Positions 1 through 39,929 of a stretch of DNA of 39,929 nt are shown piece by piece; the first letter of the stretch is position 1; each line of letters begins with the position of its first letter. The notes under the pieces were generated by a model. It ran no database searches and was not told the DNA's origin. It worked only from the letters and a program-made list of their open reading frames with translations. The position numbers were made by a program, and so were the translations under genes. The DNA comes from Proteiniborus sp. DW1 (GTDB lineage: Bacteria > Bacillota > Clostridia > Tissierellales > Proteiniboraceae): contig NZ_FMDO01000043.1 of the NCBI RefSeq assembly GCF_900095305.1, positions 1-39,929 on the forward strand, in the 5' to 3' direction.

Positions 1-1
1 A

Positions 2-30
2 TAAAAAAAAGAGCAAAATGATTTGCTCTT
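2..30 (-). terminator. Rho-independent terminator of the activase operon
   Basis: On the minus strand a 9-bp perfect stem (AAGAGCAAA, loop TCAT, TTTGCTCTT; plus-strand arms 9-17 and 22-30) runs straight into a run of T residues. It lies 16 bases after the activase stop codon and closes the three-gene operon that begins at 3009. Confidence 0.88.
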
Positions 31-46
31 AAATTTTGCTAGTTAA

Positions 47-1033
47 CTAAAAAGAAACTAATGCTTTATTTCTTTTTTCTCGTGGAACCTTTATAGCTCC
101 GCTATCACATTTGTTCCCCCAAGCATCTATTAATTCATTGTCCTTATATACACATATAATTTCACAGTTATTGGAACACTTCCCGCACTCTACACCTTTT
201 GTTATGAATTCAATATTTGCTATATCAAATGTAAAAGGTCTTTCCTCCCTTGATTTTTTAGCTAATATTGCAACGCCTAATGCTCCAATTAAATGGCTAT
301 TGGGATCTACTATTACGGAATGACCGATTACATCCTCGAAGGCTTTTACTACCCCTTCATTTTTGCTTACTCCTCCTTGAAAAACTATTTGAGGAAGAAT
401 TTTTTTGCCTTTCCCTACATTATTAAGATAATTAACCACAACAGATTTACATAAACCAGCTATAATATCCTCTTTTTTGTACCCAATTTGTGCTTTATGA
501 ACTAAGTCAGACTCTGCAAAAACTGTACACCTAGCAGCTATCTGGGTTGGTTTTTTTGATTTTAATGCTATTTTCCCAAACTCTTCAACCTTAACTCCTA
601 ATCTATGCGCTTGACTAGATAAAAATGCACCTGTTCCTGCTGCACAAAGAGTATTCATTGCATAGTCTACTACTATGCCATTTTCTATTAATATAATTTT
701 AGAATCCTGTCCACCAATTTCAAAAATAGTACGAACATCAGGATAAAGTGATGTTGTCCCTATAGCATGAGCAGTGATTTCATTTTTTACAACTACAGCA
801 TCAGTCATTACTCCTATTAGCTTACGAGCACTACCAGTAGTTCCTACAGCTACAACTTGATATTTTTCTTTATCTATCTGATTATTCAAAGCTACTAGAA
901 GACGTTTTACTGCCCCAACAGGATCTCCCTCTGACCAGAGATATTCTTTTGCAATTATATTATTATCTTCATCAATGATGACTCCCTTAGTTGAAATGGA
1001 ACCGATATCTATTCCTAAATACACCTTACTCAT
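47..1033 (-). CDS. 2-hydroxyacyl-CoA dehydratase activase (HgdC/BadF-BcrA type ATPase)
   Basis: A 328-residue ASKHA-fold ATPase. The phosphate-1 loop is at residues 8-16 (GIDIGSIST), a second ATP motif (EIGGQD) at 105-110, and the two Cys that would hold the subunit-bridging [4Fe-4S] cluster in the homodimer are C130 (in LCAAGTGAF) and C169 (in ARCTVFAE). Family members use ATP hydrolysis to push one electron at low potential into a 2-hydroxyacyl-CoA dehydratase or benzoyl-CoA reductase. HgdC is about 260 residues; this protein has an extra C-terminal tail with four or five Cys (C283, C286, C290, C294, C309), as in longer activase-related proteins, which could bind another Fe-S cluster. It is the last gene of the operon, one base after the COG3581-type gene. 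The SD AGAAAGGAG precedes the ATG. No alpha/beta dehydratase genes are visible in the window, so its electron acceptor is unknown. Confidence 0.85.
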   Translation of the reverse strand: MSKVYLGIDIGSISTKGVIIDEDNNIIAKEYLWSEGDPVGAVKRLLVALNNQIDKEKYQVVAVGTTGSARKLIGVMTDAVVVKNEITAHAIGTTSLYPDVRTIFEIGGQDSKIILIENGIVVDYAMNTLCAAGTGAFLSSQAHRLGVKVEEFGKIALKSKKPTQIAARCTVFAESDLVHKAQIGYKKEDIIAGLCKSVVVNYLNNVGKGKKILPQIVFQGGVSKNEGVVKAFEDVIGHSVIVDPNSHLIGALGVAILAKKSREERPFTFDIANIEFITKGVECGKCSNNCEIICVYKDNELIDAWGNKCDSGAIKVPREKRNKALVSF

Positions 1034-1034
1034 T

Positions 1035-2105
1035 TTACTTCTCCTTTCTCATAATTATCATGTCATAAAAAGCTTCAAGACGAGTTTGTATTCCTGTATC
1101 GCTGGTTTGAGAGTCAAAACTAAAGTATAGTATAGGTACTTTATAATCAGAGCTTATATTTTGAAGTACAGACATAGCATCAATTTCAGGAGTACATCCT
1201 GATGATTTTACGTGTATTATGCCATCATAGCCCTTTTTGGCATATTCTAATGCTCTATCTATGGTATACATACTAGTAGCACCCATATCATACTTAGCAT
1301 ATTTTTTTATATGCTCCTTTGCTTTCTTCTCAGGACGATGGAGCAATGAGTTTGTAATATTCATCCACCTGTCAACCACTATTCCCATTTGGGCCAGTTC
1401 TTTTTCAATATAGTGGTTGCTAAAAGGCTCCATAATGGTATAATACTCCCCTACTATTCCGACTCTAAGTGGATTTTTAGGCTTGTTTACTTCAATTCTT
1501 TTAAGTTCCTTTATAAATCTATTGTAAACATTGTTTAATTCTTCTTTATTCCTAACCTCTCTAAGTTTTTTTAAGAACTCTTTATGAACATTGTCAAAAG
1601 AACCTAGCTCAGTTTCGAATCCAATATTTTTCCTTATATAGTCTTCTATTTCATCCATATACTCTACCATTTTAAGCACTACTGGAAGTATTTTGGCTAC
1701 CCTCTTTAATGACATATTAGGATTTATCCCTTTAAACTCGTTATAAAATGTAAGAGGATTTGAATATTTAGCCTTGGCCATGTTTACAAATCTTACATTA
1801 TAGCCTAAGTCTTTAAGTATTTGTTCATCAAGCTCTCCATAATAGCCTAGCCTGCATACCCCTCCTGTTTGAACTAGAGTATTGGCACCAGCTTCTATAG
1901 CTTCTATAAAGTTACCAAGGGTATATTTAAATGGCGAACAAACAAACTCAGGACTATACCAGCTTCCAATCTCTAATGTTCTCTTGGTAATAGGTGGAGG
2001 AGATATATATTCAACCTCTAGGCCTATGGTAAATAGAATCTCTAAGGGTACATTATAATTTCCTAGTTGAGGAAAAGAAACTTTATATAATTCCACTATA
2101 ATCAT
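1035..2105 (-). CDS. Acyl-CoA dehydratase activase-related protein (COG3581 type, DUF2229 superfamily)
   Basis: A 356-residue cytoplasmic protein resembling the COG3581 half of large activase-related fusion proteins, and distantly the D-component fold of 2-hydroxyacyl-CoA dehydratases. Visible marks are an N-terminal VSFPQLGNYNVP segment, a conserved Cys in TGGVCRLGYYGE (about residue 83), a second in SSGCTPEIDA (about residue 305), and a final PILYFSFDSQTSDTGIQTRLEAF block shared in style with its neighbour. These Cys probably hold an Fe-S cluster. It overlaps the upstream gene by 23 bases. Start choice is uncertain: the ATG at 2105 directly abuts its AAAAAGG, whereas a GTG at 2096 (then Glu-Leu-Tyr) has a 9-base spacing and gives an N-terminus closer to the conserved block. 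The reaction is not established for this split form. Confidence 0.75.
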   Translation of the reverse strand: MIIVELYKVSFPQLGNYNVPLEILFTIGLEVEYISPPPITKRTLEIGSWYSPEFVCSPFKYTLGNFIEAIEAGANTLVQTGGVCRLGYYGELDEQILKDLGYNVRFVNMAKAKYSNPLTFYNEFKGINPNMSLKRVAKILPVVLKMVEYMDEIEDYIRKNIGFETELGSFDNVHKEFLKKLREVRNKEELNNVYNRFIKELKRIEVNKPKNPLRVGIVGEYYTIMEPFSNHYIEKELAQMGIVVDRWMNITNSLLHRPEKKAKEHIKKYAKYDMGATSMYTIDRALEYAKKGYDGIIHVKSSGCTPEIDAMSVLQNISSDYKVPILYFSFDSQTSDTGIQTRLEAFYDMIIMRKEK

Positions 2106-3009
2106 CCTTTTTGAATTTAATTATATCTAGAAAACTTTCCAATCTGGTTTCCATACCAGCACTTCCTTCTTGACCGTCTATTATTAAATTAAGTACTGGC
2201 TTATCCTTTACACGTCTAATAATCATTTCATTAACTAATGAATCTGGTCCGCAATTAAAAGAACTGATTAGTATGATTCCATCAACTTTGTCTTTGTACA
2301 ATGCAACTGAACCTACTAACTCTTTATTATATGCCCATGGAAGTGTTTCTGTTATGTCATAGGATTTTTCAATTGCATGTTTTTTATTGGCTATGTCGCC
2401 TATAATAGGTATAACTCTCATCTCTCTAAGGTATTCTATAATAGGTTCACCAATGTATTTATCATAAATATTGTAGTGGTGAGCTATTAAAAGAATTTTA
2501 ATCTCATTTTTATTGAGCAGTTGTTCTTGATACTTTTCATCCATGATGCTAGCAGTCTTTTCTGCTTGCTTTGCTACTAAATATGCCCTCATACACTGGG
2601 CTTTCTTTTTATTAAGAAACTTACCCATCTTTAAAAAAGCTCTTGCTTCAAAATCTGCACTTTTTACATCAATATTATAGTACAATATCTTTATATTCCT
2701 ATCTCTAAAAGTGTTTTTCACTATATCGTATATGGCTTGAAATTTTGTACATACAGTTCCATTACTTCCATAGCTAGAAACACGTGGTACAAGTATGTAA
2801 TCACATTTATCTATTAACCATTCAACATGACCTAGATATATTTTAGAAGAAAGACATGCTTCGTCAATTGCATATGTCATACCTTTATTAATAATTTCTT
2901 TATTTGTATCTGGACTAACTATATATTCTACATCTAACTCATCAAAAAATGTCTCCCAAAGATAGTGATATCTATAGTATAACAATGCTCTAGGTATACC
3001 TATCTTCAT
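2083..3009 (-). CDS. Acyl-CoA dehydratase activase-related protein (COG3580 type, DUF2229)
   Basis: A 308-residue protein starting MKIGIPRALLYYRYHYLWE, the typical DUF2229 N-terminus. Conserved Cys occur in DEACLSSKIYLGH and in SSFNCGPDSLV, and the C-terminus has the VLNLIIDGQEGSAGMETRLESF block that parallels the next gene. An open frame extends upstream to 3144, but the ATG at 3009 has the SD AAGGGGG nine bases away, while the ATG at 3018 is too close to it. First gene of a three-gene operon. In many anaerobes the activase, COG3580 and COG3581 parts are one polypeptide of roughly 1400 residues; here they are three genes. Inferred role: Fe-S partner or substrate-side component for the activase. 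Confidence 0.75.
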   Translation of the reverse strand: MKIGIPRALLYYRYHYLWETFFDELDVEYIVSPDTNKEIINKGMTYAIDEACLSSKIYLGHVEWLIDKCDYILVPRVSSYGSNGTVCTKFQAIYDIVKNTFRDRNIKILYYNIDVKSADFEARAFLKMGKFLNKKKAQCMRAYLVAKQAEKTASIMDEKYQEQLLNKNEIKILLIAHHYNIYDKYIGEPIIEYLREMRVIPIIGDIANKKHAIEKSYDITETLPWAYNKELVGSVALYKDKVDGIILISSFNCGPDSLVNEMIIRRVKDKPVLNLIIDGQEGSAGMETRLESFLDIIKFKKDDYSGII

Positions 3010-3072
3010 AAATATCATCCCCCTTACTACATTTAGAGTCTGGTAATTAGGCATATATGCTCTAAAAATGCT

Positions 3073-3094
3073 TTGCAATGCTATTATATTGCAA
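3073..3094 (-). promoter_or_regulatory. Putative promoter -10 inside a 22-bp inverted repeat (activase operon)
   Basis: On the minus strand TATAAT (plus 3083-3088) lies inside TTGCAAT-8 nt-ATTGCAA, a perfect 7-bp inverted repeat (3073-3079 and 3088-3094). The -35 match is poor (TTCCAA, 17-nt spacer). A repressor bound here would block the -10. The leader to the ATG at 3009 would be about 70 nt. Confidence 0.45.
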
Positions 3095-3210
3095 TTTATG
3101 AATAATTGGAAGATTATATAGCAATAAGTTGGTTTTAGTAACATAGAATTTAAATTTATTTTACTACATACTTTTTTCCCTCATGAAAATAATAATTGAG
3201 AGGTGATAAT

Positions 3211-3378
3211 ATGTCAAAGAATAAGAGAAAGGAAAAAAACATGAAAATACCCATCGAAAGACAAAACACTGCTGCTTGGGCAAATATTGAAAAAAAACAG
3301 CCAGTTTCAAACGTTCCTATACCAGATTTTCATCAAGTAATGAATGCTAAAGAGTGGGTGGATAGTAATCAAAAATAG
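3211..3378 (+). CDS. Small DUF3787-like protein, possible spore-surface protein
   Basis: A 55-residue basic protein. After a Lys-rich N-terminus it has the segment PIERQNTAAWANIEKK and ends in VMNAKEWVDSNQK; the TAAWAN core and the VMxAKEWVDxNQK end match my memory of DUF3787, a clostridial family that includes a protein described as spore surface-associated. The start at 3211 is fixed by GAGGTG seven bases upstream; an in-frame ATG at 3196 has no SD. It stands alone on the plus strand, divergent from the activase operon and convergent with PFOR, and its stop codon lies inside the shared terminator stem. No Cys, no signal peptide, no membrane segment. The function is not known from sequence. 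Confidence 0.6.
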   Translation: MSKNKRKEKNMKIPIERQNTAAWANIEKKQPVSNVPIPDFHQVMNAKEWVDSNQK

Positions 3379-3413
3379 GAATAGGCTCCTAAATAGAGCC
3401 TATTCCTATTTTT
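3371..3413. terminator. Bidirectional terminator between the DUF3787-like gene and PFOR
   Basis: Perfect 18-bp stem (3371-3388 with 3396-3413), 7-base loop CTAAATA, with A5 and T5 at the outer ends so each strand ends its hairpin with a U-run. The stop codon of the plus gene (3376-3378) is inside the left arm; the PFOR stop (3417-3419) is four bases beyond the right arm. Confidence 0.9.
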
Positions 3414-3416
3414 GAT

Positions 3417-6400
3417 TTAGTATTTCATTTCAGCCAGCCTCTTATAAGTATCATATCTTTCTCTTGCATGTTTCTCAGCTTGTGTAAACAATTCATCTGC
3501 CACATCAGGGAATACCTTCATGATTTGAGTGTATCTTATTTCACTTTCTATAAAATTTCTAAATGGAGCAGTAGGCTCTTTTGAATCGAGAATAAATGGG
3601 TTTTTGCCTTCCTCTTTTAATAGAGGGTTATATCTGTAAAGATGCCAATATCCTGCTTCCACAGCCTTCTTTTCTTGAGCAACACTTGTTCCCATTCCTG
3701 ACTTGATACCATGACTAATACAAGGTGCATAGCAAATAATAAGGGATGGTCCTTTATAGCTCTCAGCTTCTTTAATAGCTTTTATGGCTTGATTCATATT
3801 AGCTCCAAGGGCAATCTGTGCTACATAGACATATCCATAGCTCATAGCCATAAGCCCTAAGTCTTTTTTTCTTACTCTTTTTCCTGCCGCAGCAAACTTG
3901 GCAACAGCAGCTGTTGGAGTAGACTTAGAAGATTGTCCTCCAGTATTAGAATAAATCTCTGTATCTAGAACCAATAAATTCACATCTTCTCCTGTTGACA
4001 ATACTTGATCTACTCCACCATAACCTATATCATAAGCCCAACCATCTCCACCTATAATCCATATGGATTTTTTAGTAAGATAATCCTTTTTCTCTAGTAT
4101 TTCTTTAGTAATAGAATCATTATGGTTATGCTTTTTTAATACCTCTAGGACTTTCTGTGAAGCTTTTTTAGATAGTTCTCCATCCTCCATACTTTCAAGC
4201 CAATATCTAAAGGCATCTTTACACTCCTCATCAAGGTCTGATTCAAGTCCCTGTCTCATCAGCTCTCCTAATCGTTCTCTCATCTGTCTTACTGCTATAG
4301 CCATTCCAAAACCATACTCTGCATTATCTTCAAAAAGAGAATTCGCCCATGCAGGACCTCTGCCTTCGGCTGTAGTACTATAGGCAATAGAAGGTGCACT
4401 AGCTGCCCAAATAGACGAGCATCCTGTAGCATTGGCAATCATCATCCTATCACCATAAAGCTGAGTTACTAGCTTTACATAAGCAGTTTCACCACAGCCA
4501 GCACAAGCACCTGAAAATTCTAGTAAAGGTCTTACAAATTGACTGTTCTTCACAGTACCCTTATCTACTAAATGGTCTTTATCTCTTACAGTCAAAGCGT
4601 ACTCCCAATTTTCATCTTGTCTTTCTATTTCCTCCTCTGCATCTACCATTACTAAAGCCTTTCCTGGAGCAGGACATACATCTGCACAATTTCCGCATCC
4701 TGTACAGTCTAAAGGGCTTATCTGAATACGGTAATGTAGGTTTTCAATTCCTTTTCCAACTGCTTTCTTGGTTTCAAAGGTATCTGGTGCATTGTTTTTT
4801 TCTTCTTCGTCTAACAAGAATGGTCTAATTACTGCATGAGGACATATGTAAGAACACTGATTACATTGGATACATTTTTCTGTCTGCCATTGTGGAACCA
4901 TAGGTGCAATACCTCTTTTCTCATAAGATGTTGTACCTAGTGGGTAAGTTCCGTCTTCCATTCCCTTAAAAGCACTAACCGGCAACTCATCGCCCTCATG
5001 TCTTGCCATTGGATTTTGGATGGTTTTTACGAAATCAGGCTCCTCTTTTATAAGAGTATTTTCGTCTTCTGCATGAGACCAATGAGAAGGGACTTTTACT
5101 TTAATTAAGCTACCTACGCCTCTATCAACAGCCTTATAGTTCATTTCTACAATTTTTTCGCCTTTTCTCCCATATAAGCTTTCAATGTTCTCCTTTAAAT
5201 ATTTGATTGCATCTTCTATAGGTATTACATTTGTCAACTTAAAGAAGACAGCTTGCATTATCATGTTAATTCTATTACCTAGACCAATTTCATGGGCTAT
5301 TTTCATAGCATCAATAGTATAGAACTCAACCTCATTCTCTGCAATTGCTTTCTTCAAAGAAGCAGGTAGTTCTTCTTCAAGCTCATCTTCATTCCAAGGA
5401 CAGTTTAATACAAAAATTCCTTTTTTATTGATACCTTTTATTAAATCAAAATGATTTACATAGGAACTATTGTGACATGCAATATAGTCTGCATTATAAA
5501 TTAAATACGAAGATTTAATTGGACTTTTACCAAACCTAAGATGAGATATGGTAGAACCTCCTGATTTTTTACTGTCGTATGAGAAGTAAGCTTGAGCATA
5601 TAAGTCTGTATTATCTCCAATTATTTTAACTGCAGTTTTATTAGCTCCAACAGTTCCATCTGAGCCTAATCCCCAGAACTTGCAAGCAATATTTCCTTTA
5701 GGAGTTGTATCAACTACATCCTCTTCTGGAAGAGATGTTCCGCTTAAATCATCTACAATTCCTATAGTAAATCCATTCTTAGGTTCAGAACTTCTTAAAT
5801 TCTTATACACAGCAATTATTTGAGAAGGTCTAGTGTCCTTAGATCCTAATCCATATCTACCACCTATAATTAATGGTTGTTCATCTCTATCATAGAAAAG
5901 ACTTTTAACATCTAGATATAGAGGCTCTCCCACAGCTCCAGCTTCCTTTGTCCTATCTAAAACTGCTATTCTTTTCACAGTAGAAGGAAATACTTCAAAG
6001 AAGTATTTTGATGAAAAAGGACGATAAAGATGAACTTTAATTAATCCCACCTTTTCACCTTTACTCATTAAATAGTCTATAGTTTCTTCTATTGTGTCAC
6101 ATACGGAACCTATAGCTACAATAATGTCTTCTGCATCTTGTGCACCATAATAATTAAATGGCTTATAATCCCTTCCTGTTAAACGGCTGATATCTTTCAT
6201 ATAGTCCGCTACTATATCTGGAACATTTTCATAGAAAGGATTAGCAACTTCCCTACCTTGAAAATATATATCAGGATTTTGGGCTGTTCCTCTGGCTACA
6301 GGATGTTCAGGATTTAAAGCACGTTCTCTAAAAGCCTTTAGGGCATCATAGTCTAGCAATTTCCCTAGTTCCTCATGTTCTAGAACTTCTATTTTTTGAT

Positions 6401-6941
6401 ACTCATGGGATGTTCTAAAGCCATCAAAAAAATGAAGAAAGGGAATTCTAGATTTTATAGCTGCTAAATGTGCAACTCCAGCTAAATCCATGACTTCTTG
6501 AACATTATTAGAAGCTAATAGGGCAAAACCTGTCTGCCTAGTAGCCATTACATCCTGATGATCTCCAAAAATTGATAGTGCATGAGTTGCAACGGCACGT
6601 GCACTTACGTGAAATACTCCTGGTAATAATTCTCCTGCTATTTTATACATATTAGGTATCATGAGTAAAAGCCCTTGGGATGCTGTATAGGTAGTTGTCA
6701 ACGCCCCAGCTTGTAATGATCCATGAACAGCACCTGCAGCACCAGCTTCAGACTGCATCTCTACTACTCTTACAGGCTGCCCAAATAAATTCTTAAGCCC
6801 ATGGGCTGCCCACTCGTCTACTCCCTCTGCCATAGGTGTAGATGGTGTAATTGGATAAATGGCTGCTACATCTGTGAAAGCATATGAGACATAGGCAGCT
6901 GCTTGATTTCCATCCATAGTTTTTAATTTTCTTGCCATCAT
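3417..6941 (-). CDS. nifJ: Pyruvate:ferredoxin (flavodoxin) oxidoreductase
   Basis: A 1174-residue single-chain PFOR, the usual homodimeric length. It converts pyruvate and CoA to acetyl-CoA, CO2 and reduced ferredoxin in the cytoplasm. Domain order: pyrimidine-binding domain (about 1-250, YPITPSTPMAE at 29-39), domain II/III (about 260-640), a two-cluster ferredoxin domain with C690/693/696/700 and C746/749/752/756, then the TPP domain with GDGWAYDIGYGG at 965 and the EIYSNTGGQ motif ending the Mg/TPP site near residue 1002. The proximal [4Fe-4S] ligands C813, C816, C841 and C1070 are all present, so the enzyme looks intact. Two tandem ATGs follow the SD AAAGGTAGGA; either works. Monocistronic: a terminator sits just past its stop and another closes the upstream protease gene. 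It supplies low-potential ferredoxin that could feed the activase next door (inference). Confidence 0.97.
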   Translation of the reverse strand: MMARKLKTMDGNQAAAYVSYAFTDVAAIYPITPSTPMAEGVDEWAAHGLKNLFGQPVRVVEMQSEAGAAGAVHGSLQAGALTTTYTASQGLLLMIPNMYKIAGELLPGVFHVSARAVATHALSIFGDHQDVMATRQTGFALLASNNVQEVMDLAGVAHLAAIKSRIPFLHFFDGFRTSHEYQKIEVLEHEELGKLLDYDALKAFRERALNPEHPVARGTAQNPDIYFQGREVANPFYENVPDIVADYMKDISRLTGRDYKPFNYYGAQDAEDIIVAIGSVCDTIEETIDYLMSKGEKVGLIKVHLYRPFSSKYFFEVFPSTVKRIAVLDRTKEAGAVGEPLYLDVKSLFYDRDEQPLIIGGRYGLGSKDTRPSQIIAVYKNLRSSEPKNGFTIGIVDDLSGTSLPEEDVVDTTPKGNIACKFWGLGSDGTVGANKTAVKIIGDNTDLYAQAYFSYDSKKSGGSTISHLRFGKSPIKSSYLIYNADYIACHNSSYVNHFDLIKGINKKGIFVLNCPWNEDELEEELPASLKKAIAENEVEFYTIDAMKIAHEIGLGNRINMIMQAVFFKLTNVIPIEDAIKYLKENIESLYGRKGEKIVEMNYKAVDRGVGSLIKVKVPSHWSHAEDENTLIKEEPDFVKTIQNPMARHEGDELPVSAFKGMEDGTYPLGTTSYEKRGIAPMVPQWQTEKCIQCNQCSYICPHAVIRPFLLDEEEKNNAPDTFETKKAVGKGIENLHYRIQISPLDCTGCGNCADVCPAPGKALVMVDAEEEIERQDENWEYALTVRDKDHLVDKGTVKNSQFVRPLLEFSGACAGCGETAYVKLVTQLYGDRMMIANATGCSSIWAASAPSIAYSTTAEGRGPAWANSLFEDNAEYGFGMAIAVRQMRERLGELMRQGLESDLDEECKDAFRYWLESMEDGELSKKASQKVLEVLKKHNHNDSITKEILEKKDYLTKKSIWIIGGDGWAYDIGYGGVDQVLSTGEDVNLLVLDTEIYSNTGGQSSKSTPTAAVAKFAAAGKRVRKKDLGLMAMSYGYVYVAQIALGANMNQAIKAIKEAESYKGPSLIICYAPCISHGIKSGMGTSVAQEKKAVEAGYWHLYRYNPLLKEEGKNPFILDSKEPTAPFRNFIESEIRYTQIMKVFPDVADELFTQAEKHARERYDTYKRLAEMKY

Positions 6942-7071
6942 TGTCCTACCTTTCTTATGAATTAATTTTGTGGATTAATTTCACTTACCAATATCTAGAT
7001 ATATTATGTGATATTTTCCTCTAAACATACATATTCTTGATATTTAATTGGCACACAGGTATTTTTTGACC

Positions 7072-7101
7072 AAAAAACAACAGCCACCAAAAATGTGACT
7101 G
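7072..7101 (-). terminator. Rho-independent terminator of the protease gene
   Basis: Minus-strand hairpin CAGTCAC-ATTTTTG-GTGGCTG (7 pairs, one G-U) followed by TTGTTTTTT. It lies about 100 bases after the protease stop at 7198 and before the PFOR leader. The rest of 6942-7197 holds the PFOR leader and a 12-bp palindrome ATATCTAGATAT (6991-7002); I find no convincing -35/-10 pair. Confidence 0.7.
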
Positions 7102-7197
7102 CTTTAAATCAATAGTCTCACTGTCTATATTTCTGATAGGTAGTAGAAGATGACTTTTATTTGTAAGGTATTTAATTTTTTATACTTGAGCATTAAT

Positions 7198-8943
7198 CTA
7201 GCCCAATCTAGTTCCGCAATCGCTACAAAATGTATCCTCTGGTTTTACTTGTTTATTACAATTTGGACATTTATCTGATGCTATTGGCTCTATAGGAAAA
7301 GCATAGCCACATTCTCCGCAAAACTTTGAATCTCTAGGCACTTCCTTATCACAGTTAGGACAGCCTTTATTACCTGCACCTAATTTAGATGATGAAACTA
7401 AAGCTGGAATAGGTGTTGGAGCAGTTTGTATTGGGGGTACATAGTTATTTGTAGAAACTTTAGATTTTTTCTTCTTTCTAGAAATCAATAATACTATGAC
7501 TAAAACTAGTATAACAACAACTACTCCTCCAGCAATTGATATAGTCAATACATTGCTGATATCTTTTTTTCCTTCTACAGGCTCTCGTACCACACTTATT
7601 TCTTTATCCGTAGCTGCTACCACATCTGTTTTAGGCTGTTGGTCTGCCAATGTACGAGCCTCAGCAAGCAATTCAGCTACTACAGGATAACCTGGGTTTG
7701 TCTCATTTAATCCTCGTAATATCTCTAATGATTGGTCGTAGCTTCCCTCTTGGAAAAAAGAATATGCCTTTTTAAATTGAGATGTAAAATTACTCTCAAC
7801 TGGTGTTACATTTATCTCATTTAGAAACTGCTTAGCTATACTAATGGGAATAGCGAAATTCATTCCAGCAACCTGTGATCCACTTACATCATCACGCATT
7901 ATGAAGGTATTTATACCAACAACCTCTCCATCTTCATTAAATAATGGTCCTCCTGAATTTCCCCCATGAATAGCAGCATCTGTTTGTAGAACACTCCACC
8001 CGCCTGCCATTTCCTTTCGAGCACTTATGATTCCACTTGTTAAGGTAGGTTCTTGGATTGCTTGAGCTATATTAAGGGCTCCATCAAGAGTAGCTACTGC
8101 AGGATAGCCCATTGCATATACCTTATCGCCTGTACGAAGCTTTGAATCGTCTCCTATTACAACAGTAGGTAAATTGGTCTTATCCATTTTTAAAATAGCT
8201 ATATCCTTACCTGGAATAGACTCTCCTGCTTTTCTTAAATCAAGAGCTACACCCTTTGCACTTACATCACTACCTGGAGTTACATTACCTAGATAGCAGT
8301 TATAGCTAGTCTGAAGATTATTAATCTCCATATTATATGAAATTAAATTATAAAAAGCATTTAACATACCGTCAACTTCTTCTTGGCTCATATTATAACC
8401 TTGTGATCGCATTTCTGCAACAAAGTCATTAGTGCCATTTACTGCATAATTTTCAAGGGCACTCATTGCAAAACTAAGATACAGCTCCTCCTCATTAGTT
8501 TCTACAACATGAGCATTAGTCACAAGATAGCCATCTGGGGTAACAATAAATCCCGTTCCGACTGTAGCTGTGCTAGCAGTCTCAGTATAGATATTACCTG
8601 TATTATATGCATAGTATGCCATATTATCTATCATCAATTGCACCATAGCTGAATACATGGCTTCCTCGGTATTTGGTATAGTACCATCTTCTAACCACAT
8701 AGTAATAGTATTAATTATATCAGTTTCAAAGCTGCTATCGAATGCAAATTCATACAAGGTAATATCAGCTGTATATACTGTCTGTATCAATACTACTCCT
8801 GGTTTATTTATCATAGCTAGACTACGAGTATCTATTGTAGCATATGAAATGCTACTTGCAATTCCAGTTGATGGTATAATTATTGCAAAAAGAATAAAGA
8901 CAATAATAAGCTTATACGCTAATTTATGAGCGCGTTTAAACAA
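7198..8943 (-). CDS. HtrA/S1C-type serine protease with TM segment and C-terminal zinc ribbons
   Basis: A 581-residue membrane-anchored trypsin-like protease. The start is a TTG at 8943: GGGGAGGG sits five bases upstream and translation from it gives a clean signal sequence (basic MFKRAHKLAYK then a hydrophobic run), whereas the upstream ATG at 9006 has no SD. In TTG numbering the triad is H145 (TNAHVV), D247 (KDIAILKMD) and S330 (GGNSGGPLF). The stretch between His and Asp is about 100 residues, longer than in DegP-like domains, with an acidic insertion. No PDZ domain is seen. After a possible small helical repeat (about 385-435) a TM segment (about 465-487) is followed by KKKKSK, then Pro-rich linker and two CxxC...CxxC zinc ribbons (C528/531/542/545 and C559/562/573/576). 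Positive-inside places the protease outside and the ribbons in the cytoplasm. Role inferred: envelope protein quality control or signalling. Its own terminator lies downstream. Confidence 0.85.
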   Translation of the reverse strand: MFKRAHKLAYKLIIVFILFAIIIPSTGIASSISYATIDTRSLAMINKPGVVLIQTVYTADITLYEFAFDSSFETDIINTITMWLEDGTIPNTEEAMYSAMVQLMIDNMAYYAYNTGNIYTETASTATVGTGFIVTPDGYLVTNAHVVETNEEELYLSFAMSALENYAVNGTNDFVAEMRSQGYNMSQEEVDGMLNAFYNLISYNMEINNLQTSYNCYLGNVTPGSDVSAKGVALDLRKAGESIPGKDIAILKMDKTNLPTVVIGDDSKLRTGDKVYAMGYPAVATLDGALNIAQAIQEPTLTSGIISARKEMAGGWSVLQTDAAIHGGNSGGPLFNEDGEVVGINTFIMRDDVSGSQVAGMNFAIPISIAKQFLNEINVTPVESNFTSQFKKAYSFFQEGSYDQSLEILRGLNETNPGYPVVAELLAEARTLADQQPKTDVVAATDKEISVVREPVEGKKDISNVLTISIAGGVVVVILVLVIVLLISRKKKKSKVSTNNYVPPIQTAPTPIPALVSSSKLGAGNKGCPNCDKEVPRDSKFCGECGYAFPIEPIASDKCPNCNKQVKPEDTFCSDCGTRLG

Positions 8944-9204
8944 AAAAACCCTCCCCTTTACTATTTCATTGTGTATTGAATAAACCTCTCCAATTACATA
9001 ATACATTGTAAAGGGTGGAAATAGTTTTTTAATTTGCTCATGTTTTTTATATAAAATTGCCTTTATATATTTGAGTAATTCTAACTAAAAATATTACTTA
9101 CCTGAATCTTACTTAATAACTGTATTTAATCCCTTAGGATTTTCCTAGCGGCTATTCAACCTTTCACATGATGACATGACATTCCCTCTCCAGCAACAAT
9201 ATAT
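8944..9204 (-). other. 261-bp gap with a structured-looking leader of the protease gene
   Basis: No gene seen. The minus strand between the ABC permease stop and the protease start contains a GC-richer patch (9125-9190) with small hairpins: TAGGA-AAA-TCCTA and an imperfect CATG-TCAT-CATG stem, after GGAGAGGG. I compared it mentally with TPP, cobalamin, glycine, FMN, lysine and c-di-GMP riboswitch cores and found no match. No U-rich terminator for the ABC operon is evident. Confidence 0.3.
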
Positions 9205-9963
9205 CTATATTTTAGTCCATTTACAAAAAATATCTTCTAATAAGTCTAAAACTTTAAATAATAAAAGTCCTAATAATCCTAATGCAAATATACCACTAAA
9301 CATTTCAAGATAATTTACCATACTCCAGCTATTCATAATAAAATATCCTATTCCATAGGTAGTTGCAAAGTTTTCAGCAAAAAATAAAATAGACATACTA
9401 ACTCCTATGCAAATTCTTAGAGCAGTAAATATTTTGGGCAGTATTGCAGGTAAAATTAAATGCCTATATACATCTATTCTACTTAAGTCTAATGACCTAA
9501 CTGACATAAAAAGTTCTTTAGGTATTTCTTTCACACCATCTCTTGCTGCAAGAATAATTTGAAATATTATAATAATTACTATTAAGATAATCTTTGGTAA
9601 ATCTCCTAACCCCCAAAGTATCATAAGCACCGGTAAAAATGCAACTTTAGGTAAAGGATAAAGTATATAGATAATAGGGCTAACAAAGTCATCAACTTTT
9701 GTGCTTACTCCTGTCCATACCCCAATGACAGTACCTAAGATTAAGGAAATCAATACAGCAACAGTTATTCTCCATAGACTTACTAACAGGTGTGGAGCTA
9801 AAACCTTAGGAAATATGGTAATAAAGTTCTTGACTGTATCAAAAGGAGATGGTATAACAGATGACTTTAATCCAATGTGTAGGATATGCCATGTAATTAA
9901 TACTATAAAGCTGGCATACATGGTTTTTAGGTGTCTTTCTTTTGATTTTTTAAATGTCCTCAC
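9205..9963 (-). CDS. ABC transporter permease, NitT/TauT family
   Basis: A 252-residue inner-membrane permease with about six TM segments. The BPD_transp_1 cytoplasmic EAA-type loop is visible as a segment running through ELFMSVRSLDLSRIDVYRHL ahead of LPAILPKIFTALRI (about 155-190). Related to SsuC, TauC and ThiX proteins. The start is GTG at 9963 within the end of the ATPase gene (14-base overlap; SD GGAAGTGG), so translation is coupled. Third gene of the operon. Substrate cannot be told from sequence; candidates in the family are nitrate, sulfonates, taurine, thiamine precursors and riboflavin-like compounds. Confidence 0.87.
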   Translation of the reverse strand: MRTFKKSKERHLKTMYASFIVLITWHILHIGLKSSVIPSPFDTVKNFITIFPKVLAPHLLVSLWRITVAVLISLILGTVIGVWTGVSTKVDDFVSPIIYILYPLPKVAFLPVLMILWGLGDLPKIILIVIIIIFQIILAARDGVKEIPKELFMSVRSLDLSRIDVYRHLILPAILPKIFTALRICIGVSMSILFFAENFATTYGIGYFIMNSWSMVNYLEMFSGIFALGLLGLLLFKVLDLLEDIFCKWTKI

Positions 9964-10678
9964 TTATCCACTTCCTAACTTCTAGACAGAACATATAAAA
10001 GTCTAAATTTTCTCTTATTTTATCTTTTCCAAAGTAGGGATTGTCAATTATATGAATAATATTAGCTTTTCCCATTATTACTATCTTTTGGCCTAGGAAA
10101 GCAGCTTCTTCAATACTGTGGGTCACTATAATCAACGTAGTAGGCTTTTGCCTATAAATACTTAATATAATATTCTGTATATGCTCCTTTGTCATAGCAT
10201 CTAGAGCTGATGAAGGTTCATCCATAAGTAGCAAATCTGGTTCTAAAGCCAATGTTCTTGCAATGGCAACTCTTTGCTTCTGTCCACCACTTAGCTCATT
10301 TGGATACTTGTCCTTATATTCGTAAATTCCTAAGTCTTTAAGTATACTCTCAGTTCTGCTGAAAGCAATACATTTATTAATATTTCTAGCCAACAATGTA
10401 AATAACACATTGTTCCATACTGTTTTCCATGGAAGCAATCCATAATTCTGCAGTATTACTCCTGTGTTTTTGCGAACACCTTTTAGTTCTTTCTCATCAA
10501 TATATATTGTACCTTTGTTAGGTTTTATAAGACCAGCAATAGAATATAATAGTGTGGTCTTGCCGCAACCAGAAGGACCTATTATGGCACAGGTTGTGTT
10601 TTTCTCTATATTAAGATTTACTTTATCTAAAGCCACCTCACTTCCGTAGCTTATGTGTAAATCCTTTATTTTTATCAT
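9950..10678 (-). CDS. ABC transporter ATP-binding protein, NitT/TauT family
   Basis: A 242-residue nucleotide-binding subunit. Walker A GPSGCGKTT at 34-42, Q-loop in VILQNYGLLPW (about 74-84), signature LSGGQKQRVAIAR at 129-141, Walker B LLLMDEP at 149-155, and switch His in VTHSIEEA. The PWKTVWNNV segment after the Q-loop is typical of the SsuB/TauB group. ATG overlaps the stop of the binding-protein gene by one base (TAATG). It energises uptake together with the permease at 9205 and lipoprotein at 10678. Confidence 0.92.
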   Translation of the reverse strand: MIKIKDLHISYGSEVALDKVNLNIEKNTTCAIIGPSGCGKTTLLYSIAGLIKPNKGTIYIDEKELKGVRKNTGVILQNYGLLPWKTVWNNVLFTLLARNINKCIAFSRTESILKDLGIYEYKDKYPNELSGGQKQRVAIARTLALEPDLLLMDEPSSALDAMTKEHIQNIILSIYRQKPTTLIIVTHSIEEAAFLGQKIVIMGKANIIHIIDNPYFGKDKIRENLDFYMFCLEVRKWISEDI

Positions 10679-11613
10679 TATTTTACAAACTTCCCTTCAA
10701 CAAGCTCTTCATATTTTAGGTCTATTTTTTTATTTAATACTTCCTCATTCCATTTCATTATCTTTTCAATATATTCTTGGCTTGGAAGCCTTGCCATATT
10801 ATATTTAGGCAATGTAATCTTATCTTTAACTTCTGGATTAAGCTCTAATCTCTCTACTAATATATCACGAGCTATACTTTCGTCCTTTTGAATTTCTGCT
10901 ACAGCCTTGTTGTAAGCCTTATGAAATAGTTTAATAGCCTTTTCTTTATTCTTTATAGAATCTCCTGTAAAGACCATAATCTCAGGAGAGAACTCATCCT
11001 TGCTTTCATAGATTTTCTTTTCAAGACCCATTAGCTCTCCTTGAGATGCAACTGGCTCAGGAAGCACTGCCATATCTATTTGTCCCTGATTTATCATCTC
11101 TAATCTTGCTGGAATTTCATTGATAAAGATTTTCTCAACTTTATATTCTTCGCTTAAAAACTCATCACAAAGGTAGTTAACTACACTTACCTCCATGAGA
11201 CCTACTTTTATGTCCTTCTGCCCTTGAAAGTTCTTCTTAGCTAATATAGGAAAGCTGCCATCAGTACTAGTGGTCACCTTTATGTCAAAACCATTTTGCA
11301 CATTGTTAACTAATGCAATAACATCTGTCATTGCTCCATCTAGTTCTCCACTTTGAAGAGCACTTTGTCTGTTCATGGCATTTGTATATACTTGGACATC
11401 AACATCTAGACCTAATTCTTCAAAATATCCATTTTTATCTGCAATAAAAATAGGAGCTGAGTCCACAGCTGGCATTACTCCAATCTTAAGTTCTAAGTTT
11501 TCTTCTGTTCTTATATCCCTTTGACCATCATCTACATCCTTAGGAGTACAGCCAATTATCCATGTCATGGATAGAACAAGAATAGATAAAACTAGCTTCT
11601 TAATAATTCCCAT
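10678..11613 (-). CDS. ABC transporter substrate-binding lipoprotein, NitT/TauT family
   Basis: A 311-residue lipoprotein: basic N-terminus, hydrophobic run and lipobox WIIGC, so Cys22 would be lipidated and the protein tethered outside the membrane. The two-lobed NMT1/THI5-like fold is suggested by IGVMPAVDSAPIFIADKNGYFEEL at the start of the mature part and the GQIDMAVLPEPVAS hinge block. First gene of a tightly coupled three-gene import operon. The SD AGGAGG is seven bases from the ATG. No TPP riboswitch precedes it, which argues mildly against a thiamine-precursor role. Substrate unknown. Confidence 0.87.
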   Translation of the reverse strand: MGIIKKLVLSILVLSMTWIIGCTPKDVDDGQRDIRTEENLELKIGVMPAVDSAPIFIADKNGYFEELGLDVDVQVYTNAMNRQSALQSGELDGAMTDVIALVNNVQNGFDIKVTTSTDGSFPILAKKNFQGQKDIKVGLMEVSVVNYLCDEFLSEEYKVEKIFINEIPARLEMINQGQIDMAVLPEPVASQGELMGLEKKIYESKDEFSPEIMVFTGDSIKNKEKAIKLFHKAYNKAVAEIQKDESIARDILVERLELNPEVKDKITLPKYNMARLPSQEYIEKIMKWNEEVLNKKIDLKYEELVEGKFVK

Positions 11614-11648
11614 TTGTATACCTCCTATAATATTTATAGCACATACTC

Positions 11649-11685
11649 ATTCTACTTCTAAAATATTGTTAAAGCAATGTCATTG
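11649..11685 (-). promoter_or_regulatory. Putative promoter of the NitT/TauT operon, with a small palindrome
   Basis: Minus strand: -35 TTGCTT (plus 11672-11677), 17-nt spacer, -10 TAGAAT (plus 11649-11654). The 11-base palindrome CAATGTCATTG (11675-11685) overlaps the -35 and could be an operator half-site pair. Confidence 0.4.
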
Positions 11686-11713
11686 ATAATTTTGTTTATA
11701 AAATAAACTATTT

Positions 11714-11740
11714 TAAAAAAACCTCGCAACTGCGAGATTT
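11714..11740 (-). terminator. Rho-independent terminator after the MATE gene
   Basis: Minus strand AAATCTCGC-AGTT-GCGAGGTTTTTTT: a 9-pair stem with one G-U, then T7. It is about 85 bases past the MATE stop; the intervening sequence can form another weak stem (AGCCC...GGGCT, about 11789-11814). Confidence 0.88.
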
Positions 11741-11822
11741 AAAATTTAGTGAAATAAAAACTTGTTAATATCTATTCCATAGCTTTCAGCCCTCTTCAAT
11801 TTTATAATTGGGCTTGAAAACA

Positions 11823-13178
11823 TCAATTATATACTTCTCTAATCTCCCATTTATGTCCTCTATAACGAGTTACAAAAAAGATACTTCTAACTATCCAATC
11901 AATAATCATCGCTACCCAGACACCAAACACACCGAGATTCATATATTTAGCAAGTAAAATACCAAATCCTATTCTGGTAATCCACATGGAACCTACTCCA
12001 ACTATCATTGTGTAGCGTACATCATTAGATGCCCTAAGTGCATTAGGTAATGTAAAAGCTGATGCCCATGTAAAGCATGCATTTATACTATGAAATATAA
12101 TTATCTTTTTAGCCATGACTGAGGTTTCAGCAGATAAGTTATAAATATCTAGTATAAGAGGTGTAGCAAATATTATAGCAACATTTACAATTATCAAAGA
12201 AATATATGCATACTTTAGAAGCAGTTTTGTATAGTATCTCACTTGCTCATAATCACCTGCACCTACACATTGACTTACTACTGTTATTAGGCCTAGTCCT
12301 ATGGCCAACCCAGGAAGAATGCCAAAAGACGCTACTGCATTAGCTACAGCGTTAGCTGTTATTGAAGCTGTTCCAAAGCCAGCAACAACACTTAACAATA
12401 AAATTTTTCCTAACTGAAACATACTATTTTCAATTCCATTTGGAATACCTATTCCTAGTATCTTAAACACCATTTTATTATCATACTTATAACGAAATGG
12501 TTTACTTATATGAACTTCAAGATTCTCATCTCTAAGTAATGCTACTATTATAATAGCTGCAACTGCCCTTGAAACAAGTGTTGGAATAGCAACACCTTCT
12601 ACACCCATATTGAATCCAAATATTAGTATTGCATTTCCTACAACATTTATAATGTTCATTATCATAGATGTTCTCATGGTTATTCTAGAATTTCCCATTG
12701 ACCTAAACAGTGCAGCTCCACTACTATAAATAGCTATAAAAGGAATACTGGCAAGAACTATAAGCATATATGTATTTGCATTTGCTGCTACATTAGGTTC
12801 TATCTGACCAAATACCACATTTATTATAAAATTCCTTCCAATGTACATTAAAGTCATAATAGCTAATGAAATAAATGTAGCAAATACAATCAACTGTTCT
12901 CCTACTTTGCAAGCTTTCTCATTGTTTTTTTGCCCTAAATATTGACCTGCAACAACTGCACCACCTGTAGCCAATGCAGCGAAAATGTTTATTAATAATA
13001 TATTTACTGAATCAACAAGAGAAACAGCCGATACGGCACTTTCTCCAACACGAGCTACCATAATTGAATCTGCCATCCCCACTGTTACGGCTAGTAGTTG
13101 TTCTAGCATCAATGGAATTATAAGATACATCAAGTCTTTCTTAATAAAAATATAGTTTTTCTTTAATGTGTCATCCAT
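11823..13178 (-). CDS. MATE family multidrug/Na+ (H+) antiporter
   Basis: A 451-residue polytopic membrane protein with about 12 TM segments in two homologous halves. Recognisable MATE marks are PLMLEQLLAVTVGMADSIMV at residues 22-41, the GGAVVAGQYLGQ block near 73-84 (family GxxxxVSQ-like position), and the second-half counterpart GLGLITVVSQCVGAG near 280-295. The family exports cationic drugs, toxins or metabolites in exchange for Na+ or H+. Single gene with its own terminator downstream and a separate ABC operon beyond it. The SD is AGGAAAGGA eight to ten bases from ATG. Substrate is not predictable. Confidence 0.9.
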   Translation of the reverse strand: MDDTLKKNYIFIKKDLMYLIIPLMLEQLLAVTVGMADSIMVARVGESAVSAVSLVDSVNILLINIFAALATGGAVVAGQYLGQKNNEKACKVGEQLIVFATFISLAIMTLMYIGRNFIINVVFGQIEPNVAANANTYMLIVLASIPFIAIYSSGAALFRSMGNSRITMRTSMIMNIINVVGNAILIFGFNMGVEGVAIPTLVSRAVAAIIIVALLRDENLEVHISKPFRYKYDNKMVFKILGIGIPNGIENSMFQLGKILLLSVVAGFGTASITANAVANAVASFGILPGLAIGLGLITVVSQCVGAGDYEQVRYYTKLLLKYAYISLIIVNVAIIFATPLILDIYNLSAETSVMAKKIIIFHSINACFTWASAFTLPNALRASNDVRYTMIVGVGSMWITRIGFGILLAKYMNLGVFGVWVAMIIDWIVRSIFFVTRYRGHKWEIREVYN

Positions 13179-13334
13179 GTTATCTGTGTCCTTTCCTAGT
13201 TAATGAAAATTATCAAAGTCAAATCTTATTATTACTATCTAAACAAGTTTCAGGTTTGTACCCATAAAATTAATTATATATTAATTTCAAAAGTAATTAA
13301 ACTTAAAACTTTTCTGCAAACTTTAATTTATATA

Positions 13335-13362
13335 GAAAAAATACACAGGCAAACACCTGTAT
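13335..13362 (-). terminator. Rho-independent terminator of the bcr/cpr-like ABC operon
   Basis: Minus strand ATACAGG-TGTTTG-CCTGTGT with 7-8 pairs (one G-U), then ATTTTTTC. It begins about 22 bases after the last permease stop at 13385. Confidence 0.8.
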
Positions 13363-13384
13363 AAAGGACTAAAGTAACACTAAA

Positions 13385-14116
13385 TTAGGCAACTACATCT
13401 GACTTACCCATCCGATATATGGTTAATAAACTAGTAGCAACAATATATAGCAGATTCATTATGAAAAACAAAAGACTCTCCCCAGATGAAAGACTTGTTT
13501 GACTGAGTACTCCCATCCCAGTAGTCAATAATGAATGAGGGAAAAATAGCCCCAAATTTGTGACGTACATCCCAAGACCTATGAAAACAGCACACAAGCA
13601 AATACCAATAGGAGCAGCGAAACTACGAACATGCATTGACAACGATAATTGCACAGTGCTGATTGTAAGTGCAGCCATCCATCCTTGAAATAGCCATCTG
13701 GGTATTTCATTCGGAAGATCTGCAGTTAAGCCTATCAGTTTGCCGCCTAAAAAATACAATAGAAAAAAGAACATTTGAACAAAAATCAATAGTATGCCCA
13801 CCACTATTAATTTTGACACAAAGATACTAGCTGCTGATACAGGCGAAGTCATGATCATATTCCAGTTTTTATTAAAATGTTCAAGCCTCCACATATACGC
13901 ACAGCAAATAGCTATAAGAATGGGAAAGAAAAATTCTCCGTAAAATAAGCCAACTTGGGACCAGAGGCTATACCACTCTTTTTTTAAAACACCTTGGTTC
14001 ATGTAAAAGTTAGCACTGCCAATCAATACACTTATAACTGGAAGAATCATTAGCATCATCCATATATGGGAATGACGCAACTTCACCCATTCAGCAGAAA
14101 TACATCTTCTTAACAT
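13385..14116 (-). CDS. ABC transporter permease, lantibiotic immunity/bacitracin type (second subunit)
   Basis: A 243-residue membrane protein with six predicted TM segments, starting MLRRCISAEWVKLRHSHIW, the amphipathic ExxKLRxS-type start of ABC-2 permeases of the MutG/EpiG/BcrB and CprC group. The NWNMIMTSPVSAASIFVSKLIVV segment (about 90-112) is the typical cytoplasmic loop of this group. SD AAGGAGG seven bases upstream, 12 bases after the previous permease gene. With the paired permease at 14129 and the ATPase at 14881 it would form an exporter that removes cationic antimicrobial peptides from the membrane. Third and last gene of the operon. Confidence 0.8.
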   Translation of the reverse strand: MLRRCISAEWVKLRHSHIWMMLMILPVISVLIGSANFYMNQGVLKKEWYSLWSQVGLFYGEFFFPILIAICCAYMWRLEHFNKNWNMIMTSPVSAASIFVSKLIVVGILLIFVQMFFFLLYFLGGKLIGLTADLPNEIPRWLFQGWMAALTISTVQLSLSMHVRSFAAPIGICLCAVFIGLGMYVTNLGLFFPHSLLTTGMGVLSQTSLSSGESLLFFIMNLLYIVATSLLTIYRMGKSDVVA

Positions 14117-14128
14117 AACCTAACCTCC

Positions 14129-14881
14129 TTATGCCTCTTGTCTTGATATATGGATGCTTCCAGCCAGATAGATTCCAATTCCAGCTCCAATAAGCACCAC
14201 CATCAAAGGTAGCAATGAACTCATATCTCGTATAATAAACTGCATTTTTTCACTTGAATAACTTTGTGTAATAGGACTCAAACCTGTATAGTAAGACCAT
14301 ATAAAAAATCTCCGTACTTTCATCGGAAGTAAATCTGCTACCAATCCAATGAATCCACCGACCATACCAAGAGATAATGCAAAAGCCTGATTTTTTATTG
14401 CCATCGATACCCATTGTTGCAGTGCTATAATTATCATATTGACTAACACCGTTCCTATAAAGAATTGGGGCAATAGAGATAAGGGCACTGAGCCAATACC
14501 GTTGGTAATACCAAATATTATAATGGCAAATACTTGCAGTAAACACGCCCATAACATGACGATAGATGCAGAAATATATTTTGCCTCATAGAGCTTACTC
14601 CGACTTACAGAAACAGACAATAACAATTTCCAGGTGTTTCCTTTATGCTCCATGTCACAGATACGGGATACACATATAGCTGAGAGAATAGGTAAGAACA
14701 GGCCATTCATAGAAGCCAACATTACAATAAGCGGTTCCCATCCTGCATTATTCGGATTACGAGAAATCGACATACTGGCTGCCATGAATGCCCATCCGAT
14801 TTCCACAAGTAAAAATAGTGTCACCATTAAAAACAAATACTTATGACGTAATTTATATAATTCAAGACTTATTGCTTTCAT
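14129..14881 (-). CDS. ABC transporter permease, lantibiotic immunity/bacitracin type (first subunit)
   Basis: A 250-residue protein with six predicted TM segments and the start MKAISLELYKLRHKYLFLM. The loop RICDMEHKGNTWKLLLSVSVSRSKLYEAKY (about 86-115, shown here only by its order: basic, then Val/Ser-rich) parallels the one in the sister permease, as in the MutE/MutG or NisE/NisG pairs. Its ATG overlaps the ATPase stop by one base (TAATG). Exporter half-transporter subunit; acts in the cytoplasmic membrane. Confidence 0.8.
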   Translation of the reverse strand: MKAISLELYKLRHKYLFLMVTLFLLVEIGWAFMAASMSISRNPNNAGWEPLIVMLASMNGLFLPILSAICVSRICDMEHKGNTWKLLLSVSVSRSKLYEAKYISASIVMLWACLLQVFAIIIFGITNGIGSVPLSLLPQFFIGTVLVNMIIIALQQWVSMAIKNQAFALSLGMVGGFIGLVADLLPMKVRRFFIWSYYTGLSPITQSYSSEKMQFIIRDMSSLLPLMVVLIGAGIGIYLAGSIHISRQEA

Positions 14882-15792
14882 TACAAGCTATGCTCCTTTC
14901 CTGTAATATCTAAAAAAATGCTCTCTAAGTTTTTCTTATGTTCTTCAATGCGCAGAACATCAATATTAGCTTCAACTAAACTTCTATTTATTTGTGCTAC
15001 CTGTTCGTCAGTCAGGTTTTCAAATATCAAAGAATCTTCATGTAGCTCAGGAGAAAACCCTTTTGTAAAAAGTAGCTTCTGTGACAAATTATTGTTCTGT
15101 GTTTTTAACATAATAGTTGGACGACTTTTGTTTTTCAGCACCTCCATACTGCCTTGAAACATCATTATGCCATCGTTAATAATGCCTACTGAGGTTGCCA
15201 TTTGCTCAATTTCAGAAAGTAGATGACTAGAAATCAGCACCGTCATTTCATACCGTTGTGGTAAAGATTTAATCAGCTCTCTAATTTCACCAATACCGGC
15301 AGGGTCAAGACCATTTGTAGGTTCATCCAGAATTAAAAGCTTTGGGAAAGATAATATGGCCATTGCAATTCCTAAACGCTGCTTCATGCCTAAAGAATAC
15401 TGTCCTACTTTTTTATCCTTTTGTTTTTCCAAACGTACAATTTTTAGAGCTTCTGTTACATTCTTATCTGGTACATCGCGTAATCTTTGAATAACACGCA
15501 TATTTTCAAGCCCTGTGAGATGTCCATAATAGGATGGTGATTCTATAAGAGAACCAGTTTGGGCTAAAATAAGACGTCGGTTTGTCCTAAAATCTTTTCC
15601 AAAGACCTTTACTTTACCATCAGTAGGTCGAGTAAGCCCTAAAATCATTTTTAATGTAGTTGATTTTCCTGCTCCATTGGGACCAAGGAAACCATAAATA
15701 TCGCCTTCACATACTGATAAATTTACACCTTTTACACGATAGGTGTTGCCATATCGTTTTGAAAGGTTATGAGTATAGATAATTTGATTCAT
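14881..15792 (-). CDS. ABC transporter ATP-binding protein, BcrA/NisF/CprA type
   Basis: A 303-residue ATPase. Start ATG at 15792 is chosen over 15819 because TTGGAGGA lies nine bases upstream and the frame begins MNQIIYTHNLSKRYGN. Walker A GPNGAGKST at 37-45, signature YSLGMKQRLGIA, Walker B LLILDEPTNGLDP, switch His in SSHLLSEIE. The roughly 80-residue C-terminal extension is usual for the bacitracin and lantibiotic-immunity ATPases. First gene of a three-gene exporter operon divergent from a two-component system, the arrangement of cprABC-cprK-cprR and similar peptide-resistance loci. Probable role: resistance to cationic antimicrobial peptides. Exact peptide unknown. Confidence 0.87.
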   Translation of the reverse strand: MNQIIYTHNLSKRYGNTYRVKGVNLSVCEGDIYGFLGPNGAGKSTTLKMILGLTRPTDGKVKVFGKDFRTNRRLILAQTGSLIESPSYYGHLTGLENMRVIQRLRDVPDKNVTEALKIVRLEKQKDKKVGQYSLGMKQRLGIAMAILSFPKLLILDEPTNGLDPAGIGEIRELIKSLPQRYEMTVLISSHLLSEIEQMATSVGIINDGIMMFQGSMEVLKNKSRPTIMLKTQNNNLSQKLLFTKGFSPELHEDSLIFENLTDEQVAQINRSLVEANIDVLRIEEHKKNLESIFLDITGKEHSL

Positions 15793-15833
15793 ACTTAATT
15801 CCTCCAATCTATTTAGCAATGTTCTTATGTCAA

Positions 15834-15906
15834 AGTATATCAGGGGAACCTTTCTTCAAGCTAACAATAACCTTACGCCAACCTTAAATCTTAAAACAGG
15901 TATAAT
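15834..15906. promoter_or_regulatory. Divergent promoter region with three phased AACCTT repeats (response-regulator operator)
   Basis: Three direct repeats AACCTT(T/A) start at 15847, 15869 and 15880, i.e. 22 and 11 bases apart, one or two helical turns, the layout used by OmpR-family regulators. On the plus strand TATAAT (15901-15906) lies 14 bases after the last repeat and 53 bases before the regulator ATG. On the minus strand TATACT (plus 15834-15839) lies seven bases beyond the first repeat and serves the ABC operon; neither promoter has a good -35, as expected for activated promoters. Confidence 0.6.
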
Positions 15907-15959
15907 ATAAGGATGAAATAAGAATCAAAGTAATATATAATTTATTTAGGTGATTATAT

Positions 15960-16670
15960 ATGGATGATTTGAAAAACAAAAAGCTCCTCATCGTAGATGA
16001 TGAGTTTGAAATAAGAAATATGATTGATGGTTTCTTACGTAAAGAAGGGTTTACGCGCATTTATCAAGCCTCCAATTGTGCAGAGGCATTAGAAATTTAC
16101 AGGTCTATAAAACCTGACATCGCCATTCTAGATGTCATGCTACCTGATGGCGACGGCTTCTCACTGCTGTCTGCCTTTCGACAAATATCAAATATACCCA
16201 TTCTATTTTTATCGGCAAGAGGTGAAGATGAGGACCGTTTGTTAGGGCTTGGGCTTGGTGCGGATGATTATATTGTAAAACCATTTTTGCCACGAGAACT
16301 AATTCTTCGTCTAACAGCAGTTCTGCGAAGAGTTTATTCAGCACCAAATCAGAAACAATATCCTGTCTTTCAATTAGGAAATCGTACTGTTGACCTTGAA
16401 GGCTGTATTGTCCGAAATGACAGCGCTGAATTTCCTTTGACAGCAAAAGAACGTGCTTTGCTGTCTAAGCTTTTTGAAAATAAGAACCGAATCGTAACCA
16501 GTGATGCCCTTTGTCAGGCCGCATGGGGAGATGATTATTATGGATATGAAAACACACTTATGGTGCATATCCGTCGCATCCGTGAAAAAATTGAAGATAA
16601 TCCATCAACCCCAGAATATTTACTGACCATCAGAGGGTTAGGGTACAAGTTGATGATTAGAGAGGTGTAA
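15960..16670 (+). CDS. OmpR/PhoB-family response regulator, CprR/NisR-like
   Basis: A 236-residue regulator. Receiver domain 7-120 with acidic pocket D13/D14, phospho-acceptor D58 (AILDVMLPDGDG), Ser in LFLSARG and K108-region YIVKPF. Winged-helix DNA-binding domain about 140-233 ending IRGLGYKLMIREV. SD AGGTG eight bases from the ATG. The histidine kinase starts two bases after its stop. It probably binds the AACCTT repeats just upstream and controls the divergent ABC exporter and itself. Arg codons are often CGT/CGC here, unlike the AGA-rich genes on either side, which with a GC of roughly 42 percent in lines I counted suggests acquisition by transfer. Confidence 0.9.
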   Translation: MDDLKNKKLLIVDDEFEIRNMIDGFLRKEGFTRIYQASNCAEALEIYRSIKPDIAILDVMLPDGDGFSLLSAFRQISNIPILFLSARGEDEDRLLGLGLGADDYIVKPFLPRELILRLTAVLRRVYSAPNQKQYPVFQLGNRTVDLEGCIVRNDSAEFPLTAKERALLSKLFENKNRIVTSDALCQAAWGDDYYGYENTLMVHIRRIREKIEDNPSTPEYLLTIRGLGYKLMIREV

Positions 16671-16672
16671 AG

Positions 16673-18061
16673 ATGGAAGGAACAGTAAGAATCTTAAGGC
16701 GCTTTATAGGTGCAACCATGATAATTTCCATATTCCTAGTGATTTTCAACTTTATGCTTTTAGTTGTCTGGGGTTTTAAGGGTATAAACGAAGGACACTC
16801 TCCAGGTGTTGTTGTTAAAAATGTAGCAAAAGGTCTGCACCTCTCGTCCAATACTTATTCTCTAGATTCCTCCTCGGCAGAATTGCTGAATCAGAATCAT
16901 GCATGGGCAATGCTAATTGACGACACAGGACAAGTAGCGTGGGATTATAGGCTCCCAGAAGAACTTTACAAAACTTATTCTTTAGTTGACGTAGCCAAAT
17001 TTACTCGTAACTACTTAATGGACTATCCCGTTTTTGTGTGGGCACATGATAAAGGATTAGTAGTTATAGGATATCCAAAAGAAAGCCTGGCAAAATATCA
17101 GCATATATTTCCAACAAGTTGGGTTGCTTCTTTACCGTTGAAAATGTTTTCTTTACTCATTGGTAATGTTGCACTTGCATTGCTTTTATCACTTTTCATC
17201 GGTTCCAAGCTGATTCGCTCCATTCGTCCACTAGCTCAGGGTATACAAGAACTTGCTGAAGATACAGAAGTCTATGTAGAACCAAAGGGAGTCTTAGCCA
17301 ATCTTGCACAAAGCGTAAACCAAGCATCAGCTTTGTTGCGGCAAAAAAACGAGAGTCTAAAAAGCAGGGATGAGGCTCGTTCAAACTGGATTGCAGGTAT
17401 TTCACACGACATTCGGACTCCTCTTTCTATGGTACTTGGCTATGCAAGTGATTTGGAAGATAGTAGTGACATTCCAATAGAAAAAAGGCAACAAGCAGCT
17501 GTCATACGCAAGCAAGCAGAGAAGCTGCGTTCTCTTGTGAGTGACTTAAACCTTGTTTCTATGCTGGAATATGAAATGCAACCATTCAACAAAAAACTGA
17601 TCCGATTATCAACATTGGTAAGACAAATAGCATCTGAATTTCTAAATAATGGATTAGATGAACACTTCATGCTTGAAGTAAAGATTCTAGATGAAATTAC
17701 CCTAGTCAATGGAGATGAACGTTTGTTGGCACGTGCCATTACTAATCTGATACAAAACAGTATTAACCATAATCCTGATGGTTGCCATATATGGCTACAA
17801 ACATCTTATGATAAAAATAATAAGAACTGTAGTTTCATCATAGCTGATAATGGTAAAGGAATTGCTCGAAATGAACTTCCTGAGTTATTAGAATTGCCTT
17901 TTTCTTCTAAAAGAAAGCGTTCTAGTCAGAATGGACATGGATTAGGATTGCCAATGGTTGCTAGAATTGCAAAAGCACATCAAGGACATTTGATTTTATC
18001 AAGCGATATTGGAAAAGGATTTAGAGCAGAGATTGTATTGCCTTCCATAAAATCTGATTAA
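16673..18061 (+). CDS. Sensor histidine kinase paired with the 15960 regulator
   Basis: A 462-residue membrane kinase. TM1 about 12-35, extracytoplasmic sensor about 36-154, TM2 about 155-177, a short HAMP-like linker and coiled-coil stretch to about 235, then the phospho-acceptor H245 in GISHDIRTPLS. ATPase domain: N box NLIQNSINHN (358-367), G1 DNGKGI (392-397), G2 GHGLGL (421-426). The sensor domain of about 120 residues is longer than in BceS-like intramembrane kinases and closer to the CprK/SpaK/NisK design that senses peptides outside. SD AGAGGTG, two bases after the regulator stop. It signals to the regulator and so to the exporter. Confidence 0.9.
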   Translation: MEGTVRILRRFIGATMIISIFLVIFNFMLLVVWGFKGINEGHSPGVVVKNVAKGLHLSSNTYSLDSSSAELLNQNHAWAMLIDDTGQVAWDYRLPEELYKTYSLVDVAKFTRNYLMDYPVFVWAHDKGLVVIGYPKESLAKYQHIFPTSWVASLPLKMFSLLIGNVALALLLSLFIGSKLIRSIRPLAQGIQELAEDTEVYVEPKGVLANLAQSVNQASALLRQKNESLKSRDEARSNWIAGISHDIRTPLSMVLGYASDLEDSSDIPIEKRQQAAVIRKQAEKLRSLVSDLNLVSMLEYEMQPFNKKLIRLSTLVRQIASEFLNNGLDEHFMLEVKILDEITLVNGDERLLARAITNLIQNSINHNPDGCHIWLQTSYDKNNKNCSFIIADNGKGIARNELPELLELPFSSKRKRSSQNGHGLGLPMVARIAKAHQGHLILSSDIGKGFRAEIVLPSIKSD

Positions 18062-18130
18062 TCAGTGGTGATTTACACAGCCCTACCTATGTAGGCTTTC
18101 ATAACACCTTCAATACATAATCCTATTATA

Positions 18131-18162
18131 AGAGCCTAGACAAGTTAACTTATCTAGGCTCT
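18131..18162. terminator. Bidirectional terminator-like stem-loop between the kinase and rubrerythrin
   Basis: AGAGCCTAGA (18131-18140) pairs perfectly with TCTAGGCTCT (18153-18162); the interior AAGTTAACTT is itself palindromic. U-runs are weak on both sides; on the plus strand a second small hairpin TACATA-CTTT-TATGTA followed by TTTTCTT (to about 18185) may finish the job. Confidence 0.6.
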
Positions 18163-18191
18163 CTACATACTTTTATGTATTTTCTTAAATA

Positions 18192-18725
18192 TTAATAGTT
18201 TTCTTTTCTAACTTCAAAGAAGCTTTGTGGATGTGCACAAACTGGACAAAGCTGAGGTGCTTTCTTACCCATTACAAGATGTCCACAGTTACGGCATTCC
18301 CACATAGTTTCATCTGCTTTTTCAAATACTTTTTTCATTTCAACATTATTGAGTAGCGCACGATATCTTTCTTCGTGAGCTTTTTCAATTTTTCCAACCA
18401 TTCTAAATTTCGCAGCTAGTTCAGCAAAACCTTCTTCTTCAGCATCCTTTGCAAATCTTTCATACATATCTGTCCACTCATAATTTTCTCCTTCAGCTGC
18501 ATGAAGTAGATTTGCTGCAGTGTCTCCTAGTTCGCCAAGTGCCTTGAACCAAAGCTTAGCATGTTCTTTTTCATTGTTAGCAGTCTCTTCAAAAATAGCA
18601 GCAATTTGCTCGTAGCCCTCTTTTTTAGCAACAGAAGCAAAATATGTATACTTATTTCTTGCCATAGACTCTCCTGCAAATGCTTCTAGTAAGTTCTTTT
18701 CAGTTTTTGTTCCTTTGATATTCAT
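18192..18725 (-). CDS. rbr: Rubrerythrin
   Basis: A 177-residue cytoplasmic non-heme iron protein that reduces peroxide in anaerobes. N-terminal four-helix ferritin-like diiron domain with E19 ([10 protein letters not shown]), ExxH at 52-55 and ExxH at 114-117, then a C-terminal rubredoxin-like FeCys4 domain with C144/C147 and C160/C163. All ligands are present and the length is typical. Single gene with a good sigma-A promoter upstream and SD GGGGAGAT. It fits with the oxygen-sensitive PFOR and activase in this window. Confidence 0.96.
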
Positions 18726-18873
18726 AATATCTCCCCTTTTCTCTATTATTTGATTATTACTTAAAGCTGTTATGTGTCTAATTTTAATATAATAAAAAAA
18801 TATGTAGCCATGTCATAGCTTGTCCTAAAATAAATACTCCTGAAAATTAAAGTCAAAAAAATACTCATATTAT

Positions 18874-18902
18874 ATTCTATCTTGAACCAAAAGCCTTGTC
18901 AA
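18874..18902 (-). promoter_or_regulatory. Sigma-A promoter of rubrerythrin
   Basis: Minus strand TTGACA (plus 18897-18902), 17-nt spacer, TAGAAT (plus 18874-18879). Perfect -35. Predicted start near 18867 leaves a leader of about 140 nt. I see no convincing PerR box (TTATAATnATTATAA); the best match in the leader is poor. Confidence 0.65.
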
Positions 18903-18923
18903 CTATGATAAACATTTCATTGT

Positions 18924-19136
18924 TTATTCCCATAAATCATCCATTAACTTATTTATATGCTCTTTTCTCGCTAAAGTAGCTTGCTCATCTATTATAATGC
19001 TATCGCCTTCGACTAAAAGAATATCTCCTTCCTTAGTTTCCTTAGGAAGTGTATCTCTTTTAATATCTACCATGGTGCCATCTTCTTTTTCACAAACTGC
19101 ATATTCTCCTTCAAACCTATCTACTATGAGCTTCAT
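18924..19136 (-). CDS. DUF3006 family small protein
   Basis: A 70-residue acidic protein: MKLIVDRFEGEYAVCEKEDG followed by a beta-rich middle (MVDIKRDTLPKETKEGDILLVEGD) and a short C-terminal helix. The IVDRFEG(x)YAVxE and PxxxKEGDxL pattern is that of DUF3006. No TM or signal. SD AAGGAGGG five bases upstream. Alone on its transcript as far as can be seen. In other genomes such genes often sit beside ComEC/MBL-fold or Lon genes; nothing here tells its role. Confidence 0.75.
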   Translation of the reverse strand: MKLIVDRFEGEYAVCEKEDGTMVDIKRDTLPKETKEGDILLVEGDSIIIDEQATLARKEHINKLMDDLWE

Positions 19137-19264
19137 ATTTTCCCTCCTTTTATCACACTTTTACCTTTGCAATAATCCTCATAGAGCTAATAGCCCTATT
19201 TCATGTTACTATCCCTAGCTCATATAATACATTATTCTACAAACTACATCTGAAGTCTTTTTGA

Positions 19265-19999
19265 CTATAACACTAACTTATGACCATTTTCTTTTAGCCA
19301 TTTTCGCCTCTCAGTATAATCAGGCATTATAAGTTCTACTTGATTCCAAAAGTCTTTTGAATGACTCATGACCTTCATATGACATAGCTCGTGTACTATT
19401 ACATAATCAATTATATAGATAGGTGCCATAACCAATCTCCAGTTTAAGTTAATATTTCCCTTTGAGCTACAGCTTCCCCATATAGTCTTTTGTTCTTTAA
19501 TAGTTACCTTACAAGGAGTCACCCTAAGCTGTTGAGAGTATTCCTTGATTCTTTCATTTGCAATCTCAGAAAAATGTTTTTTATACCATATGACTAAAGC
19601 CTCCCTTGCTAACTGCTTCCTATTTTCATTCTGCATACTTTTAGGGATATGTACTGTTATTATGTCTTCTTGTGGAAATACTTTAGCATCATGTATATCC
19701 GTATCTACCATTTTAAGTTCGTATTCTTTTCCTAGAAAAAGAAGCTTTTCTCCATCAACAAACTGTTTAATAGCTACATTTTTCCTTATTTCTTCTACTA
19801 CAGTTAGTTTTTCTATAATCCAACTTGATTTATTCTTAACTACTTCAATAATCTGCCTTTCATCAGTATATAAGGGTGCGGATACCTTAATTTCTCCTGT
19901 TATTTCTACCGTTATTCCTATGGTTTTACGTTTAGTTCTTATAATCCTATAGGGAATGCTTCTGTTCTGAGCTTTTAGAAAATATACTTTGTTCTTCAT
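19265..19999 (-). CDS. YgjP-like (SprT-superfamily) zinc metallopeptidase
   Basis: A 244-residue cytoplasmic protein. The zinc motif HELCH (H203, E204, H207) is followed by a third ligand region SHSKDFW (H213). The preceding KTIWGSCSSKGNINLNWRLV block is characteristic of the YgjP/DUF45 family. The frame opens at a TTG (20020), but the ATG at 19999 with AGGTGATG upstream is the likely start. Family members are thought to be metal-dependent peptidases; UPF substrate unknown. No clear terminator follows it; a wobble-containing stem (19181-19199) lies in the leader of the next gene. Confidence 0.88.
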   Translation of the reverse strand: MKNKVYFLKAQNRSIPYRIIRTKRKTIGITVEITGEIKVSAPLYTDERQIIEVVKNKSSWIIEKLTVVEEIRKNVAIKQFVDGEKLLFLGKEYELKMVDTDIHDAKVFPQEDIITVHIPKSMQNENRKQLAREALVIWYKKHFSEIANERIKEYSQQLRVTPCKVTIKEQKTIWGSCSSKGNINLNWRLVMAPIYIIDYVIVHELCHMKVMSHSKDFWNQVELIMPDYTERRKWLKENGHKLVL

Positions 20000-20307
20000 G
20001 TTATCATCACCTGCTGACAATAATTTCTCTTAATATTAATTTTCTATAAACTTCTATAAATTTTCTGCTTATTGTTGAGTATTCAAATATTATTAATTTT
20101 ATACATAATCTATTATATAATAAATTTTGTAGTCATTGTTAAGAAGTAGAGAAGTAATCCCTAACTTAATTTGACAAACTAAAAATTCCTAACGAAAAGC
20201 TACAAACTAAGAAAAATACCATTGAGCTCATTAACGGACTTCCTACATTAAAGTAAGACTTTCTTATTCGTTATAAAACAATAAGGACTACTTAAATCTA
20301 GTAGTCC
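20000..20307. other. 308-bp gap holding repeat copy A and the VOC-gene terminator
   Basis: No gene seen. From the left: AT-rich leader of the YgjP gene (SD AGGTGATG at its edge), an A/T-rich stretch, then the block 20227-20287 that resembles 35051-35117, then the terminator of the VOC gene starting at 20274. Confidence 0.6.
20227..20287. repeat. Intergenic repeat-like block, copy A
   Basis: CTCATTAACGGACTT (20227-20241) and GTAAGACTTTCTTATTCG then TTATAAAACAATAAGGA (20253-20287) match 35051-35117 at about 13 of 15 and about 31 of 35 positions, with the middle spacer differing in length (11 against about 18). Both copies end in the first arm of a stem-loop terminator of a minus-strand gene. 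Confidence 0.5.
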
Positions 20308-20318
20308 TTATTGTTTTA
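20274..20318 (-). terminator. Terminator sharing the VOC-gene stop codon
   Basis: Perfect 18-bp stem TAAAACAATAAGGACTAC (20274-20291) with 20301-20318, 9-base loop. The stop codon of the VOC gene (20308-20310) lies in the stem, so translation reaching the stop would cover the hairpin. The 3' side on the minus strand ends TTGTTTTATAA. Confidence 0.8.
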
Positions 20319-21159
20319 TCTGTATCAAATTATGGGAAGGGTCGTATACAAAAATGCTATTTTCTTTTTCTGTAAACTCATAGTTTTGGTTTTCTAGATT
20401 TTTTAGTGCTTCTTTCAATAGTCCCTCTCTTGGATATTTAATAGTATAATACTTCATACCTACTGAATTTTCAGGCAGGGGCGCTGCACCTCTACCATTC
20501 CATATGTTAAATCCAATATGGTGATGATACCCACCTGAAGAAACAAAATATGCTGAATTTCTCATACTTTGAACTAAATTAAAGCCTAGAGCCTCATAAA
20601 ACTTCAAAGATTCATCTAAATCTGCCACATGAAGATGTATATGGCCAATTATGGTTTCAGGTGGCATACCTTTCCATTCCTTGTCTTCAGTAGCTTTCAA
20701 TAATCCCATATAGTCTAGGACTTCTGTCACCATATTTATTTTGTCACCATCTCTATCCCAATTAGATTCAGGAGTATCTGCATATACCTCAATTCCATTC
20801 CCATCTGGATCTTCTAGATATATTGCTTCACTTACACCATGGTTTGAGCCTCCAATCAATGGATACTCCTCATCTCTGATGTTCTTAAAGAATAAACCTA
20901 ATTGCATTCGATTAGGCAATAGTATGGCAAAATGATAAAGCCCTGTTCTTCTAGGTAATTTAGGAATTACATCTTCAGGTTGAATTAAAGTTACCAATGG
21001 TGTAGTTTCATCTGCAGTTAATATAGCTTCTTTAGCTTTTTGCCATAAAATTCTCAAACCTATTATGGTTCTGTAGAACTCAATTGAACGATTTATATCC
21101 TCTACCTTAAGAGTTATATCTGTAACATATATATTTGGTTCATTATGAAATTTTGACAT
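20308..21159 (-). CDS. Double-VOC protein, catechol-2,3-dioxygenase-like (COG2514)
   Basis: A 283-residue protein with two vicinal-oxygen-chelate domains (about 10-130 and 165-283), each starting with a TDITLKVEDI or GHIHLHVADL strand followed by an SIEFY/SLKFY helix. In the first domain the metal position in the first strand is Thr rather than His, leaving H in GLYHFAILLP and E in GIEVYADTP. The second domain keeps His in GHIHL and YHHHIGF, but ends DPSHNLIQIKQ with no Glu at the usual place. A metal site could still form from His/His plus other residues. Resembles B. subtilis CatE-like proteins, but dioxygenase activity would be unusual in an anaerobe, so a glyoxalase or lyase role is as likely. 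Start at 21159: the GTG at 21168 lies inside the SD AGGTG. Confidence 0.8.
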   Translation of the reverse strand: MSKFHNEPNIYVTDITLKVEDINRSIEFYRTIIGLRILWQKAKEAILTADETTPLVTLIQPEDVIPKLPRRTGLYHFAILLPNRMQLGLFFKNIRDEEYPLIGGSNHGVSEAIYLEDPDGNGIEVYADTPESNWDRDGDKINMVTEVLDYMGLLKATEDKEWKGMPPETIIGHIHLHVADLDESLKFYEALGFNLVQSMRNSAYFVSSGGYHHHIGFNIWNGRGAAPLPENSVGMKYYTIKYPREGLLKEALKNLENQNYEFTEKENSIFVYDPSHNLIQIKQ

Positions 21160-21166
21160 TAGAATC

Positions 21167-21196
21167 ACCTACTTTTTTTAGTAGGTATATTATACC
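21167..21196 (-). promoter_or_regulatory. Palindromes overlapping the promoter and SD of the VOC gene
   Basis: Two adjoining inverted repeats: ACCTACT-TTTTTT-AGTAGGT (21167-21186), whose left arm contains the SD, and GGTATATTATACC (21184-21196), which contains the minus-strand -10 TATAAT (plus 21189-21194). If that -10 is used the transcript starts near 21182, so the first repeat works better as a DNA operator than as an RNA hairpin. Confidence 0.45.
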
Positions 21197-21243
21197 CATT
21201 ATAAATATGTCATAATCAATTCAGGTTATAGTGATTATATGTA

Positions 21244-21266
21244 CAAAAGCCCTTAGAGGGCTTTTG
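21244..21266 (-). terminator. Terminator of the SspH gene
   Basis: Stem CAAAAGCCC / GGGCTTTTG (21244-21252 with 21258-21266), 5-base loop, 11 bases past the sspH stop. The U content is in the stem end (CTTTTG). Confidence 0.75.
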
Positions 21267-21277
21267 CTTCTTTCCAT

Positions 21278-21472
21278 CTATTTCAGTTCTCTTCCTGTTT
21301 CATTTAATTCATTAATAGGCACTACCATACCTTGATTATTTTCTAATACTCTTACATGAGCAGTGTTATTTAAAGAATTGACCCCTTCTATCCAAACCTG
21401 ATTACCATTATAAAGAACTTCTATATTTTCACGTTTTTGATTTAATATCTCATTAGCTCTATTAAATAGCAT
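21278..21472 (-). CDS. sspH: Small acid-soluble spore protein H-type
   Basis: A 64-residue protein: LFNRANEILNQKRENIEVLYNGNQVWIEGV and then an acidic half ending VPINELNETGRELK. The RAxEIL...I.V.YNG..V.I..V pattern with a VPxxEL end is the SASP-H family, found in the spore core of endospore formers. Length is typical. SD AAGGAGG precedes the ATG. Own terminator. Expected to be transcribed in the forespore by sigma-G, but I could not place a convincing sigma-G promoter. It is direct evidence that the host makes endospores. Confidence 0.85.
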   Translation of the reverse strand: MLFNRANEILNQKRENIEVLYNGNQVWIEGVNSLNNTAHVRVLENNQGMVVPINELNETGRELK

Positions 21473-21677
21473 TTTATCCTCCTTGGATTATTTATTTTTG
21501 TTTCAACCTAAAAAAACGGTCTACATATAGTTTGAGATAATTCAAATAAAACATGTATGACATAATAAAACAAGAAAGACAAATATATTGAACATTTGTT
21601 TTTCTTAGAGAATATAGAAGTTCTAATTCATGGCTTCTAATTAAAGAGTTATCTAACACACTTTCAAGATTATAGTA

Positions 21678-21866
21678 TTATGCATTTTGATATTTTTCTA
21701 AACATGATCTACATATACATGCTTTTCCTTTTTTTTCATCAGGAATCATATCTAATAAATGCTTAGGAAATACTACAGTCTCACACCAACAACTTCCTTG
21801 TCCATGCTGACAGTTATTATCTTCACCACAAATAGGACAAGCTTTGTAAGATTCTTTTTCTAGCAT
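21678..21866 (-). CDS. Cysteine-rich CWC family protein
   Basis: A 62-residue protein with eight Cys: ACPICGEDNNCQHGQGSCWC, then CICRSC near the C-terminus. The CPxCG...C...CWC...CxCxxC pattern fits the cysteine-rich CWC family (PF14375-like), presumed zinc binding, function unknown. Start at 21866 (ATG) preferred over GTG at 21875, which touches the SD AAGGAG. A TATAAT (plus 21906-21911, minus strand) lies about 40 bases upstream without a clear -35. Confidence 0.75.
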   Translation of the reverse strand: MLEKESYKACPICGEDNNCQHGQGSCWCETVVFPKHLLDMIPDEKKGKACICRSCLEKYQNA

Positions 21867-22008
21867 TAAAGTCACTCTCCTTTACCATTAACTATATTTA
21901 ACATCATTATACTCTATATTCACTTTTATAGTTTGATGGTTTACTTTAAAAAGCCAAATAATCAGCAAAAAAAACCGCAAAATCACGAAAGTAAATAACC
22001 AAGAAGTA

Positions 22009-22017
22009 TGATATAAT
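22009..22017 (+). promoter_or_regulatory. Extended -10 promoter of the 22073 gene
   Basis: TGATATAAT at 22009-22017 is a perfect extended -10 (TGnTATAAT); the -35 region is not recognisable. Leader of about 50 nt, SD AAAGGAG at 22059-22065. Confidence 0.5.
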
Positions 22018-22072
22018 GACTAATGGAATATTATTACATATTTTACCTTGTAGATTTAAAGGAGAAATTAAA

Positions 22073-23641
22073 ATGAAATGCTCTATATTAAAAAATACTC
22101 TAGTAACTTTATTGTCACTGGTTATATTGACTTTAACCACTAAAACATCAACCTTGGCTGAAGATATAGTTTTTGGATTTACACCTGATGGAATATATCC
22201 TGTTAGTCAGACAGATATTTCATTGGTTTCTGAAGAAATTACCATAACACTGATTAGAAAAGACTACGGTATGGTGAACTGTAGATTTGATTTTAAGAAC
22301 AATGGAGAAGCCCAGTCAGTTGTTATGGCTGTTCCTGCAAGACTCAACGAAAAAACTACCAAGTGGACTCTAGAAGAATATTTGAATATCCATAACTTTT
22401 CAGTTTTTTATGAAAAAATTGATGGACCAGTGTCTGTAAAGCTTGTAGATTCAATCCCTAATCAGCCAATAAAGAATCATACCAACAACCAAACGAAATA
22501 CTCTAAATGGTATACCTTCACCATTGAATTCGATAAGAATGAGGAATTGAGCGTTTATACTATGTATAGCATAGAGTCTTTTTCTTTTGACAATATGTAT
22601 AATATGTTTATTAGCTATACACTTGAATCTGGAGCACTTTGGGAAGGTCAAATAGAGCATGCAAAAGTAATTTTTGATATTGGATACTATCCAATATATT
22701 CTGTCACAGATGTATTTCCAAATAATCTTTATAGAATAGAGGATAAAAAGCTTATATGGGAAAGAAGTAATTTTGAACCTGAATATAACCTTTCAATCAC
22801 ACAAAACAGTAATGACTATACTGACAGTAATATAGCCTGGCTTTCAAAAATAGGAGATACAGCAGGAGTCAAAGCAATAAAGGAAAGAATTACTTTTTTT
22901 GATACAAGTCCTCAAATAATAAGAGATAACAAACAAAAATACTTGGACCAATATGTTGATTTTATCCATAAAGATATTCTAAAAGCAATATATATAAAAA
23001 GTGCATTAGACCTGCCTCATGGTAGTGAAAATCCAAAAATCACAGATTGTCGTGTCCTTGAACATAAAGGTAATACATGGTGTTTTGAAATCGAGGCAAC
23101 TGACCCAGACTTAGATTTAATTCAATGCCATGCAGAAGTCGAAGGGGTTGACAATTATGTATACAAGAATAATTTTGAAATGAATTCTGTAAGCTATAAT
23201 CCAGAAAATAATCAGTTTATATCAAAATGTCACCTTGTAGTTGAAGAAGGTAACTTATTTAAAATTAGGTTTGTAGTTAAGGACTCAATAGGTAACTTTG
23301 ATACTAAAACATTTAGTATAAAGAAAGATGATACCATCTCACCCCTTGAGGAAGTTTCTGACACCGGAAACTTGTTGAATAACGATACGGTAGCTCTTGA
23401 AAGAGATAAGTGCGTGTCTAACGAAATAGCAGAAGTGAACCATATTGCTACTCCAAAAGTACCTGTACCTAATGTAGGCACAGAAATTCCCGTTGAAGAA
23501 ATCGGTAAAGTCGTATTGACTGAAAAAACATCTCCATCTTATCTGATAATTAAGGCAAGCTTAGCTTTCTTAATTTGCTTAGTCATCTTACTTTATTTGT
23601 ATGTAAAATTATATAAAGTCAAAAAAACTAAAAATAACTAA
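22073..23641 (+). CDS. Secreted, C-terminally membrane-anchored protein of unknown function
   Basis: A 522-residue protein. The start at 22073 has AAAGGAG seven bases upstream and gives a signal peptide (MKCSILKNTLVTLLSLVILTL..., cut near Ala-Glu-Asp at about 30). The N-terminal about 200 residues form a beta-rich region whose ISLVSEEITITL...GMVNCRFDFKNNGE...VVMAVPA pattern loosely recalls DUF4424. A middle part (about 270-330) is helical, and about 325-425 looks like an Ig/cadherin-type beta-sandwich (EIEATDPDLDLIQCHAEVEG). A Thr/Pro/Glu-rich linker precedes one TM segment (about 489-511) and a short basic tail, so it is a type I membrane protein facing outside. I do not recognise a catalytic motif. 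It is convergent with the polysaccharide operon, one base apart. Confidence 0.75.
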   Translation: MKCSILKNTLVTLLSLVILTLTTKTSTLAEDIVFGFTPDGIYPVSQTDISLVSEEITITLIRKDYGMVNCRFDFKNNGEAQSVVMAVPARLNEKTTKWTLEEYLNIHNFSVFYEKIDGPVSVKLVDSIPNQPIKNHTNNQTKYSKWYTFTIEFDKNEELSVYTMYSIESFSFDNMYNMFISYTLESGALWEGQIEHAKVIFDIGYYPIYSVTDVFPNNLYRIEDKKLIWERSNFEPEYNLSITQNSNDYTDSNIAWLSKIGDTAGVKAIKERITFFDTSPQIIRDNKQKYLDQYVDFIHKDILKAIYIKSALDLPHGSENPKITDCRVLEHKGNTWCFEIEATDPDLDLIQCHAEVEGVDNYVYKNNFEMNSVSYNPENNQFISKCHLVVEEGNLFKIRFVVKDSIGNFDTKTFSIKKDDTISPLEEVSDTGNLLNNDTVALERDKCVSNEIAEVNHIATPKVPVPNVGTEIPVEEIGKVVLTEKTSPSYLIIKASLAFLICLVILLYLYVKLYKVKKTKNN

Positions 23642-23642
23642 C

Positions 23643-25391
23643 TTATTTATCATTCTTTACCAACCTACAGAAATCGATTTTTTGTCCATCTTCAATCCTA
23701 TAGGTTTCAATTGTAATATCAAACCTTGTGGATTTAATTTTTATTATACAGGGCTTCTCTTCATAAAACTTACTATATTCTCTATTTAGCGTAACAGCAT
23801 CTCTCTTCATATTGCCTAAAAATAACCCAGCTGTGATATAAACTGTTTCTCCTTTAGCTTTCTTAATGATTCCTTCTGTTTCCACTCCTTCTTTCCCAAC
23901 ATAATATCTAGAATATGCTCTACCCCCGCTCAGAATAACATCTACATCTAATTCCTGAAACATCTCACCATATTCTCGCCTCATCTCCTCATTTTCCTGA
24001 AAAGTTGACGTATTCATCATAACAATAATCCATTTTCTGTTTCTTTCCTTAATAAGCTGTTCCATAAAGTCCCGATTTAATTTATAATCATTATTTATTA
24101 CATCCAAACTTATAAATATCATATCTGCATATGTCCAGTAGTGATTTTTTGCCTGTTCATCCTCTTTAGCTTCATGACTCTGCCCATAACAAGCGACAAT
24201 TGTTGGTATTTCTTTTGACTCCAATGCCGAACGAAATCCCATCTCTCTGCCCACTACTCTATTCTTAATGAGTGTATCTTCCTGCAAATTATTATCTTTT
24301 CCAATAACCAAGAAATCTGTTTCACCACATAAGTCTATTCCTTTTTGTAGCGTCTCCTGCCATAACTTCATCGAGCTTTGACCCGTCAACTGACTGAATT
24401 GTACAATCCCTGGAAATGCAAATATCGTTTCCTGTTTCTCTGCAGTATGGAACTCATAGATTTCTGAACCTTCTTTCCCTCCAATTTGAACCGCTCTATA
24501 AACATAATCTGTTCCAGGCTTAAGTCTGGTAAGAGTAGCTGTATTAATGAACATTCCGTCATATTTGGTCTTTTTACTTCCCATAATTACAGTTTTTGAA
24601 TAGGTAGAAAATGTGGACTCATCTACTTCTTCTTTAGTTCCTTCCATATATTCTATTTTGTAGGGTCTATCTGAGTCCGTCATCCAGTTTACTCCCAACT
24701 CATCTCCTTTATCTCCTATCAAAAGCATCATTCCTTTTGTATCTGGTACACTTTCCTCCTTTTTTGTTTCAAATATTCTCAAATATGGTAAATGAAAATA
24801 TAGTTTTGTACTGTCCACATCTTTACGATGTAATTCTATTGCTAGAACATTCAGCCCTTTCTTTAAATCGCTCATATCTGTAATATAAAATGTAGCTTCC
24901 TCTATAGTATTAACTGTATTTGATGCCCCCATATCCTGATTAGATAGATATCCTCCACTTGGTACATTTCCAGTATATACAATACTCCCATTCAAATAGA
25001 CAATTACAGCATCTGCATACCTAATATTACACTCCATATACTGAAAGTTATTTAGGTTTTCAACATTGAATTCATAGCGAAAAAATGCTGTAGATGATAA
25101 GTCATCACCTGTAAGGTCCTTTTTATAAATCCCCTGTTTTTCTTCCCATGCATCAGCATCATACTTTATTGTTGTCCATACATTCCCTACCCCTGGTTCT
25201 TGTCCTGTATCCATATATTTCCACGATGAATTTTCTGTTATGAGCTCTGACGATTGAATGCTTTCTTCCTTGGCTAACCACTTTTCCCATAAATTACTCC
25301 GTGCAGCAACTATCACAAATACACTAAAGAATAATAAAAGAACTAATAGTATTGAAACCCCTATTTTTATCTTCAGATCTTTCTGACTCAT
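23643..25391 (-). CDS. Membrane-anchored purple-acid-phosphatase-like protein lacking metal ligands
   Basis: A 582-residue protein with an N-terminal signal anchor (about 8-30; basic before, so the bulk is outside). Domains in order: a galactose-binding-like jelly roll (about 50-207, with AVIVYLNGSIVYTGNVPSG and GLNVLAIELHRKD), an FN3-like PAP N-terminal domain (about 220-315, ending LKPGTDYVYRAVQIGG), and a metallophosphoesterase fold (about 325-575). The fold is recognised by order and by VDVILSGGRAYSRYY (486-498), which corresponds to VDxVLxGHxHxYSR. Metal motifs are altered: the DxQ/DxH site reads FSQL, the GD site reads IGKDNN, GNH(E/D) reads YGQSHE, the later His block reads MMNTST, and GHxH reads GGRA. 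Probably a non-catalytic binding or scaffold protein. Last gene of the operon; SD AAAGGAG; no terminator is visible after it. Confidence 0.72.
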   Translation of the reverse strand: MSQKDLKIKIGVSILLVLLLFFSVFVIVAARSNLWEKWLAKEESIQSSELITENSSWKYMDTGQEPGVGNVWTTIKYDADAWEEKQGIYKKDLTGDDLSSTAFFRYEFNVENLNNFQYMECNIRYADAVIVYLNGSIVYTGNVPSGGYLSNQDMGASNTVNTIEEATFYITDMSDLKKGLNVLAIELHRKDVDSTKLYFHLPYLRIFETKKEESVPDTKGMMLLIGDKGDELGVNWMTDSDRPYKIEYMEGTKEEVDESTFSTYSKTVIMGSKKTKYDGMFINTATLTRLKPGTDYVYRAVQIGGKEGSEIYEFHTAEKQETIFAFPGIVQFSQLTGQSSMKLWQETLQKGIDLCGETDFLVIGKDNNLQEDTLIKNRVVGREMGFRSALESKEIPTIVACYGQSHEAKEDEQAKNHYWTYADMIFISLDVINNDYKLNRDFMEQLIKERNRKWIIVMMNTSTFQENEEMRREYGEMFQELDVDVILSGGRAYSRYYVGKEGVETEGIIKKAKGETVYITAGLFLGNMKRDAVTLNREYSKFYEEKPCIIKIKSTRFDITIETYRIEDGQKIDFCRLVKNDK

Positions 25392-25450
25392 ACCATCTAC
25401 TCCTTTAATACTTAAATAAACCGCTAAGAGTGCACAGCTCTAAAGCCTCC

Positions 25451-26881
25451 TTAATTAATACAGCCATTATATAGATCAGTAATATGAGTATCTAGAAAAG
25501 AAAATCTTTTATCAATGGCATACTTAAGCTTCTCAATAGCATCTTCATAGTTAACAGGATTGGGATCTGGTCCTCCTCCTGATATCATCATATCCTCTGA
25601 AAATGTATAGCCCCAAACTGCATAGTTTCTCTCTATTGCATCGCCAAGTTCTTCTCTGCCTTCTTCTATAAGTTGATAAAGATACTCTGTACTTAGTACC
25701 CCTTTTCTAAGTTCCCAATAACGTTGTACCACAAGATCTACAAAGCCTCTATCCTGAAGGAGTCTATTAAACCATGCCAGTTTCTGAAGAAAAAATTCAG
25801 AATAATCCTGACGAAACCACATGTAGTTATCATAAGCATTGTTAAAATCCCATACAGCAATTTTCAGTTTTCCTCCTAGCTCTTTATATACATAGGTAGA
25901 TAGGTTTCCTGCATCATTGTTCATAACTGCTTCGTTTAAAATCAGATAATCCACAAAAGCATCCACATCAATATACCTTCTATATCCAATTTTGGGATCA
26001 TCAAATTTGTCAGAATACAGAGCTTTTTCAAAATTACTTATATCCTCTTCAATCCACTGTCGTTGTGTTTTAGTCAAATCAGTTCTTGATGGGTATTCAA
26101 CATAAAGGTCATTGGATGTTTTTCCCGCTCTTTTTCCATAGTTATTAAGAGGATTATCTTCGGTTCCCTCTCTATCTCGTTTTACTATATACGCAGTTTC
26201 TCCACTTAGAAGTCCGAACTCACTCAATCGTAATCTGGATTCACCATTAGTTACAGGCTCCACTGCTAGATATACTCCTTTGTATTCTCCATTGACAAAT
26301 ACTTCGCAGAAACGAGTATCTGGGGCCCATTCGAAAATCTCACGTGACACCTGATAAACTATCCTGTTTCGTAGCAATGTCTTATCAAGGAAAGGTCCAT
26401 TTAGTACCCATTCACTATTAGCACCCATTCCTAAAAACTCATAATCTTTTGCCCCAGTTTTTCCTTGTTTTCTATAGAACTTTATTCTATATTGTTCTTT
26501 GTCAAACCATGAATAGGAAGATGCTCCTCTAAGATTAATAGTAATCCATGCTTCGTAATCTGGTGTGTCATATATATTTCTTTCAGTTCCATCTTCCATC
26601 TGGTTTAACACTGCAAGATGAGCCCATACTTTATTCTCCTTTGTGATTCTTTGATTTCTAGTATCAATATAAAGTACGGGAAGGTTAGTATCAAAACCTC
26701 CAAGACCATAGTACTCCATGTATTCTGCGTCAGGTTTTTTCCACTTTTTAACGGTTTTGCTTTTTAAGGTTGGAGATACCTTTGTCTTATTTAATTCCAT
26801 TCTGTTATATACGAAATTTCCCAACATTACAACAATAATAAATAATACTATCATAATTGACGAATATATCCTTTTCTTCAT
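25451..26881 (-). CDS. CotH-family kinase, membrane-anchored and extracellular
   Basis: A 476-residue protein with an N-terminal signal anchor (about 7-27) and the CotH kinase fold outside. Motifs: LRGASSYSWFDKEQYRIKF (117-135, the RGxSS...K..YRxKF block), LRNRIVYQVSREIF (170-183), EYKGVYLAVEPV (199-210), NNDAGN with D323, and IAVWDFNNAY with D345. The last usually reads WDFDxxxG; the first Asp is kept and the second position is Asn. CotH proteins are atypical secreted protein kinases, first known from spore coats. Here the gene belongs to a polysaccharide operon with a VTC domain and DUF4956 gene, an association I recall from other Firmicutes. Start fixed by AGGAGGGG; 12 bases after the DUF4956 stop. 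Confidence 0.85.
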   Translation of the reverse strand: MKKRIYSSIMIVLFIIVVMLGNFVYNRMELNKTKVSPTLKSKTVKKWKKPDAEYMEYYGLGGFDTNLPVLYIDTRNQRITKENKVWAHLAVLNQMEDGTERNIYDTPDYEAWITINLRGASSYSWFDKEQYRIKFYRKQGKTGAKDYEFLGMGANSEWVLNGPFLDKTLLRNRIVYQVSREIFEWAPDTRFCEVFVNGEYKGVYLAVEPVTNGESRLRLSEFGLLSGETAYIVKRDREGTEDNPLNNYGKRAGKTSNDLYVEYPSRTDLTKTQRQWIEEDISNFEKALYSDKFDDPKIGYRRYIDVDAFVDYLILNEAVMNNDAGNLSTYVYKELGGKLKIAVWDFNNAYDNYMWFRQDYSEFFLQKLAWFNRLLQDRGFVDLVVQRYWELRKGVLSTEYLYQLIEEGREELGDAIERNYAVWGYTFSEDMMISGGGPDPNPVNYEDAIEKLKYAIDKRFSFLDTHITDLYNGCIN

Positions 26882-26903
26882 CAGCCGCCCCTCCTATCGG
26901 CTG
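26882..26903 (-). promoter_or_regulatory. Hairpin presenting the cotH-like SD and the upstream stop codon in its loop
   Basis: CAGCCG (26898-26903 on the minus strand) pairs with CGGCTG (26882-26887) around a 10-base loop that holds the UAG stop of the DUF4956 gene and the SD AGGAGGGG of the cotH-like gene. The layout suggests coupling of CotH translation to termination on the DUF4956 frame. Confidence 0.4.
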
Positions 26904-27574
26904 ATATCATCTAACTGTTCTACAAGATTCACTCTTTTAACACCTTCAATTCTCATAAGTCTTTGTGAGATATCAATTAGATTCTCTTCATTTGCTTTTG
27001 TTAGTACATTTTCTTTCACACTATAAATCAATTCACATCCATCCTCTGATACATTTTTCATAGTCTGGTGTACTCCTTTGCCAAAATGACTTTCCACAAC
27101 AGCCTCAATCTGATTCTGTGAATCTATAGTTCCTTGAATAATCAATAGTTGTCTTTGGTCCATAACAGCTTGTTTCGTGAGTAAGAAAAACAAAAACAAA
27201 AATACACTTCCTATTCCTATGAGACTGTACTGAGAAACACCACATCCAATTCCAACCGCAATACTCCAGAAAATAAATGTTGCATCCCTAACATCCTTTA
27301 CTGCTGTACGAAAACGAATAATAGAAAGAGCACCAACCATACCTAGAGACAATGCAACATTATTGCTGATAACACTCATAATCATGGTAGTAATAATAGT
27401 AATCGCACCTAATGATACATTAAATTTTCTGCTATATGCTGTTCCTGAGTAAGTCATCCTATAAACAAACATTAAAAAAAATGCTGCCATAATTGCTACA
27501 ATATTATTTAATACAATAGTTGCTATGCTAATAGTTTCAGCATTGCTTAAGTTTTCAATAATAAATTCTCTCAT
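26894..27574 (-). CDS. DUF4956 membrane protein
   Basis: A 226-residue protein with four or five TM segments in the first 135 residues (about 17-39, 54-72, 74-88, 98-113, 116-134) and a soluble, probably cytoplasmic, C-terminal alpha/beta domain (about 140-226). The hallmark block SLGMVGALSIIRFRTAVKDV followed by RDATFIFWSIAVGIGCG (76-112) identifies DUF4956. In many bacteria the gene stands next to a VTC-domain gene, as here (18 bases apart). Function unproven; a role as the membrane channel or partner for the VTC protein is a reasonable inference. SD GAGGGGA. Confidence 0.87.
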   Translation of the reverse strand: MREFIIENLSNAETISIATIVLNNIVAIMAAFFLMFVYRMTYSGTAYSRKFNVSLGAITIITTMIMSVISNNVALSLGMVGALSIIRFRTAVKDVRDATFIFWSIAVGIGCGVSQYSLIGIGSVFLFLFFLLTKQAVMDQRQLLIIQGTIDSQNQIEAVVESHFGKGVHQTMKNVSEDGCELIYSVKENVLTKANEENLIDISQRLMRIEGVKRVNLVEQLDDISR

Positions 27575-27592
27575 GTTTTCCCCTCTTTTTTG

Positions 27593-28273
27593 TTATATAT
27601 ATATTCTTGCTTTTGAATATTTACTAAATGACTCAGCAAGATTATCAATATACTGTACAATCTGCTTTAGTGAATATGGTACAAAATCGTTATACTTTAT
27701 TTCTAAAATGCCGGCATCCCCTTTAATTAAAGGAACATATGAAAGCTCTTCAGAAAACAATCCATATGGATTTTTAGTTGCTTTTACACTCGTATCGAAA
27801 GTAATTCGAACGTCACTAGCTGGATAAAGATATGCTGTTCTATAATATTCAACAATAGTTTTTGGAGTATATCCCCCCTGCACCATTTTTACATATATCC
27901 TTTTTGCAATATCTTCTTCACGAGCCAACAAGAAGTCATATTTATGTGCTTCCATCATAAGTGCCTCATCCCTAGTAATAGACAAGGAATATTTTTTTCC
28001 ATCCATATTACTTTTACACTTGTACTCAAGCTTTGCATGCTTAGTATCAGTCGAATAAATTCTAACTCGAATTTTTCTTTTTTCCATTACCCCATCAAGA
28101 TTATCATATAAATCATGATTATTTAAAGAATCATAATACTGGGAACGAACCATATAGGTTCCGTTATAACCATTTCTGTCCTTTTCCATTAAAACGTCTA
28201 AATGTTTCTGAATCCTTAAAAATTCAACCTTGGTAATTACATATTTAATTTCTTTTCTAAACACTGTTTTCAT
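27593..28273 (-). CDS. VTC-domain protein (polyphosphate polymerase superfamily)
   Basis: A 226-residue soluble protein with the triphosphate-tunnel fold of the catalytic part of yeast Vtc4. Basic and acidic tunnel motifs are all present: FRKEIKYVI (5-13), KRKIRVRIY (65-73), LEYKCKS (82-88), EYYRTAY (142-148), RITFD (156-160) and LEIKY (190-194). Vtc4 makes polyphosphate from ATP; bacterial members are annotated the same way, but activity has rarely been shown. No TM, so cytoplasmic, probably working on the DUF4956 protein. Overlaps the upstream gene by 17 bases. Confidence 0.88.
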   Translation of the reverse strand: MKTVFRKEIKYVITKVEFLRIQKHLDVLMEKDRNGYNGTYMVRSQYYDSLNNHDLYDNLDGVMEKRKIRVRIYSTDTKHAKLEYKCKSNMDGKKYSLSITRDEALMMEAHKYDFLLAREEDIAKRIYVKMVQGGYTPKTIVEYYRTAYLYPASDVRITFDTSVKATKNPYGLFSEELSYVPLIKGDAGILEIKYNDFVPYSLKQIVQYIDNLAESFSKYSKARIYI

Positions 28274-28907
28274 ACCGTTTCCCTATCCTTTTAATCAAAT
28301 ATATAAATCTAGGCTGATATATCTTTTCAAATAAGCTTTGTTCCTTATTGCTCAACATCTGCAGAATAAATCCTATCATGATAATAATTGAAACTATAAA
28401 ACCTCCATTATCAATTATAAGGTAATTTATCAAAAATTCATAAATTATAATAGCACCCCATAATGAAGTCATCAAACATATCATAATAACAGGAACATAC
28501 GCCATTGAAGCTATCACCAGTATTCCCAGCATAAGAGAAAACCATAAAGAATAAGTATGAATCCATCCTGTAGCTATCGCAACCAGCGCACAAATGATAA
28601 ACCCTCCTAGCCAATGCCACCTATAAGCAAAAAAAGCTAACACTGTACCTAACACTGCAAAGGTCGTAGTAATAGTCCCCCAGTCTGTTTTGCCTGCCAT
28701 TAAAAAAATACTAATAAGTGTTACTGCCATAAACACTAACACTGAAAATATCGCCCTATAGATCTTAAACCCAAAAAAGCAGGCCAAAACACCAATTATT
28801 AATAAAATGATAGCTAAAAAATCTTCATTTTCTTTTACCACTCCTAATATCCCAGTCTCAAGAGCAAATAAAAAAAATAACTCTTTCACTAACTCTATCA
28901 CAAGCAT
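28257..28907 (-). CDS. Polytopic membrane protein, DUF4203-like
   Basis: A 216-residue very hydrophobic protein with about seven TM segments between residues 30 and 190 and a basic C-terminal tail. The stretch LIIGVLACFFGFKIYRAIFSVLVFM and the following Gly-rich helices recall DUF4203/TMEM198-type proteins; this is a weak resemblance. The ATG at 28907 is four bases from AGAAGG; a GTG at 28901 has better spacing. It overlaps the VTC gene by 17 bases and follows the DHHW-like gene by eight, so it is firmly part of the operon. Function unknown. Confidence 0.65.
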   Translation of the reverse strand: MLVIELVKELFFLFALETGILGVVKENEDFLAIILLIIGVLACFFGFKIYRAIFSVLVFMAVTLISIFLMAGKTDWGTITTTFAVLGTVLAFFAYRWHWLGGFIICALVAIATGWIHTYSLWFSLMLGILVIASMAYVPVIMICLMTSLWGAIIIYEFLINYLIIDNGGFIVSIIIMIGFILQMLSNKEQSLFEKIYQPRFIYLIKRIGKRYENSV

Positions 28908-28915
28908 CCTTCCTT

Positions 28916-30049
28916 CTATTCTAGATTTACTAAATTCAAAGTCTTTGTAAACAGCTTATTTCCAGAAAGAACACCAATATTTTCTGCTTTCTGAACAAGA
29001 ATAACATCTGATACATCATACTCTCTGAAAATACTTTTAAACTGATTCTGATCATATTCATAATTAGCAATATTAACTACATAAACTTTCTCATAATAAG
29101 TCGTTAAAAAAGGTACTATTATCTGGCCACTTGAATCGCACAACAACAAAGCTGTTTTATTCTTTTTTTCTTCACTCTTGCCTTCTCCTTCTGCCACAGC
29201 CGTCATATAGCTGCCCCCAATAAACGCTGCCTTTCCAACTCTGGACTTAGAAACCATTTTTATCTTTTCTGTTATAATACTACCATTCCATTTTTTTTGC
29301 CTAATCGCCCTGTTTTTACTACCAGAAGGCAGATAATAAAAAATTCGGTCCTCAGGTATACCTTCCAATTCTTCTATAACCTCTTGCCCCAATCTATAAT
29401 CCTTCATTGCATCGATTTTATCTATTCCCTCATATCCATGATACATATGCTCCTCATACTCTTCTAAGGAAATATTAGATAGTCCCATGCTCTCAATAAT
29501 AAGCTTTGAACCATAGTAAGCACCTCTTGCTGTCCAGCTATCATCAGTACGGAAAAACAGATATTCCTCGCTATGCTCCTTCAAAATAGGAAGTACATCT
29601 AGAAGCTGCATATTCTCAGGAATCACGCTCTGAAGTTCTAAAAGAAAAGTCCTATAGTTCCCTACTTCTTCTGAATAACCATCCTCCCATACCATCCTTC
29701 CTGGTATAGGAACTATATAACCCCCCATATCCTGTGGGATCATCTTAGACAAACTCAATAATATCTCTTTTCCGGTTTCTATATTTTTCCTACTATATTT
29801 AGGTTTCTTTAAAATTCTATCTGTATAAAATACATATTTTTCATCCTCATAGAAAACGGTCTTCGATGGTTCTTGATCTAGGGGAAGACCATATGAGTTA
29901 TATTCTTCTTTTATTGAGATTTGTGCTTTTCTCAAAACTGGGTCTTCACTCTGTGTTGCATTTACCAGATAATCAAGAATAAAAAGCATAAGAAGGCTCA
30001 ATAGCACTCCTAATATTCTAACTAGCACTATTAATATTTTTCTCTTCAT
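28916..30049 (-). CDS. AlgX/AlgJ-like DHHW-family extracellular protein with altered active site
   Basis: A 377-residue protein with an N-terminal signal anchor (about 7-28, basic before) and an extracellular SGNH-hydrolase-like domain. The family block normally reading TDHHWT..GAYY is TDDSWTARGAYYG here (168-180): D169 is kept, the His two residues later is S171, and W172 is kept. The nucleophile block KDSYA...PFL reads LLLCDSSGQIIVPFL (301-315) with D305-S306 retained. AlgJ and AlgX O-acetylate alginate; clostridial DHHW proteins are unassigned but often lie in polysaccharide loci. Without the His an ordinary Ser-His-Asp triad cannot form, so the protein may be a binding factor. Starts three bases after the upstream stop. 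Confidence 0.72.
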   Translation of the reverse strand: MKRKILIVLVRILGVLLSLLMLFILDYLVNATQSEDPVLRKAQISIKEEYNSYGLPLDQEPSKTVFYEDEKYVFYTDRILKKPKYSRKNIETGKEILLSLSKMIPQDMGGYIVPIPGRMVWEDGYSEEVGNYRTFLLELQSVIPENMQLLDVLPILKEHSEEYLFFRTDDSWTARGAYYGSKLIIESMGLSNISLEEYEEHMYHGYEGIDKIDAMKDYRLGQEVIEELEGIPEDRIFYYLPSGSKNRAIRQKKWNGSIITEKIKMVSKSRVGKAAFIGGSYMTAVAEGEGKSEEKKNKTALLLCDSSGQIIVPFLTTYYEKVYVVNIANYEYDQNQFKSIFREYDVSDVILVQKAENIGVLSGNKLFTKTLNLVNLE

Positions 30050-30052
30050 ATC

Positions 30053-31684
30053 CTACGCCTCGCTCTGTACCGTCTCTTTTTCTGGGATATGTATTTCTTC
30101 TAGATTTTCACAATCCTTAAAAGCACTACTGCTAATCATCTCCAAACGACTTGTGAATACTATTTTTTTTAAATTGATACATCCCCGAAAACAATGGTCT
30201 GTTAAAATCCTCAAAGCAGAATCCTCTTCAAAATACAGGTTCCTTAAACTAGTACATCCTGCAAAAGCTGCTGCATCTAACACTTCCAAGGATGCGGGAA
30301 TTTCAATCTCTTCAAGGGATTTGCAGTTTTCAAATGCAGATATTCCAATCCTTTTAAGATGTTGCTTCCCAGTGAGGGATATCTCTTTAAGTTGTTCACA
30401 ACCAGCAAATGCAAAGTCTTCTATTTCTTCTATAGAATCTGGTATCTCCACTTTCTTTAGTGAACTACACTGAAAAAACATGCTTTTCTGTATCCTTCTA
30501 GCACCCTCAGGAATCACAACTTCTTCTAAATCTTTATGAAAGCGGTAGCCTTGTTGATCTACACCCTCGTAGTCTTTCAAATCTTTAAATCGCAAGACTT
30601 TTTCTTTCTTTCCTTCCTCCAAATAAGTATATTCCTCTGGCTGAGCCTTATTCGGTGAGGATAGGATAACTCCTCCTTTTTCGCAGCTAACATATCCAAA
30701 TATAAAGGTTCCAGGTTCAATTGTAATTGTTCCACGGGCTATTAACGAACTTATAGCACCTCTTTTCCCAATAACTGCTCCAGTTTCTAAGTATACATTT
30801 TCCTGAGAAAAGACATTCCCGATTACACATGAATTCCTCCCCAAAAAAATATCTTTTTCTGCAAAAATATTTCCAACGACAATTGCTCCATCAAATAATC
30901 GAACACCTTTATTAGAACGAATATCACCTTTTACAATTATATTTTCCGTAACACTGACATTCTTCCATGATAATATTGAATAGTCTACAATTCCTTCTTC
31001 GTTTACCATCTCATTGCTAATATATCTAATGTTTTTCTCCTTTGCTGTCTGAACAGGAAGGCGATAAATTCTCGGATCTTTACCCTCTGTTGGATCCATA
31101 ATTAGCCCAGGATATTGACCAATATAGATTTCAGGAGCAAATAACCTTTGGAAGCGACAATTCTGTCCAATACTCATTCTAACTCCGCTGGAAGCACTGA
31201 TGCCTAAATCACAATCATCATAGATTGCAACCGTTCCTTCTGCATCTATCCAACGTATTACTTTCGTACCTTTTCCAAGAATAATATTCTTCTCACTATA
31301 CATAGCTCTTAACTTTACATTATCTTTAATCCAAACATTCTGCCTGCCATAGATTTCTTTTTCAAATACAGTTCCATCTGGTGTTCTAAAATCTTTATCC
31401 AGGCAAATTACAAGCTTCTCTACGGTATCCGGATATATATCTTGCTTATCTCCATCAATAAACTCTTCTTTCTTGGACAAGTATATCTCATTATTCTCTA
31501 CTCCTTGTAGATTTTCCCTAATCAGTGATGAAAAAGACTTTCCAAAATACCTAGCATCCCGAATCTTATCTTGATTGATAAAAAGGACTTCTCCTTTTCT
31601 CTTTTTATAATACTGATTTGCTACAAGAATCGGTAAAATCAAAAGAAGTATAAACACAATCGCAAATATCCATATTTCTGTCAT
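30053..31684 (-). CDS. TM-anchored bactofilin-like/LRR_5 fusion protein
   Basis: A 543-residue protein. One TM segment (3-22) is followed by YYKKRKGE, so by positive-inside the rest is cytoplasmic. Residues about 100-340 form a beta-solenoid of short hexapeptide-like rungs of the polymer-forming/bactofilin type (VKGDIRSNKGVRLFDGAIVVGNIFAEKDIFLGRN...). Residues about 384-538 are six or so BspA-type leucine-rich repeats of about 23 residues (LKKVEIPDSIEEIEDFAFAGCEQL pattern, each with AF..C..L). LRR_5 repeats are mostly known from surface proteins, so a cytoplasmic placement is unusual. Likely a scaffold that positions the synthase or other operon products at the membrane. SD AGAGGTG eight bases from ATG. 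Confidence 0.78.
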   Translation of the reverse strand: MTEIWIFAIVFILLLILPILVANQYYKKRKGEVLFINQDKIRDARYFGKSFSSLIRENLQGVENNEIYLSKKEEFIDGDKQDIYPDTVEKLVICLDKDFRTPDGTVFEKEIYGRQNVWIKDNVKLRAMYSEKNIILGKGTKVIRWIDAEGTVAIYDDCDLGISASSGVRMSIGQNCRFQRLFAPEIYIGQYPGLIMDPTEGKDPRIYRLPVQTAKEKNIRYISNEMVNEEGIVDYSILSWKNVSVTENIIVKGDIRSNKGVRLFDGAIVVGNIFAEKDIFLGRNSCVIGNVFSQENVYLETGAVIGKRGAISSLIARGTITIEPGTFIFGYVSCEKGGVILSSPNKAQPEEYTYLEEGKKEKVLRFKDLKDYEGVDQQGYRFHKDLEEVVIPEGARRIQKSMFFQCSSLKKVEIPDSIEEIEDFAFAGCEQLKEISLTGKQHLKRIGISAFENCKSLEEIEIPASLEVLDAAAFAGCTSLRNLYFEEDSALRILTDHCFRGCINLKKIVFTSRLEMISSSAFKDCENLEEIHIPEKETVQSEA

Positions 31685-31716
31685 CCTTTCAGCACCTCTT
31701 TCATGATTTGCACTTT

Positions 31717-32997
31717 CTAAGCTTCAGCCTCTACACTTCTTATAGATTCTGTAAAGCGCTTCGTTTTTGCCCATTTTACCTTACGCCCTGTTAAAGTATC
31801 TGCAACAGCATCCATAAATCCAAGACTAATATACCACATATAAAAATAATAATTGAACATAAGCAAAGGTAACAAAAGGGGTTCTCCTTTTACACCATCT
31901 AGCATCAAACCTGTCCCAATTTCATAAAAGGGTGCAAAGTTTCCGAAAGAAGTATAAGCCCCAATAAATAGAAGCACCCACCATCCAGCAAGTATATCCA
32001 TTTCTCCAAGGAAAAACAAGATAAAAGAATCTATCTGTCCAAGTGCCAAAAAAAATGGTACTGCATATACAAATAATAATAAAATCCCATCTATCTTTTC
32101 TCGAAAATTCATATTTGGTGTCGTTATCACTTTGCTTAAGTAACGAAATAGTACCTGATTATGCCCTCTAGCCCATCTTCTTATTTGCTTACCTCGTACT
32201 TCCCATGTTTCAGGTGCTTCCTCATAGCATTCTGCTGAATTTGCATAAATAACTTTCCAACCATTTGTATATAGCCGATATGTTAGCTCTGTATCTTCAG
32301 CGAGAACCAACGGATTAAAGCCTCCCAATTCTATAATTAAATCTTTCCTAAATCCCCCTACCGTTCCACCATACTGGGGTATAGTCTTAAGATTGTATCT
32401 TGCTTGTTGGTCAACCTGATAACCTCCACATCTTTCAAGATTAATTAGTCGAGTTAATAAGTTTTTATTAGTATTATAAGGAATTACTCGTCCCATAACA
32501 GCCCCTACTTCTGGGTCCTGAAATGCAATTGCTAATTGCTTCAGCATATCTTTCGCTGGGCGATAATCTGCATCAAATACAATAATAATCTCACCTTTTG
32601 CCAACTTCATAGCATCATTTAATCCGACTGGCTTTCCTCTATCTGCGCAGTCTCTATGCAAAGGTCGAATAAATTCATATTTGTCGTGATATTCGTCCAA
32701 GAGCTCCTTCGTCCTATCTGTAGAGTTGTCATTTATTGGAATAATTTCAAGTCTGTCTCTGTCATAATCACACTTTAGAAGTGACTCTAGCACATACCTC
32801 AACACCTGTTCTTCATTGTGCATAGGAATTAGCACAGAAATAGATGGCATCTTAGTTGAATAAATATCATTGTAATAAATTCTTTGCTTTCCAAATAAAC
32901 GGTTATATGAAAAAACAAAGTGTCGTATCGCGTAGATTGTCATAACAGCAATCACAAAAAACATGTAGCCTCGCAAAATCGCTATGACCATAACCAT
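31717..32997 (-). CDS. Processive family-2 glycosyltransferase (polysaccharide synthase)
   Basis: A 426-residue membrane protein. N-terminal TM about 4-27, cytoplasmic GT-A domain about 50-285, then three or four TM/interface helices (about 302-345 and 375-395). Catalytic motifs: D90 in NDNSTD, DxD at 142-144 (VFDADYRP), acceptor-base region AED with D235, and QxxRW at 271-275, the set that marks processive synthases such as cellulose, hyaluronan and poly-GlcNAc synthases. The tail has GRKVKWAKTKR, often seen in this group. It should polymerise a nucleotide sugar and pass the chain through the membrane. Sugar not predictable. No PilZ domain is present, so no direct c-di-GMP control is visible. 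Second gene; the ATG at 32991 has better SD spacing than 32997. Confidence 0.88.
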   Translation of the reverse strand: MVMVIAILRGYMFFVIAVMTIYAIRHFVFSYNRLFGKQRIYYNDIYSTKMPSISVLIPMHNEEQVLRYVLESLLKCDYDRDRLEIIPINDNSTDRTKELLDEYHDKYEFIRPLHRDCADRGKPVGLNDAMKLAKGEIIIVFDADYRPAKDMLKQLAIAFQDPEVGAVMGRVIPYNTNKNLLTRLINLERCGGYQVDQQARYNLKTIPQYGGTVGGFRKDLIIELGGFNPLVLAEDTELTYRLYTNGWKVIYANSAECYEEAPETWEVRGKQIRRWARGHNQVLFRYLSKVITTPNMNFREKIDGILLLFVYAVPFFLALGQIDSFILFFLGEMDILAGWWVLLFIGAYTSFGNFAPFYEIGTGLMLDGVKGEPLLLPLLMFNYYFYMWYISLGFMDAVADTLTGRKVKWAKTKRFTESIRSVEAEA

Positions 32998-33767
32998 TCC
33001 CCTCTCCCTGTTTTGGTATCATATAATTTTATCATTTTATTCATATAAATACCATATATAGCTACTAGATATAAAAAGTCAAAAAACGGTCCTAAAGCAA
33101 AAAATAAAAGAGCCATATAAATAATCGAAAATTCTTCAATAATATACAAAAATAGAACATAACGTATTGTACCAAATATTAGAGAATATAGTAACACAGC
33201 AAAAAAAGCAGTGACCCTATACAGCACTCCCTTAGCTCCCAGTAGCCCTGTTATTAATCCCGTCAATATAATAAAAGTGAGCCATATTCCGATTTGTTGT
33301 TTCATATATAAAATTGAGTACTGAAAAGCTGTGTATGGAAAAAAGTTTGCTGCAAAGATAAAGTAAATACAATTGATAATATGTACCAAAAACATTATAG
33401 ACAAATAAACAGAAATAGGTTTTCCTTTTCTACTTCCTGTACTTAGGAATATTACAAGTGAAAGAACAACTATCAAATTTAGAACAACAAAAGAAATTTC
33501 AGGATATACTGTAGGCAGTTCTACAAATTCTATAGTCCCTAATATTGAAAAAGAGTCTTCCCTGATATAAAGAGGGATTCCAGGATACACTTTTCCAAGT
33601 ATTCTAACTGCTAGTTTCGACATTAATCTTGTAATATTTCCTATGTTAAAAATAAATATTGTAACAACCGGAATGACAAGTAGACATAGATATAAAACAC
33701 TCTTTATCAAACTTTTCTTTAATCGTCTATATGTTCTGGTATAATAAATTTTGTCTTTCACTTCCAT
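32982..33767 (-). CDS. Polytopic membrane protein, first gene of the polysaccharide/CotH operon
   Basis: A 261-residue protein I do not recognise. Six predicted TM segments (about 22-42, 92-110, 118-140, 160-180, 186-206, 212-242), a basic N-terminus (YYTRTYRRLKKS) and an extracellular loop of about 45 residues after TM1. There is no Cys, so no exosortase-like active site. The SD AGGAGG nine bases from ATG is strong. It overlaps the GT2 synthase gene by 16 bases, so the two are translationally coupled and it is likely an accessory subunit for synthesis or export of the polymer. Confidence 0.65.
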   Translation of the reverse strand: MEVKDKIYYTRTYRRLKKSLIKSVLYLCLLVIPVVTIFIFNIGNITRLMSKLAVRILGKVYPGIPLYIREDSFSILGTIEFVELPTVYPEISFVVLNLIVVLSLVIFLSTGSRKGKPISVYLSIMFLVHIINCIYFIFAANFFPYTAFQYSILYMKQQIGIWLTFIILTGLITGLLGAKGVLYRVTAFFAVLLYSLIFGTIRYVLFLYIIEEFSIIYMALLFFALGPFFDFLYLVAIYGIYMNKMIKLYDTKTGRGEWLWS

Positions 33768-34068
33768 AAAAAACTTCCTCCTATATTTTCACTTGTAGTT
33801 GGATAAGAGAATATAATTAAATTTTTTTGCTTCATAGTCTATAAATTACTTGTTTTATGTTCTATAAAAAGATAAAAAAATCCTTCAACTGTAATTAATT
33901 TGTACTATTTTTACGAAAGTGCAGATGATTAATTAGCCAATCAAAACTTTTAGTATCTCAATCTAAGACATTAGATTTTTCATCTATTAAGTTTTTTAGT
34001 AACTACTTCCTATCGAAAAAACAACCAAGAACTTAATCTTGATTGCTTTTAATAATTGTGGTATTTCT
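33768..34068 (-). promoter_or_regulatory. 301-bp gap: promoter region of the polysaccharide operon
   Basis: Minus strand TTGAAG (plus 33883-33888), 16-nt spacer, TATAGA (plus 33861-33866) is the best sigma-A candidate, leaving a leader of about 87 nt. I looked for c-di-GMP-I and -II riboswitch cores and found none. The right end holds the DUF4438 terminator. No other gene is seen. Confidence 0.4.
34016..34045 (-). terminator. Rho-independent terminator of the DUF4438 gene
   Basis: Minus strand CAATCAAGA-TTAAGT-TCTTGGTTG (nine pairs with one G-U) followed by TTTTTT. It lies 24 bases past the stop codon at 34069. Confidence 0.85.
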
Positions 34069-34932
34069 TTAAACACCTAAATAATACGCTATATTTGCAT
34101 TTTCTGTCTGTATTCCTTTTATCTTTGTTGTTTTTGAACTCATTATCACTGTGATACCAGGTCCATGACCAGACTTTATACAATCACTATGAACAACCAC
34201 TCCAATTGATACAGAACCTTTTAAGTATTGGCGACCATTTGTATTATCACAGTCTCTCAACAACACTATATCCCCAAATCTAAGCTTGTCTATTGCAAAT
34301 TCCTTGTTTGCTTCTTTATCTCCTGTCATTATGTCATAGTCTCCTGAAAAAGCTGTGGAGCTGCCTATGCCTGACCCCATTAAATATGCTGGAATTTCAG
34401 TAACTACTGGAACTTCTAATAAGCCTTCAGAATTTTGTTTAATATCTAGTTTATCAAATAAGTCTGGGTCTATGTTCATGCATTTAACATCCTTAAATCC
34501 CTCTATCTTTAGGCCTTGTCCATAGGCTTTTACCAAAATAGTATCTCCTATTGCCATTTTATCTAGATCTTCTTCATTAAAGTATACTAGAACATGGTCT
34601 ATTCCACCATGCATACCAGTCACATATCCTTTAGCTCCTTTAGCTTCACCTGATACAACTCTAGCTTCATTTCCTATACATGCTAAAAGCATAAGAGCAT
34701 TGTTCTCATTAGGATTATCACTTTTAATGCTGACTCCTGGCTCTATATGATCCCCCACTAAATCCATACATGAGTCCCCAATTTTAAAGTTGTAAGTAAT
34801 TCCCCCTGTGGCAGGAAGTATTTCAGCTATGCCTTCTCTATTTATCCTATAAGGATTAGGACCAACTATGGGACTATGGATTCTTCCCTGCACAGACTGT
34901 TTTACGAGTTTTTGCTTGTTTGTAATTAGCAT
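34069..34932 (-). CDS. DUF4438 domain-containing protein
   Basis: A 287-residue soluble protein. The start MLITNKQKLVKQSVQGRIHSP and the blocks GDSCMDLVGDHIEPGVSI (52-69), GAKGYVTGMHGGIDHVLVYF and IPAYLMGSGIGSS are those of DUF4438, known from Thermotoga and many anaerobes; a structure exists for a Thermotoga member, but the function is not known to me. The many conserved Asp, His and Gly residues suggest a binding or catalytic role. No signal or TM. SD GGAAGGA; single gene with terminator below and a long palindrome in its leader. Confidence 0.8.
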   Translation of the reverse strand: MLITNKQKLVKQSVQGRIHSPIVGPNPYRINREGIAEILPATGGITYNFKIGDSCMDLVGDHIEPGVSIKSDNPNENNALMLLACIGNEARVVSGEAKGAKGYVTGMHGGIDHVLVYFNEEDLDKMAIGDTILVKAYGQGLKIEGFKDVKCMNIDPDLFDKLDIKQNSEGLLEVPVVTEIPAYLMGSGIGSSTAFSGDYDIMTGDKEANKEFAIDKLRFGDIVLLRDCDNTNGRQYLKGSVSIGVVVHSDCIKSGHGPGITVIMSSKTTKIKGIQTENANIAYYLGV

Positions 34933-34979
34933 TTACATCCTTCCTTTCTATATATAATATATATGTATGTTATTATTCT

Positions 34980-35014
34980 ACTTCTTAGTTTATTATAATA
35001 ATAAACTAAGAAGT
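34980..35014. repeat. 35-bp perfect palindrome upstream of the DUF4438 gene
   Basis: 17-base arms (34980-34996 and 34998-35014, starting ACTTCTTAGTTTATTAT) pair perfectly about one central base. It lies about 50 bases upstream of the DUF4438 ATG on the minus strand. It has no following U-run, so it fits an operator or a leader hairpin better than a terminator. Confidence 0.7.
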
Positions 35015-35050
35015 AATCAAAGGATAAAATCAAGAAAGCTTTTCTTTAAA

Positions 35051-35117
35051 CTCATTAAAGGACCTTTTATGTAAGAATATCAAGGTAAGGCTTTCTATTC
35101 TTATAAAAAAATAAGGA
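35051..35117. repeat. Intergenic repeat-like block, copy B
   Basis: CTCATTAAAGGACCTT (35051-35066) and GGTAAGGCTTTCTATTC then TTATAAAAAAATAAGGA (35084-35117) resemble copy A at 20227-20287. As in A, the block ends in the arm of the terminator of the minus-strand gene to its right. Confidence 0.5.
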
Positions 35118-35144
35118 TAAATAGTAATATTAACTATCTATCCT
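35102..35144 (-). terminator. Rho-independent terminator of the YugP-like gene
   Basis: Minus strand AGGATAGATAGT pairs with ACTATTTATCCT (12 pairs, one G-U; plus arms 35114-35125 and 35133-35144) and is followed by TATTTTTTTATAA. It lies about 48 bases past the stop at 35192. Confidence 0.85.
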
Positions 35145-35191
35145 ATAATCACTATACCACTTTTAATCTAAAAGTTCTTTAATATGGATTA

Positions 35192-35893
35192 TTAATCTCT
35201 TCTATTTCTAATAAGGATAAGTCTAACTAATTGAGCAACTCCTGTTGCCATAGCTGCTACATATGTTAATGCTGCAGCTCGAAGCACCTTTTTGGCTCCA
35301 TATTCTTCTTCAGCTGAAATAAAACCATTGCTGTCAAGGAGTCTTAAAGCTCTACTACTTGCATTAAACTCTACTGGTAATGTAATTAGTTGGAAAAGGA
35401 CTGCAGTTCCAAACAGTATTATACCAATATCCATTAAACCTCCAAGACTAGGAACTAAGAGCCCAGCAATGATAAATAGCCAAGCTGCAGAAGAACCAAA
35501 TCTTGCTACAGGAAAAATCATGTTTCTAAATGATAGTGGTACATAGCCATTAGCATGTTGGATTGCATGACCTACTTCATGTGCAGCAACGCTTACAGAT
35601 GCTATTGAGCTACTTCTATAAACCTCTGGTGACAACCTTAACACACGATTTCTTGGATCATAGTGGTCACTTAAATGTCCAGATGCTAGCTCAATTGGTA
35701 TATCTCTTAAACCATTCTGGTCTAAAAGACGTCTAGCAACATCTGCACCTGTATATCCTCTTAGTGTAGGTACTTTTAAATATTTTGCAAAACTTGATTT
35801 CACTTTTCCCTGTGCATATAGTGTTAAAATGATAGCTGGGATTAATACAATCATAGTTGGATCAAATCTGTAGAATCCATATGGGTAAAACAT
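35192..35893 (-). CDS. yugP: YugP-like membrane zinc metallopeptidase (PF04298)
   Basis: A 233-residue membrane protein with one N-terminal TM segment, zinc motif HEVGH at about 105-109, third ligand likely Glu in LPVEFNASSRAL (about 175), and two or three further TM segments between 135 and 170 and at the C-terminus. DHYDPRNRVLRLSPEVY before the zinc motif is typical of the family. The ATG at 35893 has AAAGGAG seven bases upstream; the TTG before it is too close. Putative neutral zinc peptidase; substrate unknown. It follows FtsH but is separated by 130 bases. Confidence 0.88.
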   Translation of the reverse strand: MFYPYGFYRFDPTMIVLIPAIILTLYAQGKVKSSFAKYLKVPTLRGYTGADVARRLLDQNGLRDIPIELASGHLSDHYDPRNRVLRLSPEVYRSSSIASVSVAAHEVGHAIQHANGYVPLSFRNMIFPVARFGSSAAWLFIIAGLLVPSLGGLMDIGIILFGTAVLFQLITLPVEFNASSRALRLLDSNGFISAEEEYGAKKVLRAAALTYVAAMATGVAQLVRLILIRNRRD

Positions 35894-36023
35894 CAAATCA
35901 CTCCTTTTAATTAATATTATATAAAATTTTTAATATTCTTCATTTCAAAACTTTATTGATGTATATTTCATTTTATGTCTATACTTTATTATATCCTTAA
36001 GTCAAAATCTAATAATATATATG

Positions 36024-37841
36024 TTAGCTTGTTAAGACTCTCATGAACTCATCTCCTGTGATGGTTTCTCTCTCAACAAGATATCTTGACAATTCATGAA
36101 GCTTGTCAATATTCTCTTTTAATATTTCTATAGCTTTTCCATGGGCAGTTTTAATAATTTCAAGTATCTCTTCATCGATTTTAGATGCTGTTTCTGCTGA
36201 ACAAATCAGAGACATATCTCCTCCAAGATATTGGTTGGTTACTGTTTCCAGTGCCATCATATCGAAGTTTTTGCTCATTCCCAGTCGTGTAACCATCATA
36301 CGTGCCAGTTTAGTTGCTTGTTCAATATCATTAGCTGCACCTGAAGTAATAGTCCCAAAAACAAGCTCTTCTGCTGCCCGTCCTCCTGTATAAGTTACAA
36401 TCTTATTAAAAGCTTCCTCTTTTGTCATCAATACACTCTCTTTTTCTGCTACTTGCATAGTATATCCAAGAGCTCCAGATGTACGAGGAACTATGGTAAT
36501 CTTGTGAACAGGTGCTGAATCTGTCTGCTTGGCTGCTACAATAGCATGTCCAATTTCATGATATGCAATAACTTCCTTTTCCTTAGGAGAAATCACTGCT
36601 CCTTTTCTCTGATAACCTGCTATTACAACTTCTACTGATTCTTCAAGGTCGCTTTGTATTACATAACTTCGCCCACATCTTACTGCTCTTAGGGCTGCTT
36701 CGTTTATGATATTTGCAAGCTCTGCACCAGAAGCTCCTGAAGTAGCTCTTGCAATAGAATTGAAATCAACATTGCTATCTATCTTTATGTTTTTTGCATG
36801 AACCTTTAAAATTGCCTCTCGACCTACAAGGTCTGGTAACTCCACCGGTATACGGCGGTCAAATCTACCTGGTCTTAAAAGTGCCTTATCAAGAGAATCA
36901 GGCCTATTAGTTGCTGCTAGTATAACAACACCCTTCTCTCCACTGAAGCCATCCATTTCAGTCAATAGTTGATTTAATGTCTGCTCTCTTTCGTCATTTC
37001 CAGCAAGGCCTCCGCTATCTCTTTTCTTACCAATGGTATCTATTTCATCAATAAAAACAATACATGGTGCCTTTTCCTGAGCTTGCTTAAACAAATCACG
37101 GACTCGTGCTGCTCCCATACCAACAAACATTTCAACAAATTCTGATCCTGAAATAGAAAAGAAAGGTACCTTTGCTTCACCTGCAACAGCTTTTGCAAGT
37201 AATGTCTTTCCTGTACCAGGAGGTCCTACTAATAGTGCTCCCTTAGGCATAGTTGCCCCTATTTCTTTGAATTTAGCTGGATTATGGAGAAAATCAATAA
37301 TTTCTCCTAAAGCCTCCTTTGCCTCATCCTGTCCAGCTACGTCAGAAAAGGTCTTTCCTGTCTGATCCTCTACATAGACCTTAGCTGTACTTTTACCAAA
37401 ACTCGTCATTCTTCCACCCATTCTCTTACTCATTGAATTAGTAAGAATATGACCTAATCCAAAGAAAATTGCAATTGGAATTATCCAAGAGGTTATTAAA
37501 TTTGCTAATGGTGAATTTTCCTTTGGCACTACTTGAGAAAAGACAATACCCTTTTTACTATATAATCGATTTATAAGGTCTGGGTCATCCATCTTTCCAG
37601 TTACATATATTTTTTCCTTACCTTTCTCATCTGTAACAATAAATGCAATTTTATTATCCTGAACCTCTACTGTTTTAACACTTCCATTCTCTACCTTATC
37701 CAGAAATGTCCCATAATCTACTTCTGTAATGTTTTTACTGTTTATTTGCGGAAAAACAAATGCATTAAGAAACATAACTATGGCCAGTATTATAGCATAA
37801 TAATATATTATTGGCTTTTTATTATTTTTGTTGTTATTCAT
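36024..37841 (-). CDS. ftsH: ATP-dependent zinc metalloprotease FtsH
   Basis: A 605-residue membrane AAA+ protease. TM1 about 12-30, extracytoplasmic FtsH_ext domain about 33-108, TM2 about 113-133. AAA domain with Walker A GPPGTGKT (206-213), Walker B IVFIDEID (261-268), pore motif FVGMG (239-243, [14 protein letters not shown]) and SRH with RPGRFDRR. Protease domain with HEIGH (428-432) and third ligand D505 (AANDIEQAT). It degrades damaged membrane proteins and some regulators. The C-terminal tail is short. It lies 50 bases after a sensor kinase gene without a terminator between, so it is probably the third gene of a regulator-kinase-ftsH operon rather than the common tilS-hpt-ftsH setting. 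Possibly a second FtsH paralogue of the genome. Confidence 0.94.
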
Positions 37842-37891
37842 AGACTAACTTCCTTCCTAAATATGTTTTTACATATGAATAATTGTTTAAT

Positions 37892-39181
37892 TTATAAAGA
37901 TAATTCGACAGTAAAGCTAGAACCTTTATTTGGTTCACTTTCAACAGATATGCTGCTATCATATAAATCCAAAATTCGCTTTACAAGTGCAAGTCCTAGT
38001 CCACTTCCTTCATGAGAGCGAGACCTTTCACCTTGATAGAATTTTTCAAAAATCCTCTTCTGAGTTTCCTTACTCATCCCTATTCCATAATCAGTAATTT
38101 TTACTATAATAGACGAGGCACCTTTCTTAAGACTCACATCAACTTTCCCATTTATATTTGAAAACTTAATAGCATTAGCCAAAATATTTAGCCACACTTG
38201 TTGCAATAATTCTTCATCACCTAGGTAGTCAACTTTATCAAGTTCTATATCAAACTCAATATTTTTCTTGCTCCATTCATGTTCTAATACTAAAATACTC
38301 TTTCTTATTTGTTCATCTAAAGAAAATCTTGTCTTTTTCTCTACTATTTCTTGATTTTCAAGCTTTGAAAGCTTTAATATGTTCGTTGTAAGATTAGATA
38401 GCCTTTGTGTTTCTTCAACTATAATACTTGAGTATTCTTGTATCTCTTCTTTAGTAATATTCTCACTTTTTAATAACTTCGCAAATCCCTGAATAGATGC
38501 TATAGGGGTTTTAAACTCATGAGATACATTGGTAATAAAATCCTTACGGAGATATTCTATATTTTTCAGCTCTTTTGTCATCTTATTAAAATTTTGTGTA
38601 AGCTGTCCAACCTCATCATCGCTACTATTTTCAACTTGTACATCAAAGTTTCCCTTGGCTACTTCTTGAACTGCTTCATTTAATTTCAAAACTGGCTTAA
38701 CTACTATCCTAGCTAATAATATGATTAAGAAGGTTCCTATAAATACATACGAAGTCAATGTAAACCATATACGAGAAACAACTATTTTAAAAATTGTATT
38801 TCTAGGATGAAGACTTATTTTGATAAATGTTTCATCTACTTTTAGTATTGTTGTAGTACCTGCATATTTTCCTTGTGTTAAAAAAGTTATTCCATTATCA
38901 TTGATTTTTTTAAGTCCTTCTCTTGATAAGTTGATACAATCAATATTCTCTATCCTAGAAACTTCATACATAGAAGTAGTTGATATACTTGCAATCTCAT
39001 CTATACTCAAGTCAGTTTTTTTCATTAATTCTAGTATTGTTAATGCTATATTCTCTTGTTCTGACTTAATCTCATTTTCAATGTCATAATTAAAAAATAT
39101 TGATGTAAAAAAGGATATAATTGAAGAGATGCAAATAATGAAAATGAAGAATATGGCCAGCTTATTTGTAATCTTTTTCAT
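37892..39181 (-). CDS. HAMP-containing sensor histidine kinase
   Basis: A 429-residue membrane kinase. TM1 about 9-29, extracytoplasmic sensor about 30-135, TM2 about 137-160, HAMP about 160-212, phospho-acceptor H221 in NVSHEFKTP, N box NILANAIKFS, G1 DYGIGM, F box FEKFYQGERSRSHEG and G2 GSGLGLAL. It resembles the PhoR/ResE group. Start overlaps the regulator stop by four bases (ATGA). Stimulus unknown; operon position with ftsH suggests an envelope-stress theme. Confidence 0.9.
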   Translation of the reverse strand: MKKITNKLAIFFIFIICISSIISFFTSIFFNYDIENEIKSEQENIALTILELMKKTDLSIDEIASISTTSMYEVSRIENIDCINLSREGLKKINDNGITFLTQGKYAGTTTILKVDETFIKISLHPRNTIFKIVVSRIWFTLTSYVFIGTFLIILLARIVVKPVLKLNEAVQEVAKGNFDVQVENSSDDEVGQLTQNFNKMTKELKNIEYLRKDFITNVSHEFKTPIASIQGFAKLLKSENITKEEIQEYSSIIVEETQRLSNLTTNILKLSKLENQEIVEKKTRFSLDEQIRKSILVLEHEWSKKNIEFDIELDKVDYLGDEELLQQVWLNILANAIKFSNINGKVDVSLKKGASSIIVKITDYGIGMSKETQKRIFEKFYQGERSRSHEGSGLGLALVKRILDLYDSSISVESEPNKGSSFTVELSL

Positions 39182-39852
39182 ATTCTAATCTCTGCCTTAT
39201 AGCCTAAGCCTCTAACTGTAACTATTTCAAACTCTGCAAAACTAGATAACTTTTCTCTTAATCTTTTTATATGCACGTCTACTGTACGTTCATCAGTCTC
39301 CGCTTCTAACCCCCATATTTCATCCATTAGCTGCTGTCTTGTGAATATCTTTCTAGGATAACTAAGCAACTTAAATAAAAGATAGAATTCTTTTTTGGGA
39401 AGAACTATGGTCTCTTCCTTGTTATAAATAGTTAGAGTATCATATTCCAGAACTACTTCTCCAATTGTTAGCTTATGCTCGTTCATTATTCTAGAACGGC
39501 GCAACAATGCAGCTACTCTTAAAAGCATTTCATCCATATCAATAGGCTTTACCATATAATCATCTGTTCCTACTAGAAATCCTCTTTTTTTATCTTCTAA
39601 GGTCTCTTTTGCAGTTATCATTAAAATGGGTAGATTATAATTTGATTTTCTTAAAGTATCAGTTAATGTATATCCATCCATATTAGGCATCATTATATCA
39701 CAGATAATTAAATCTATATGTGTAGTCTCTAATATCTCTAGTGCATGAATTCCATCCTTAGCACCTAAAACATTGTATCTATTTTGATTCAAAACAGCCA
39801 TCATCAGTTTTTGAAGATTTTTATCATCCTCTACGACTAAAATAGTAACCAT
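39178..39852 (-). CDS. OmpR/PhoB-family response regulator
   Basis: A 224-residue regulator with receiver domain (E8/D9/D10 pocket, phospho-acceptor D52 in CDIMMPNMDG, Lys in YMVKPI) and a C-terminal winged helix (about 128-222, DERTVDVHIKRLREK and VRGLGYKAEIRI). SD GAGGGGAG six bases from ATG. It is the first gene of the rr-hk-ftsH set. The sequence upstream (39853-39929) is very A/T-rich, with TATTAT/TATAAC matches on the minus strand, but the window ends before a -35 can be judged. Confidence 0.9.
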   Translation of the reverse strand: MVTILVVEDDKNLQKLMMAVLNQNRYNVLGAKDGIHALEILETTHIDLIICDIMMPNMDGYTLTDTLRKSNYNLPILMITAKETLEDKKRGFLVGTDDYMVKPIDMDEMLLRVAALLRRSRIMNEHKLTIGEVVLEYDTLTIYNKEETIVLPKKEFYLLFKLLSYPRKIFTRQQLMDEIWGLEAETDERTVDVHIKRLREKLSSFAEFEIVTVRGLGYKAEIRI

Positions 39853-39929
39853 ATAACTCCCCTCTTCTTAATGTTAATTATTCAGAAAAAGTTATAATAT
39901 ATAAAATTTTTATTTTATATATTACTTAT

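Follow-up and report, generated by a model that had tools for sequence, protein, structure and literature searches.

The systems closest to the locus described here are known from Pel operons and from Clostridium perfringens. According to the available parts of two reports (PMC7112168, PMC12345266), genes for CotH, a polyphosphate polymerase, DUF4956 and DUF4832 adjoin the Gram-positive pelDEADAFG operon, and Whitfield et al. suggest in the former that CotH may regulate Pel via phosphorylation. In Streptococcus intermedius, Pel production persists after deletion of the Pel-linked DUF4956, VTC or CotH gene; the DUF4956 deletion raises and the CotH deletion lowers Pel, while the VTC deletion, unlike that of CotH, is without reported effect in the available text (PMC12345266). 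Since these deletions leave Pel in place, the trio of VTC, DUF4956 and CotH is accessory there. In C. perfringens, NELoc-2 (CP4_0460-0468) is described, in the portions of the sources at hand (PMC2879425, PMC11677781), as holding VTC, CotH and GT2 in one cluster, with a protein annotated as ‘tubulin’ where DUF4956 sits. As to the single proteins, yeast VTC couples polyphosphate synthesis to translocation (PMC9911596, available part), and D228 and D251 mutants of B. subtilis CotH are inactive (PMC7821199, available part). The literature searched seldom names DUF4956 and, as far as its accessible text goes, offers no biochemical work on any VTC-domain protein from bacteria save the above deletion (PMC12345266).

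Here we describe an operon of Proteiniborus sp. DW1 which, like NELoc-2, unites VTC, CotH and GT2. Our main reading, to which we assign a probability of roughly 0.55, is that it would direct a synthase-dependent, secreted polysaccharide, probably built of HexNAc, together with an accessory surface-phosphate module.

Organization of the operon

Within the window (the whole stretch of 39,929 nucleotides analysed), nine ORFs, whose coordinates were re-read, occupy 23643..33767 on the minus strand. The intergenic gaps are, in order of transcription, -16, 32, 3, 8, -17, 18, 12 and 59 bases, which bears out the single-strand unit with gaps of 3-59 and overlaps of 16-17 bases proposed in the first-pass annotation. 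The features are as follows, with Pfam matches of the nine genes counted above curated cut-offs.

33768..34068, minus strand: presumed promoter region, 301 non-coding bases between gene 1 and its upstream neighbour
32982..33767, minus strand: gene 1 (MP261), membrane protein of 261 aa, presumed GT2 partner (conserved beside GT2; AF2 model)
31717..32997, minus strand: gene 2, GT2 glycan synthase, 426 aa (PF00535, 1.7e-30)
30053..31684, minus strand: gene 3, 543 aa, with an N-terminal hydrophobic segment, a bactofilin-like solenoid and LRR_5 repeats (LRR_5, 1.8e-46)
28916..30049, minus strand: gene 4, DHHW/AlgX-like domain without D-x-H-W, 377 aa, presumed outside (PF14286, 6.1e-18)
28257..28907, minus strand: gene 5 (MP216), polytopic membrane protein of 216 aa (no Pfam or NCBIfam match; homologues in 8 of 109 loci)
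27593..28273, minus strand: gene 6, VTC domain, 226 aa, without hydrophobic segment (PF09359, 9.2e-29)
26894..27574, minus strand: gene 7, DUF4956 membrane protein, 226 aa (PF16316, 3e-15)
25451..26881, minus strand: gene 8, CotH kinase domain, 476 aa, presumed membrane-anchored and outside (PF08757, 3.7e-56)
23643..25391, minus strand: gene 9, purple-acid-phosphatase-like (PAP) protein of 582 aa, presumed outside, its metal-ligand motifs altered (Pur_ac_phosph_N, PF16656, 4.5e-11)

The motifs that had been read at first pass in the GT2, VTC, DUF4956 and CotH proteins are confirmed by these Pfam matches and by the residues read in the ORFs. Terminator-like sites were not listed by a scan of the window in either 31685-31716 or 25392-25450. 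Upstream of the PAP gene, a promoter scan returned a promoter-like site (25494-25466), which means little since the scan found fewer sites (50) than the mean of its shuffles (57.4). A c-di-GMP riboswitch upstream of the operon was considered and rejected, since Rfam gave no match at gathering thresholds in the whole window. Because distant lineages show this gene order again, the unit goes beyond chance, and sequence comparison supports that the nine genes form one conserved operon.

Recurrence of the two halves

DUF4956 was found in 146 of 291 sampled Clostridia. Among 109 DUF4956 loci, VTC is encoded in 106, CotH in 51 and a Cthe_2159-type cluster (a carbohydrate-binding protein type, named from one member) in 28, with CotH and the latter sharing no locus. 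This neighbourhood survey also answers whether the GT2 half recurs with VTC, DUF4956 and CotH, as the first-pass annotation had required of its hypothesis: it does so in two architectures, types A and B, whose GT2s are 24-26% identical, and in both of which the three trio genes are adjacent. In type A, the order is gene 1, GT2, bactofilin-like gene, VTC, DUF4956 and CotH, as found in the window, L004, L006-L009, L146 and L148; in L005, gene 1 has no match. Twelve loci make up the type A synthase set (window, L003-L009 and L146-L149); two of them, L003 and L149, run into contig ends, and in L148 gene 1 is present only as its C-terminal part. Type A is rare, its first gene being present in 4 of 398 genomes of the phylum, own genome counted. 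For type B, 13 of 18 close GT2s have DUF4956 at a distance of 7 kb or less. Each type forms one clade in the VTC tree. Of 42 CotH loci sampled by class, 2 have a Pel-linked trio.

One CotH cluster is GT2-linked in 16 of its 19 loci, the other three being cut by contig ends, while none of the 32 other CotH loci has such a link; the GT2-profile matches of L050, on the other strand, and of L116, weak and without CotH, were excluded from the trio-linked count, and kinship among loci makes Fisher values for co-occurrence overstate certainty. That this cluster marks GT2-linked loci is new here; the joining of a GT2 to the trio is itself already known, type B matching the gene list of NELoc-2 and similar trios standing beside Pel operons. 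The halves are separable, as L147 carries the synthase half in a locus free of VTC, DUF4956 and CotH; many loci, in turn, have no synthase next to their trio or VTC-DUF4956 pair.

The synthase half and its probable polymer

The GT2 motifs FDADYRP, AEDTELT and QIRRW are legible in the ORF and invariant across A5. The nearest NCBIfam model is PgaC/IcaA (TIGR03937; 128.5 bits versus an equivalog cut-off of 422.3), and the protein stays far below every NCBIfam cut-off. Gene 1, presumed to be the partner of GT2, has no match in Pfam or NCBIfam and is kept beside GT2 in relatives. Its AF2 model (mean pLDDT 81.6) comprises about six long helices and a β-hairpin; Foldseek against the PDB returned nothing at E 0.001 or better, and the best VIA Z of 6.6 (rmsd 3.7 over 80 residues) lies in the usual range for helical models. 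Its position beside GT2 and an invariant Arg had suggested kinship with the exosortase XrtG (TIGR03110), an idea that was rejected upon an hhalign probability of 0.1 against six XrtG sequences; the TIGR03110 profile has no match in the own genome.

The window operon contains no gene naming the sugar. Of the 12 type A synthase loci, 5 have a UDP-GlcNAc 2-epimerase gene, versus 0 of 101 others, and polysaccharide-deacetylase domains are encoded in L147, L119 and L105; because one or the other joins several relatives, though only some, the polymer is probably one of N-acetylhexosamine. The hydrolase that usually partners the synthase is absent from the window operon. In five type A loci (L004-L007 and L009) CotH is followed by a protein of ∼400 aa, which was not found in the own genome in a search run without a positive control; it has only a sub-cut-off Pfam match to Dbr1_C, in one of five members, and none among PDB sequences. 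By eye alone, it resembles an (α/α)6 hydrolase. A protein of ∼720 aa in type B has no Pfam match, and profile comparisons rejected it as a relative of the ∼400-aa, DHHW or PAP proteins; we presume, by eye, a resemblance to TIM-barrel hydrolases.

VTC, DUF4956 and CotH

The VTC protein scores 101.1 bits (PF09359; cut-off 23), and its profile aligns to yeast Vtc4 (3g3q, over profile positions 3-165, 1.7e-7), with the E191 region of 3g3q aligned only in a weak second stretch. The tunnel residues thus aligned, including one at the position of the catalytic Glu, are present in 100% of 106 homologues, so that the tunnel motifs assigned at first pass hold. DUF4956 (PF16316; 56.8 bits, cut-off 30.6) has a basic residue at position 87 and Arg89 in 109 of 109 sequences and weakly resembles MgtC in a profile search. 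CotH (PF08757, 191.4 bits) aligns with the CotH structure 5jd9; the spacing of D323 (in 93% of 49 homologues) and D345 (in 100%) matches that of the catalytic D228 and D251 of B. subtilis CotH, and both catalytic aspartates are therefore present by alignment.

Putative scaffold and phosphatase-like proteins

Gene 3 had been described as an LRR solenoid, of which the LRR_5 repeats are recovered; the description is to be corrected by one N-terminal hydrophobic segment and a weak bactofilin-like match (PF04519; 17.5 bits, below the cut-off of 27.9). As the homologue in L147 exceeds that cut-off (31.4 bits), the label ‘bactofilin-like’ is as far as we go. L007 and L008 each have a single ORF in which the bactofilin-like part is fused to the DHHW domain through a hydrophobic stretch, which fits the earlier placing of the solenoid inside and of the DHHW-like protein outside.

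For the DHHW-like and PAP-like proteins, the profile matches stand, and the notion of working enzymes is weakened, since the active-site motifs are missing. The Pfam match of gene 4 (PF14286) covers the C-terminal half of the profile, and the protein reads TDDSW where D-x-H-W is expected. D-x-H-W is absent in all nine readable type A loci and kept in 26 of 29 controls, in which entire ORFs were searched for the motif, either D or N being allowed as its first residue; all 26 matches start with D and 24 read DHHW, while the looser D/N rule would also pass L148 (NPHW). In L148 an MBOAT-like region is fused to the DHHW domain (26.9 bits versus a cut-off of 27). The DHHW domain of type A hence looks catalytically dead, that is, a pseudo-SGNH domain. 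In gene 9, the metal-ligand motifs GD, GD, GNH, H and GHxH are all replaced, while being intact in L006 and L105, and Pfam gives no Metallophos match; the window PAP likewise looks catalytically dead, a pseudophosphatase. The gene 5 model (mean pLDDT 78.6) has no fold match in the PDB, and kinship with TMEM198 (PF13886) was rejected on this ground and for want of a PF13886 match in the own genome.

Proposed mechanism and alternatives

Under our main reading, GT2 and gene 1 would make and extrude the polymer, and the solenoid, on the inner side, would form one membrane-spanning scaffold with the pseudo-SGNH domain on the outer side, as proposed from the gene fusion in L007 and L008. VTC would make polyphosphate from ATP and, together with DUF4956, deliver it into the membrane or through it, a step proposed because yeast VTC couples synthesis to translocation, and CotH would phosphorylate or bind a target outside, tuning polymer amount or attachment. 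Since the synthases found beside the trio are of at least three kinds (type A GT2, type B GT2 and Pel), the trio is probably a portable add-on and not part of the polymerase. It is tempting, though doubtful, to go further and let VTC-DUF4956 thread polyphosphate to the surface, where it would phosphorylate, charge or cross-link the secreted polysaccharide via CotH or Cthe_2159-type proteins, as a portable module plugging into two GT2 kinds and Pel in many bacteria, here Clostridia and relatives. Travelling with at least three polymer synthases, the trio is predicted to act on secreted polymers in general; the prediction offers a direct test in the product of a bacterial VTC and its destination and, if true, would find a use for unexplained genes beside Pel and in NELoc-2.

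A narrower version, in which VTC/DUF4956 exports polyphosphate that CotH uses outside to phosphorylate a glycan or glycan-bound protein, appears improbable. ATP is scarce outside cells, the VTC tunnel residues and CotH aspartates are kept, and the three genes are adjacent in types A and B, all of which speak for it; however, we know of no kinase of the CotH fold that uses polyphosphate, and VTC-DUF4956 often has no CotH companion. As VTC is encoded in 106 of 109 loci, CotH in 51 and the Cthe_2159 type in 28, donation to CotH cannot account for the pair in general, and gene content thus makes a general donor role unlikely. The unlike outcomes of VTC and CotH deletion in S. intermedius, in the available part of that study (PMC12345266), likewise disfavor the donor version.

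That two unrelated units merely share a transcript, the synthase and a phosphate-storage or stress trio without action on the polymer, would be in line with the lone synthase half of L147 and the many loci with trio or pair without synthase. We nevertheless consider it unlikely, as the join is seen with Pel as well as with two GT2s that share only 24-26% identity, one CotH cluster keeps to GT2-linked loci, and Pel amount is altered in CotH and DUF4956 mutants (PMC12345266, available part). VTC/DUF4956 might instead sense or regulate the synthase, e.g., by nucleotide or phosphate state, without making polyphosphate, CotH phosphorylating proteins of the synthase complex. The opposite effects of DUF4956 and CotH deletion on Pel (PMC12345266), the regulation suggested by Whitfield et al. 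(PMC7112168), both in the parts available, and the MgtC resemblance would agree with such a sensor; yet the invariant Vtc4-aligned tunnel residues, that at the catalytic Glu position included, fit an enzyme better, and we rate the sensor as quite unlikely.

Comparison with known systems

Among described loci, NELoc-2, whose gene list in the available text (PMC2879425, PMC11677781) matches type B loci, differs from the window operon in its GT2, which is 24-26% identical (the figure of the type B set), and in having a HEAT-repeat protein and one of ∼700 aa in place of gene 1, the bactofilin/LRR, DHHW, MP216 and PAP genes. Pel operons share the trio, but their synthase is PelF/PelG and that of the window a GT2, PelG (PF16933) having no match in the window's genome. 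The PNAG synthases PgaC/IcaA are nearest to the window GT2 in NCBIfam, but the operon contains no pga or ica partner genes. With O-acetyltransferase-type SGNH proteins of the AlgX/DHHW kind, gene 4 has the Pfam DHHW match in common, and it lacks D-x-H-W. Finally, the window VTC is a single-domain protein and its membrane partner is DUF4956 rather than the transmembrane domain of yeast Vtc; both systems have in common a tunnel domain with aligned residues and a membrane partner with conserved basic residues.

Operon and its setting

The nine same-strand ORFs of the first-pass annotation, with their layout, were confirmed in the sequence, and they are followed by a convergent gene:

23643-33767, minus strand: operon of nine ORFs
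22016-23641, plus strand: ORF for a 541-aa protein, downstream of the operon and convergent with it

The intergenic distances are, in transcription order, -16, 32, 3, 8, -17, 18, 12 and 59 bases, and the upstream neighbour is a same-strand gene 301 bases away. Above the Pfam cut-offs are GT2 (gene 2), LRR_5 (the bactofilin-like gene 3), DHHW (gene 4), VTC, DUF4956 and CotH (genes 6 to 8, hereafter the trio), and a purple-acid-phosphatase (PAP) N domain (gene 9); neither the 261-aa protein (gene 1) nor the 216-aa protein (gene 5, MP216) nor the convergent 541-aa protein has a Pfam or NCBIfam match. Among 60 genomes of the order, two congeners included, only the window's own has a close relative of the GT2 (E ≤ 1e-60), and the operon therefore appears to be accessory.

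Conservation of the GT2-trio join

DUF4956 matches occur in 146 of 291 Clostridia genomes. We surveyed 109 DUF4956 loci (numbered with L), namely 100 from Clostridia, hand-picked among the matches listed (mostly one per genus, with some second copies), 8 from named contigs, and the window. VTC is present in 106 of them and CotH in 51. In 28 loci VTC-DUF4956 lies instead near a protein of a Cthe_2159-type cluster (e.g., L052:7545-9428), the carbohydrate-binding identity of which rests on one tested member; this cluster and CotH share none of the 109 loci.

Co-occurrence of the GT2 half with the trio, the lack of which in other genomes was to count against the first-pass reading, is conserved in two architectures, the GT2 proteins of which are 24-26% identical. 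Type A (gene 1, GT2, bactofilin/LRR, DHHW, MP216, VTC, DUF4956, CotH, followed by an unassigned ∼400-aa protein in five loci and by PAP in three) was found in the window and in L003-L009; of these, L003 is truncated, L005 has no gene 1 match, and L007 and L008 carry the DHHW domain fused to the bactofilin-like gene. Type A did not occur among the 100 class-sampled loci. The gene 1 profile matched 4 of the 398 phylum genomes and 2 of the 391 from the class, each count including the genome of the window, and led to four further places. GT2 and the trio, but not MP216, are present in L146 and L148, and L149 is truncated. L147 combines gene 1, GT2, bactofilin and the ∼400-aa protein with a UDP-GlcNAc 2-epimerase and a polysaccharide deacetylase domain (23.9 bits against a cut-off of 23.1); VTC, DUF4956 and CotH are all missing from the locus. 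L003 and L008 are labelled Chitinophagales and Micrarchaeota, yet their VTC proteins group with Bacillota rows, and both are probably mis-binned contigs. A GGDEF-EAL protein directly after the type A operon of L004 (L004:14507-17335) hints at c-di-GMP control.

Type B combines VTC, DUF4956 and CotH with two proteins, one of ∼720 aa and one with HEAT repeats, and with a GT2 about 468 aa long; in several loci GGDEF or EAL genes accompany it. It was seen in 9 of the 100 class-sampled loci (the HEAT gene being unseen in L085); two more, L117 and L137, are ended by contig edges. In one type B operon an S-layer-anchored polysaccharide deacetylase ORF (L119:7652-9406) stands between VTC and DUF4956. 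Two genes distantly related to the type B GT2 carry one in-frame stop each (G036:C1:141176-142543, TGA; G047:C119:27932-29311, TAA).

The join is conserved, yet its halves are separable (L147). We consider it conserved because of the CotH cluster, the type B GT2 linkage and the VTC clades. One CotH cluster marks the GT2-linked loci: GT2 is present in 16 of its 19 loci, the remaining three (L003, L117 and L137) ending at contig edges, versus 0 of 32 CotH loci outside it (Fisher p 1.4e-10, a certainty overstated by the relatedness of the loci). Close type B GT2 matches (over 500 bits) occur in 18 genomes, within 7 kb of DUF4956 in 13, with DUF4956 on another contig in three and without a DUF4956 match in two; linkage was seen in none of nine weaker matches (under 460 bits; seven without a DUF4956 match, one on another contig, one without a position given). 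A quick tree built from 108 VTC rows puts those of type A in one clade (SH-aLRT 95) and those of type B in another (97).

Intact and lost active sites

The VTC profile matches yeast Vtc4 (3g3q) at 1.7e-7, with tunnel residues aligned across most of the domain. Among 106 homologues, R6, K10, K67, R69, R71, E83, K85, K87, K94, R145, R156, D160, E191 and K193 are 100% conserved. PMC9911596 describes a yeast VTC channel lined by basic residues and the alteration, in the complex, of Vtc4 R264, R266 and E426, of which R69, R71 and E191 would, as we read the alignment, be the counterparts. In DUF4956, a basic position 87 and Arg 89, both found in 109 of 109 proteins, adjoin a hydrophobic segment. CotH D323 (93% of 49 homologues) and D345 (100%) correspond by alignment and spacing to the B. 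subtilis CotH aspartates D228 and D251.

The D-x-H-W motif is absent from type A DHHW domains in all nine readable loci (window, TDDSW; L148, NPHW) versus kept in 26 of 29 control homologues (Fisher p 1.3e-6). A single type A ORF (L148:4739-7252) joins an MBOAT-like region (26.9 bits, just under the cut-off of 27) to this domain, a fusion that suggests an O-acetyltransferase past. The PAP metal-ligand motifs are altered in the window and retained in L006 and L105; the PAP of L003 is shortened at its C-terminus.

Polymer and proposed mechanism

The model nearest to the GT2 is PgaC/IcaA, and the GT2 scores far under the cut-off of that model. UDP-GlcNAc 2-epimerase genes accompany 5 of 12 type A synthase loci versus 0 of 101 others, the loci differing in length; they lie at most 340 bases from the operon in L004, L005, L009 and L147, and about 8 kb away in L146. 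Deacetylase domains are present in L147, L119 and L105. The window's operon contains neither gene, and two UDP-GlcNAc 2-epimerases are encoded elsewhere in its genome. We infer that the polymer is built of N-acetylhexosamine and perhaps includes ManNAc. In L156, one 501-aa frame apparently joins an XrtG exosortase to GT2, the GT2 part being read by eye.

Beyond the gene content, conserved joins, and intact and lost active sites established here, we propose that GT2 and gene 1 would extrude the polymer, that genes 3 and 4 might serve as a scaffold, that VTC and DUF4956 would synthesize and pass polyphosphate, and that CotH may tune the polymer. Exported polyphosphate had been envisaged as the outside phosphate donor for CotH; the commonness of the VTC-DUF4956 pair without CotH argues against such donation as the pair's general role.

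Comparison with known loci

Genes for CotH, poly-phosphate polymerase, DUF4956 and DUF4832 are described next to Gram-positive pel (Whitfield et al. 2020, PMC7112168). According to PMC12345266, S. intermedius still produced Pel after deletion of the adjacent CotH, VTC and DUF4956 genes, with more Pel in the DUF4956 mutant and less in the CotH mutant, over 50% less aggregation of both in artificial sputum medium, and no significant change reported there for the VTC mutant. That study states that its analyses did not detect the trio away from Pel. In our survey, by contrast, PelG adjoins just two of the 42 CotH loci sampled from the class (L112 and L139; the 40 genomes carrying the 42 loci and five others were covered), and a third PelG, in genome G273, is far from the trio. 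C. perfringens NELoc-2, listed again in PMC11677781, includes VTC, 'tubulin', CotH, a HEAT protein and 'chitin synthase' in the gene list of Lepp et al. (2010, PMC2879425), and thus has the type B layout.
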